Positions 1 through 64,000 of a DNA stretch of 64,000 nt are shown one piece after another. Positions within the stretch are counted from its first letter, which is position 1. The number at the start of each line of letters is the position of its first letter. The notes beneath the pieces are model-generated. The model saw only the letters and a program-made list of their open reading frames with translations, had not been told where the DNA came from and ran no database searches. The translations under genes were made by a program, and so were the position numbers. Source of the stretch: Thermothelomyces thermophilus ATCC 42464 (taxonomy: Eukaryota > Ascomycota > Sordariomycetes > Sordariales > Chaetomiaceae); assembly GCF_000226095.1 (NCBI RefSeq), contig NC_016472.1:8060001-8124000 (forward strand). Direction: 5' to 3'.

Positions 1-258
1 TGAAACGGTAGGAGAACCCCTCAAGTCGCAACTTCCACTCCGTCCGATGAGGAAAGCATACACTATTCATAAAATGGAAGGATTGAAGATTGCCTAGACC
101 TGGTCATCGTGACCGAAACTGCCGATTCAAGTCAATATCGCTTATCATTATCCACTAACAACCCAATCACACAGGCGTCCAGGACAAGACAAAGAAAGGT
201 CCATAACCCGCCAATTGACTTGTTACTTACAGCCTCTTTCAATCAACTCTGCTTCGAC

Positions 259-2151
259 ATGGCCGACGATACACCAGATACCGTGCCAGAGGGCGTGGCG
301 GCGGATGGCCCCAAGAAAGATGAGACGGGGAAACCTCTCCAGGAATCGGCGCCGAAGACAGCTCCGGCTTCAACTTCGGCTTCAATGCCAACTCGTAGCC
401 CCGGACCCGGGACTGCGCCGGTTACTTCGGCCCCTCCCACTCGGCCCTTCTATGTCCCACAGTTCACCGCAGCCACGCAAATGATACTTCAGCGGGTGAA
501 AGGCGAGCCGAGTAGTCTGAGCGCGGCTTTATCTCAGGCGTCTCGCTCGCCGTCTATCACGCCCAGCATCTCCTCGGCGACGTACGAAGACGTGAAGAGA
601 CGGCTGGTAATGGGCATGAACACCTCGACTCAGATGACGATGCAGATGCCCGCCGCACCCTCGGCTGCTCGGTCAATGCCTTCTACACTTCCAGTACCGA
701 AACCCACCCCATCACCGGCGCCCGCGCCGGCGCCTGCACCCGCATCCGCACCCGCATCCGCAGCCGCACCCACACCCGCACCCACACCCGCGGCGACGAA
801 GCCAAAGAGCGGCACGGCAGGCATGAGCGCCATCAGGAAGGTCACGGCTGGCCTGACGGCCTCATCAAAACCCACTCCAATTAAAACCGCTCCCGCCAAG
901 GTCCCCCCTTCCGAGCGCAAGACAAAGAAGACAAAGCTACCGCCCTCGTCGCGCGGTCCAGGCGTCAAGCGGAAACGAACCAAATCCCAAGCCAACCAGG
1001 ATGACGACGACGACGAGGATGGCACAAGCAGTATGTCAAGCCTCTCTTCCACGCCCGAGGCTTTCTCAGCAGCAACACAACCCACCCAGTCCACCGCCCC
1101 CTCCACTCCAGTCCTCCTCACGATGACCAAGTCTGGCCGGCAAGTCCTCAAACCAGCCGCTTACAATCCGGCTGCCATGGACGCCGCCAGCAAGCGGACC
1201 CGACCCGCCCACCATTACGGTAAGCGCACCGCCGAGCAGGCCCTCTGCAAAAAGTGCAGCCGCATGCACAGTCCGGCCACCAACCAGATGGTCTTTTGCG
1301 ACGGGTGCAACGACGGTTGGCACCAGCTCTGCCACGACCCCTGGATCCCTGACGACGTGGTGCGGGACCAAAGCAAGACCTGGCTGTGTGCGCCCTGTAT
1401 GGAGAAACGAGAACGAGAAAAACACCACCATCACCACCACCACAACAACAACAAACGGCAGAAGGTCGAACAGCATAATCCTCATCATCATCACCACCAG
1501 CATCAGCAAGGGTCAAAAGCCAAAGGGGCAGAGGGCCAAGAGAAAGTGAGCTGGGCGAACCGCCCGGCTCAACAGAAGCGGGCTTACCTCTCGACCCTAC
1601 CGCAGCAGGAGTTGGTGGCACTCCTGATGACCTGCCTCGAAATCCATCCGGATCTGCCCATCTTTCCTGCCCCATCCTCTTCAGCGGACAATCGTCCGAC
1701 AACAACAACAACTACTACTACTACTACGACTACCACATCAACGACAACGACGTCGACGGGAGCCGGGCCCAGGTCTATCTTCGCGAGTACGACGACCGAG
1801 GGCTTGTTCTCCCGCGCTGAGGCCCATCCGACGGCACAGATCAACTATGTGAGGAAGGTCGGTGCTGTCGGCGCCGGCGGCGGCAGCGGGAAGGGAACCA
1901 AAGGCGGCAGCGGCGGTGGGAGTCAGAAGGAAGGCAGCTCGGAGAGGGCCGCGACTGGGAACGAGGAGGACGACGAGTTTGACCCGCTCGTGGCGCTGTG
2001 GCCCCGTGCCGGCAAGGGCATGTACTCCCGCCTGCCCCCGGACACGGAAGACGAGGCGACGCTGGTCGACGAGGGCGACTTTGAGGCGTTCAGCGTCATT
2101 GTCTATGATGATAAGGGAAGGAAGTTGGAAGAGAACGGGATGAAAGTCTGA
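259..2151 (+). CDS. PHD-finger protein, low-complexity flanks
   Basis: Single-exon gene of 630 codons. The open frame reaches further upstream, but the first ATG is at 259; upstream codons in frame offer only a GTG. A C4HC3 PHD finger spans about residues 330-380: CKKC, then FCDGC, a WHQLC step and a final WLCAPC. PHD fingers read histone H3 tails (often K4 methylation) in chromatin complexes, so a nuclear reader role is inferred. Before the finger lies a long Pro/Ala/Ser/Thr-rich, probably disordered region with a PA-repeat (about 700-800) and an acidic run. After it come a His-rich tract (about 1420-1510), a conserved-looking segment containing QKRAYLSTLP, a poly-Thr tract (about 1698-1752) and a Gly-rich stretch. 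The C-terminus is acidic and looks structured. The gene converges on the NLR gene. The exact complex is unknown. Confidence 0.85.
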   Translation: MADDTPDTVPEGVAADGPKKDETGKPLQESAPKTAPASTSASMPTRSPGPGTAPVTSAPPTRPFYVPQFTAATQMILQRVKGEPSSLSAALSQASRSPSITPSISSATYEDVKRRLVMGMNTSTQMTMQMPAAPSAARSMPSTLPVPKPTPSPAPAPAPAPASAPASAAAPTPAPTPAATKPKSGTAGMSAIRKVTAGLTASSKPTPIKTAPAKVPPSERKTKKTKLPPSSRGPGVKRKRTKSQANQDDDDDEDGTSSMSSLSSTPEAFSAATQPTQSTAPSTPVLLTMTKSGRQVLKPAAYNPAAMDAASKRTRPAHHYGKRTAEQALCKKCSRMHSPATNQMVFCDGCNDGWHQLCHDPWIPDDVVRDQSKTWLCAPCMEKREREKHHHHHHHNNNKRQKVEQHNPHHHHHQHQQGSKAKGAEGQEKVSWANRPAQQKRAYLSTLPQQELVALLMTCLEIHPDLPIFPAPSSSADNRPTTTTTTTTTTTTTSTTTTSTGAGPRSIFASTTTEGLFSRAEAHPTAQINYVRKVGAVGAGGGSGKGTKGGSGGGSQKEGSSERAATGNEEDDEFDPLVALWPRAGKGMYSRLPPDTEDEATLVDEGDFEAFSVIVYDDKGRKLEENGMKV

Positions 2152-2646
2152 TCAGTGAGGGAGCCGGGGGGGGAAAGGGGAATGAAGAGCAGGGACTTCG
2201 GTGAGTATGGATGGCTCAGCCGCTTCCTTGCTGCTGCTGCTGTTTCGCTCGGGCTTGTCTGGCCTGCATGCATCCCTCTCGACGCCCGTTTGGCATCCGG
2301 AATTGGATTTGGCCGACACGCATGGTCCTTGGAGGATGCTACTCTAAAGGCCCCTTTGGCCACGCCATGTTCTTCGGTGGCTACGTAATTCAGCATGCCT
2401 GCCTCCTTCGGTCCTGACCGGTGCCGCCATCGACCAAGGTCACCTAGGCCCGAGTGACACAGCTGCCGGTTATACTATTTCCTGGGTGAACGACTCATTG
2501 TAACACATTAGAAGTCAGTCGGGCTCCGGTTGCACAACGTTCAGGGCGGATTCAGGTCCACGGCTTGTCATTCAGCAGCGGAAGCTTTCATATTTGTCCA
2601 CGCTCTGCACTCTTCTGGATATGAGTCAGCCCTCATCTTTCCTCAT
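2152..2646. other. intergenic, shared 3' region
   Basis: About 495 bases between two convergent genes. I see no convincing ORF, RNA gene or repeat; it should hold the two 3' UTRs. Confidence 0.6.
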
Positions 2647-5600
2647 TTAAAGCCAGCGTTGCATCTGGATCCCCGGCGGCCGATACGGTATCCTCTCTGA
2701 AAATTTGGCTCTACCCTTGGCGCTCAACTGCCGCGGCTGGAACGCCTCCCCATCCTCGGTGAGCTCTAGGCCCCTCTTGATCACGGCCAGCTCGCCCAGG
2801 CGGTCAAAGATGATGTCCCCTTCGCTACCGATCCCGAAGCGCATATCCTCTGTCCTCAGGGAGCCAATCCAGTGGTTGGGGAGGAAGAAATGCCGGACAA
2901 AGGACTCCTCGTCGACGATGGCGCCGCTAGACGAGCCGGGTGGCAGCAGCTCAAATGAGGCAACCCAATGGTCGGCGGCGTGGAAAACAAGACGAGTGCC
3001 ATACACTCCAATAAGATGCACCACCTGGGCGGGCAGCATGGACGTGCGGATCTCCCATCGGGGCCCGGCATGCTGTGAAGCGGGATCTTCCAAGTCCTGA
3101 AAATCCCAAATGAGTATCGCGATGGTCTCGTCGTCGACCGCGACGCTATCAGAAGACTCTTTTGCGTACGTCGCAAAGTAGTGGGGGTGGGACAGAGGGC
3201 CGAATCCGCTGAGAGAGAGCCCCAGCTCTGGAGAGAGGCGGATCACTCGAAGCTGGGTCAGATCTGCCCAGGCGTGGATCATAATTGCTTGTCCCGTTTC
3301 CTCGACACTGAGCAGCAGGTCTCCCTCGGAACGGGGACACAGACATGTCAACCAGGAGGGACCAGCGCTCTTCCGGCCCGGCGGACCACAGCCGAATCGG
3401 CAGATCGGGGCTTCCCCGGCATGGTGTGGCAGAGCCCAGAGTGTATCGTGTTCCGCCGTGCTGACGAGCAGTCTCTGGTGTCTCGAAGACACGAGGACCT
3501 GCCTCAATGTTCCGAGGCCGGGCTCCTGCCTCCGTACGTCGATCAAAGGAGGGCCTACCTCCCACACAGCCTCGGGTTGGTGCGGAACTGGCCGGCGTCG
3601 CGTGACTGTCCTCGCGCTGAAGTTCTCTCTGAGGTCGCCGCAGGCTAAAACTTTGCCCTGGTCATCATAATGGAGCGACAAGATATCCGAGTACGTATCC
3701 TGGACGAACAGGAGCTGCTTCTCTGGCTCCGGGCCGGAGATGTCGTACCCGAAGACCGACCCGTTGCCCGTGGCATAGAAAACAACGGGGAACTCCCGGC
3801 TGCAGGTGATGGCGGTGATCTCCTGCGCCTTCCTGGCCTGTTCCTCTCGATACATCTCTCTAGGGGTCATGGGCTTCAGCTCCGTGATCGGGGTGCGCGG
3901 GTCGTGATCGTTGCCCGGACGGAGCACGGGGGGCTCCCAGACGCGGCATTGGCCTTCGCGGAGCTCGACGACGCGGCGGTTGTCGCCGGTGAAGGCCAGT
4001 CCGTGAGGCAGGGTGCTGGTCTCGAGTCGGACACGGTATAGGATGCGGAGTGTTCTGAACTCAAACAGGGTCATGTTCCCGAGCTGATCCACGGCGGCGA
4101 GCGTCCGGCCGTCGTGGGAACATGCCAACACCAGGTTGTATGCTCCCTCCTTGTTGACGGCAATGGGCCTGCCCGCGTCGAGATCGAACACGACCATGTC
4201 GCCGTCATCGAACGTGGCGGCGAACAGATCTGTCTCGATATCGTGGTTGAAGACGGCAGCGCGCACGGTCGTCCAGCCCCGGGCCTGGAGACGATCGCCG
4301 AACCTCAGCATGGACCCCGTCTTCTGCTCGTATACGTCGTGGAGCCTCAGCTCAGCACAGTCCCAGAAGACGAGGTCGTGGCCGTGGTACACCACCGCGA
4401 GGAGGCTCGACCCTGGGCTGAGCCACACGTGCTCCGGTGCTCGCCCTCGCATCCTCTCCGGCACATCGGCTCCCCACGACACGGGCTCGTCGTGAACCGG
4501 GGCGCGGGACTCGAGATCCCACTCGATCAGCTCGTTCCGCACGGTCGCCGCGCGCAATACGGTGTCACCCTCTGCAAAGGACAGGCCTCGACACCACGCG
4601 CCCTCGGGAAGCCCGAAGCAGGCCAGCTCCAGCCCGTTGGCGGGGGACCAAATGCGGACCGTCTTGGAGCCCGCCGAGGCGAGGTATCTGCCGCTCGTGG
4701 CGAAGGCGACACACGAGACCCTCTCGCCATGGCGGATGGTGTGCAACTCCTGGAAGATTGCGTCGTCGTGGACCACCACCCGCCCGTCCCAGCACGCGAT
4801 GCCGACCGCGACGTAGCCCGGAGCCGCGGCCACCACGAACGGGCTGCGGTCCTGCGGGTAGCGGATCGTGGCCAGGCAGTCGTCCCAGCTGCGCGTCGAC
4901 AGGCCTCCCACGGTGAGGCCTCGCGTGGGCCCGCCAAACACCTGCCGGATGACGGAGTTGGGCGGGCAGAATGGGGCGATGTGGTGTCGGATCGTCTTGG
5001 GGGAGCGTCCGAGGCGCTCGGCAAACTGGGGGATCAGACGTGCCAAGTCGTCGCCCCATCTCCCGAGGAGTTCGATCTTCTCTTGAGTCAGTGCGGATCG
5101 GTTAGGTCGCGGCGGCGCTGCGTCGCGCGTCCTGCCGTTGAGCATGTCCTTAATCGTCCTGCCGGCCTCGTACACCGTCCGGAGGTCCCCGTTGGCGGCC
5201 GCGAGCTCAACCCAACTAAGAAGACTGTTGCTGCCCAAGAAGTTTAAGAGCATGAGGAACAGCCCGTCGTCGTTGGGATCGACATGATCGAGATGCTGGA
5301 AGAGGAACTTGGACGCGTAGGTGGTAAAGGGGGCAGCGCTCGGGTTCCCCTGTGCCTTTCTTGCTCTGCCCTTCGCTTTCTGTGTGACCGATGCCAGGTG
5401 CTTGAGGCAAGCTGAAGCCAATCGGCGATGCGCGTCCGCCTTTGAGGGGATCAGACAAGACTCGAGCCCGCCGCGAGTTAGGAACTCTCGAGCGGTCAAG
5501 TGCACGAACTGGATTCTGTCGTGCTCGTCTACATACATGAGGTTTCCGCAATTTTTCGATATCAGGCGCCGGATGTCGCCGATCTTATCATCGGCGTCGA

Positions 5601-7607
5601 GCTCGGCGGCGGTCTGCATCTCTGCCAAGCCGAGGGGCCTAAAGGCATAGACGGCCCAGGTGAGGACGGCCCTTGTGGATTCACTTTCCAAACCGTTCAT
5701 CTCTATCTTTGTGAGAATGTCGGCATACACCGCGTCCATGTCGGCCGGGGTGCTGTTCAGGACCCTCGTGATGGCCCCCTCGCTTGTCACCTTGCGAAGC
5801 TCGGAACATATGAGTGACGCCCACAGAAAGCAGCCCGCCGACCTCGCGAGTATGTGGGATGCGAGCGCCTCGGCGGTGGGCCATCTGTCCGACGCAGGAC
5901 ATGGAAGGCATGCGAGGTTCTCCGCGAGCAGGAGGGAGATGTCCGCAAGGCTGTCTTGCTCCGATATGGTGTAGCTTGAAATGCTGACTCGGTAGCTGAC
6001 GCTTGGGCGGTAGTTCTCCGCAGCGTCCCTGGACGTGACCAGAACTGACAGAGGCCAGTGCTCTTGGATTCCGGCTAGGAAAGCGGTCATGTCGGCCGCG
6101 CTTCTGCATTCATCCATGGCGTCAATCACCCAGAACTGGGGTCTTTCCAACTCGACTGTCAGGATCCCCGAGACGAATACTTTCTGCCACAGGGAATGCG
6201 ACCCAACTTTCTCCCCGTCAAGACCGTCATCCAGCTCCGACATGACGGCCTTCAGCTTGTGGAAAACAGCAGGATGCAGCACTGCCATCTGCCACGCCAG
6301 GGACCGCAGGCAGCTGTCCACCGCGGACTTGGCGCTATCCCGCGCTTGGAAGAAGAAGAAGCAAGGATCGAGCCCGTTGTTGCGCAGGTCACCGACAACA
6401 TGGCTAGACAAGACACTCTTGCCCACACCTGGACGACCCTGAAGCCAAAGAAAAGCGGGTTCCCGTGACGCTACCCATGTCTGGTAGCAGCTCTTCTTGC
6501 CCAGCCATTCGCAGGAACCGGGAAGCTTTGCCGATGCGTGATTCCGCAGGTCATCTTCAGGGTCAGCAGGGACGCCCAGAAAGCGGGCGAGAGCACGCCG
6601 GTCCTCCTGCGACGGGACCGCGCTCTCGGCTTGCATGCGGCAGGATGCGATTACCCTCGCGAGAGCATTCCGAACGGCCACATAAGAGGGGTCCGCTCGG
6701 GTCGCGTACATGGCCACGTTGCGATGATTTGCGTCGAGAAAGGTCTGGCGCTCGTTGGGGAGGTTCATGACGGCGCTCGCCTTGTCGACGATGAGCATCT
6801 TGCGTAGCCCGACGGTCATCGGCCGCGACTCGTAAAAGGAGAACAACTGGAGGTCTTTGCTCTCTTCCGGGAAGTCCTCGCCCAGGGCTCGGATCACGTC
6901 CGATTGGGGGAACAGGTCCTCGACAAAGGGGCGAGTTCCGATCATGGCCGTATACCGGGCGAGAACCTGCGCAATGGCCGCGCCCTGATGGGGCGTTCCC
7001 AGGAAGAAGATGGAACGGACGCGATCTGCGATCGGCCCGAATGCAGCCTCTCGACGCGCGATGAGGTACGCCTGCTTGACGACAAGGCCTCCCATACTAT
7101 GGGCGACAAAGATCAGGGGCGGCTAATTATCTCGTCTTCGGTCAGCAGAGCATTCGACATGCAAGTGTGAGATCCGCCCAGACTTGCCTGTCTCCCCTGG
7201 CTCATCGAAGGCGAATCATGGATGGCAACTAGTAGAGACCGAGCAAAGTCGGGAATGCTGAGGATCGACTGGCGAGTGACCGCAGCCGGGTATCCGAACG
7301 TGTGTATCCGCACGTCTGCGAAACCCTCTTCTGTGGGCAGCCATTTCTGGGGCCAGTAACATTCAGGGTCGTTTCCTTTGCTCCAGGTACTGAAGCCGTT
7401 CACACCGACGAAGACAAGATCAGCCACCGGTGCCGGGGTGAGCTCTGGATCTGGGGCATAGAGGGTCGTAAGCCTCAAGGAGCCTCTGGGAGGCTCAGCC
7501 GTATCTCTGACTCTTCCGCCTCTGTTCAAAATAAGCCGTCTCGGGCTGAAGGATCGAACGGATGGAGGACTCGCCAGGGAAGAAGTGCTGCCACTCGTCC
7601 GGCTCAT
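2647..7607 (-). CDS. alpha/beta-hydrolase - NACHT - beta-propeller NLR
   Basis: Two exons, complement(join(2647..7122, 7188..7607)), 1631 residues. The 65-nt intron (7123..7187) is of the GC-AG class: donor CAG/GCAAGT, a CTGAC branch point and acceptor TAG. Joining restores the hydrolase nucleophile elbow AHSMGG with Ser about 149. Residues about 45-300 form a serine-esterase domain of the DUF676/SesB type. The NACHT NTPase follows, with Walker A GRPGVGKS at about 369-376 and a Walker B-like block (VIDAMDEC) at about 470-479. The C-terminal half is a divergent WD40/beta-propeller region (for example a VRIW strand); its blades are not near-identical repeats, unlike the hypervariable HET-type NLRs. 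Family knowledge: fungal NLRs act in non-self recognition and incompatibility, with the N-terminal domain as effector. It is divergent from the fructosamine-kinase-like gene. Function in this strain is not shown. Confidence 0.85.
7123..7187 (-). other. GC-AG intron in NLR gene
   Basis: A 65-nt phase-0 intron starting GCAAGT after CAG (the consensus for GC donors) and ending TTAG, with GCTGACC about 20 nt before the acceptor. No GT donor nearby would restore the esterase motif. Confidence 0.75.
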
Positions 7608-7970
7608 ACCAGGCAGTCCTTACACCTTCCGTCGAGGACAAGACAGGCGGGTTGCCAACTCAGTCACCTGAGTATTTGAGATGGGGTCTTTGTGCTCGGT
7701 TCTCTCACATAGTCTCAAGGTGATGAGGAGGCGTCGATAGGCATCAACACTCACAGGGGTTGCCGTCAGCCACAGATGGTCGACCAATCATAGGGGAATG
7801 GTAATCGGGCCCCACCGGGCCCCCTTTGGTATTAGAGAGTTAGGCGTCTATAGGCAAGAGGGGGTCAAGAACTGGTATAGATTGCACAGATGGGAACAAA
7901 AATGTGTAATTAGACCTTTGTGGACTTCCAATCATATTGGCACCAAAACACCATTTCACCTTTGGCCAAC
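7608..7970. promoter_or_regulatory. divergent intergenic promoter region
   Basis: About 360 bases between the start codons of the NLR (minus) and fructosamine-kinase-like (plus) genes, so both promoters must lie here or within 5' leaders. I recognise no specific operator. Confidence 0.4.
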
Positions 7971-9715
7971 ATGGCAGACAAGGCGGTTTGGGATAAGGAG
8001 ATCCCAGTACCCGAGAGGGTGATCGAGTATGTGGACCAAGGAGTTCGAGACAGTAAGTCCCAGTCGCGAAATTATCCATCAGTGCTTTCTTTCCCTTGTT
8101 TTGGTCATTGACCAAGTCGGTTCCTCAAAGAACTTCCCCCCGGGACTCAGGTGCATGGCATCACTCGAAGTGGCGCCTCGTACTGGGCACGGACAGCAAA
8201 GATTGAAGCCACGGACATGGCTGGAAACCCGACTCCCTTCTTTATCAAGGCATGTCTCCTGAATGATAAGAAAGCAGGAAACACTCTCTCACCAGATAAA
8301 CAGGTGCTCCAGTCTGAACAGGGAAGAGACATGGTGTCAGCGGAATACGAAGCAATGTCGTTACTATACGGCCTGAAGCCCGACATGGTCGTCGAGCCTG
8401 TGGCATGGGGCGCCTACATCGAGGAGCCAGATACGTACTTCTTTCTCTGCCGGTTCTACAACTTCTCGGAGGAGGAAGTGGAGGAAACGGAAAATGTGAA
8501 AAAGACTACCAAGAGGAGAAAAAAGGTCCCTGGCTCAGAAGACTTCCCAAAGCTTGTCGCAGAGTTTCACGGGTGCAGCCAGTCCAAGGGAGCCAAGTTC
8601 GGATTCCCCATCACCATGTACGGCGGACGAAATCCCCAGACGTTTCCCCTTTGCGAGAGCTGGGAGGAGTGCTTCTCAAGAGGGCTCGACAAGATCTTCG
8701 ACATGGAGGAGCAGGCTCAGGGACCGGACGAGGAGATGCGCCAGCTGCGTGAGGGTCTCATGACCAAGGTGATACCCCGGCTCCTGCGACCCCTCGAGAC
8801 GGAAGGACGAAGCGTCACCCCGACGCTGGTGCACGGGGACCTGTGGGACGACAACGTGGGTATCGACGCCGCCACTGGCCGAACCCTCGTCTTTGGCGCA
8901 ACCCCCCTCTATGCCCACAACGAGTGTGAGCAAACCCTTTTCACTCTGCCCACGCGCCGCCATAAACATGGCAGAAAGGGTCTGACAGCGGTTGCGATGG
9001 CCAGATGAGCTCGGTCCATGGTGGCCGGCGCGTCATCAGATGGGACGCAAGTACGTCGAAGCGTATAGGAGGTTCTACGGGGCGTCAGAGCCAGCCGAGG
9101 AGTTTGAGGACCGGGTCCAGCTTTATGCCATGTTAGTACTTATCGCCATTTCCTTTACACATGTGCTGGTCGGTGGATCCAGAGGCTAACTAACAAGTGG
9201 GCAACACCAGCCGCTTCGACCTGCACTCATCCTCGTTATATGCGGGAAATCTTCGTTGGAGACTCCTGTAAGAAGCCTTATTTATCCTCCCTTTCCTTCT
9301 CTGCTTTTTGCAACCCTCCCTCCTGTGCACGGTTCTCATCAGTCTTGATCCCGTCTCGTTGTCCTTTATTTTCCAATCTGATTCTTTCCCCTTTTCAAAT
9401 TTCAGGTTTTAGAAGCATTGAAAACAATAAAAATTTACTAACCATGTACAAAATCACAGCGTGAAAGATGCAATAAGGGAGTTGCTCCAAAAATACCCTC
9501 TTGGATACGAAGGATATCTTTTGGATAAGGAAAGTGCTGCCTTGAGCGCAAACCTGATGGAAGCGAATGCCACAGCAATTGAGGCCAACAAGGCACTCAG
9601 CTTAGCTTCGGGCACTGGTGCCGGTGTAAACGTGGAAACCTACGGACCGGGGCCTGGGGTTGACACTGCTTCGGCGGAAGTGTTATCACAGTCGACGCAA
9701 AACTCAAAGTTGTAA
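7971..9715 (+). CDS. fructosamine/ribulosamine-3-kinase family protein
   Basis: Five exons: join(7971..8052, 8131..8925, 9005..9131, 9211..9267, 9460..9715), 438 residues. All four introns have GT-AG ends, and good branch points are visible (TCTGAC before 9004, GCTAAC before 9210, TACTAAC before 9459). Splicing restores family blocks: LPPGTQV, GASYW, the catalytic-loop HGDLWDDN, then YAHNEYELG across intron 2 and RFDLHSSSLY across intron 3. Fructosamine kinases phosphorylate C3 of ketoamines on glycated proteins so the sugar is shed; the fold is aminoglycoside-phosphotransferase-like. The Asp expected in the metal-binding position (VFDA in relatives) reads Gly here (TLVFGATP), so activity may be weak or absent. 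The C-terminus runs about 60 residues past the usual end. Cytosolic location is inferred. Confidence 0.85.
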
Positions 9716-10542
9716 GCATCGAGGAACGAAAGGGATGTGAGTGAAAGCTCGGTATTTTGCCACAGGACCGCAGGATCCTGAGCATCAAAAGGAATGCTAG
9801 AAATATTAGACCAAGACCAGGATCAACAAGGGAAGGTCGCGCTTTCCGGGCGGATACTGTAATTAGCAGATGAAGAGGAACCCGACTGCTTGCGGCATTG
9901 CGTGCACTGGAAGGTGCTGGACTGCACATAATTCTGTCAAGCGGGTTAGCCAGATTGGCTAATAGAAAGAAACAATGACGGTGAAGAGAAAATTGTGTGT
10001 TCCTTCGGGATTTGCCTCGTTGGTGCGAGGTGGACGAGAATTGGTTGAACATAATTGAAGACTCAAGGGAAGAGACTAAAATTACCTACTTAAGCGGCCA
10101 GGGTGCTTTACCTAATTATGTTTGTACAGTACCTTTCCTACTTGAAGCTACTACAGCTGGCAGCCGGAGAGGCCACGCCTTCCTCGAGCCTTCCACAACC
10201 GCGGTCACGCCTTTGGTTGTTCAATACGACACGGCAAGAAATTTTGATGTCTCTCTGACTGGCGTTACTTGGCAACACAGACACCAATAATTATTGGACG
10301 GTAATTATGCGGCAAAATTCTCGTTCGTCTCTGCCTTCAATTTACAAACCTTTCAGGTTCTTCGACGACCAACGCCTAAGATAATTAACTATTAGTACAC
10401 GAATGCCGAAGTCGAATGAAGGAAACCCCGAGAAAAAGGAAGGGAAAAAGGCACCAGAAAGAAAAGAAAACCGATGGGAATAAAATGGAAAGAGGAATAT
10501 TAATAATTAAAGCAAGAAGAACAAAAACATGCAATCTATTAA
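9716..10542. other. intergenic, convergent 3' ends
   Basis: About 830 bases between two convergent genes. No ORF with family features, no tRNA and no clear repeat was seen. Confidence 0.5.
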
Positions 10543-11853
10543 TTATGCGCCGGCTGTTTCCTCGACCTTCTCATGCCTCCCTCGCTCGTGCTCCTCCCTC
10601 AGCCGAGCCCTCTCGGCCTCGGTGAACAGGCCGTCGCCGGTCTTCTCGCCGAGCCTGCCCTTGTCGACGTAGTTGTCGCGCAGCCAGCGCAGCACGCCCT
10701 CGCTGCCGAGCCCCGGCGCGCGCTCGAGGTTGTGCTGCTCGACCCGGGCGACCGTGTCGAGGCCGACCTCGTCCATGCGCTCGCAGGGGCCCTTCTCGGC
10801 GTGGAAGAAGTCGCGGAACAGGGCGTCGACGTCGGCCGGCCGCGCCACGCCCTCGGCCAGCACCGCCAGCGTCTCGCGCTTGCAGGCCGCCCAGACGCGG
10901 TTGAAGACGAGGCCGGGCGACTGGAGGCCGTCGGGCACCACGACGGGGGCCAGCCCGACGCGGCGCATGTGGGCCGCCAGGAAGGGCGCGATGGCCGGGT
11001 CGGTCGCCCCGGACGACATGATCTCCACCATGCGGTTGCGCGGCGGGATCAGGTAGTGCGTGTTGAGCAGCCGGTGCGGGTGGTTCAGCGGGCCCTCGGC
11101 CGCCATCTCGGCCGTCGTCAGGCTGCTGCTGTTGGACGCCAGCACGCAGTCGGCGGGGAGCGACCGCTCCAGCAGCGCCAGCACCGACGTCTTGAGCGGC
11201 CGCGACTCGGGCAGGCACTCGATCGCCAGCCACGGCGCCCTGGCGAGCTCCTCGGCCGCGACCGCCCCGGCCGAGTCGCGCGCCGGCGAGCCCGACGTCG
11301 CCGTCGCCGTCCGCAGGTCCGTCGTCGTCCGCACGGGGCCCGGGTGCGTCTCGCGCGCCGCGCAGTACGCCGCCAGGTTGTCCGTCACGTACTCGGTCGC
11401 CGACCGCAGCGCCTCCGGCGAGATGTCGTAGATGGTGACCGGCCGCCGGTTCGACGCCCATACCAGCGCCACGCGCCGGCCAATGTTACCCGCCCCGACG
11501 ACCAGCACGGGGCGCTGCTCGAGTGCTTGATCGCTAGGCGGCCGCCATTTCGGCTGGTTCGGCTGCTGCGGCTCCTGGGCCGCTTTCTCCTCGAAAAGGG
11601 ATGATGTGGTGGTGGTGGAGAAGGCCGAGCGTTGATTGGCATGTTGTAGTAATAATAGTAAGCGGCCGGTTGGGTTCAAGCGAGTCGTCTCCCATGAGGC
11701 TGGCCGTGGCCATTGTTGACCTTGGGGGGAGGTTGATAATAGGGCTCGGGAGAGTGAGGGGCGCATCAGCTGCGAGATTCCCGAGTTGGACGGGCCTCTC
11801 ATCATGACAAGGCCCCTCACAGCCAAGCCCCGCGATCCACTCATATTTATCAT
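10543..11853 (-). CDS. 3-hydroxyacyl-CoA dehydrogenase-like, probably mitochondrial
   Basis: Single exon, 436 residues from the ATG at 11853 (a second ATG at 11844 is equally good; the frame opens earlier only with a TTG). The first 90 or so residues are Arg/Ser-rich and almost free of acidic residues, as in a mitochondrial presequence. A Rossmann domain follows with VVGAGNIGRR (the GxGxxG dinucleotide loop), then the SNSSSL block, a His in NTHYLIPPRN where the catalytic His of this fold sits, and a C-terminal helical domain ending near GDGLFT. That ending resembles the lambda-crystallin/L-gulonate dehydrogenase branch. It probably oxidises a 3-hydroxyacyl-CoA or 3-hydroxyacid with NAD; the substrate cannot be read from the sequence. 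Confidence 0.85.
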   Translation of the reverse strand: MINMSGSRGLAVRGLVMMRGPSNSGISQLMRPSLSRALLSTSPQGQQWPRPASWETTRLNPTGRLLLLLQHANQRSAFSTTTTSSLFEEKAAQEPQQPNQPKWRPPSDQALEQRPVLVVGAGNIGRRVALVWASNRRPVTIYDISPEALRSATEYVTDNLAAYCAARETHPGPVRTTTDLRTATATSGSPARDSAGAVAAEELARAPWLAIECLPESRPLKTSVLALLERSLPADCVLASNSSSLTTAEMAAEGPLNHPHRLLNTHYLIPPRNRMVEIMSSGATDPAIAPFLAAHMRRVGLAPVVVPDGLQSPGLVFNRVWAACKRETLAVLAEGVARPADVDALFRDFFHAEKGPCERMDEVGLDTVARVEQHNLERAPGLGSEGVLRWLRDNYVDKGRLGEKTGDGLFTEAERARLREEHERGRHEKVEETAGA

Positions 11854-12784
11854 GTGTTTGTTGACAAGCCTCGCTGTCTTTTTGATGACCGCGGTTTCAC
11901 GAAACAATGATAATTATTTGGATTTTTGGTTTGTAGGTGTTGCTAATACTCTGCCTCGAACTGTTCCAAACAGTAATAACCCTGGATTGGTTCTATGTGC
12001 GACAGAGGACGTCATCGGTGTTATTAAGTTCTTTTAATACCGTCTAAGCCCTCCGCGTGCGGTTCTATCTCGGTGGGGTGACGAACATCTGACGATCTTG
12101 GATCTTGTCTTCCCCGCACGCGCAGTAATTAGCCTCTACAGTATATTTGTGCCGCAAATCGCAACTTCTTCAAATCACCTCATCCATTCATTTTGGAGGG
12201 CATAGCCTGATTCATTCATTATTATGCTCACGATCTCGCTTCCTCGGGACGGAACGAGGTGGTAATTAGTCGCCCTGTTACTAAGATCGACCTGCTTCTC
12301 TCCCCTGCCTTACGGCACACATTCCGAATCCTGCCACTAATAATAGTATTTTAATGTGCAACCTTATTGTATGTACGGTAATTAGTGTACTGAATGTATG
12401 TATGCATGTACATACATTTGTGCTCCTGAATAGTGAGAATCGCGGCTCTTGTTTCTTGGCGCACAACCAAAAGCTCTCGAATACGGCTCTTAGTCAGTTA
12501 TATAGTAGGTGCTCATGTGGTCCATACGCACTACCAAAAGCACCAATGCGGTCATTAAGAGTCTCAGCACATTACTGTAGCTTACCTCGCACTTCAGATG
12601 CCCACTGTTCTCTTCTAATTAGTGGTCAGAAGTTTTCCCTGGACGGAACCGGCTCAGTAGAGGATAAGAGGTAAATTATTTACCTTTCTTTAGAACGTTT
12701 TTATAGCAAGGTTTAGGTGACCTGATGCCAAAGCTTACCTTGTCTTCGAGAATAAGTTAGACGCTTTGTTTGCCTGTTTAGGTT
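11854..12784. other. intergenic, transition into AT-rich island
   Basis: GC content falls from about 11.9 kb onward. Only short chance ORFs are present and no RNA gene was recognised. From about 12.65 kb the sequence has the TA-rich texture of the retroelement island. Confidence 0.5.
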
Positions 12785-13002
12785 TATATTAGAAGCTATA
12801 GAGCTTCTAAGAGTATTAGCCACATACATGCCACAGCTGTATAAGGCTGTTCAACGCTTTGACCAGTTCCTTTGTCTATAAATATCAGTCGTTTTATCTC
12901 CTTTGTAGATAGTTCAACAAGGTACTGTCTCCTTTATATAGCTACCTACTACAGACTGCTTTCAACGCTCCCAGAGCTCCTACTACGTTCGGCAGTTATA
13001 AG
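12785..13002 (+). repeat. left LTR of copia element
   Basis: 218 bp, matching 34689-34905 along its whole length. The element boundary was placed at the point where the two copies stop matching. A TGGCGCC stretch just inside could be part of a primer-binding site. Confidence 0.75.
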
Positions 13003-13244
13003 CCTGGCGCCTTGACTACTCCTCTGCTAACGTATCTTTAATATTAGTAATAGCTTCTTCTATTACAAACTCTCTTACCCTGCTTTAATACGCTTTTGAC
13101 GATACGTCTATTATATCTAAGATCCTAATGAGACTTCTACATGCCTTATAGGGCCTAGTTCCTAGAACTTGTAGTATATTAAACTATAGTTATAGGCTAA
13201 ATTTGCTAGTATATAGGGATTTGTTAACCTTAATAGTAATTATA

Positions 13245-13698
13245 TGTCACAGATAAGCACATAGACGGCCCGGCAGGCTGTAGCCAGGACACAGGACATT
13301 CCGACAGCCAATCACTTGACGGACCAATCAGAAGATTATCACTGCCAAGACTAAGGTCTTCACTGGTGATAATAACATATCACCATCGATAACGCGGAAT
13401 CATAGAGTGAAAGGAGAAATAGTACTAATGATAACTATTAAAGAGGGATAGATAATTATATATATATAGCTAGCTAGTCACTCGTTATAGTAGACTCTAG
13501 AAGTTCACTAGTAATAATAACCTAACCTATAATTACCAGTATTTATACCAAGTATTACTAACCATTATAGGAGATAACTCTAGTGTTATTATAAACCTTT
13601 TAGCTTTACCGAATCCCTTAGATGACCTATACGCTTATCCCACTTAATTTACCTCCGTCTAAACCCTTTTAGAAGAAGTCTAAGCTAGGTTTGTTACA
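13245..13698 (+). repeat. 5' LTR of gypsy element 1
   Basis: 454 bp, starting TGTCAC and ending in ACA. It pairs with 20392-20845 without length change; by hand count about 47 positions differ and all are transitions. Confidence 0.9.
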
Positions 13699-16600
13699 CG
13701 TTGCTATTACTCCCTTTATTCTATTATAGCTTAGAACGGAGGTAATTTCAACCTTGATATTAATATAGCTACTAACGTTACGGCTAAATAGCTACTTACC
13801 TAGCTTAGTCAACTCTAGCAGTAGATTTAGGAGTTAGACTAGAGAGATAAGGTTATATAAGCTCGGATCAAGGAACTCGAAAACGGCAAAAAGCACTTGT
13901 AGAAGCTAGTTAACGAGGCCTATACTAAAATCAAGGCACTTAAGGGCGCCAAAGCAAGCTATATTAAGATCGAACTACCTAGCAAATATGGAGGAACCAA
14001 GGAAGATCTTATAGGATTCCTAACGAACCTCCGATCTTACTTCTAGCTTAATGATGACAAGTTTCTAGATAATAAAGCCAAAGTCCTCTATATAGTTACG
14101 AGACTAGAGGGCAAGGTACTTAGATAGTTCGAGCCTATATAGAATAACTATCTTACTAAGAAAGATAAAGACGACTAAGACGCGTTTATATAGGTAGTCT
14201 TTCGGTCCTACGACCGGTTTAAAGAAGAGCTTTAGAAGGTTTTTAGTGACAAAGACAAGAAGATTTATATATAAAAAAGACTTGCTAATCTCTAATAGAC
14301 TAAATTAATAGCCTCTTATACTATATAGTTTAGACAGGACATGCTCAAGTCTTAGCTTAATGATAAGGCGTTAATATAACTATTCTATAATAGCTTAAAG
14401 AAAAAGGTCAAAGATAAACTATATAAGTATAACTGGCCTAAGACTTTAGACGAATATATCGTATAGGCTATTAGAATTAATAATTGACTCTATATATAAG
14501 AGCAGTAGAAACGAGGTTAGACAAATAGAACTACGGTTAAGGCTAACGATAAGAAAAAACGAGTATATGTTAGCATATTATATAGAATATATCTTAGAGC
14601 TATAGATATAGACGTAGTATAGAAGTAGGATAAGAAGAAAATGACTAAAGACAAGTCTAACATTACCTACTATAACTATAGAAAGAAAGGATACTATAGA
14701 TAAGAATATCGAAGCCCGAAGAAAGACTAGAAACTAGTCCCTAGAAAGGAAATTACAGCTATTAACGAAACTACTAAGGATATTATCGAAGTAGCAGCTA
14801 TAAGCTACGAAGACAGGAATAGTAATATAGATAGTCTTAGACACGATAGCAACGGTAAAGACGAATAAGCACTATATTCCGAACTAGTTACTATAGATCT
14901 AGAAATAGGTCTTGCTAAATAGGACACGGCAGGAGAGTATATACTACTAATTTCGATTCTCCTAGCCTTAAGATAATAGGGTTTTATAGTTACCTAGAGG
15001 TAGGATAGATTGTAGACGACCGATACCTAAGGAATCGAAAGACCTAGATCTAATGTTCTATTCCTCTAGGAACAAATCGAATAGTACCGTAACGAAGTTT
15101 TCTAGCTTAATACGGAACTACGCGAACGGGATAAACGCTTGATTTGACTTACCTAGTAGAGCGATAGAATGAGGGACAAGATAAGGGAACTCCGACGTAT
15201 TGTAGAAACCATTAAAGGGGAATAGCCTATAATATACGATAGGCCTAATAGCTACGCCGAGCATTTTGACGATTAGTAACTTAGCTATAACGTATAGAAC
15301 CCTAAGTACTAGTTTATACGTGCGAACCATAGAAAAGATAAGCATATATGGGAAAACTACTAGAAGAAATACTCTTACCTTAGCATTAGAGTACTTACGG
15401 CCTATATATAGTAAGAAGGATTTGGAAAAGAATTCTAATACCTTCTAGGCGACGCTATACGACTATACCTATAATATAAGGTATATATACAAGTGCCCTG
15501 GTTCTAGTATATATTATATAAATGCTAATACTACTTTCGCGACAAATTCGAAAATAATTACTAGCCAACCTGACAAGGAAATAAGGATAGAAGCCTCTAC
15601 TCTATAGAATAGGTCTATAATATAAGAAATAGAGCAGCCAAATTACTTTAGAAGATCGAAGCCTACGATCTAGAAGGCATCATAGTAGTACTAAAACAAG
15701 CTTAGCCTAGGTACTACGAAATAGAACAAGACATATAGGACTCGTACCGGAGTAACGACTACCTCTACCACGCGGATAAAAAGAAATCACGGATCTAGGA
15801 GCTTTAGATAAAGCTATAGTATATACGATGAAAAGCAGAACGGACCTAATGGTAGGAAGCTACAAGCACTTAATGGCTTATAGAAATAAGCACGATTGAC
15901 GAAGCCATTATTAGCCAAATAACCGAAGAGGTTAGCACTAACCTAGGAAACAGGTCAGGGCCCTTCGAGGGGCCCGAAAACTATTAACGCCTATATAGTA
16001 GCGAGTAGTAGCGTAGTATAGGAGGAACTGGCGCAAGAGACCACTATATCGAGACCTCCCGGCAGAAATATAGGAAATCGCTATAATCTTTGGATGACAG
16101 CGGCAAGACAAGCGATTATAGACAATAGTATAATAGAAATAGCACGAAATGCTTATACTAGTAGATAGTAGAGTAGAGATAAACCTAATTTCACTAACGC
16201 TTATAAATTAGCTATAGATACCCTAGAGAATAAAGCGGAAGTATAGTATAGTTAAAGGGCTATTTCCGATATAATAAGTATATAAGGAGACCAAACTAAT
16301 TAATATTACTATAGTAGAGAAAACTATAGTAGTTATATTTAGTATTATAGATATAGGTAATGATAAAGATATAATATTAGGGTTACCTTAATATAAAGAT
16401 TATAACCTAGACATTAGCTAGAAGAATAGTAGCTACCTATAACCTTAAATGGAGTCATATTTGACTAGTAAGATAGAAAGTATACAAGGATCGCAAGCAA
16501 ACGATGCTTAGGGGAAGGCATATCCTACGGATCTACCACAAGAGACAGATAGTAGTAGGCAGACCACTACAGACTCTAGAAAAAGCGATATAACGACACC

Positions 16601-19600
16601 AACGTTACAATAGGAGGAACGAGCTAAATCACTGATAGTTGTTCTCTCCGTTAACAAATGCGGAGCATTATAATTAGAGTAGTAGGTTGAGACAGGAGAA
16701 ATCGCTAGCATTGCTATAGACGGAACTAAGTTTATATACTATCAGAAAATCGAGAAACGAGACAAGACTAGGAAAGTACTAAAGGAATATAAAGGACACC
16801 TAGCATTCGAACCAAAGCATCTAGAAGGATTACTAGAATATAGCCTATAAGATTACGAGATTAAGCTTAAAGAAGGAGCATAACTAAAGTTCTTTAAGAT
16901 TTACTATATAAGCTAGATATAGAACAAAGAACTTAAGTAATATTTAGAGGAGAACCTTCGAAGAGAATATATCTACCTATTAATATCGCTAGCAGGCTAC
17001 TTAATCCTATTTATACCTAAGAAAGATAGAAAGCTATAATTATATGTCGACTATTGGTAACTTAATAAATAGACTATGAAAAACCGATACCTATTACTGC
17101 TAATCTCATAGCTCTAAGATCAGTTAGCAGGAGCCTAATATTTTACACATCTTGACTTGCCATCGGCCTATAACTATATACGGATCAAAGAAGGCGACAA
17201 GTAGAAAACGGCCTTTAAGATACCTTATAGCTACTATAAGTACCTTGTCATGCTATTTAGACTTATAAACGCGCTAGTAACGTTCTAAGCCCTAATTGAT
17301 TAAGCTATCCGATTCTTTCTCGACAAATTTACGATATGTTATCTTGACGACATACTTATCTTCTCCAAAACCATAGACGAACACCAGAAGCACGTAAGAG
17401 TAATACTAGATGTATTATACGTGTATAAGCTATTAGTTAACAAGGAAAAGAGCGAATTCCACGTTAGGAAAACAGTATTTTTAGGATACAAGATATCCCT
17501 AGGACAAATCTAGATAGAACCTTTAAAAGTCAAAGCTATTAAGGATTAGCCACAACCGACGTTAGTTATAGAAGTACAAAGTTTCATCGGGTTTATAAAC
17601 TTCTACCGGATATTCATTAGGAACTTTAGAGCAATTGTACGACCTTTATATAAACTTACTAAAAAGAACGCTAAATTCTAATAGGAAGAGCAATATAAGT
17701 AAGCATTTATATAGATCTACGATACCATTATTAAAGATCTAGTACTAGTGCTACTAGACCCTAAGAAGCCATTTAAGGTAGAAATAGACGCTTTAGACTA
17801 TACTATCGGAGGATAATTAGGATAACGAGATAAATAAGGGAAGCTATATCCTATAGCCTTCTTTTTAAAGAAGCTCGATAGACTACGTCTTAATTATTTG
17901 ATCTATAATAAGGAACTACTTATAATTATCGAAGCTTTTAAGGAATGGCGACTATACCTTAGTAATACAATCGAACTAGTATAAGTATATATATATTATA
18001 AGAATTTACGATACTTTATAACGACGAAGGAGCTTAATAGACGACAAATACAATAGGTAGAATTCCTTATAGAATTTAATTTTAAGATTTGCTATAAGAA
18101 GGGTAAAGAGAACGTACGAGTAGACGCCTTAAGCTGACGAACAGATTATACAGAAGAACAAATAGAAACAACGCTACCGTTATTTAAGGAACGAATAGAT
18201 AGAACGCTATATTATGAAACGTAAACACCTGTGGAAGACGATCTACTCGACTTATTCCTAGAATGTTACGTAATCTTTTAAGAAGAAAGGATTGACGAAG
18301 CATAGTATCAAGTAACACCCGGACTAGCGGTACCTAATAAAGTAGAAGAAAAAGATAGGAAACTCTGGTACCGAGGTAAAGCATATATCTATAATAAAGA
18401 CCAATAGCTACGAATGATTTAAAAACTCTACAAGTCGAAACTCGGAGGATATAAAGGAGTTACGAAGACTGTCGTACAAGTTAAGAAACACTATAACTTT
18501 CTATAGTTAACGATATAAGTTAAGGAAGTCGTATAGAGCTACGACATCTATAATCGAAGCAAAACGGCATGATACAAGCTATATAGGCTACTTTAGCCAC
18601 TACCAATAGCCGACAAACTATAGAGTTTAGTTATAATAGACTTTATTACGAAGCTACCAGAATCTAAGGACACGGCTATAGGGGTAATCTACGATAGTAT
18701 TCTTACTATAGTAGATTACCTAACTAAATAGGTATACTTCTTTCCCCATAAGGAGTCCTAGATAGCTAAACAGTTAGCAGACGTAATCTATTAGCAAGTT
18801 GTATTAGTATACGCTTAGCTATAGGAATAGATTACTAACAGAGACACTAAGTTTGTATCGAAGTTCTAGCAAGCGTTAATATAACGATTAGGCGTTAATA
18901 GCAAGCTGTTAACAGCATATCACCTACAAACCGACAGACAAACGGAGCGACTAAACCAAGTTGCTAAGCAGTACCTTCATTCTTACATTAACTACTAGCA
19001 GGACGACTAGGTTATGCTATTACTAACAGTATAACTCGCCTATAATATAATGCCAATAGAAGTGACTAAAGTTATACCGTTCTTTACAAACTACAGATAT
19101 AAAGCAGACCTTAGGCAAGGACTAGAGGTTATAGTGCTAAGAGTAGTAGTCAAAGTAAAACAAATGTATATACTATACGAGAAGCTTAAAAACGAACTTA
19201 AGTTTGTCAGAACTAGAATAAAGAACTACTATATTAAATATAGGCTTAAGGGACCTTACCTAGAGAGGGGAGACAAAGTCTATCTAGTTACATAAAACTT
19301 ACAAACTAAACGACTAAGTATAAAGCTAGACTTTAAGAAGGTCAGACCCTTTATTATCAAAGAACGAATTTCGATATCTAACTACCGACTATCGTTACCG
19401 TCATCTATACGACTATAGATAGATGTTTTTCATATTTCACTTCTCGAACTAGCACCAAAGAACGCCAAGGTTGCTACGTATATCGAAGTAGAGGACAAAG
19501 AGGAAGAATAGGACGTTGAAGAAATTCTAGATTTATATATTATTAACGGAGAACTGTAGTATCTGGTTAAATAGCTTGATTTCGGACTAGAAGACAACTT

Positions 19601-20391
19601 ATAAGAACTAGTTAAGAATTTAAACTGCCCTAAGAAACTAGAACAGTTCTACTAGCAGAACCTAGATTAACTAAAGGAAAACCTAGGACAGAACTAAAGA
19701 CGGCGCCCTAGTCGACAGCATCGACGGTATTATTAATCTATAACGAGGGTATAGTAGGCGCCTCTTGCTACTCTTACTGCTTAACCTCCTCTAACTCGTC
19801 TAAGGTCGACAGACCACGCGCCACCATATTAGTACCTTTCTCTACCAAAAACTCCTTCTGCTGACGAAGACGCTAGAGCTATATAAGCTTTTTAGACAAC
19901 TTACGCTAGGCTTTTTCTAGATAGTATTAAGATTTATCTAGCTTAAGTTTGGCATGACGTTTAGCATCCTTGATATAACGCTACTCCTAGAGAATGCGAT
20001 CTACTAGAACAAACATTAGGAATTATATTCAAAAAAAAAAAAGGAGACGTGCTTATAGGAAGAAAGTAGTATACTAGAGCCATTGTAAGAACAACCTTGA
20101 CAAACGTAGGCTTTGTAACGCTTTGTATACGTAATCATTTTACAGACAAGGCCTTACGACGCGTACCAAGAGCAAGGCATAACAATAAAACCGTTCTTAG
20201 CAATATTCTAAGCAAGGGAAGCATAGTAACATACAGAATACAACTTCCGTTTCTCTATTGGCATTTTATTAATATAGCGACTATAACATAGAAATAGGAA
20301 GAATATAGTACTTATAAGCAAAGGGTTATTAGCACTATTTGAAACGGCCTAAGAGGGCTTTCGGGTCGAAAGCCTTAAAGGAGGGGCATCG

Positions 20392-20845
20392 TGTCACGGA
20401 TAAGCATATAGACAGCCCGGCAGGCTATAGCCAGGACGTAGGACATTCTGACAGCCAATCACTTGACGGACCAATCAGAAGATTATCACTGCCAAGACTA
20501 AGGTCTTCACTAGTGATAATAACATATCACCGTCAACAACGCGGAATCACGGAGTAAAAGGAGAAATAGTACTAGTGATAACTATTGAAGAGGGACAGAT
20601 AATTATATATATATAGCTAGCCAGTCACTCGTTATGGTAGACTCTGGGAGTTTACTAGTGATAGCAACCTAACCTACAATCACTAGTATTTATACCAAGC
20701 ATCACTGACCATTGTGGGAGATAACTTTAGTATTGTTATAAACCTTTTGGCTTTACCGAATCCCTTAGATAACTTGTACGCTTGTCCCGCTTAATTTACC
20801 TCCGTCTGAACCCTTTCAGAAGAAGTCTGAGCTAGGTTTGTCATA
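20392..20845 (+). repeat. 3' LTR of gypsy element 1
   Basis: 454 bp partner of 13245-13698. It begins right after the purine-rich tract and is followed by the TTATA target copy. Confidence 0.9.
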
Positions 20846-23800
20846 TTATAAGCTAGATCTAGAAGTTCTATAGTGCTTAACCTATAAGTAAGCTAGAGAT
20901 AACCTTATCTTAGCTTCCTAAAAGTAACTCTTAGAAGGATTATTACCTTTAATATCTATAGATTTAATGCCTTCTAATATAGCTATTATAGCCGAATTTG
21001 TATAATTATAAGACTTCTTTTATAAAGACATTATATATACTATAGATGTTAGTAAGTAGATAGGATAGTTATAATGTTAGCTAGTATATATTATGGATCT
21101 TAAGCTTTATAAAGCTATAAAAGTATATAGAAAGAAGGATATTAACCTTATTGGAGGGATTATCTAGACGCTTTGCTCTATATTTATACTATCCGTTGTA
21201 ACGCTCTATATAATGGTTACTATATAATATATAGCTAGTCTTAATATAGCTAAGCGTTTAGGAGTTAATCTATAGCGCTAGATTTGTAACTTTAATATTA
21301 CCTTCTAGTAAGCTATCTAATATAATATCTTGGAAGTATAGGGTATATAAGGACTTTATACCTTTCTTAACGCTATTATTATACGTATCTTACTAACCTA
21401 GGTAGCAAATAAGAGGATAGAAATCGAGCTTGTTAATAGTATAGAATAGTTACTTCCGGAGCTTAGTACCCTTATTATAATAGCTAAGATCCTAATTAAT
21501 AATAATGTATAACCTAGAGTCTCTTAGAAGTATAGAATCTTCTTGACAACTTATATACTAATACTTCTTATAGCCTAAAAGAGCGATAAGGAGAGAGGCA
21601 GAAACTTATATGCTTAGCGGTATAATATAAGATGTCCCTATAAGTGTCTAAGATATCTATAGAATTTAGTAGACTATTATATACTTAAGTAAGCCGTTTA
21701 TAGTAACGAGTAACGCTTATACCTTTCTAATAAGGAGTATAAGAGAATTTGCTAGGAGCTTAATAAGCTAAAGTAGGCTAGACTAAAAAATTAACTTATT
21801 ATTAAGTAGGGGGAGCTATCCTATTCTAGGTAATTAGGGGTAAGATACCCTAGTTCTCTTAATACGTCAATTATTAGCCTTTAATTGCTTAGTAAGCTCT
21901 CGACTTACTATAAGACATTTAATATAGTCGCTCTATAGTATTATCCTCTTTTGGAAAGCACTTTACTAGACTTATACGATATAACCTACTTGGTTAATAA
22001 TAAGAAGTTCCTTTTGCTTAGGACGTTTATTAAGGTAAAAGATCTTAAGTTCGTTAAAGTAGGTATAACGACCTTTCCTATCAGTAAGAAGGGCACTTAG
22101 GTAATTAAGAACATTCTAGATAGACTATATAAACTATATATTAAGAACCTAATACTTAAGAATATTACTATCGTCAAAGGATTCTATATTAACATTATCT
22201 TAGAAGCTCCATTACTTAAAGTATGTACTTAGTATCATAGCTTAGACCACTTACTACGTTTTAGAACACTAGAAAATAACGTTATTCTTCATAAGTTAAA
22301 ATATAAGTATAATCTTACCTTCCTTAAATATAAGCTACTTTCCTATTACTTAAGCTTCTTAGACTATATCTTACTTAGTAAAGCAGGTATTATAAATATT
22401 CGTATATCCTTATAGAACGTGTTTGCTATATATAGTAGAAGGTCCTAGATATGAGTGTTACTTATTATAAGAGAGGATACCGAGGATCTTTAGCACTTAA
22501 GAGCTAGCTACCTCGGAATAGAAGCATTAAAAGCGCTTATTAATAACGCTAGAAACGTCTATATTAAGGGGATAGTGTATATTAAATGTAAGAGCTATAC
22601 TTATACTTATATAAATAAGGTTATCTCTAGGAAAACACTACCTAAGCAGAAGTCTATATACCTATTCTAGCGAGTAGCCTAGGATCTATTTGACCATCTC
22701 GAAGTAATTAATAGATTATAATAGCTACTTATAATTATTAACGAGTATAGTAAGAAGCTTTTCCCTTTCCTCCTAATGATAAAGTTATTAGACTAGATTA
22801 TAGGAGTTATCTAGAACTTCGAGAGCTAGGTAAGACGCTAATATAGGCTTGCTATCTATAAGATCAAGTAAGATAACGATACTATAACGATTAGTTTAGC
22901 AGGGCGTATACTAACATGCTACTAGACTTAGGCTATAGAAAGCGATATTAATCTTAAACTCTTACCTTTATATACCTATAAGCCTAACAGACTAGTAAAG
23001 CAAATAAGATAAGAGTTAATTTTATATTTAATTAAGATACTTAATAATATAAATCTACCTATAAAGCTCTAGTTAGAAAGCGTATAAGTAGTGGTATACT
23101 TATACGTAATAAGCCTAAGCTATGTTTACTTATTTAAAACTCCTAATAAAGTGCTCTATAGCTAGTTTAAATAGTATTTTTGCTAGTATAAACCTAGCTT
23201 AATAATTATATTAACTAGTAACTTATACCTAGACTAGAGTAGTATCTTTATATATGGATACTAGGTATATATTCTCTATAAGGATAGGAAAGCTAAGTAA
23301 TATATAAAGAACTTTAAGGTATTACTATATAAACTAATAAGATATCTTATAGAATATTATATATCTAATATCTATCGTATTTAGATACCTAAGCTCGATA
23401 GGGTCATTATAACTCGTAATATTCACTTCGATAAGAAGACTTTCTACTATCCAGGTAAAGAGTAGTCGATAGAGTCGTTACTAGTAGTAGCAAGCTAGGA
23501 AGTTAATCAATTCGATCTTAGCAAAGATTCCTAGGATACCGACTTTCTCTAGGAAGCGTTATAATGGACCTGATAACTAGTAGAAGACTCTATTATAGTA
23601 GCTTAGCTATCTCTATTATAAGAGAGTCTGGTAGTAGACTAACCTTTCTAATAGGATTAAGACTTAGGGGTAAGAGAACTCTCTAATATATAGCCTATAA
23701 GAGAGTAATTAGTTCTAGAGACTCTTATGGTAGAGACGTAAGTAATAGACAAACTTACTAAATAGATAGAGAGCTTTAGAGGACTCTTAACCCCTGAATA

Positions 23801-25085
23801 TATGCCTAAGCTCTTGGTAACTTGCCCTACGCCGGCTAGTAAACGGAATATCTACTAGGAAGTAGGAAGGTTTAAATTAGGGCCTTCTTAGTTACTAGCT
23901 AGCTAACTAGATGCTAGGGAGAGCAAGGGACCTATCGAATCTAATAGAGGAATACCTTCTATAGAAGAATCTAGTACATGTGACGAGTAGATAGAAGAGC
24001 TAAAAGCTAAGGACGGTACTACTAATATATTATACCTAGCTAGGCTAGAGGAGTAAAGCGTTAAGTGAAATCTAGATTAGCTAATATATTCTCTAGAAGG
24101 TAGAAGCAAAGGAGAAGCTATTTAGTAACCTCTTATGAGGAGAGGCAGAGGTAGGAGGAAGGCTTATATACCTAGGGACCTTATATAGTTAAGTAAACGG
24201 CTATAAAATAAAGAGAAGGTTAATTACTACTATTTCTTTATCTATATAACGAAAGAACTCTAGTAATAGTTCTATAAAACTTATCTACCTAATTAATAGA
24301 AAGCTTATTTAGGAGATTAGAGCTTTCGAACAATATATATAGTATTTGTTACCGCTATATGATAAAAAGATACTATATACCTTAGAGTAGCCCTAAATAA
24401 GCCGCGTTAAAATATTAATAATCTTACTTATATTCCCATTAATTAGAGAGATCTATATAACTACCTATTAGGATAATAGTTTAAAGACACGGCTCGTAAG
24501 GAGATACGTAACTTAAAGAGCAGGGGAATATGGAAGATTATACCACGCAAGTAGGTAAAAGCGTAACCTATTCCGTTAAAATAGGTCTTCGTATATAAGT
24601 TTAATAAGGACGGTTTCTTAGAGAAATGTAAGGCAAGGATCCATATACAAGGAGATCTATAAGATATTAGCTTAGTAGAAAGTACGTACGTAGCTACTCT
24701 AATGGCGTAGTTATTCTATATAATAATAGCGATCGCTATATACTTCGACTTAGAGGTCAAGTAGTTCGATATAGTATAAGTGTTCCTTAACGCTAAACGA
24801 CCGGAAGACGATCCCATTATCTGCGAATTGCTAGAAGGATTTAAGTAGCTAAGGAAATACATAGAGTTGTAAAGAGCTCTATACGGCTTAAGAGACTTGC
24901 TACTCTTATAGTATAAGGAATTCTATAAAATGCTATTAGATCTAGGTATAGAACTATCAGGCGAAGAGAAGTGCCTCTTCTTAAGCTACGATAAACAAGT
25001 TATCCTAATCTTCTATATTAACGATTTCTTAGTTATCTTCTATAAAAGTAACGCTATAGTAGCCAAGCTAGTAATAGAAGGAATT

Positions 25086-25507
25086 TGTAACGAACCTAGC
25101 TTAGACTTCTTCTGAAAGGGTTCAGACGAAGGTAAATCAAGCAGGACAAGCGTACAGGTCGTCTAAGGGATTCGGTAAAGCCAAAGGGTTTATAATAACA
25201 CTAGAGTTGTCTCTTACAGTAGTTAACGATACTTGGTATAAGTATTGTAATTATGAGTTACTATTACTAGTAAACTCCTAGAGTCTACTATAACAAGTGA
25301 CTATCTATATATATATATAATCCTAGGATCACTCTTTATCTAGTGATCCTTTGTCGTCTAGATCACGGCTACGATAATGATCCTATGGTATATAGATCAC
25401 TTTGCTAAGCGTAATCCTTTCCTAATTAGTCCGTTCGTGCCTACTGTCCTATTGGCTTGTCAGGGAAGGCGGCTTAGGCGGCATCCTATATATATATTTC
25501 CGTGACA
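25086..25507 (-). repeat. 3' LTR of gypsy element 2
   Basis: 422 bp, the left copy on the map and the 3' LTR with respect to the minus-strand genes. It pairs with 32193-32614; about 40 differences by hand count, all transitions. Confidence 0.9.
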
Positions 25508-25629
25508 TAATGCCCTTCCTTTAAGGCTTTTGACCCGAAAGCCCATCTTAGGCCGTTTTAAATAACGCTAACAACCCTTAGTAAGTTGTCTCCCGTGTTT
25601 CCCTCTTTCTTCTATATACTGCTAATAAT

Positions 25630-26290
25630 ATGTCTCGTATAGTAAAGCGTTTGACAAAAAGATCCGTGAAGACCGAGGAGCGTATTGCCCTGGCTGCTGC
25701 CATTAACAAGCTAGGGTTCAAAGTGATGCCTTGTTCTTTTTGTTTTTCTTATGGCCTCTGCTGCCGTATAATAGAGAGTTCTTCTCGTTATGGCGAATGT
25801 GTTCGTCGTAGGAGGTTGTACGACGGTTCTAGGGTTCTAGTCTTGTCTTGTCGGTGTTCCCTTATTAGTATATTTTTCCTATACTAACTTCTGTAGTGTC
25901 CTATATCATAAATAAATCAAAGCGCCTCGACCGATTAGAATAAGATGCTAAAGAAGCTCTCTATGCCGACCGCGATTTGTTAGTAAAAGCATAGCGTCGT
26001 CTAGACAAGTCTCTAGCTCGTTTAGACCGTATTTGTCATTAAAAGCGATCGTTATTATCTCAAGGGTTAGAGATGGTTCGCTAGGGTCTTATATCTTTAG
26101 ATAAATTAGAAGAGGTAGAGTAACAGGAATCGGGGGCGGCTCTAGGTATATAGCTTAATAGTGGCGTTAACGTTATTAACTAGGGCGCTATCTTCGATTC
26201 TGTCCCGGTTTTGCCTTTAGTCGATCCAGGTTCTGCTAGTAGAACTATTCTAGTTTCTTAGGGCAATTTAGGTTCTTAATAGGTTCTTAT
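25630..26290 (+). other. antisense accessory ORF region of gypsy element 2
   Basis: Inside gypsy element 2, next to its 3' LTR, a coding-like segment reads on the strand opposite to gag-pol. An 85-codon open stretch (25630..25887) holds a Cys-rich block (MPCSFC, then further Cys and an ECVRRRR step). The sequence beyond it has the charged heptad texture of a coiled coil, in decayed form. The same segment occurs in reverse in gypsy element 1 (about 19.69-20.33 kb). From memory, Cys-rich ORFs of this type recur as hypothetical proteins in fungal genomes. Function unknown; a nucleic-acid-binding role would be a guess. Fossil, broken. Confidence 0.5.
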
Positions 26291-29200
26291 AAGTTGTCTT
26301 CTAGTCTAAAATCAAGCTATTTAACTAGATACTATAGTTCCCTATTAATAATATGTAAATCTAGAATTTCTTTAACGTTCTATTCTTCCTCTTTGTCCTC
26401 TGCTTCGATATTTATAGCGGTCTTGGCATTCTTTGGTGCTGGTTCGAGAAGTGAAATATAAAAAACATCTATCTATAATTATATAGATGACAGTAATGAT
26501 AGTCGGTAGTTAGATGTCGAAATTCGTTTTTTGATAACAAAGGGTCTGACCTTCTTAAAGTCTAGCTTTGTACTTGGTCGTTTGGTTCGTAGGTTTTATA
26601 CGATTAGGTAGACTTTGTCTCCCCTCTCTAAGTAAGGTCCTTCGAGCCTATATTTGTTGTAGTAGTTCTTTATTCTAGTTCTAACAAACTTAAGTTCCTT
26701 TTTAAGCTTCTTATATAGTATATATATTTGTTTTACTTTAACTACTGCTCTTGGCACTATGACCTCTAGTCCTTACCTAAGGTCTACTTTATATCTATAG
26801 TTTGCGAAGAACGGTATGACTTTGGTTATTTCCGTTGGCGTTGTATTATAAGCGAGTTATATTGTTAGTAATAGTATAACCTAGTTATCTTACTAGTAGT
26901 TAACGTAAGAACGGAGGTATTACTTAATAACTTGGTTTAGTCGCTCTATTTGTCTATTATTCTATAGGTAATATGCTATTAATAGCTTACTATTAATGCC
27001 TAATTGTTGTATTAACGCTTACTAGAACTTCGATGTAAACTTAGTATCTCTATTAGTGATCTATTCCTATAGCTAAGCGTATACTAATATAACTTGCTAA
27101 TAGATTACGTCTACTAACTGTTCCGCTGTCTAGGATTCCTTGTAGGGAAAGAAATATACCTATTTAGTTAGGTAATCTACTATAGTAAGAATACTATTAT
27201 AGATTATCCCTATAGCCGTATCCTTAGATTCTAGCAGTTTCGTAATAAAGTCTATTATAACTAAACTCTATAGTTTATCGGCTATTAGTAGTAGCTAAAG
27301 TAGCCTATATAGCTTATATCGTGCCGTTTTGCTTTAATTATAGATGTCGTAGCTCCGTACGACTTCCTTAACTCGTGTCATTAACTATAGAAAGTCGTAG
27401 TGTTTCTTAACTTATACGATAGTCTTTATAACTCCTTTATATCCTCCGAGTTTCGACTCGTAGAGTTCTTGAATTATTTATAGCTATTGATCTTTGTCAT
27501 AGATATACACTTTACCTCGGTACTAGAGTTTCCTATCTTTTTCTTCTACTTCGTTAGGTACTACTAGTCTAGGTATTACTTAATACTATACCTCGTTAAT
27601 CCTTTCTTCTCGAAAGATTATATAATATTCTAGGAACAAGTCGAGTAGATTATCTTCTACAGGTATCTACGTTTTATAATGTAGCGTTCCGTCTATTCGT
27701 TCCTTGAATAACGGTGGCGTTATTTCCATTTATCCTTCTATATAATCCGTTCGTCAGCTTAAGGCGTCCGCTTGTACGTTCTCTTTACCCTTCTTATAGC
27801 AGATCTCAAAATTAAATTCCGTAAGGAATTCTGCCTATTATATTTGTTGTCTATTAAGCTCCTTTATCGTTATAAAGTATCGTAAATTCTTATAATCTAT
27901 ATATACTTATACTAGTTTGATTGTACTGCTAAGGTATAGTCGCTATTCCTTAAAAGCTTTAATAATCGTAAGTAGTTCCTTGTTATAGATCAGATAATTA
28001 AGACGTAGTCTATTAAGCTTCTTTAAAAAGAAGGCTATAGGATATAGCTCCCCTTGTTTATCTCGTTATCCTAACTATCCTCCAATAGCATAGTCTAAAG
28101 CGTCTGTTTTTACCTTAAATAGCTTCTTAGAGTCTGGTAGTACTAGTACTAGATCTTTAGTAATGGCGTTACAGATCTACGTAAATACTTGCTTATATTG
28201 CTCTTCCTATTGGAATTTAGTGTTCTTCCTAGTAAGTTCGTACAAAGGTTATACGATCGCTCCAAAGTTCCTAATAAATATCCGATAGAAGTTCGCAAAC
28301 CTGATGAAACTTCGTACTTCTATGACTAACGTCAGTTATAGCTATTCCTTAATAGCTTTAACCTTTAAGGGTTTGATCTAGATTTGTCCTAGGGATATTT
28401 TATATCCTAAAAATACTATTTTCCTAATATAGAATTTGCTCTTTTCCTTGTTAACTAATAGCTTATATATATATAATATATCTAATACTACTCTTATATA
28501 TTTCTAGTGTTTGTCTATCGTTTTAGAGAAGATAAGTATATTATCGAGATAATATATTATAAATTTGTCAAGAAAGGATCGGATAGCTTAATTAATCAGG
28601 GCTTAGAACGTTACTAGCGTGTTTATTAGTCTAAATGGCATGACAAGGTACTTATAGTAGCTATAGGGTATCCTAAAGGCCGTTTTCCACTCGTTGCCTT
28701 CTTTAATCTATATATAGTTATAGGCCAATAGCAAGTCAAGATATATAAAATATTAGGCTCCTGCTAACTAATCTTAGAGCTATAAGATTAGCAGTAACAG
28801 GTATCGGTTTTTCATAGTCTGTTCGTTAAGTTACTAATAGTTAATATATAACCATAGCTTTCTATCTTTCTTAGGTATAAAAAAGATTAGGTAGCCTGCT
28901 AGCGATATCGATAGGCAGATATATCCTCTTTAAAGGTTCTCTTCTAAATATCGCTTAAGTTCTTCGTTCTATATCTAGCTTATATAGTAAATCTTAAAGA
29001 ACTTTAGTCGTGCTCCTTCCTTAAGCTTGATCTTATGATCCTATAGGCTATACTCTAGTAATCCTTCTAGATACTTCGGTTCGAATGCTAGGTATTCTTT
29101 ATATTCCTTTGGTACTTCCCTAATCTCGTCTCGTTTCTCGGTTTTCTAATAGTATACAAACTTGGTTCTGTCTATAGCGATACTAGCGATTTCTCCTATC

Positions 29201-32192
29201 TCAACCTACTACTCTAGTTACAATGCTCTATATTCGTCAATAGAGAGAATAGCTATTAGCGGTTTAGCTCGTTCCTCTTGTCGTAACGTCGGTATCGTTA
29301 TACTACTTCTTCTAGAGTCTATAGTAGTTTGCCTACTACTATCTATCTCTTATAGTAGATCTATAGGATATACCTTCCTCTAAGCATCGTCTGCTTATAA
29401 TCCTTATATACTCCCTATCTCGCTAGTCGAATATAACTCTGTTCGGGGTCGTAGGTAGCTACTATTTTTCTAGCTAATGTCTAGGTCGTAATCTTTATAC
29501 TATAGTAACTCTAATATTATATCTTTATCGTTATCTATGTCTATAATGCTAAATATAACTACTATAGTCTTCCCTACTATAGTGATATCGATCGGTTTAG
29601 TCTCCTTATATACCTATTACGTTAGAAATAGCCCTTTGACTATGCTATACTTCCGCTTCATTCTCTAGGGTATCTATAGCTAATTTATAAGCGTTAGCGA
29701 AATTAGGTTTATCTCTGCTCTACTATCTACTAGTACAAGCATTTCATGCTATCTCTATTATACTGTTATCTATAGTTGCTTATCTTACCGCCGTCATCCA
29801 AAGATTATAACGATTTCCTATATTTCTGCTAGGAGGTCTCGATATAGTGGTTTCTTATACTAGTTCTTCCTATACTACGCTACTACTTGCTACTATATAG
29901 GCGTTAATGGTTTTCAGGCCCCTCGAAGGGCCCTAACCCGTTTCCTAGGTTAGTGCTAACCTCTTCAGTTATTTAGCTAATAGTAGCTTCGTCGATTGTA
30001 CTTATTTCTATAAGCCACTAAGTGCTTATAGCTTCCTACCATTAGGTCCGTTCTGCTTTTCATCGTACGTACTATAGCTTTATCTAAAGCTCCTAGATCT
30101 ACGATTTCTTTTTGTCTGTGTAGTAGAGGCAGTTATTACTCTAGCACGAGTCCTATATATCTTGTCCTATTCCGTAGTACCTAGGCTAAGCTCGTTTTAG
30201 TACTACTATAATGCCTTCTAGATCGTGGGCTTCGATCTTCTAGAGCAATTTAGCTGCTCTATTTCCTATATTATAGACCTATTCCATAGGGTAGAGGCTT
30301 CTGTTCTCATTTCCTTGTCAGGTCGGCTAGTGATTGTTTTCGAATTTGTCGCGAAAGTGGTATTAGCATTTGTATAATACATACTAGAACTAGGGCACTT
30401 ATATATGTGCCTCGTATCGCGGGTATAATCGTGTAGCGTCGCCTAGAAGGTATTAGAATTCTTTTCCAAATCCTTCCTACTATATATAGACTGTAGGTAC
30501 TCCGATGCTAAGGTAGGAGTATTTCTTCTAGTAGTTTTCCTATATACGTTTATCTTTTCCGTGGTTCGTGTATATGAACTAGTACTTAGGGTTCTATACG
30601 TTATAGCTAAGTTACTAATCGTTAAAATACTTGGCGTAGCTGTCAGGCCTATTATATATTATAGGCTATTCCCCTCTAATAGTTTCTACGATACGTCAGA
30701 GTTCCCTTGTCTTGTCCCTTATCTTATCGCTCTACTAGGTAAGTCTAATCAAGCGTTTATTCTATTCGCGTAGTTCCGTATTAAGCTAGAAAACTTCGTT
30801 ACGATACTATTTAATTCGTTCCTAGAGGAATAGAACATTAGGTCCGGGTCTTTCGATTCCTTAGGTATTAGTCGTCTATAATCTATCTTACCTCTATATA
30901 ACTATAAAACTCTATTACCTTAGGGCTAGGAGAATCGAAATTAGTAGTATATACTCTCCTACTATATCTTATTTAGCAAGACCTATCTCTAGGTCTACTA
31001 TAACTAGTTCGGAGTACGGTACTTGTTTATCTTTACTATTACCATTATATCCGAGACTATTTATATTGCTATCCCTGTCTTCGTAGCTCGTAGCTACCAC
31101 TTTAATGACGTCCTTAGTAGTTTTGTCGATAGCCGTAATTTCCTTTCTAGGGACTGCTTTCTACTCTTTCTTTAGGCTTTGACATTCTTATTTATAGTGT
31201 CCTTTCTTTCTATAGTTATAGTAGGTAATGTTAGACTTATCTTTAATCGTCTTCTTCTTATCCTACTTCTATACTACGTCTATATCTATAGCTCTAGGAT
31301 ACGTCCTATACAAGGTACTAATATATGCTCGCTTTTTCTTATCGTTAGCCTTGACCGCAATTCTATTTATCTAACCTTATTTCTACTACTCTCATACATA
31401 GAGTCGATTATTGATTCTAATAGCCTATACGATATATTTATCTAGGGTCTTAGGCCGGTTATACTTATATAGCTTATCTTTAACCTTTTCCTTTAAGCTA
31501 TTATAGAATAGTTACATTAATACCTTATTATTAAGCTAAGACTTAAGTATGTCCTATCTAAACTATATAGTATAGGAGGCCACTAACTTAGTCTATTAGA
31601 GATTAGTAAGTCTTTCTTACGTATAAATCTTCTTATCTTTATCACTAAAAACCTTCTAGAGCTCTTCTTTAAAATAGTTATAGGATTAAAAGACTACCTA
31701 TATAAACGTATCTTAGTCGTCTTCGTCTTCCTTAATAAGATAGTTATTCTACATAAGCTCGAACCATCTAAGTACCTTACCCTCTAGTCTTATAGCTATA
31801 TAGAGGACTTTAGCTTTATTATCTAGAAACTTGTCGTTATTAAGCTAGAAGTAAGATCAGAGATTTGTCAGGAATCCTACAAGATCCTCCTTAGTTCCTC
31901 TATATTTGCTAGGTAGTTTAATCTTAATACGGCTCGCTTTAGTGCCTTCAAGTGCCTTGATTTTAGTATAGGCCTTATTAACTAGCTTTTACAAGTGCTT
32001 TTCGCCGTTCTCGAGTTCCTTGATCCGAGCTTAAGCAACCTTATCTCTCTGGTCTAACTCCTAGATCTACTGCTAGAGTTAACCAAGCTAGGTAAGCAGC
32101 TATTTAGCCGTAATGTCGGTAGCTATGTCGATATCGAGGTCGAAATTACCTTCGTCCTGAACTATAATAGAACAAAGGGAGTGATAGCAACG

Positions 32193-32614
32193 TATAACAA
32201 ACCTAGCTTAGACTTCTTCTAAAAGGGTTTAGACGAAGGTAAATCAAGCGGGACAAGCGTATAGGTCGTCTAAGGGATTTGGTGAAGCTAAAGAGTTTAT
32301 AACAACACTAGAGTTGTCTCTTATAGTAGTTAACGATGCTTGGTATGAGTACTGTGATTGTGAGTTACTATTACTGGTAAACTCCTAGAGTCTACTGTAA
32401 CGAGTGACTATCTATATATATATATAATCCTGGGATCACTCTTTATCTAGTGATCCTTTGTTGTCTGGATTACGGCTGCGATAGTGATCTTATAGCGTAT
32501 AGATTACTTTGCTAAGTGTAATCCTTTCCTAATTGGTCCGTTCGTGCCTGCTGTTCTATTGGCTTGTTAGGGAAGGCGGCTTAGGCGGCGTCCTGTATGT
32601 ATATTTCTATGACA
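32193..32614 (-). repeat. 5' LTR of gypsy element 2
   Basis: 422 bp partner of 25086-25507. Its inner edge carries the same leader sequence as found just after the 5' LTR of gypsy element 1 (in reverse complement). Confidence 0.9.
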
Positions 32615-34688
32615 GAATTAAAGCTCGATATAACGTCTATAAGTAAGGTAATATTAGTTAGTTCCTTAGCATTAGGGTAATTTAAGACTAACCTATATAT
32701 AAGATATAGTTAGTCTATAACTAATATATTAGAAAGGTAGTAAGAAGATATAGGCTAGATATACTTAATATATATAAGCTAACTCCCTTAAGTTATAAAG
32801 AACTTAAGAAGTTTAAAGGGAGCATTACTAGTATATAGATTAAAGAGTATTAGGAGCTTATCGGATTAATTCTATACTATATAGTCATATTATATCTAGA
32901 TATTATATATACACGTTTAGTACTCTCTCGATACCTAACTAACCTAGGACTACATTACTTATTGGAGGTATAGCAAGTGGTAAGATATTTATTTAGGAGC
33001 TCTTACCTATCAATCTAATATAGAGGCAAGTAAGTACTAGGAAGTCTGACACTTGTGATTACTAGGGACGCTTTATATATAGATAATCTGGATATATAAT
33101 ATTTATTATAGGGATATATCTTTTTCCCATTTAGAGGTCCTATTATATAGAAGGCATCGTACTAGGATATTATTATAACGTTAAGCACTAAAGTAGAACT
33201 TCTAACGCTCTCCCTTATAGTAAGAGGGGCTATAGTACTTAAAAGGCTATTTATAGATATCGATCTCAAGCTTAGGGAACCCTAGAATATCTATTATAAC
33301 AATTAGTAAATAATAAGACTAATAATAGCTAAGAACAAATATATCAATACTTACCTATAGTATATAGATATCTATAATATATAATTATACTAGGAAGTGG
33401 TAAAAGGAACGTTTAAAGCTATATATTTACTAATTAGTTAGATACTAGTAGATAGGCTTATTAAATAATTTAGCTAATAAGCCTTTAAGCGCTAAAGGGC
33501 TCTTCTTAATCTTTAAGATATTAGTCATAGGCTTATATAATTAAGGAGTAAAAGATAAGTCAAATTTGTCAAATAAAATACTACCTAATACTCCTTATCT
33601 ACTACTATTAGCCGTTATTAGGATTAATAGCCTTGCCCTTACCTTTATCCTAGCTAGGTAATAATATAGCACCTAACGCGTCATCAGATACGCTAATACA
33701 AGCATTATAAACCTCCTTGATCTTACCTAACTAGTAGAAGATATTATATATAAAGTAGGCAATCTTTATAAAATATATAAGTTTAGCCTTATTAAGCTTA
33801 TACTCCTCTATATCATCTATACCAGCGTGTTTAAGGTCATTTTATAGAACTATACGTAACTTCTTAAGATCCTATATATAATTATTAGCGATTTGCCTAT
33901 ATATTAAGGGTAGAGGTTTAGGATCTAGGGACTTATAGAAGCCTTAGCTCTATCTAATAGAGCCCTCGTCAAATCCTTTACTAACCTAATATAAGAAGTA
34001 GGACTACTATTATAGTTAGTATAAGTATTACAAGAGCTATTAGATATATAGGCAATTAGTATATATCTCCTTATACTTATAGGAACCGTAGGTATAATGG
34101 TAATAGTAGGAGCTAGTGCCGGAATGATCACGATATTCACCGAAAGAACGTCCTACTAGAGCCGACTATATATACATTCTATAGGGCACCTCGCGAAGCT
34201 CGCTAGCAATAATATCACTATATTTAGTTAGCTTGAACGATCTTAATACGACTAGCAAAGTACTAGAAAACTATAAAACTAGTATAAAACTAATTGAACA
34301 GAGATAATAGGAATACTTATAGTTTAGAAGCTTTAGCATACTTATACTTTCGAGGCATTATAGGAGTAAGAGTCAACCTACTAGCAGTTATAGTATTTAC
34401 AATAGGTATACCTAACGAGTTATCTATTGATTTAAGCATAGGAGGCATCATCCTATTATTATTATTACGATTAAAACTAGTAATATTATTACTCTTATAG
34501 TTATAATAGCTATATTTAATCTATAGCTTTAAAGAAATCGCTCTACTATACTTAACTCTTTTAGACTTCTAAATACAGAAGGCAGGCCCCCTAAAGGAGC
34601 TATCAAGGTAAGAGTAATAAAGGATATAATATTAAGAACAGTATTACTACAAAGCGTAGTTAAACGACTATCGCCTTTAATTAGGGGG

Positions 34689-34905
34689 TGTATTAGAAGC
34701 TGTAGAGCTTCTAAGAGTATTAGCCACATATATGCCATAGCTATATAAGGCTGTTTAACGCTTTGACCAGTTCCTTTGTCTATAAATATCAGTTGTTTTG
34801 TCTCCTTTGTAGATAGTTTAACAAGGCACTGTCTCCTTTGTATAGCTACCTACTGTAGACTGCTTTTAACGCTCCTGGAGCTCCCACTGCGTTCGGCAGT
34901 TTACA
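34689..34905 (+). repeat. right LTR of copia element
   Basis: 217 bp direct copy of 12785-13002, beginning TGTATTAGAAGC and ending in ACA. The differences I saw are mostly transitions plus one small indel near the end. Confidence 0.75.
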
Positions 34906-35301
34906 ACGGTTACATCAATATTAGGCAGTATAAATAGGCACCCCTAGGACTAATAACATGGTTAGAGAATAACGACATGTCGAACTTAATGGCGGCCGGG
35001 GGTCAACCAGTCCCTTTTATAATTAGACATCTCGGGTGTAAGCTTCTTAGCTAATTAACTACACTGTGCTCAGCTTTTGCATGGCCAACGCGAAGCCGTC
35101 GAGGGTGCACGCTGCGGCTTCTGCAATGAGTAATTGTGCCTTGGACAGTCTGATGTTCTCTGATAGGGAAGTGATGCTGGGGATGTAGCAGTAGGAGTGG
35201 CATTCGTCGATGCTGGAAAGTTTCGTGAAAAGATGACAAAACTAGGTAGGTTCGACCCTTGAAAGGGAGGGCTGCATCCAGGCTCGCTCTAAAGCCCGGT
35301 G
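34906..35301. other. island edge, intergenic
   Basis: Composition changes from AT-rich to balanced at about 35.05 kb. Some minus-strand open sequence at 35051-35230 could be an eroded 3' extension of the neighbouring pseudogene, but I cannot establish it. Confidence 0.4.
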
Positions 35302-36970
35302 CTATTCGGAAGTCAAGTTTCGTTGATAGTCCTCGTCTTCCGCACTCTCTTCGCATCCGTCTCTGGTACCGCTTTGACCATCTGCTTCTCTTTGGCCTTC
35401 CTTGCCAGAACCAAGACTCGGCAGCTGGAGCCATTCATGCTGCCATAGTTCGGCGTCTCGCTTCGAGTCGGGGTTGACATCAGCCATGTACTCGGACACA
35501 GCTTGTGTTGCTCCTTTAGAAGCCGACTCATCCGACACAGCCAGCTTCCAGTCGCGGACCGATATCGGTCTAGGCCTTGGGACGCTATCATCCGTGCTAG
35601 GATGAAAAGCAGTAATTCCTGGAACGGCAGGTGTGATATATCCAAAGACCGGGATTTTGAAACCAAAAGAATGTCAGATACTGCAATTGATGCTCCCTGA
35701 AGGCGGCATGAAGTTGAACTGAAGGTCCGGCAAGCTCAAGCGGTGTCAAACCGAACGGTTTCCAGGGGGAAGTTGGAAATACTGGAGTTGCCGCGTTGAG
35801 TGTCAGAGCTAGCAATCGACAATAATCAGCTCGGGCTATCTTGCCATCCTCAGAAACCCCCGGCTGAACGGGCTGCTGAATAAAATGCTGCAGTGTGTCG
35901 GACCATGCGGCCGTGTTCAAGTCGGCTGGCAAAGATCCAAGTCGTATCCTCGTTAACAGGGTCTCTCCTATGCCTAGCACCGTTGCTCCAATCCAGAAAA
36001 AGGCTACTTTTGGTGCTCGATCCATCATCATGCGGCCAAGAATTAAAGGTCTGTCCACGGCGAAGGAGTCGATGGCCGTCAGGGCACTTTGTAGCCAAGG
36101 AGTTACGGCGTTGCATTCAATGTTGGGATTGAAGAAGGCATTCAGGAGCATGGACACGGTGCCGTGGATGTTTCAACTCATGGTGAGGAGCCGGTCGAGA
36201 TGACACTCTGGCGGGCGCAGCCAATTGTGCCGGAGGCGAGAGATCTGACGTTGCTCTTCCGACACCGCTGCCCGCCCACTGGCCACGAGAGGCGGAAGAT
36301 GGAGCGTTCCCATGCTTTCCGATATAGATGGCAAGAGGAGGGCAGCAGCGAGTGCTGCGTGGCTTTGGTCTACGATATTGTGGCGGAGGCAGAATCTGTC
36401 GAGGAACTCGAGAGCTTCGGCGAACGAAGGCGGCTTCCACATTGACGCCTCGGATACGACAGGACGTCGCCTTATGACAAAACGCGGCCCAGACTGAACT
36501 TGGATGGACCAAGGCGACCAGAATGTTTCCAATCCTGCAAGCATGATCGCCTGCCAACCCCTTCCCGGCGCCAGAACAGCGGCCCACCAGCGACATTCGT
36601 TAGACGTGGCGTTACCGATATCTACGATCGTCCTCTGCTGGTCACCGTTTCGTACTGGCCGTGAGCCATGCGCCTCCTCTTGTCACCCTTCTGCCTTTGG
36701 TCTCTCGTCGTCATCCTCCTCATCCTCCTCCACGAGTGCTTGGGAGGTTAGGTAGCGGATATCACAGCTTACGCGCATGATTTCGGACCAGCGCGCCGAC
36801 AAGATGAACGCCCAGGCCAAGATTAGGACCGAAAGATAGTTGCAATCCATTCCGGGGAACCACGACTCCTAGTTCAAGGTGCGGTCATCCTCCTCGGCAA
36901 TTCTCAATTTTGTTGGAACGAGGTGGTGCGAGCCGATCACAAATTGCGAGTATATGCGGAATGTAGGCAT
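35302..36970 (-). pseudogene. decayed fungal-specific host gene
   Basis: A long minus-strand reading frame starts at the ATG at 36970 (context GATAAAATG) and is coding-like throughout: SWFPGMD, LAWAFILSARWSEI, then RWWAAVLAPGRGWQA, SPWSIQV, FFNPNIECNAV and WKPFGLTPLEL, ending in a segment with QHEWLQLPSL. I recall this pattern from large uncharacterised protein families of filamentous fungi, but I know no function. The frame is crossed by three in-frame stops (TAG at 36869-36871, TGA at 36683-36685, TGA at 36173-36175), and a frame change near 35600-35660 is needed to reach the C-terminal part. The TAG fits a CpA-to-TpA (RIP-type) change; the TGAs do not. No plausible introns remove all four lesions. 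It lies 400 bp from the retroelement island. Confidence 0.65.
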
Positions 36971-37713
36971 TTTATCTGGACAGTCCTGTGCGGTAGAACC
37001 CTATATCGCACCGCCAGTTATGTATCGCCGGTTGTTGCTCGTGTGTATTCCATGTTCAGGCAACGGAGTGGCTGGGAAACTAGGCTGTCGAGTGAAAGCG
37101 TTGTGGACCGAAAGGTACGAGACCGGGAGGGCTGGGCTCTGGATAGCGGCGGTATAGCACCTGAGCCACGAGGTGTAGCTGTCCGCATATATGTCGCGAA
37201 GTTGTTCGTCGCTGAGTTGGACTGCGCCGTTCATATTGATTAATATTGCTGTTTGTGGACGGGTTTACGAAGCGATATTTTGAAAGATGCAATGTTGCGG
37301 ACTGCGCAGCTGTTGACCCGGTAGAAAGAAACAAAACAGTCACAAAAACGATTGCAGCCTCATCTTTCCAGATAATATTGTAATAATATCCGTCAGGGTA
37401 AGTGCGCCTTCCATTGAGAACATGAACGCCTTCCCAGGCAGTAACCCTCTCTGCATGGACCCGATAGCTGAGCACATACACGATACCATCTGGAAAAAAA
37501 TGTCAAGGACATTAGAAGGAAAACAGAAGGGGGCTCGAAACGAAAAGTGGTATGTCTAAGTATGTACAAATACTAGTGACACGGACGCCCAAAGTACGGT
37601 TGAGCACTGCCGTTTGAGCACTCCAGTTTGGGGAACTTTGCAAAATCGCAAAATCCATCCCCGGACTCGGTGGACCTCCATTTGCCGGCCTCGGTAGCCC
37701 GACTCTGTGGGCA
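36971..37713. other. intergenic
   Basis: About 740 bases upstream of the pseudogene and downstream of the membrane-protein gene. A 77-codon minus-strand ORF (37001..37234) has no recognisable features. Nothing else supported. Confidence 0.4.
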
Positions 37714-38737
37714 CTAGCTGAGTTCCGCGCGAGGGGGACCGAGACTGCCACTCAGCTCGGTGCGGAGGTAGTGGTCGGGTGCAGCCAGCCCGAATGGGTA
37801 CTGCTGCATTTTCCACATGGCGGCACCGTCAGGAGGCTGAGAGGAGACTCGCTGCTGGAGCTCGACAAGCACCTTTTGTTGTTTCCTCAGGTACCGGAAC
37901 CACAAGATGCCGCAAACAATGACCGTGAGCCCGAAAATAGAAACGCCAACGCCAATTCCTACCTGGGCGGCAACCGGGAGATCTCTTCCTCCTTCTCCTC
38001 CTCCTCCAGAGCTCTCACTACCCGCACCGCCGGTAGCTCTTTCTTCTTGGTCTTGGGTGGCTGCAGATGTCGATGAACTGTCTGTCTCTGTCGGACTCGA
38101 AGCCGAAAATTCAGGGGGGAGTATACTGGAGAGCTCGGTTTGCAGCGAGGACGACGTGGTGTCGGAGGAAGAGAAGGATGAAGAAGAGTCGGCTGAAGAG
38201 GAGGAGGAGGAGGAGCTGGTGGTGGTTGGCGAGGATTGTGACTTCGGAAGAGGCGCATCGGTGATGTAGAAGTAGGCGGACGACATCAACTTCCCTTTCG
38301 TTGCCCCTATGTTTTCAGGCCCACCTTCCTTCAACCAGAAGAAAAAAGTGTTGGATTTTTTTTCAGGTCAAAGTCGTAGAGCTGGACTCTCCAGTCAAAT
38401 TCGCTCTGAGGACCGTTGGTGGTTTCTTTAATGATTTGGGTTGAAAAACGCCCGGGGGACATTGAGCTATTAGATGCGGCAATGGCGACGGGGTAGATTA
38501 GGAATCTCGCTTTGTCGAGATCGACTTACGGAAGACGATCGGCCCTGGATCGGCCGACCCGCCGGCCATTGACTGCTGCCATAGGACTATTGTATAGTTG
38601 ATGAGTTCCGTATGGTACTTGATGGTTTTGATCTCTCCAACATGATAGACCTCTCTGCTCGGGAGCGGCGTGTAGAATTGGCACGCCACCAGAGGCGCTA
38701 AGGCCAAGACAAAGGTGAGGGCGTCAAGCCGGGCCAT
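37714..38737 (-). CDS. secreted-type single-pass membrane protein, frame slip
   Basis: Exons 38530..38737 and 37714..38425; intron 38426..38529 (GTAAGT donor, phase 1, 104 nt). A signal peptide (MARLDALTFVLALAPLVACQ) leads into a short extracellular beta-rich domain with YTIVLWQQ and FDWRVQLYDFDL. A long Ser/Thr-rich stalk, one transmembrane helix (VGIGVGVSIFGLTVIVCGIL) and a basic cytoplasmic tail starting RYLRKQQK follow. This layout is common in fungal wall-sensor or mucin-like proteins. Between YDFDLKK and FFFWLKEGG the frame changes at a run of eight A (38355-38362). The flanking protein segments fit each other well, and no AG acceptor lies between them, so an indel in the homopolymer (real or a sequencing error) is likelier than an intron. 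If real, the gene is broken. Confidence 0.65.
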
Positions 38738-39262
38738 CGTGAGAGAAAAAGTGCGCCGCCCATCCTTTTGCCTTTCTTTGCCAGCTGGTGCGCCTGTTGC
38801 TCTTCATATCTCTCTGGGAGCGGCTCGCGCCAGGTACCATTTGCATCCTGGAACGCGAGTCTTTGTTGCGAGATTGGCCTTGTCCTAATCAGGCAACTCA
38901 CTCTACCCAGTAACTAGCGGGCGAGTCCAATCGCGGCACACATGGTAGCGCCTGCTCCACTGCGGATCTCTGCTTACAGGAACCAACAGACATTCGCGTG
39001 TGCGCGCGGAGTACACTACTGTGTAGGCTGTCGGAGCGCCCCTATCGGATCATGCTTACTGTACAGTACGTATAGGACGGATGGATTCCGCATAACACAC
39101 AGGCGACCCTCCCAAGTCGAGGGCGCTTATCAGCCGCGGACGTTTCCTCGGCAGGCGACATAAGCTTACTGCTCTCCCGCTCGCAAATTTTGCTGAGAGC
39201 ATCCGACTTCCGTGTCTAATGGCCATCTCTCTGTTACCGGAACAGCAAAGAGAAGGACGGAC
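38738..39262. promoter_or_regulatory. divergent promoter region
   Basis: 525 bases between the start codons of the membrane protein (minus) and GT25 (plus). It contains a GTAC-rich palindromic motif (about 39056-39073). No known operator recognised. Confidence 0.35.
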
Positions 39263-40769
39263 ATGGAGTCAATACACTTACCGCCCTTACCGAGAAGGGT
39301 TCTGTACGCTTTCGGCAGCGCGCTCCTTCTGACCTTTGTGCTTCTTCGATCCCTAGCCCCTGAGAGCTCGACATTCCGAGTTGCGCACCGGGGATGGGCG
39401 CCCGCGGGCGATCTCCTGCGCGACATCCGCAACAGTACCCTTGGCGTGAGTGTGATTCTTCTCATCTACATTACGTTTGCGGGCATTTTCCCGGTTGTTC
39501 CTTCCTCTTCTCCCGTCTCCCGTTCCCTGGTTGCCCTGCTGGCCAAATGCGGCTGCAGGGCAGCCGGTCCTAGTTGTGACGTGGGCCCCAACGTACATAC
39601 CAACCGCCTTGGCGCACTAGTTCGAGCACATATTCGTTGTCGGCCTGCCTTCCCGGTCGGACCGTCGCGATAACATAGTCCTACAAGCGGCACTTAGCGA
39701 TATCCAAGTCGAGTTCATCGATGGCGTCCTGGGCCAAGACATCCCGGACAAGGCCATTCCTACGTCGCCCGACCACAAACGCCCTGCCGATCCCGTCCTC
39801 GGCTGTTGGCGCGGGCACATGAACGCCGTCCGAGAGTAAGTCATCCTCTCAGCCTTCTTTGTGAAGCTCGTCTTCTTCCTCTGTTGTGATTATCATATAT
39901 GAGCTTTTATCTTCTTTCCTTTGTACGTCACGCGTCTTCAATCCTTGAGTTTGATTAACTCATGATTCCACAGAATCGTGCGTCGGAATTTGACGTCGGC
40001 TCTTATCCTCGAGGACGACGTCGACTGGGATGTGAGGATCAGAGACCAGCTACAGGACTTCGCGCTGTCAATTCGCGCACTTACGCAACCTTTGCTACGC
40101 GGCGACGCCGGCGGATATGCTGACCCGACCTATCCCATGCCATCTGACAACTCACCCGAGTCGGTGCCCGATATGGACTTTTACCAACTCCCGGCCACCG
40201 TTCCCCCGAGCACATATCCGTATGGAGACAACTGGGACCTTCTCTGGGTTGGCCACTGCGGCATGCATTTCCCCTTTAAAGGCAGCAAGACAATCCCGAA
40301 GGGACGCGTGATCCGCCACAACGACGTGACGGTTGCTCCCAAGAAGAGCCTGTGGACGTTTAACATCCCCTTCACCCTCAAGGAGACGTATCCCGAGCAC
40401 ACCCGGGCCTACCATCACGTCCAAGAGGGCGTCTGCTCGCTCGGCTACGCGCTCAGCCAGCGGGGCGCGCGGAAGCTCCTCCACGAAGTCGGCCTTAAGG
40501 ACGTCAACGCCGGCTACGACCTCCTGCTGCGGTGGTTCTGCGAGGGCGTCAAGGGCCGCAGGCCCGGTCGCCAATGCTTGACGACGCAACCGGCCCTGTT
40601 CCACCATCACCGAATGGCCGGGCCCGAGAGCCACATGAGCGATATCGGAAATCACCCGAACAAGTTCCGACACAAGGCCATGACCGACATGGTCAGGTGG
40701 AGTGTACGCTTGAATGCCGACGTTTTGATGGAGGGGAGGACAGATTTCGTAGATCAGTACCCGGACTAG
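39263..40769 (+). CDS. GT25-family glycosyltransferase, type II membrane
   Basis: Three exons: join(39263..39445, 39621..39835, 39974..40769), 397 residues. The start is the ATG at 39263; the upstream frame has only a GTG. Residues about 10-28 form a signal anchor after a basic stretch (LPRRVLYAFGSALLLTFVLL), so a Golgi lumenal enzyme is inferred. After intron 1 (donor GTGAGT) comes FEHIFVVGLPSRSDRRDN, the sugar-nucleotide-binding start of GT25. After intron 2 (donor GTAAGT) comes ALILEDDVDWD with the acidic metal-binding motif, then WVGHCGMHF, GYALSQRGARKLL and FHHHRM. GT25 covers LPS-type galactosyl- and glucosyltransferases and collagen galactosyltransferases; the fungal acceptors are unknown. 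Exon junctions were chosen by splice signals and protein continuity. Confidence 0.85.
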
Positions 40770-42656
40770 GACAGGAAATTTTCGACCACGTTCATTGTTT
40801 GCATATAATATCTCACATATTACGTAAATCTTGGTAATTGGTACAACATCTCACTTTTTCATTCTTCTGAGAAATGAGCATTAGATCAGAAATGGTGTAA
40901 TGCTTATGGAAACGGTTTGCTGCTATGCGCTGCATCAATACTTAAGGCGGGGCCCTTTGCGGATGATTTGGAGCTGCTAACTAGTTGGCGGAATTCCTAG
41001 TCAGTGTCATGGTCTCCTAACAAGCCAGCGCGCCCTCCACCCCGGGCACTGCAAGTTACCGGTGTCCACAAGGAGAGAAGCGGAAAAGATATAGCGACTA
41101 ATTTAATTTGGGAGGCGCACGTTTCGATGCGTAGGTGGCCTTTCCACCGAATCACAAGGTTGATGTGCGAGATTTGGGTCGTGCCTGAGGTTCTACGTCT
41201 CCATTTGCCAATCGAAGCTCCTTCACCATCTCGAAGGCACCTGCGTTATTTCACAGCACTCATATCAGAGAAGGAGAGGCTTGGAAGAGGAACAAAATCA
41301 GCTTGAGCAGAATACAGCACTCAATTGCGGTTTTCTCAGTCACCAGGAAGTGGTAAATGCTCGTCGTCGGATCTCAAAGTGCTAATGAACAGGAGCGTTC
41401 CAGGCTTCGGTTTTTTTTGGTTGCAATGCTCTGCTGATGGATTGTGTAGAGATCATCGATGACTCCTTGAAACATTCAGGGTTCTTGGGTGCAACTGGTC
41501 AACCCACTCGGCTTCGGTTCTCCCTTCGATCCGGAGACCATAGATTGCACCAAGATCATTCCCTCGGTTGTATCAGACAGCTCGACTCCCACTCCCCGAA
41601 CCTACGTTGGTTGTCTCTTCCGGCCCTTTCATGTCTCAGATGGTTTCCCTTGTCTTTGAAACCCCTTGACTCGGGAGACGGGACCCACACGGCGTGTACA
41701 GTACCCGAACGTTGCCAAGCCAACCAACCTATTCCCTCTGAGGGATGGTCAATCAATGAAACGGTGCGAAGAAGAAAATGAAGACATGGTACGGAGTACT
41801 TGCATGGAGACCCGTGGAAGGCCAGTCACTTTTGAGCGTAGCCGTAACCAGGCAGGATGAAAACAACTCGTTTACGAAGGACGACGAGGTCTCGACTTAT
41901 CCAAGTGGGGCGACGGCCTGCCAGGGGAAGCGAGTCAAGCGCGGAAAGGCAAGATGGTCGAGCGCCTGGGAAACTGGGATCATGACGTAACATACAAGTT
42001 GTGCCCAAACAAGAGAACAAATTCGACATCATGGCTTCATGACTAACCGCTTTGGCCGTACTTCATGTTGTTGATTGCATGTAATTTACCTAGTGCTGCG
42101 TGGGAAGTTCAATGTCCCGAATCTTGGTTCCCAAAACATTTTCTGCTCTCTTTCCCAGTTCCTCCAGATCTCAAGAGTGCAATTATTACTGCGTGTATTT
42201 CAAAAATCATCAACTCGAACGACTAAACCGTCGCCCACTTGAAAGCTCACACGAAAAAGAACCAGAAACAACAGAGAATTCAAATAAAAGGGAAAAAAAG
42301 GAAGAGACAATTGAGAGAAACCATGTCTCGCAACGTGTGCATCACAGCGGTCGAGGACCAGCACCCGACCGAACCTGACGAGTTCTTCCGCAACTACTTA
42401 CGCAGGCGAACTGCGGCCAAAGAAGAAGCTGCGGAGCAGCTAATTAGGCGTAGCGAAATGATGGACTTGTTTTTCGGCTGCCCTATCGCAGCGTCATCTC
42501 ATGTAGGTCAATTGCTTGTGTCAATAAATAGGAAAAAGTGATCATGAAGTCATTCCTATTGAGTGTCCCAAAGGACTATTGTTCAGCAGAGGAGAGAATA
42601 ATAGGCTTTCCGTGATCTGCTCGAATGTTGACTGTCGGTATGTAATATGACAAGCT
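40770..42656. other. long intergenic region
   Basis: About 1.9 kb between the convergent GT25 and TIM-like genes. It has balanced composition and several short ORFs without family features. One small ORF at 42323 is listed separately with low confidence. No tRNA or transposon ends were recognised. Confidence 0.4.
42323..42541 (+). CDS. possible small protein, unrecognised
   Basis: 72 codons from an ATG with an A at -3 and no obvious intron. The product is charged and helical-looking (EEAAEQLIRRSEMMDLFF in the middle) and includes one Cys-Pro. It sits about 115 bp from the convergent TIM-like gene and could equally be a chance ORF in that gene's 3' region. No family recognised. Confidence 0.2.
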   Translation: MSRNVCITAVEDQHPTEPDEFFRNYLRRRTAAKEEAAEQLIRRSEMMDLFFGCPIAASSHVGQLLVSINRKK

Positions 42657-43598
42657 TCATTCAGCCTCGAAATCCATCCCCGCCACCTCGTACAGCATCT
42701 TCACAAACTGCTCCGGCTGGTGCGCAAACCTGCCCAGGAACAGGCCGTCCACCTCGCCTCCCAACCGCCCCCACAGGCCCGGGCCCGCCGCGCCCCCGTA
42801 CACGATCCGCGTCCTCCCGGGCCGGCCCCGGACCGCCTCGCTCTCCCTCACCAGCCTCGCCACGCCTCTCACGTGCTCCGCCGAGGCCGGCTCGGGCGCC
42901 CCGATCGCCCAGACGGGCTCGTACGCCAAGATCACGTCCGCCTCGCCGTCCAGCCCGTCCAGCACCGCCTTGACCTGCCCCAGCACCTCCTCGGCCGCCG
43001 CCCGGACACCAGGGGAGACCACCTCCTCAGCTCCTGCCTCCCCGTCCGCCCGAGAATCCTGCCTCTGCGGCGGCGGCGGCGGCGGCGCGGAGACCTCGCC
43101 GACGCAGACGAGGGGGACGAGGCCGTTGCGGGCGGCGGCGGCGGCCTTGCGGCGGACGAGGTCGTCGGACTCGCCGAAGAGGCGGCGGCGCTCGGCGTGG
43201 CCGACCTCGGCGAGGCCGCAGCCGAGCTCGCGCAGGACGGCGGGGGAGACCTCACCCGTGTACGGGCCCTCGTCGGCGGCGGCGCAGTCCTGGGCGCCGA
43301 CGACGAGCCTCGCTCCGGCCCCCGCTCCGGCCCCGGCCCCGGCCTCCGCCTCGACGATGACGGCCGCCCGCGTCGCCGGGATGGACACAAAGTCGGGCGC
43401 CACGAAGGCGTCCACCCGGTCCCGCAGCAGCGCGGCCGCCCCGGGCGCCTCCCGCAGCAGCGCCAACACCGACGAGACGAAGGCGGTCGTCCGCGCGTGG
43501 CTGAAGTACATCTTTGTCGAGACCCCCACCACCGGGCGGTGGCCCGAGACGGTCGGGTACTCCCGTCTTGGTTCTGCCGAAGGTGCTGGGAAGGACAT
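42657..43598 (-). CDS. triosephosphate-isomerase paralogue (tetrulose-P isomerase candidate)
   Basis: Single exon, 313 residues, against about 250 for glycolytic TIM. The TIM-barrel isomerase signature is complete in its catalytic core: Lys29 (GVSTKMYF), His134 (VGHAERR), Glu227 (AYEPVWAIG) and the phosphate loops YGGAAGPG (267-274) and LFLGR (287-291). The usual Asn two residues before the Lys (NWK) is Ser here (STK). A Gly/Ala-rich insert (about 84-96) and a Pro-rich insert (about 170-195) add length. In bacteria, TIM-like enzymes of this divergent type (EryH/LerI) convert L-erythrulose 1-phosphate to D-erythrulose 4-phosphate. The neighbouring RpiB- and Dak-like genes support such a role here, which is inference. 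A housekeeping TIM should exist elsewhere in the genome. Confidence 0.85.
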   Translation of the reverse strand: MSFPAPSAEPRREYPTVSGHRPVVGVSTKMYFSHARTTAFVSSVLALLREAPGAAALLRDRVDAFVAPDFVSIPATRAAVIVEAEAGAGAGAGAGARLVVGAQDCAAADEGPYTGEVSPAVLRELGCGLAEVGHAERRRLFGESDDLVRRKAAAAARNGLVPLVCVGEVSAPPPPPPQRQDSRADGEAGAEEVVSPGVRAAAEEVLGQVKAVLDGLDGEADVILAYEPVWAIGAPEPASAEHVRGVARLVRESEAVRGRPGRTRIVYGGAAGPGLWGRLGGEVDGLFLGRFAHQPEQFVKMLYEVAGMDFEAE

Positions 43599-44476
43599 GC
43601 TTGGCTTTCTTTCTCTTTTGATTTAATTAATAGTTGTGTTGATTAAGAGGGAGTTAGGTTGGACGAGTTTAAAAAGAAAAGGTTAGGTCGGTGACAACGG
43701 TTGCGTTGCTTTGTTCATAATTATGTCTTCTGCCCGTCAATAAGCCGAATGGGATTGATCAGTTAATTAGAGGATGGAGGAGAAATGGTTAGCGAAAGTT
43801 GGTGTCCCCGGCGCTAAGTTGTGTCAGCTCTGTGGTTGCCAGTCACCCAATAAATGGTCAAGATTTATTGACCTTCACAGCAGCTTGGCTTCACATGGGA
43901 CGGGCCTGTATGTACTGTACATACATAACGTTCATGGAGGCGTGGCTGTAAAGTGTAGTGAAATACATACCTGCTGTACGGATAACACTGCTGGCTCAGC
44001 GAATGCGTAATGAGTTCTCCGCTGTGGAGTGCGTCCGACCGATACTCTTTCTTAACCTGATTTTGTTTAATTAACCCCAAAGCTATCCAATGCAATTGGG
44101 ACCCTGAACATGCGCCTAGTTTGCGGGGATAACATGAAAATGGAAGGCCTGAGCAGCTCATACGAGGGGCAAGTGGAGAGCTATGGAGTTTGGGACGCGG
44201 TCTGGACTAAACTTTTGAAGAATATCAATTCGGGGTTTAAGATGGATCCCTGGGAACCGGGAGGATCCGCGTTGCCACATGGAAGTCTCGGATTACCCGT
44301 TTAGGAAATATGTTGCAGGATAGCAACATGTCAGCGACAGCGACATTTCTGCTCCTTCCATTCAAGGCATCTTGAGTACCACAGCCCGGGTTCGTTTGCT
44401 CAGCACATGCCGGAGGTCCAAAAATCCCGCTCGTTCGACTTACTGCCTATGGGCATACCGTACAGTACATGTGTCC
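43599..44476. other. intergenic between TIM-like and RpiB-like genes
   Basis: About 880 bases, the promoter side of the TIM-like gene and the 3' side of the RpiB-like gene. It contains two GTAC-rich near-palindromes (about 43907-43927 and 44458-44471). Nothing else recognised. Confidence 0.4.
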
Positions 44477-45034
44477 TCAGCAGGCCCGGACCTCTTCGTG
44501 TCCAGACAACCCCCCTTCGCCCTCCTCGTACTGGTGAATGGCCGCCACCTTGGCCGCGCTGGGGCTGCTCTCGTCGAACACATATCCCAGCCACTCCTTG
44601 GCTAGCCTCCGGGCCAGCTCCAATCCCACCACTCTCTCCCCCATGCACAGGACCTGCGCGTTGTTGCTGAGAACCGCCCGCTCCACCGAGAAGCTGTCAT
44701 GTGCAGTGACCGCCCGGATGCCCTTGATCTTGTTGGCCGAGATGGCCACGCCGAGCCCGGTGCCGCAGATCAGGAGCGCTCGGTCGCATTCGCCAGACGC
44801 AACCAGCTTGGCCGCTTTGGCGGCGATGTGTGGATAGGCGGTCTTGTCGTCCGTGCCGACGTCTATCACCGATACCACGCGGTCGTCGGCCTCGAAGTCG
44901 GCCTTGATCTTGTTCTTGTAGTTGACACCCGCGTCCTGGATGTGGAATCATGAGCGCGGGAAACAAGATAACTCCTCGAGGGCTACTAAACTCACATCGC
45001 AGCCGATGGCGATTCGCCACTTTGGTACCATCAT
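44477..45034 (-). CDS. RpiB/LacAB-family sugar-phosphate isomerase
   Basis: Two exons, complement(join(44477..44935, 44996..45034)), 165 residues. The 13-codon first exon ends in IAIGCD; a 60-nt intron (GTGAGT...CCAG) joins it to [10 protein letters not shown]. RpiB features: the N-terminal GCD-DAG loop (His is usual at the second Asp), the catalytic Cys70 in [14 protein letters not shown], and [22 protein letters not shown], which forms the substrate pocket across the dimer. RpiB enzymes interconvert aldose and ketose 5-phosphates, and a bacterial branch (EryI/DerI) makes D-erythrose 4-phosphate from D-erythrulose 4-phosphate. The first ATG of two adjacent ones (45034, 45031) was taken as the start. 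It shares a divergent promoter with the Dak-like kinase, suggesting co-regulation. Confidence 0.85.
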
Positions 45035-45553
45035 GTTGTCAGGAAAATGGTGAGGCTTCGAGCAAAATAAATCGGACCCCTCGCAGTAGCTGCCAGCGCA
45101 AGGAAATCGAAAGAAGAATGCCATTCCCCTGTCTTTAAGATGGCATGGGGGGAGGACCGGCATTTATCCAGGGCGCCATTCCGTTCCCGGTATTCCGGCA
45201 ATCCCAAGAACCGTCAGGGTGGCAGCCGGATATTATTCCTGGGGGACGGATCGAGACCGTCTTGCATTGCCCTGCGTTGCCCCTCCCCGTGTGACCACGA
45301 GTGTACCCCCGGCCCCGCCCTTGCGCCAAGTATGCCATTGGTGTTGCTTAAAGGTAGCTGCGTCACAGCCTTGGGGGGTGAAGCTGGGGGGGGACCCCAA
45401 GGAGGCCAGTAGTTTATCTCTGGCTTTATTTTTCTCATTGAGCGGGCCACAACTCGGGCTTCCCTCAGAGCTGCTCCTCCCAGTTCTCGCTTGTCCCCTA
45501 GGGCTCGACACTGAAGCCACGTAATTAACCCTCTACATATCACCACCCACAAC
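45035..45553. promoter_or_regulatory. shared divergent promoter, RpiB-like / Dak-like
   Basis: 519 bases between the two start codons. A CCGG-TATT-CCGG inverted repeat lies at about 45187-45198. Zn2Cys6 regulators bind CGG/CCG half sites, so this is a candidate, but GC-rich DNA makes it weak. Confidence 0.35.
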
Positions 45554-47350
45554 ATGTCCAACCGACACCTCTTCCCGACCCTCGATGGGCTCGTGCCCAA
45601 AGCTCTGCGTGGCATCGTGGCCAGCAACCCTCGCCTCAACCTCGACGAGACCAACCGCGTCATCTACGACCCGTCTTCCTCGCCTTCCAATGTCAGCATC
45701 ATCAGCGGAGGCGGCTCCGGCCACGAGCCGGCATGGTCAGGGTACGTGGGCGCCAACATGCTCTCGGCAGCCGTGGCCGGGGACGTGTTTGCCTCGCCAA
45801 GCACGAAGCAAATCCTGGCAGCCGTCGACGCGGTGCCCTCAGATAAGGGCACCCTGCTGGTCATCACCAACTACACAGGCGACTGCCTCCACTTTGGCCT
45901 CGCTGCTGAGAAAACAAAGGCCAAGGGCAAGGCGTGCCGGTTGCTGATCTGCGGCGATGACGTCTCGATCGGCAAGAAGGGAGGATCGCTGGTTGGCCGG
46001 CGCGGCCTCGCTGGACAGATCGGCGTGCTCAAGATCCTCGGTGCCGCCGCCGCAGAGGGAGCGTCTCTCGACGAGCTCTACGACCTAGGCACCGCCGTCA
46101 ACAGCCAGATCGTCAGCATCGCTGCGACCCTCGACCACTGCCACGTCCCTGGGCGAACCGAGCACGGTGCCTTGCAGGAGGACGAAGTCGAGATTGGTAC
46201 GGGGCCACACAATGAGCCGGGATACAGGAAGCTGACGCCAGCGCCCACGGCTGAGGGGCTGGTGAAAGAGATCCTAAAGTACTGCCTGGACGAGACAGAC
46301 CCGGAACGGGGCTACGTCAATTTCAAGGCCGGGGACGAGACCGCGCTGCTCGTCAGCAACTTTGGCGGCATGTCAAATCTGGAGTTGGGCGGGCTTGTCG
46401 ACGAGCTTCTCCAACAACTCCTGAAGGACTGGAACATCCAGCCGGTCCGAGTGTACGCCGGGTGCCTGGAAACGTCCCTCAATGCGCCGGCCTTCTCCGT
46501 CTCCATCTTCAACCTCTCCGGAATCGCCGCCAACAGCGCCTACTCCCTGGAGCAGATCAAGGGCTTCCTCGACCTCAAGACGGACACCGCGTGGGAAGCT
46601 GTCGCCGGGGCCCAGAGCTATCCGCAGAGACGTCCCCGGGCAGAGCAGCTGGTCCAGGCGCCGTCGGCGGAGTCCAAGAAGGCCGTGGACGACGCGAGGG
46701 ATGTCAAGGTCGACCCCGCGCTGCTGGAGAGGATGCTGCGCGGGGCTTGCGAGGCGGTCATCGCGGCGGAGCCCGACCTGACGCGGTGGGATACCGTCAT
46801 GGGCGACGGAGACTGCGGCCTCACGCTCAAGACGGGCGCGACCGCGCTGCTCGACGCCATCGGCAGCAAGAAGATCGCGGCCCGGGGTTCCGTGGTCGAG
46901 GTGCTGGCCGAGCTGGAGGAGATCGTCGAGGGCAAGATGGGCGGCACCCTGGGCGGCATCCTGGGCATATTCTTCGTGTCGCTGCGGGCGGCCGTGCAGG
47001 AGAACAGCGCGCTGGCCGAGGCGGAAGGCCCCGTCGCCGTGTGGTCCAGGGCGCTGGAAACCGCCGTCCAGCACCTCGCGCACTACACCCCGGCCAAGGC
47101 GGGCGATCGCACCGTCATGGACACGCTGATTCCGTTTGCGGAGGCGATGGGGGCGAAGCAGAGCTTTGAGGAAGGCGTCGCGGCGGCCGTGAGCGGAGCG
47201 GAGGCGACCAAGACCATGAGGCCGAGACTCGGACGGGCGACTTACGTCGGTGTTGGTGCTGAAGGAAAGGAGCTGCCTCCGGATCCTGGTGCCTGGGGCG
47301 CCATGGTGGCCATCAGGGGACTGAAGACAGCCATCATTAGTAATTATTAA
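45554..47350 (+). CDS. dihydroxyacetone/erythrulose-type kinase (DhaK-DhaL)
   Basis: Single exon, 598 residues, normal for single-chain eukaryotic Dak. The DhaK half (about 1-330) has the GGGSGHEPAWSGYVG loop and the His that forms a hemiaminal with the ketose carbonyl (GPHNEPG, about His219), after the conserved DHCHVPGR. The DhaL half (about 385-590) has the MGDGDCGLTLKTG metal/ATP loop (Asp418, Asp420) and HYTPAKAGDRTVMD near the end. Such kinases phosphorylate dihydroxyacetone or glyceraldehyde; close relatives (LerK/DerK type) use L- or D-erythrulose. Location is cytosolic by lack of signals. Placement between RpiB- and aldolase-type genes points to sugar catabolism rather than only DHA detoxification. 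The substrate cannot be decided from sequence. Confidence 0.9.
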   Translation: MSNRHLFPTLDGLVPKALRGIVASNPRLNLDETNRVIYDPSSSPSNVSIISGGGSGHEPAWSGYVGANMLSAAVAGDVFASPSTKQILAAVDAVPSDKGTLLVITNYTGDCLHFGLAAEKTKAKGKACRLLICGDDVSIGKKGGSLVGRRGLAGQIGVLKILGAAAAEGASLDELYDLGTAVNSQIVSIAATLDHCHVPGRTEHGALQEDEVEIGTGPHNEPGYRKLTPAPTAEGLVKEILKYCLDETDPERGYVNFKAGDETALLVSNFGGMSNLELGGLVDELLQQLLKDWNIQPVRVYAGCLETSLNAPAFSVSIFNLSGIAANSAYSLEQIKGFLDLKTDTAWEAVAGAQSYPQRRPRAEQLVQAPSAESKKAVDDARDVKVDPALLERMLRGACEAVIAAEPDLTRWDTVMGDGDCGLTLKTGATALLDAIGSKKIAARGSVVEVLAELEEIVEGKMGGTLGGILGIFFVSLRAAVQENSALAEAEGPVAVWSRALETAVQHLAHYTPAKAGDRTVMDTLIPFAEAMGAKQSFEEGVAAAVSGAEATKTMRPRLGRATYVGVGAEGKELPPDPGAWGAMVAIRGLKTAIISNY

Positions 47351-47781
47351 GGTAGGAAAGTGCCTTGGGATGATTGAGGGAATCAATTCACGGAGGAGAG
47401 AGGGTCGGTCGGCAGTACCGTGTTGTTGTAATTAATCATTCTAGATCGTGACTTTTTCATACTTTTGCCAGTATTAAGGTATTTTCGAGTGTTGGGTTTT
47501 TACCATGGTTTGGGGCTTGCAGGAATTATTCCATTGGCACTTGTGATTTCAAGTTGGAGAAACCGCTCGCAAGGTCAGATGTGTTCCTTCCTCAATAATT
47601 ACTTCGCACACCTACCTTACTTATCTAGTCCATCATACCGCGGGTATCTCGGAAAGTGCAGGAAGCATGGTAGGAAAAAATAATTATTCATCACAGAAAT
47701 CAAAAATCGAAATTTTGTTCTTCTTTATTTTCATTAATTTTTTTTTCCTCTCCCGGCATTTCTCTCCTTACAGCCAGCCCA
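47351..47781. other. intergenic, convergent 3' ends
   Basis: About 430 bases, AT-rich relative to neighbours, between the convergent Dak-like and aldolase genes. It should hold both terminators; nothing else seen. Confidence 0.5.
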
Positions 47782-48648
47782 TCAAGCCTTCCCGGCGCTC
47801 CCAAGCCACACCGCGTAGCGCTCAATGGCCTTCTGCATCGCGTCGGTGCCCGCCTCGATGACGCGGGTCAGCGGCTTCCCCATCATCTCCTGCTGCACGC
47901 GCGCATAGTGGTTGTTCATGCCCTTGTTGATGTTGACCTTGGTCACCCCGGCGGCCATGCACTTGCGGAAGATGTCCTCGTCGAACGGGTCAGCGCCGTG
48001 CAGCACGAGCCGCACCCGGTCGCCGACGCGCTCGTTGATGGCCCGCAGCCGGTCGTACTCGAGCTGGATCCCGCGCGGGCCGTACTCGCCGTGCACGTTG
48101 CCAAACGCCGGCGCGAGCATGTCGATCCCCGTCTTGACGAACTCCTCGGCCTCGTCGGGCGTGGTCAGCAGGCCCTCCAGGTCCGCCGTCTCGGCCACGC
48201 CGTCCTCGCCGCCCTCGATCCGCCCCGGCTCCGCCTCGGCGGCGATGCCCCGCTCGTGGCAGTACTTGACCAGCTCGGCCGTCAGCCGCAGGTTCTCCTC
48301 CTTGTCGTAGTGGCTCATGTCGCACATGATGCTGTCGAACCCGTCCTCGATGTCGGCCGCCCGCCGCACCAGCTCGGGCGTCTGGCAGTGGTCGAGGTGC
48401 AGCGACACGGGCACCGACGCCGAGTGGGCCGCCGAGGCGGCCGCCTTGACCAGCGCCTCGCCCGCGTACTCGATCGCCCAGGGAAAGAGCAGGACCATGG
48501 CCGGCGACCGGGCAGCCTCGGCAGCCCGGACGGTCGCAATGATGGACTCGATGTTGTAGCAGCACATGGCGGGGACCGCGTAGCCGCCCTCTTTGGCGGC
48601 GTTGAGTATCGCCATGGTGCGGTTCTGCGCGAGGGGTGGGCGCGGCAT
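47782..48648 (-). CDS. class II ketose-phosphate aldolase
   Basis: Single exon, 288 residues, typical of the GatY/KbaY/Fba class II family. Zinc and catalytic positions are present: Asp86-His87 (HLDHCQT), Asp110 and His113 (CDMSH), Glu138/Glu140 (AEAEPGRIEGG), His186 (GNVHGEYG) and His217 (LVLHGAD). The phosphate-binding loop that normally follows the last His (HGGSG) reads HGADPFDED, so substrate phosphate recognition probably differs from fructose- or tagatose-bisphosphate aldolases. Such enzymes split ketose phosphates to dihydroxyacetone phosphate plus an aldehyde. In this neighbourhood a C4 or C5 ketose or tetronate-derived phosphate is plausible (inference). It is divergent from the dehydrogenase gene. 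Confidence 0.88.
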   Translation of the reverse strand: MPRPPLAQNRTMAILNAAKEGGYAVPAMCCYNIESIIATVRAAEAARSPAMVLLFPWAIEYAGEALVKAAASAAHSASVPVSLHLDHCQTPELVRRAADIEDGFDSIMCDMSHYDKEENLRLTAELVKYCHERGIAAEAEPGRIEGGEDGVAETADLEGLLTTPDEAEEFVKTGIDMLAPAFGNVHGEYGPRGIQLEYDRLRAINERVGDRVRLVLHGADPFDEDIFRKCMAAGVTKVNINKGMNNHYARVQQEMMGKPLTRVIEAGTDAMQKAIERYAVWLGSAGKA

Positions 48649-49504
48649 GTTGGCGGTTATCGGCGGTTTCGGCGGTTTCGGCCGGATCTTGTCTATTTGG
48701 TAGATTGGCAGATGTGGTGCGCAAGAGGGAGTTGAAGATGATGCCGGTTGACTCCGAGATGGTTGGATGGCGATGGGTCAGGTCAATGGCCAATGGAAAC
48801 CAATTACTGCCTCCTTGCGTACGCCCAATGTCAGACGGCCTTCTCGTAGTTAAGATTACCCGACTCGCGGCCGACTGCCAGGCCGAGTTAATACCTCAAA
48901 CTGCAAAAAGCCTTAAACCGCTTGTGAACCGGTCGGCAGATGTCGTCGAGGAGCTCACAAGATTGTACATAATTACATACTCGGATTCCCCGATCGGGAT
49001 GTGCCCGCCCCCACGCAGGAGTGCCAAGGAGCTACGGCGGGAACTTGTTGCGCTTGAGTTTAGCCGGAATACGCGGTTGGCACGGTGGGGTGATTAAGTA
49101 ACGTCATCATTGGCCCCCCTTGCCAATGAGGGGCATCACGAGCTGTCGAGGGGAGTAGTGTAGAATTCACTGATGCGGGGGGGCGATTGGCATCCTGGTG
49201 ATCGAAAGCCCCCTTTTCAGTTCACCCGACCGGCCAGCCGGCCGGCGGTATCGGCATGAGTGATGAAGAAGTGAGTGAGTGTGTCGGGCTCGGCACCTTT
49301 GCTTTGCCGAGTGCTGCCCGCCCGCTGGAATCTGTTTTGAATCATGTATGTATGTTCTCAAGGGCTTGACCACCGAAGACGAGAGGGCATCTCTGGTGTT
49401 TTGCTCATCTCGGGGATTCAGGGGCCGAGTCCACCAAACAAACAAACAAAACCAAACAAACCGCTTTGTCCACCCGTATCCGCAACAAGAGGTCTCAATA
49501 AGCC
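48649..49504. promoter_or_regulatory. shared divergent promoter, aldolase / dehydrogenase
   Basis: 856 bases between start codons. It includes a GCCGGAATAC stretch (49063-49072) that also occurs in reverse in the RpiB/Dak promoter (45190-45199), and an AAAC microsatellite-like run in the dehydrogenase leader (about 49436-49460). The motif sharing is near chance level. Confidence 0.35.
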
Positions 49505-50851
49505 ATGGCCGAGCCTAAACCTCCCATTGCCTTCATCGGCCTCGGCGCCATGGGCTTCGGCATGGCCACCCACCTGGTCAAGCAGGGCTACCCGGTGACG
49601 GGCTTCGACGTCTGGGCGCCCACCCTCGAGCGCTTCGCGGCCGCGGGCGGGCTCACGGCCAGCACGCCCTCGGCTGCCGTCGCCGACAAGCCCTTCTGCG
49701 TCTGCATGGTGGCCACGGCGCAGCAGGCCCAGTCGGTGCTCATCGACGGGCCCGACGCGGCCGTCCACGCCCTCCCCAAGGGTGCCGCCCTGCTCCTCTG
49801 CTCCACGGTCCCCTGCGACTACGTGCAGTCGCTCGACCGGCAGCTGCGCAGCCTCGGGCGCGGCGACATCCTCCTCGTGGACAGCCCCGTGTCGGGCGGC
49901 GCGGCGCGGGCGGCTGACGGCACCCTGTCCATCATGGCGGGCATGTCGGACGCGGCGCTAGACAAGGCGCGCCCGCTGCTGGCCGAGATGGCGGACCCGG
50001 CTAAGCTGTACATTGTGCAGGGCGGCGTCGGCGCCGGGAGCAACATGAAGATGGTGCATCAGGTGCTGGCGGCGTGCCACATCCTCGCCTCGAGCGAGGC
50101 CGTGGGGTTCGCGGCGCGGCTGGGCCTGGACCTGGCCCAGACGCAGAAGGCGGTGCTCGGATCGGACGCGTGGAACTGGATGTTTGAGCACCGCACGCCG
50201 CGGATGCTGACGCAGTTCCAGCCCGTCGCCAGCGCCGTCAACATCATCGTCAAGGACACCAAGATCATTACGGCAGAGGCGAAGAGGAGCGGCTTCAAGG
50301 TGCCGATGACGGGGAGGGCCGAGGAAGGTTACCAGCAGGCCGTCGACAAGGGCTACGGGCAGGACGACGATAGCAGCCTGCTGAGGCTGTACACCGGGGC
50401 AGGGAGCGGCGAGACCGGAGAGAGTTCGGCAGAGGCGGACGAGGAGAAGCTGGCATTGGTGCTCGACTTGCTTAGGGGGATCAACCTGTGCGCGGCTGGA
50501 GAGTCTCTGGCGTTTGCTAGCTTCGTGGGCTTGGATCTCGACCAGGTGCTCGATCTGTGCGTAAATGCGGCCGGATCAAGCACCATGTTGAAGCAGTACG
50601 GTCCTCAGTTCATCACCGCTCTCCGCCAGGGCGTCGACTCCAGGAGCTCAAAGGCTGCCGAGGGAGAGCTGAGCCTCGACGCCGTCGCCGAGAGGCTGCA
50701 GAGGGTTGTAGAGGAGGCTGAGCGGGTCAAGGTGCCGCTGTTCTTGGGATCGCGGGCGTTGGACGTCGTTCGCGAAGCCCTGAAGCTCGGAACATCGCCG
50801 CTATCTGTCAATGCGGTGGTGAATGTTTGGGCTACGCTATCATCGCAATAG
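49505..50851 (+). CDS. beta-hydroxyacid dehydrogenase, LtnD/6PGDH superfamily
   Basis: Single exon, 448 residues. The N-terminal Rossmann domain starts FIGLGAMGFGMA (GxGxMG, residues 12-17). The substrate loop DSPVSGG is at 126-132 and the catalytic Lys is Lys182 in GSNMKMVHQ. These are hallmarks of 3-hydroxyisobutyrate, tartronate-semialdehyde and L-threonate dehydrogenases. The chain is about 150 residues longer than the usual 290-300, and the extra part (about 315-448) looks like a second all-helical C-terminal domain. It oxidises a beta-hydroxyacid with NAD(P). Given the kinase/aldolase neighbours, L-threonate or D-erythronate is a reasonable candidate substrate, which is inference. In some fungi I recall relatives fused to kinase and aldolase modules; here it stands alone. 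Confidence 0.85.
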   Translation: MAEPKPPIAFIGLGAMGFGMATHLVKQGYPVTGFDVWAPTLERFAAAGGLTASTPSAAVADKPFCVCMVATAQQAQSVLIDGPDAAVHALPKGAALLLCSTVPCDYVQSLDRQLRSLGRGDILLVDSPVSGGAARAADGTLSIMAGMSDAALDKARPLLAEMADPAKLYIVQGGVGAGSNMKMVHQVLAACHILASSEAVGFAARLGLDLAQTQKAVLGSDAWNWMFEHRTPRMLTQFQPVASAVNIIVKDTKIITAEAKRSGFKVPMTGRAEEGYQQAVDKGYGQDDDSSLLRLYTGAGSGETGESSAEADEEKLALVLDLLRGINLCAAGESLAFASFVGLDLDQVLDLCVNAAGSSTMLKQYGPQFITALRQGVDSRSSKAAEGELSLDAVAERLQRVVEEAERVKVPLFLGSRALDVVREALKLGTSPLSVNAVVNVWATLSSQ

Positions 50852-51390
50852 GAGGGACACGTCTGTAATTCGTACGTTTCTTAACGCGGATCATCATGTG
50901 TAAATTGAACAGGAATGACCCGGAAGAAATGAAAGAAAAAAAGGAAGAAAAGGGAAGAAATCAAGATCCGGATGCTCTCATAACCAGAATACATTCTTTC
51001 GGCTATAGCGAGCGATGCCTAATTGTGCACTCCCGTCAAGGTTGCCATGGCCTCTGAATTGCTGACATAACTTGTCGTTTCGTTCAGTTGGTGCCCTTGC
51101 CTTGTTGGACCTGCCACGATCCGTTTCTCTTGCGTGGATTTGACCCACAATATCATTTAATATAGAAGGCCGCCCCACAGTCGCGTTTCCAACGTTCGCG
51201 ACGCGTTGCGCATGCCGACTTCCTTCCCATGTTCTCCTAAAAGTCGTTGCCTTGCGTTTGTGGGTCATCCCCCCCAAAACACCACGATATTTTCCAAGAA
51301 TTGTCACGTCATCCTTGACAAAATCACCGCTCCGTTTCTCTTTCGTTTTTTCTCTTCTCGTGTGAGCGAGGGCGGGTACCGACCGCCAAT
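50852..51390. other. intergenic upstream of dim-5
   Basis: About 540 bases between tandem plus-strand genes. Holds the dehydrogenase 3' region and the dim-5 promoter/leader. No other feature recognised. Confidence 0.5.
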
Positions 51391-52455
51391 ATGGAGAAGA
51401 GTATTCGGCCTCACTTCTTCAAGCACGGGCTCCCAGAGGTACAGGAAGAGAACGTCTGACCTGCGATCATCAGACTCCTAACCTCTTTTTGCCAGTCAGA
51501 CCCAGAGGAGGAAAAGAACTGCCACTGGTGCCAGATCCGCTCCTTTGCTACTCACAAAACCATACCAATTACAATAGTCAACGACGAAGACGACGAGGTA
51601 CTGAACCCCAACTTCCGCTTCATCGACCATTCTGTCATTGCCGACGATGTGCCGGTCGCCGAGGACTCCTTTCGGACCGGCTGTGACTGTGCCGACGACG
51701 AGGACTGTATGTACAACACGTGCCAGTGCCTCGACGAGATGGCGCCCGACAGCGACGAGGACGAGAACGACGGCTCCGCTACCCGGCCGCGGCGGAAGCG
51801 GTTTGCGTACTACTCGAGCGGACCCAAGGCCGGCTTGCTGAGGAGTAGGATCCTCATGAGCCGCGAACCCATCTATGAATGCCACGAAGGCTGCAGCTGC
51901 TCGCTCAATTGTCCGAATCGGGTCGTGGAGCGAGGCAGGACGGTGCCGCTGCAGATTTTCCGGACCCCGGATCGGGGCTGGGGCGTCAGATGTCCCGTCG
52001 ACATCAAGGAAGGCCAGTTCGTCGACAAGTACCTGGGCGAGATCATTTCGAGCCGGGAGGCGGACAGGCGGCGGGCGGAAGCGACCGTCTCCCGCCGCAA
52101 GGACGTGTACCTCTTCGCGCTCGACAAGTTCTCGGACCCGAACTCGCTCGACCCCTTGCTAGCAGCGCCGCCGCTCGAGGTGGACGGGGAGTGGATGAGC
52201 GGCCCTACACGGTTTATCAACCACAGCTGCGATCCGAACATGCGCATCTTTGCGCGCGTCGGCGACCACGCTGACAAGCACATCCACGACCTGGCTCTGT
52301 TTGCGATTCGGGATATCCCCGCGGGAGAGGAACTGACATTTGACTATGTCGACGGCTTGGAGGATATGGACAACGATGCACACGACCCGTCCAAGATCAA
52401 GGACATGACGGTCTGCAAGTGCGGGACCAAGCGGTGCCGAGGCTTCCTGTGGTGA
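51391..52455 (+). CDS. dim-5: histone H3 lysine-9 methyltransferase DIM-5
   Basis: Two exons: join(51391..51438, 51496..52455), 335 residues. Exon 1 encodes MEKSIRPHFFKHGLPE; the 57-nt intron ends CCAG after a CTAAC branch point; exon 2 starts SDPEEEKNCHWC. A Cys-rich pre-SET zinc cluster (CDCADDEDCMYNTCQC, then CHEGCSCSLNCPN), the SET domain with the cofactor/knot motif NHSCDPN (from residue 258) and FDYV (from 298), and a Cys-rich post-SET end (CKCGTKRCRG) are all present. The Phe before the DY corresponds to the Neurospora residue that permits trimethylation. DIM-5 puts H3K9me3 on RIP-mutated DNA, which directs DNA methylation via HP1 and DIM-2. It fits the RIP-damaged island in this window. 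Confidence 0.95.
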
Positions 52456-53616
52456 AGCTTGACGAGCATGCACTGATTTGGATGCCTTTGCCTTGCTCAA
52501 AGCAGGCACATTGGTCCTCTGAAACATTTTCACCACTATATATGACCAAGTCAGCGTGATTCATTGCGCGACTGACAGTTGCCTGCTCGGATGCCTCGCT
52601 TGCAGTCGCTACAGCATGCGCTCCCTGATTCCGGGCTCGAAGGAACAGCAAAGGGGAAGGGAGCCCACGACGCGTATTGCGATGCCGGAAAAGGGAAAAG
52701 CCTGGCAGTAATCTATAATGCGACTTTCTAGTACTGCATGCTTCCAGACTGTGTGGTTAACGTTCAATATTCTGGGTTTGCCCCGATGTGGCACCATTGC
52801 TGTAAGATATCGGAAAGAATCGCCATCTACACTATGTATGTACAACCCACTCGGCGGTTATATGGGATGAGTGGTGGATCTCGGATCTCTTCCTAACCCA
52901 AGATCGGAATCAATTTTGTTAAATGCGCAGTGACAGCGGTGCATCAGTGAGCAAGCCCCTGCCGTGTGTATCCGCAGCAATTTGACTCCGCGTGCCAACT
53001 CTCGTATCTGGTGGCTCAACTGCTGCGGCGGCGGCATCGCGGTTTGCGCCAAGACCTACTCCGTACTACTGTGTAGAACAGGTAACGTTGGCTAGTGGTT
53101 AGAACCTGGCAACTGGAAAGTGGAGAAGCTGGGAGTAGCCTGGGCGGCCAGGCCCACCACAGACCGCGGCCGGTGTGGGGTTTTGCGCACCAGCGTTACG
53201 AGCGACACACATCACCCCCCCAAAGCAACTGGCCTCGGAGTTGCTCATTCCAACTCGTTACCTTCCAGGTTGTCTTGCTTCTTGGTCCGCCTGCTGTCCT
53301 CTAACTTTGGGATGGAAGATTACAGCTGAGGAAGGCGACACAGCATCTCCCCGCAGCCTTCCCCATTGCAAAGTCGTCAAATCGCGGGCGAGGTTCGCCA
53401 GAGGAACAATCGACGTTTCGGGGCACAAGGCCAGTCGCAGCCGGACGACTACCACCACACTGCAAACAACGAGGAAGGCGACCATATCCAGCTTTTTCCA
53501 GGAGCCCCGGTCTTGCTGCCGTCATGAACTAGTTATTCCGGAGGCTGGATCGAGCGGCCAAGCGGGTGCGAAATCGATCACAAAACAAACGACGGAGTCG
53601 CGACGGACCGGACACC
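52456..53616. other. intergenic between dim-5 and UBTD-like gene
   Basis: About 1.16 kb. Several short ORFs have no family features. The last part should be the promoter and leader of the UBTD-like gene. A tRNA A-box-like string near 53090 was considered and rejected. Confidence 0.45.
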
Positions 53617-54841
53617 ATGGTACGATTCCTTGGCTCTCTTTTTTTCTCCGGTTTTCTGCAAATGCCCGCCAAGCGGCTTCGGTGTCACGATGCGCTGCGG
53701 CGGACAATCTTCGCGCGTTCAAAGAGTTCCAACTGCTGCCCTCACTTCCCAATGCCTATTATCCTTCATATGTTTTCTGAGTTAGCAACCCCCTCCGCAA
53801 TCGGCCGTGCATGCTGACGATGTATAGGGCTGCTGTCTTTCCCGAGACGACAGCGCAAACTCGCCTTACCCAGGCGGCGCTGCCACTGGCTCTGGCCGAG
53901 CAATCAACGAGGCTGCCCCAGCAGCCGGGGCGTCCAGCTCGCAAACCGGCGTCGACGAGCCTCTCCCCTCGGGGTCCCGGCACCGGCGCAGGCATTCCCA
54001 TCAACCACTAGACCAGCACATCAACAAGCCCTTGCGGCGGCACGAATGGACCAGCCATGACCGGCGTTGGACACCGGCGGCCTTGCGGAGGGAACGGGCC
54101 GAGTTCTTTGACACGCGGGTGACCGGGAGACAAGAGATATGGCAAGCTATCCGTGCGGCGTTGGAGGTTCTGTGGGCTGCCGACGAGGCGGCCCGCACTG
54201 GCAGGTATCGCCGGATGAGCGAGGATGGGGGGCCGAGCGAGGAAGACCCGGACGTGGCTCTGGCAACAGCACAGAGCATAATCGACGCGGCCGATATCAC
54301 GCTGCCCACCGGCGACTTGTACAACGGAGCGTATGACGCGTTTGGCAACTTCTACCAGCTGAATCACCAGGTCGTCTCGGATCCGTCCAACCTGGTATGG
54401 AGTCCTGACTCGGCCGAGGAAGATGATGTCGACGACGGCAAAGCCGATCTGACAGCCGACGAAGAGACGGAGCGTGAGTGTGGCGACGACGAGGCTGAGC
54501 GGCGGCGCGAGGAGAAGGGCAAGGCCGTCGTGGATATCCGGAATCAGATCACGGTTCGGGCAAGGCTCAGCGACGGGTCTCGGGACGTCTGCGTCGCGGT
54601 GGACAAAGGGGACTCCGTCCGGCGTGTCGCCAGGGCTGTCGCAGAGAAGGCAAAGGTGAGCAGGACATGGTGACCGAGAGCGAGAGCTGTGCATTGCTGA
54701 CAGTGGACCGACCAAAAGCTCGATTCCACCAAGAAAATACGCATCGCATACATGGGCAAGATTCTCCACGAGAATTCTTCCCTGGTGGATCAAGGCTGGA
54801 AGCAAGGACATGTCGTCAATGCCTTGGTGTTCGATCGTTAG
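53617..54841 (+). CDS. UBTD-type ubiquitin-like domain protein
   Basis: Three exons: join(53617..53619, 53828..54655, 54719..54841), 317 residues. The first coding exon is just ATG; its intron (GTACGA..., branch CTGAC, TATAG) joins it to GGCTGCTGT, giving MGCCLSRDD. That is a classic Gly2 myristoylation plus Cys3/Cys4 palmitoylation signal, so membrane attachment is likely. The UBTD/DC-UbP core follows: NKPLRRHEW, FFDTRVTGRQEIWQAI, DAADITLPTGDLYNGAYDAFGNFYQL. A C-terminal ubiquitin-like fold spans exon 2-3 (VRARLSDGS ... KIRIAYMGKIL ... GHVVNALVF). UBTD proteins bind E2 enzymes and modulate ubiquitin transfer in animals; the fungal role is not known. The 63-nt second intron has a GCTGAC branch point. 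Confidence 0.88.
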
Positions 54842-55587
54842 GACCGCTGGTTGCCTTGGTTGAAGGATGAGCCTCGCCGGCCATCCCCGACATCGGAACA
54901 CACTACTTGTCTTCGCGTCAACGACCCGGTTACCGCCGGTTCGAACGGACTGCACACCCTTCTCGTCTGTAGGCCCCACGAGCAGGCGCGGCCGAGGGAC
55001 TTCGCGACCGAGAAACCTTGGCCACTACTCGGCCACCCCATCCGACTATGAACTCCTCGGCGAGGACACACATGAGCCCATGTCGCAGGAACACAGAAAC
55101 GAACATGCCTGTCGGCGCATCACTACAGCCATCAGAGCCCGTCGTGCATCAAGGCTGCACCGTGGCTATCGACAGCAACGCGCCGGCGAGGCTGACGAAC
55201 AGCTTCTCTCCGATACCCGCTCGGCCTGGTTGTTTGCAAGCGTGGTCATATTATAACATCCGTCACCGCATAACCGCAGCACGCTCCAAGGGGAGGAGAG
55301 AGAGACCCTTCACTATTATTTCGAGCACCTGGCCGGTATGATGATATCGATCATGCTCTTACGCAGGTTGCCGAGCTTCTGCATTTCCAACAGCTCCCTT
55401 GACATACCCCTCTCACCACCGTAATCTGCTGTTTTACGACACATACCCATCTTGTTGGCATAGTATTTGCGTTGTGCGTCTTGTTTGCTGTGGTCCTGTG
55501 GTGAAGAGGCGGATTCCCACAGTTTTAACCGTCCAAATTCGTCGCGTGGGCCGAAGAGGTCCGCGTAAAAGTTCGGTGAGGGTGTAT

Positions 55588-55630
<43 letters not shown>

Positions 55631-56059
55631 CTTTTTTTTTTTTTTTCACCGTTTCTCTAATCTCATCTGGGACGTCATGATGGCACCATGGTTGAGGTCG
55701 GCTGGTTGATTCACGGAGGCGGTCTTGCTCAGGCGTACAACGATTGGAAATACCCCCATGTTTTTTTGAGATTTTGATATGCCTTCATTTTTTGCATGAC
55801 AATATTCAACACGTTTTGTCAAGCCAAACCAAGAATGATCCTTTCAGAGATGTCTCACTCAACCTTGCTGCTGCTGCTGCTCTCGTTCATCCCCATATGG
55901 CCGATTCATAATCGATTCCCGTTCCCAACTCCGAACCGAGAAAACGAAGCTCTAGATATCAATAATACAGGTTGGAGTCTAAATCATCATGCCAAACCAG
56001 CCGCTCATGTGCACCCAAAAATCACGTTTGAAAGGTAGTGGTCCTATTCCGGCCATCCA
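54842..56059. other. intergenic with long poly-T
   Basis: About 1.2 kb between convergent genes. Apart from the 58-bp T tract listed separately I see no supported gene. Confidence 0.5.
55589..55646. repeat. 58-bp poly-T tract
   Basis: T homopolymer with a single C at 55631, in otherwise GC-balanced DNA. It could be a retroposition A-tail on the minus strand, a slippage-expanded tract or an assembly artefact. No target duplication was seen around it. Confidence 0.9.
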
Positions 56060-57567
56060 TCAGTCTTGGCTGCGCCGCTTCTTCTTCTCCTTCTTGTCGC
56101 CCCGCCACGAGCCGCTGAAGAGGTGCCTGACCAGGGCATCGGGCGGGATGGTGCCGTCGTTGGTGCTCTCGGAGTGGGGCTGGCCCATGCCGAAGCCGTC
56201 GATGGGCAGTACGACGACGTCGCCGTAGAGGCGGGGCTCGTCCATGTAGGAGAGGTTCCTGATGTCGGTGAGGGAGCTGTCGAACTCCTGCAGCTGGGCC
56301 CAGACGACGTCGGTCCAGGCGGCCGGGCCGGTCGAGTTCATGACCTCGAAGCTGCCGAGCTTCTTGAGCTCGGAGAAGGGCATGCCGTGCTCGAGCTCGA
56401 GCTGGTGCAGCGAGTAGAGGACGCGCTCGATCATCTTGTCGAAGACGGGGTGGCCGGGCGCGGCGGCGATGGTCCACTGGCAGAACTGGACCCAGTGCGA
56501 GATGTCGACCCAGGCGGGGCCGTCGCGCCGGTCGAACTCGATGCCCACCACCACGGCCGCCTTGTCGCGGAACTGGGGCGGGATCCACTCGTCGATGGGC
56601 CGCAGCGCGACCGTGTCCGTGTCGGTGTAGACGCCCCCCTCGGCCGAGAGCAGCAGGTACCGCAGCAGGTCCGACTTCATGCCCACGTTGGGCATGTGCA
56701 GGTACGCATCGAGAATGCGGGGGTCGTGCCCAAAGTGCTTGCGCACAAACTCCTCGCCACCCTTGTGGCCCACGAGCGTGCTGTGAGGGAGAGTTAGTTA
56801 AATCATCTTTTTTTTGTTCTTCTTTCCATCCTTCCATCCATCCATCTACCCATCCTTCCTTCCTTCCTTCCTTCTTTTCTTTATTTTTTTCCATTCCCTT
56901 TTGTATGACAAAACCTCCCAAGAAGAGGTTGTTTGCCGCAGACCGCGGGGTTGATCCGTTTGTTCGGGGGTAGAGTGAGGGTGAGAGGGAAAGATGGTTT
57001 TGCCTACTATTGATAGTCCAGGTTCAGGGCCAGCCAAGAGGGTGTTTCAGACAGAACCTTGGGATCGGCGATGAAATCCTCCTTGGACTTGACGTCGCTT
57101 TTGGGCAGCATGATCTGCCAGATCTTGGGGGGAATTCCGGGCGCCACCTTAACCGCCTCGGTCTCGGTCGGCTGATGCGCATTGTCGCCGGCCTTTGTGC
57201 TGGGTTCCTGGGTGGTCGTCGGGGCGACCTGGGGTTCCGAGTCCGTCTGTGTCGAGGTGGTGATGGTGGTTACGGGGGCGGGGTCCGGGGCCTTCTGGTC
57301 CCCGTTCTCGCCGTCTGCGCCCTGAGCAACATTGCCGGCGCCGGTGTGGTCACCAGCATGAGCGGGCGGCAACGGGGCCTTCGGTCGTGGCACGTACGAA
57401 GTCAGGTCCAAGCCGGTAGCCAAGCCACCGTAGATGAAGGTGAGGGCGGCGAACAGCACGAGGGCGATGGCGATGACGCCGTAGAACCTTTGCCGGCGAC
57501 GGGTAACATGGTGCAGCAGCTGCGCCGGCAACGAGGAACTTGCTACCTCATTCGGATGTTGTGACAT
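56060..57567 (-). CDS. GT32 OCH1-like mannosyltransferase
   Basis: Two exons, complement(join(56060..56780, 57008..57567)), 426 residues. The intron (227 nt) has donor GTAGGC, a TAACTAAC branch point and a CACAG acceptor; joining gives DYQYTLVGHKGG. The N-terminal cytosolic tail RRRQRFYG precedes one signal-anchor helix (VIAIALVLFAALTFIYGGL), then a Pro/Thr-rich stem. The catalytic domain begins at IPPKIWQIM and contains VGMKSDLLRYLLL and the metal/nucleotide DxD motif in GGVYTDTDTVALRP. These define the GT32 family, whose fungal members include initiation-specific alpha-1,6-mannosyltransferase Och1, acting in the Golgi on N-glycans. Paralogues with other linkages are common, so the precise reaction is uncertain. 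Confidence 0.9.
56821..56877. repeat. CCTT/CCAT tetranucleotide microsatellite
   Basis: CCAT and CCTT repeats on the plus strand, lying wholly inside the intron of the GT32 gene and partly responsible for that intron's large size. Confidence 0.8.
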
Positions 57568-58929
57568 GATGAGGGCGTACCGCAGTACAACAAGCGACCG
57601 ACCTGTCCGCGATGGTGACGCGGCCGCTCGACTTGTGAGGTGGGCATGTGGAGTGAGTTAAAGGAAGAGTAGAAAAGTGCCAAACAAGCTTCCGCCGAGC
57701 GGGCATGGTGGGCCCGGATACGAACTCAGCCCAGATCAGCTCCTGTGATTGCGTCGCAACGATGCCCTCGTCAGGAATACTGGGGATTGGCCCACTGCGA
57801 TGGGACTAGGGCGCCAAGTCCTTGCGTAAGCTGACTTCAAAAGTGGTATTAGGCGGCTGCAAGCGGACCAGGGGTCTTTGTCTTCTCGGGTGCTGCGGAC
57901 CCGTTCGCCCCACGCTAAGAATGCCAAACTGCCAATTAGCACTGCGCGCTGGTCAGATCAATGTCTCAGTCGGGTTCTTCTCTCAAACAATCAGGGTCGC
58001 CTTCAGCTCTTCTCGAGATCGTTCACACAAACCACAAACATCCACAGTAGCGTGTAGGAGGTATTCTGCTTTTTGCCCCTCCTTGACCACACTACTAGTA
58101 GTCCCAGCAAGAAGCTCGGATACCTAATAGTGTAGTGTATGCACGGCACTTGTCGCCTCTAACCGACTTGCACTTTTCCGATTTTCCGGGAGGCGATCCC
58201 CGGAGGTGGCCTTGTCCATGCCTCCGTAATTGCCAGATACGGATCAGCCATTCCCAACTCGCTTTGCTTCTCGGAGCCCAATGGCCGTTCAGGCGGCGCA
58301 CTGAAAGGCGTGTGTGACATGCGAGCCATTCCACTACGTTACGGGCGGGGGCGCAAATCCTTCCATCCCTCCTTTCATTGAGGCCGCTCCAAATGCCGCC
58401 CTCCAGTGGTACCTTGGCGCCGCTGTCAATCACCGGAGAAGCCTCGAGTATATTTTCTGTGCGGATTAACTAACTACAGTACATAGATGCCTAGTTTTTC
58501 AATTTCCGCAATTGGAACCCACTCCTTCCCGTAATGGCGCTCTCCACCTGGCAACAGGATTTTTTTTTCTGGCCGGCTCACACCTAATCTCCTTCGCAAA
58601 CACATACTCGAGCCCTCGGCGGCGTTCGGGCCGGCCAACGAGAATGCGTGTCGGCAGGCGGATACTCTCTGTGTCTCGATGACGTTCTTGGTCAATGAAC
58701 GCAGCATATGTGCTACATGACCCCAGGCATTCCGCCTCAATCGGTAATTAACATTTGAAGATACTACTAGTACGGAATACTACCCACGATATCAGCAAGT
58801 ATGCTTGACAATCATTGCGTTGAGCATGCGGGAACATGTCTCGAGCCCTTTGTACCTGTGCCGCTCGAGACACGCCACAGAGCATATCCTACTGTCCAAA
58901 TTGGAGCGTCGTACTCAACTAGGTATGTA
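57568..58929. other. intergenic upstream of GT32
   Basis: About 1.36 kb between the GT32 start and the DNA transposon. It should include the GT32 promoter. ORFs are short and have no recognisable features. Confidence 0.45.
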
Positions 58930-58960
58930 CAGTGGGGTCAGAAAAGTGTTTGCCCACTTC
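58930..58960 (+). repeat. left TIR of Tc1/mariner element
   Basis: Reads CAGTGGGGTCAG then AAAAGTGTTTGCCCACTTC. It matches the reverse complement of 60222-60252 with one mismatch in the first 26 bases. Confidence 0.85.
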
Positions 58961-60221
58961 AACCCTGGTAAGCGACTTCCAAATCGGGTCAACCAACTAC
59001 CCCCTCTTCAACTTCAACGACAGTTACACCGACTTTTCTATCTTTAACCTCCTCTTCAATATTATAAGATGGCTCCCAGACTAAGGACTACTCGCAGGGA
59101 ACTTATAGAAGCCTAGAGATCCCTAATTTACGGCCTCTATTTGGCTAGATTGAAAGGAGGTACTATTATAGCCTATACCGGCTTATTAAAACGGACTATT
59201 AACTATACTATCTCGAAAGTTAAATATAACCTTATTAATAGAGCTAATAAGCTATTCTAATCAAAGTCTAGATCTAGAAGACTATCTAAGTTAGATAATC
59301 AAGCTATCTAGTATCTTTTATAATATATAATAATCTATCGAATAGATACCCTTAAATCACTTATAATACCTTCTAAATCTAGCTAGTAGATTAGTAACTT
59401 TACTATTTAAGCTATCTTTAAGAAGTCTAGAAAAGATTATTATAAGGTATAGAAAAAGCTATATATTTTAGCTATTAATATAAAAAAACGGTTCCTCTTT
59501 ACTAAATAGAATAAATAGACTCCTTAGGCCTTAGTTTGCTAGTTAGATAAGGCTTACTTTGAAATTAGCTAAGAGAGCCGTATAGTCTATATTATATAAA
59601 GCTTATAAGAGGAATACTATCCTAATTATCTACTCCCTACCTTTAAAAGTAACTAAACCAAAGTTAGTATTTAAGGCTATTTTTATAGGCTATATAAGGG
59701 ACCTCTTATTATCCTACCCTAAGGTACCTAGTTAAACTAATTTAAATATACTAACTAGATCTTTATACTATACTTCCTTTCTTTTTATAATAAGATAAGG
59801 TTAATATATAGCTCTAGGGTATAATTATAAGAGGATAGGGTAATATATTACTATAAAAAGTTTATTTAACTATTAAAGAGGGCTACCAAGGTTCGGCTAC
59901 TCTAGTAGCTACTATAGAGCCTAGACCTTAGTCTAATTAAAAATATCTAGCACTAGATAAAGGTAAAAATCTCTAAAAGGCAGCATCAGATTAAGACGGT
60001 GGCTTAGATAGCTATAGCATTATAGGAAGTCTAGAGCCAAATACCTATTAAATTCCTAGTCAATTTGACTATAGGTATAGGGAAAAGGATAGATCTTTTG
60101 GCTTAATCATAAGGTAGCCTAATCAAGTACTGAAATAGCCGTAGTTATAATATTAATTTGGTAGTAGTTTGGCCCTGTTTTGCGTGTTCTGTATGTCTTT
60201 GAAGTTAGAGGGTGGAAAAAG

Positions 60222-60252
60222 TGGGTGGGTAAACACTTTTCTGACCCCACTG
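60222..60252 (-). repeat. right TIR of Tc1/mariner element
   Basis: Reverse complement begins CAGTGGGGTCAGAAAAGTGT and continues TTACCCACC; partner of the left TIR. Confidence 0.85.
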
Positions 60253-61177
60253 TACCTACCTATTAAATGGCGCAACGAGACAGCGATAGGCTGCATCCTG
60301 AGTCGTCTGAGAGAGTCTTCGGTTTTTCAAACACGTCATCAAAAACATGCAGCTCCCAGTATGTTTGGTTTCTATACGTAATTATAGAAACAGCAAGACG
60401 TCAACATCGCCGGAGAGGGATGTTTATAAGTCGGACTCCCTGGATTAGGACCACTCCCTAATTTTGTTACAGGATTTGAATGCCGGTGGGTCAGACCCAC
60501 CAACAGGGATGGAGGACCAGGGTTTGACATGTAGTGTATTTAGACAACACCTCCAAGTGCCTCCGGCACTAGAGAACAATCAACACACTTTCACCACCAC
60601 TTCCGAGGCCTATACCACTGGTCCAGGGAGTGCCGCCCACGGCGCGTATACCGCTGTGGTGTCGTACAGGGACTGCAGCACCTTTATGCTGTAGCAATTA
60701 TAATGTGAACTAGCGCCGTTTCCATGTTTCAACCTGCTTAACAGGTCCAAACTCTAGTGTACCGTGACTGCTCCTGTGAAACAGGATACCGAAGATAATG
60801 AGCAACTCCAGTTCCTTACCCGGTTCAAACTAACAGTTAAATTCATAGGCTGTATAGTCGTAGTCTTGAACAAAACTACCGCCCGATAACCATCGCCCTT
60901 CGGCAGCCTGCCTTTTTGGAGGTCCCAAATTTCCATCCTCTTGCAACCAGAACTCCTGCACACTACCCCTTTCTCCCATACACTGATTTCCCTAGAGTTT
61001 CGGAAAGCATTGCAGCGACGCAACGCCAGCCGTCTGAACTCCGTTTCCTGCTCTTCGCTCCGCAACAGCGTCAACGACGGCAACGAGAGGTCCGTTTCGT
61101 GAGACTGCTGCGGCCACCTACAACAAGGATGGGGGAACAAGGATGGGGTCGCCAAGTTAGCCCCTCGCACGCGCCCC
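60253..61177. other. intergenic, 3' of sec26
   Basis: About 925 bases. Contains the sec26 3' region; short ORFs only, none with family features. Confidence 0.5.
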
Positions 61178-64000
61178 TCAAGCAACAACGGAGCCAATCT
61201 TGTTCAGCCCTTTGAGCGAGCCGAGACTGAGCGCCAGACCCTGCGACCTGCTGCGTATCCTGAGGAAACCAGTGATCGGGCCATCTTCGCCCTCCTTCTC
61301 GATGCTCAGGTTGGCCAAAGCGTCCTCGCCTAAGGAAGAGTTAGCGATCCCCACAACCCAGGCTGCAAATAGATCAGAGAAAGACATACCGAACACGCTC
61401 CTGGCATACAGATTCGCGCTCAGGAATTGGCAGTCGCCCTTCATGCTCGCTTCCGGCGTCAGACAGTTCATGTTGGTGCACGCCATGAGCTGGTCCAAAA
61501 AGTCGCGTAGCGACTTGGCTTTGCTGTTGATGTTGACCTTGTTCTCCCACTCAAACTCGGTCCACATGGTGCGGAACTGCGTCTCGGAGCAGGTCGCCGG
61601 CTGGATGTAATCCATGATGTCCACGTGAAGGTCGTTTAGGATGACTACATTGGTATCGGTCGAGTGGGCACCCTCATAGACGACGTTGCCAAAGATGACG
61701 CCCGTGTCGGTCGACGACACCTTGATGGTGCACTGTACGTTCTGGAAGTCGTGCGGGCCAAGGTTCTGGCTCGTGGGCCGCTCCACCACCTTGAGGTCAC
61801 CCAACGTGGCAAACTCCACGGTAAGGTTTTGTAGTGTGTCGGTGGTTTGGTTGACGAGGAGCACATCCAGGATGATATCGAACTGGTGAACTTTGACGTA
61901 CGCTTCAGCATAGACGGGATCTGAGAAACCGGTAAGCTGGACAACACGGCTGAGCTTGCTCGACAGATCCTCGGAAGCACTGCTATCACCGCCCGTTGCC
62001 CGCTCCAAGTCGAGCTCGATGGCGTCAGCCCCGTCAACCGCGTTCTTCTTGGACAGCTGACGGATCGCAACCACGTCATCGACCTGCACTGCGGTCTTGG
62101 CCTTCTCGAACGCCTCCTTTGCTGCGCGCTTCTTCTCCTCAACCTGCACCATTGCTCGGAAGGCCTTCCTCGTGTCCTCGAGGTACACCGTCTCCAGCTG
62201 CTTGTGCTCCTTGAACTCGGCCAGCGACCGCACGCAGCTCATGATCCGGTCCACCGAATCCTCGTCGATGGGTGCCTTGACAAACTGTGACTGACCAACG
62301 CGGATGATGGAGATCATGATAAGCATGGCCTCGGCCCGCAGAGCATTGGTCCGGGCTTCTTCCGAGGAGATCTCAGAGTGGCGCATAACGAGCTTGGTAA
62401 GCGTGGCAGCAAGAACAGTCGCAAGATAGTAATCCCCGTCCAAGATGAGCTGCCTGAGTGGAGGCTTAGACGATGCCTTGACAGCCTCTAGCCGCGCAGC
62501 CGCAGCGGACTGACTTGTGAGGGCGGTTTCGGTGGCATACGTCCCGTCAGCGAGGACCTTCCGGGAGCCTCCAGGATTGGGCTTAGGATGCCCGTTGACC
62601 TGCTCTTCGCCCTTGTTCTCTTCCTCATTGTCCATGTTGTCCAGCAGTCTCTGCTCAGACGCCAGAATGGGTATTTCGCCAAGGCTGGCCCGGATACCCT
62701 TCCAGGCATCCCGAATATCCTTTTCGTCCAGCGAGTACTCGCCGATGATCCACAGGATGCCGCGGTAGACCTTGCCAGCCCTCACTTCCCGGAGAGTATC
62801 GACCAGTCTTTGCGAAATGGCTGGCCGTAGCGATGGGAACTTCTCAACCACCTCCTTGACAAAATTGATAACGTCGACAGCCGAGGCGTTGTTGAAGTCC
62901 GCAATGAAGTCCATGAGCAGGTCTACCACGCTGGCAGCGACCTCCGAGAATTTGACAGCGCACTGGTGGATGGAGTGGATGAGCAGCTGGCGGTACTCGT
63001 TATTCTTCTCGTACTCCTGGTCGACAGTCTTGGACAGTTCCTTCTTGAGAAGGAGCACCACTTCCTCCACGTTCTTGCTCGAAATCATCTCCAGCGCAAT
63101 ATCCAGGGCTTTCTTGCGCACATCAATATCGGTGCTTGAGAGGACGCGCAGGATCTCCATGATGAGGTCGTCAAGGATGCCCTCATTCTTCTGGCGCAGC
63201 TGGTCGACACGGTCGAGCACAATAAGCTTAACGTTATTGTCGGCCTCCTTGATCGCAAGTTCGATGAACTTGGCGGCAGCGGCTTTGACGGCCACGGGGT
63301 TGTTGGTGAGTGCTGTGAGAGATGACGCTGCTTCATAAACCACTGTGGACGTGTTCGCTTCGAGCAGGTCGAAGATGAGCCGCAGGTAGCGCGCCTTGTT
63401 CTGCGAGTTTTGGATGGCATCTTTCCTGATAAACTCGAGCTCAACCAGCTGCAGAAGCTCCTCAGCGTTCGGAATACCGTCGAAGACGGTGCTGAGGTAG
63501 GCAAGCGCTTTCTCGTGGCTAATGCTAGAGAGGGCAGCGAAGCCGTTCCTCTTACATGTTGGGTCGCTCTCTCCTTCAAGGAACGTGGCAATGAGCTCGG
63601 GGGCGTCGGGAATCAGCGATGGCGAGTGTTGGTAGATGGAAGCTACCGCAAAGACTGCGTTCTTGCGCACGTAGGCATGGCGGTGTTCGAGACACAACCG
63701 GGCCGAGGAGAGGAGAGGCTCGAGGAGCTCGGGTTCCCTGAGTTTGCAGAGGAAGCGCAACGTATTGCCCCTGATAAACTCGTTCGGATGTTGGAGGTCA
63801 TTACGGATGCCGTTACTGCGGAGGCTGGTCAGCTAATGGCAAAATCTCTTTGGGCCAGAAAAAGAGAGAAAAGAAAGAGGCGGCCTTACCATACTAGGAT
63901 GAACTCTTGCTTTAGCTTCCCCTGAGCATCGAGCTTAGGGCAGATTTCGTAATAAAAGTAAAGCAGCTTCTTGAGGGGCTTGGACTTGGAGGGCATGACG
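61178..64000 (-). CDS. sec26: coatomer (COPI) beta subunit Sec26, N-terminus cut off
   Basis: Three exons visible: complement(join(61178..61329, 61390..63815, 63890..>64000)); the 5' end lies outside the window. The first visible exon reads MPSKSKPLKKLLYFYYEICP; a 74-nt intron with a CTGAC branch point joins ILVCNGIRNDLQHPNEFIRG. HEAT/adaptin-like repeats follow (RFLCKLREPELLEPLL, HAYVRKNAVFAVASIYQ), then an acidic linker (NEEENKGEEQ) and the appendage domain ending RIRSRSQGLALSLGSLKGLNKIG. Beta-COP is part of the F-subcomplex that coats Golgi-to-ER vesicles. The last intron (61330..61389) is 60 nt, a multiple of three, and has no stop in frame, so the exons look fused in a plain translation. 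GTATGT donor, GCTAAC branch and TTAG acceptor support it. Confidence 0.93.

Follow-up and report, generated by a model that had tools for sequence, protein, structure and literature searches.

Which compounds would a filamentous fungus consume with a triosephosphate isomerase (TIM)-like enzyme, an RpiB-like isomerase, a DhaK-DhaL kinase (DAK), a class II aldolase, and an LtnD-like dehydrogenase encoded side by side? Open frames and Pfam matches confirmed five such adjoining genes at positions 42657..50851 of the window, the 64-kb stretch of Thermothelomyces (Myceliophthora) thermophilus DNA that was analyzed, and bore out the gene identities and positions given in an earlier note on this locus (Table 1). 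The two divergent pairs that it described, RpiB/DAK and aldolase/LtnD, are likewise present. On balance, we favor reading the locus as a conserved cluster by which filamentous fungi break down four-carbon units and which would combine a tetrulose core with an acid-sugar front end.

Table 1. Features of the five-gene locus, in positions of the window
Feature	Position	Strand	Details
TIM-like isomerase (open frame)	42657-43598	-	PF00121, 154.6 bits
Possible shared regulator site CTCGGATTACCCG	44287..44299	+	CTCGGATTMCCCG pattern; picked after data seen
RpiB-like isomerase, LacAB_rpiB open frame	44477-44878	-	PF02502, 129.6 bits
RpiB-like isomerase, complete two-exon gene	44477..45034	-	165 aa
RpiB intron	44936..44995	-	60 bases, GT..AG, frame preserved
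Divergent RpiB/DAK promoter region	45035..45553		519 bp separating two start codons
DhaK-DhaL kinase, candidate erythrulose kinase	45554-47350	+	598 aa; Dak1 331.1 bits, Dak2 129.6 bits
Divergent class II aldolase	47782-48648	-	288 aa; F_bP_aldolase PF01116, 298.5 bits
Divergent aldolase/LtnD promoter region	48649..49504		856 bp separating two start codons
Second motif copy CTCGGATTCCCCG	48980..48992	+	CTCGGATTMCCCG pattern
LtnD-like beta-hydroxyacid dehydrogenase, second helical domain	49505-50851	+	448 aa; NAD_binding_2 + NAD_binding_11

Clustering and conservation of the five genes

Genome searches returned two Dak1, two TIM, one RpiB, two F_bP_aldolase, and three NAD_binding_11 loci, counts that are lower bounds for large families. 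RpiB was found as a single copy, and the TIM-like, DAK, and class II aldolase families have one further locus each. Given these low copy numbers and crudely estimated odds of 7e-13 that one copy of every other family would lie no more than 16 kb from the lone RpiB, we judge that the grouping is not due to chance. The flanks hold 43 open stretches of at least 110 aa, of which 20 were scanned with Pfam, a survey that short-exon genes could escape. Those 20 of 43 stretches contained no transporter or regulator, and together with the five genes themselves they contained no erythritol dehydrogenase or EUF1-type regulator; 16 matched no family, and four carried glycosyltransferase (two), coatomer beta, or ubiquitin-binding domains.

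Conserved linkage in relatives, on which the earlier note had staked its reading, was found in Sordariales and Sporothrix and is suggested in Xylariales by shared contigs. In Sordariales, locus tags give the order LtnD–aldolase–(two genes)–TIM, and in Sporothrix they give aldolase–(two genes)–TIM. LtnD and the aldolase are adjacent in all six genomes in which both genes have apparently sequential tags; likewise, the aldolase lies exactly three tags from TIM in five of five genomes and LtnD exactly four tags from TIM in five of five, two of which are Mycothermus assemblies. These counts omit the seemingly nonsequential tags C8A00DRAFT 13916/42309 and M434DRAFT 37971/86382, for which contigs are shared and the numbers carry no order. 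Among the matches listed (120 per gene, with the fungus's own contig counted in), LtnD and the aldolase share 26 contigs, LtnD and TIM 22, the aldolase and TIM 21, and all three 10. A common megabase contig does not prove closeness; on contigs below 150 kb, the corresponding counts among the matches listed are 11, 11, 5, and 4. A jitter null gave 0.26 coincidences in total. DAK and RpiB are placed in the other fungi by deduction from the tag gaps and from three merged RpiB+TIM models. The five-gene set is a conserved cluster that stays close together in related fungi.

Within the cluster, the CTCGGATTMCCCG pattern occurs twice out of three occurrences in the genome (one for a control pattern), having been chosen after the fact, and it is missing from the RpiB/DAK promoter. 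Words shared among the promoters were within the range of shuffles, both for 7-mers (6, against a shuffle mean of 4.67 and maximum of 13) and for 8-mers (1, against 0.28 and 3).

Isomerases and kinase of the proposed tetrulose core

The TIM-like open frame encodes 313 aa, and the public gene model P0242, at 290 aa, omits a 69-base in-frame stretch inside it. K29, H134, and E227, which we take to be the catalytic Lys, His, and Glu of triosephosphate isomerase chemistry, are all present; across 24 fungal sequences of the family, H134 and E227 are invariant and K29 nearly so. The protein scores 105.9 bits against the L-erythrulose-1-phosphate isomerase structure 11ef (LerI) and 104.6 bits against the ordinary TIM 9quu; the lack of a clear advantage for 11ef counts against our favored reading, as does its different motif. 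The GHAERRR motif of the fungal family is common to all four DAK-linked bacterial TIMs. It is absent from both the solved LerI, where the motif reads GHSERRE, and the TIM of Shinella locus L023.

The spliced RpiB protein, with its start at 45034, aligns across the exon junction with PDB 3qd5. It passes TIGR02133, a model named for ribose-5-phosphate isomerase (186.3 bits; cut-off, 168.2), and falls short of the rhizobial DerI model (143.3; cut-off, 240), a further observation that counts against the favored reading. Identity is highest to the RpiBs of Streptomyces L018 (69%), Arthrobacter L020 (67%), and Arthrobacter L017 (65%), all of which adjoin DAK, and the two Arthrobacter loci also carry a TIM-like gene. 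Such identity is not general among actinobacteria, since the RpiB of Streptomyces L019, where the other four genes are absent by tblastn, reaches 59% and further Streptomyces plasmid RpiBs only 50-51%. By alignment, the ribose-5-phosphate isomerase signature (ring-opening histidine and positively charged phosphate pocket) is absent from the T. thermophilus protein, which instead has the same five residues, D, R, S, S, and K, as a Coccidioides relative. Excerpts of the report on that relative describe a serine replacing the ring-opening histidine and an aspartate at the H/N site, and the five residues led to the suspicion of a substrate shorter than ribose-5-phosphate (PMC3212906).

DAK exceeds the cut-off of the glycerone kinase model TIGR02361 (712.8 bits; cut-off, 574.95). 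It is 27-29% identical to the bacterial operon kinases and closer to PDB 26vk (43.2%) and to the genome's other DAK (41.6%), and comparison of DAK sequences does not separate specificity for erythrulose from that for dihydroxyacetone.

Dehydrogenase and aldolase

In the LtnD-like protein, a Rossmann domain is followed by a duplicated helical domain, as in the 6-phosphogluconate dehydrogenase fold. Its score against the curated model NF043037 (276.3) lies below the cut-off of 350, which is weak evidence from a prokaryote-made model. The DUF1537 four-carbon acid sugar kinase (PF07005) has no match in the T. thermophilus genome and matches in 3 of 14 control genomes; PGDH_C matched neither this genome nor any control, so its lack of a match here carries no information. 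The earlier note had pointed to threonate use by an LtnD-type dehydrogenase plus aldolase in bacteria. The two families stand, but the ordinary L-threonate route, LtnD-OtnI-OtnK, is unlikely because no DUF1537 kinase was found in the genome, and we set it aside.

The class II assignment of the aldolase also holds at the family level, although the protein is divergent. Its closest solved chain is 3pm6 (401.6 bits), and D86, H87, H186, H217, and D220 are invariant across 21 fungal sequences. Aligned to 1gvf, it retains D86 and H87, H186, and H217, presumably the catalytic Asp and the metal-binding His residues of class II aldolases. The HGAS and subsequent N-x-x-T type motif, which we take to form the phosphate-binding loop, was not found; the fungal protein reads HGAD and NINKGM, whereas 1gvf and the Arthrobacter L025 and Rhodococcus L026 aldolases read HGAS. 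Since the usual serine of this loop is missing, the enzyme probably does not act as an ordinary ketose-bisphosphate aldolase. A close bacterial origin was rejected: a single pass of two aldolase peptide patterns through prokaryote genomes gave 20 stretches and a single distant relative (30% identity), and the best 15 of 408 plasmid records reached at most 37.3%.

Proposed pathway and alternatives

From the observed genes, linkage, families, catalytic residues, and bacterial neighborhoods, we infer the following reactions and their order. DAK would phosphorylate a tetrulose, most likely L-erythrulose, to erythrulose-1-phosphate; the TIM-like enzyme would shift the carbonyl to give D-erythrulose-4-phosphate; and the RpiB-like enzyme would yield D-erythrose-4-phosphate, which would enter the pentose phosphate pathway. 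This route, already proposed in the earlier note, is upheld as the best reading by the Yarrowia core, the actinobacterial RpiB neighborhoods, and the RpiB residues. Less certainly, the substrate of the LtnD-like dehydrogenase might be a hydroxy sugar acid; the oxo-acid formed by its oxidation might be broken or decarboxylated by the metal aldolase before phosphorylation, freeing the ketose used by the kinase. An unphosphorylated acid-sugar front end of this kind is suggested by the absence of the DUF1537 kinase, the missing aldolase serine, and the joining of LtnD with DAK-RpiB in Streptomyces L018. A more specific version is doubtful: the 6-phosphogluconate dehydrogenase-shaped LtnD and the aldolase without phosphate binding might convert an unphosphorylated C5 sugar acid (e.g., apionate, from plant apiose) to erythrulose and CO2 ahead of the kinase and erythrose-4-phosphate formation. 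In this version, the cluster would have been assembled by combining an RpiB of actinobacterial type, whose possible transfer is suggested by percent identities, with a DAK of the fungus's own type and an aldolase from a subfamily for which no close prokaryote relative was found.

The same core could instead serve a plain Yarrowia-type erythritol/erythrulose pathway if its polyol dehydrogenase, transporter, and regulator lay at other loci and LtnD and the aldolase had side jobs; we consider this rather unlikely. The three-gene core and DAK/RpiB divergence are as in Yarrowia, and in Arthrobacter L017 two alcohol dehydrogenases and a sugar ABC transporter accompany DAK-RpiB-TIM. Trichoderma reesei is itself a Sordariomycete. 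The excerpted literature has this species consuming erythritol (PMC11210129). The cluster itself, however, has no polyol dehydrogenase, and side jobs leave the contig sharing of LtnD and the aldolase with TIM (22 and 21 among the matches listed) unexplained. The fixed distance of the aldolase and LtnD to TIM in the sampled fungi speaks against two unrelated neighboring modules, one for tetruloses (DAK-RpiB-TIM) and one for a C4 acid such as threonate or erythronate (LtnD-aldolase), as does the Streptomyces L018 combination; although the two sets are mostly apart in the bacterial loci fetched (L024-L027 versus L017 and L020-L023), we find this arrangement improbable. Salvage of dihydroxyacetone or glyceraldehyde, in which DAK would make DHAP, TIM interconvert triose phosphates, and the aldolase condense them, accords with the glycerone kinase match but is very improbable, as it gives RpiB no role, the aldolase phosphate loop is altered, and the genome has another TIM, DAK, and class II aldolase outside the cluster.

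If the tetrulose-phosphate reading is right, it would propose a substrate for an RpiB left unassigned by its crystallographers and a possible reason for keeping RpiB alongside the RpiA encoded elsewhere in this genome. The cluster may also give this biomass-degrading, heat-loving fungus a route by which C4-C5 compounds enter central metabolism. Three structurally solved proteins that carry placeholder names, PDB 3qd5 (RpiB), 3s6d (TIM), and 3pm6 (aldolase), the latter two presumably from fungal sources, are tied to one conserved gene set, and the divergent aldolase and dehydrogenase are worthwhile assay targets.

Comparison with known systems

The earlier note had called the five-gene set unfamiliar in fungi. 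Three of the five are known together in Yarrowia lipolytica, where, according to excerpts of the literature, the TIM-like, DAK (EYK1), and RpiB (EYI1) genes form a single cluster and are upregulated on erythritol, and deletion of the RpiB gene impairs erythritol use (PMC5992420). The core is therefore already known in fungi, and the LtnD-like dehydrogenase and divergent aldolase are new. The Yarrowia cluster, as excerpted, comprises EUF1, YALI0F01584g (TIM-like), EYK1, EYI1, and EYD1, with RpiB and DAK (YALI0F01628g/YALI0F01606g) divergent from one intergenic promoter region, as in T. thermophilus, which likewise clusters DAK, TIM-like, and RpiB genes. Unlike in Yarrowia, no EYD1 or EUF1 was seen beside the T. 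thermophilus cluster, LtnD and the aldolase being there instead, and TIM adjoins RpiB, whereas by gene numbers it adjoins DAK in Yarrowia. Titles and abstract openings among the matches listed, a scope outside which most subscription papers fall, contained no description of the five-gene cluster in a filamentous fungus; excerpts of further literature were also drawn on (PMC10935855, PMC10733421, PMC5557077, PMC8532513).

Bacterial acid-sugar loci (L024, L025, and L026) share an LtnD-type dehydrogenase (34-42% identity), from which the fungal protein differs by an extra helical domain. L024 is of the LtnD-OtnI-OtnK type. Arthrobacter L025 and Rhodococcus L026 combine the dehydrogenase with a class II aldolase (34-35% identity) and the DUF1537 kinase that T. 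thermophilus lacks; in L026, the aldolase and the LtnD-type gene are ~6 kb apart and on opposite strands. In Azoarcus L027, LtnD has transketolase and TRAP transporter genes nearby, and none of the other four cluster genes is present. By tblastn, L024 to L027 contain no DAK, RpiB, or TIM, and the 20.4 kb of Streptomyces L018, where LtnD and DAK-RpiB occur with a GntP permease, contain no TIM-like gene, observations that count against the favored reading.

Bacterial tetrulose modules, which we take to be those named LerK-LerI-DerI and EryH/EryI, use the same three enzyme families as the fungal core, to which the RpiB identities and shared GHAERRR motif add further likeness. L017, L020, L021, and L022 carry DAK, RpiB, and TIM without LtnD, and L023 carries RpiB and TIM. 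The Erwinia locus L022, which resembles D-apionate catabolism, has its own PGDH_C dehydrogenase and AP_endonuc_2 barrel, presumably ApnO and OiaC, and, like the T. thermophilus cluster, joins the DAK-TIM-RpiB set to a dehydrogenase that could feed it.

Gene content of the cluster

We confirmed, from open frames and Pfam matches, the five adjacent genes on which the earlier note had built its proposal of a C4-sugar catabolic cluster: those for a TIM-like isomerase, an RpiB-like isomerase, a DAK kinase, a class II aldolase, and an LtnD-like dehydrogenase. The RpiB gene reaches its outer end across a 60-base intron. The LtnD sequence matches a protein annotated in Thermothelomyces thermophilus ATCC 42464 at 100% identity, which identifies this strain as the source of the window. 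Each of these families is sparse in the genome, with at least one locus for RpiB, two each for TIM, DAK, and class II aldolase, and three for NAD_binding_11. Five such genes do not lie within 8.2 kb by chance (7e-13 by a crude estimate). The earlier note saw no transporter or regulator nearby, and none was found among the 20 of 43 flanking open stretches scanned with Pfam.

Directly downstream of the LtnD gene lies dim-5, encoding an H3K9 methyltransferase (562.3 bits against PDB 1ml9). LtnD and dim-5 are fused in at least six public models among the matches listed (P0001, P0020, P0046, P0048, P0049, and P0072). These fused models reflect either annotation errors across a conserved neighborhood or occasional joint splicing.

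Features of the cluster and its surroundings (window positions)
Feature	Position	Strand	Remark
TIM-like isomerase gene	42657-43598	-	core
Candidate intron in TIM-like gene	43026-43094	-	69 bases, in frame
CTCGGATTMCCCG, first cluster copy	44287-44299		candidate regulator site
RpiB gene	44477-45034	-	core
DAK gene	45554-47350	+	core
Class II aldolase gene	47782-48648	-	front end
CTCGGATTMCCCG, second cluster copy	48980-48992		candidate regulator site
LtnD-like dehydrogenase gene	49505-50851	+	front end
dim-5	51391-52455	+	adjoins LtnD
Ubiquitin-binding-domain gene	53828-54670	+	neighbor, unrelated to cluster
DXD-type glycosyltransferase gene	56063-56797	-	neighbor, unrelated to cluster
Coatomer beta gene	61181-63832	-	neighbor, unrelated to cluster

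Linkage in other fungi

Synteny was sampled through three protein searches (LtnD, aldolase, and TIM; best 120 rows each) by comparing locus tags and contigs of identical size, with tag counts restricted to genomes printing apparently sequential locus tags for both genes. Within these best 120 rows per search, LtnD and aldolase tags are adjacent in 6/6 genomes (Thermothelomyces myriococcoides, T. fergusii, Humicola hyalothermophila, Chaetomium olivicolor, Mycothermus thermophilus, and Thyridium curvatum). Between aldolase and TIM, the tag numbers differ by exactly 3 in all five genomes that could be counted (T. myriococcoides, C. olivicolor, M. thermophilus, Sporothrix bragantina, and S. curviconia), and the LtnD-TIM distance is 4 in 5/5 (T. 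myriococcoides, C. olivicolor, Thermocarpiscus australiensis, and two Mycothermus assemblies). Distances of 3 and 4 leave space for exactly two genes, which in the window are DAK and RpiB. Three public models (P0265, P0267, and P0276) merge RpiB with TIM, so these two genes are adjacent in the genomes concerned.

Among the best 120 rows of each search, and with the window's own contig counted, LtnD and aldolase share 26 contigs, LtnD and TIM 22, aldolase and TIM 21, and all three genes 10; a common megabase contig is no proof of gene closeness, and for contigs below 150 kb the respective counts are 11, 11, 5, and 4. Jittering the contig sizes by 5% gave a mean of 0.26 coincidences in total. 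Linkage in the Xylariales was read from shared contigs alone (e.g., Biscogniauxia 348040 and Hypomontagnella 300164). Judged by tag distances and shared contigs among the best matches, the linkage is kept in related fungi, with the positions of DAK and RpiB deduced from tag gaps and the three merged models.

Affinities of the isomerases and the kinase

The TIM-like protein retains the catalytic Lys, His, and Glu. Its GHAERRR motif is present in all four DAK-linked bacterial TIMs compared (Arthrobacter L017 and L020, Klebsiella L021, and Erwinia L022), as is GLFLGRFAH or a close form of it. The rhizobial-type Shinella protein (L023) and the solved L-erythrulose-1-phosphate isomerase (PDB 11ef) carry GHSERRE instead of GHAERRR. 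On these motifs, the window protein belongs with the DAK-linked kind, and LerI is a tentative label for it. The candidate intron in its gene is omitted from the public model of 290 amino acids, and a T. heterothallicus model has 312.

The RpiB protein has a relative in Coccidioides immitis whose structural study (PMC3212906) reports that the phosphate site is altered, that the ring-opening histidine is lost, and that ribose-5-phosphate does not shift the melting temperature; the authors suspect a substrate shorter than ribose-5-phosphate. By alignment, all five residues named in that study (Asp17, Arg105, Ser109, Ser145, and Lys148) are matched in the window RpiB. An RpiA gene is present elsewhere in the same genome.

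Identity of the window RpiB is 65-69% to three DAK-adjacent actinobacterial RpiBs, 50-59% to other Streptomyces RpiBs, and 44-48% to those of enterobacterial and rhizobial loci. The DAK kinase is 42-43% identical to the genome's other DAK and PDB 26vk, compared with 27-29% for bacterial operon kinases. From these percent identities we infer that the genes of the cluster may differ in ancestry, RpiB having come from bacteria. A Streptomyces violaceusniger RpiB (L019, 9995-10465; 59% identity) lies beside aminotransferase, radical SAM, and glycosyltransferase genes, a setting that looks biosynthetic rather than catabolic.

Comparison with known erythritol and erythrulose loci

The core reading, in which DAK, the TIM-like protein, and RpiB would convert erythrulose through erythrulose phosphate to D-erythrose-4-phosphate, is well supported and partly known already. 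The LtnD-like dehydrogenase and class II aldolase form the new part of the cluster, a putative front end to the core.

In bacteria, the Arthrobacter locus L017 combines DAK, RpiB, and TIM with two alcohol dehydrogenases, a sugar ABC transporter, and a DeoR regulator. On a conjugative plasmid of Klebsiella variicola (L021), transketolase and transaldolase genes accompany those for DAK, a TIM-like protein, and RpiB.

The 13-base motif CTCGGATTMCCCG, picked after inspecting the data, occurs three times in 38.7 Mb, twice within the cluster, 4.7 kb apart. It contains CGGAT, the element reported for Yarrowia targets of the erythritol-cluster regulator Euf1. According to PMC5992420, the Yarrowia erythritol cluster contains DAK, TIM-like, and RpiB genes, and deletion of EYI1 (RpiB) impairs erythritol use. 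DAK and RpiB share one promoter region in Yarrowia, and likewise in the window.
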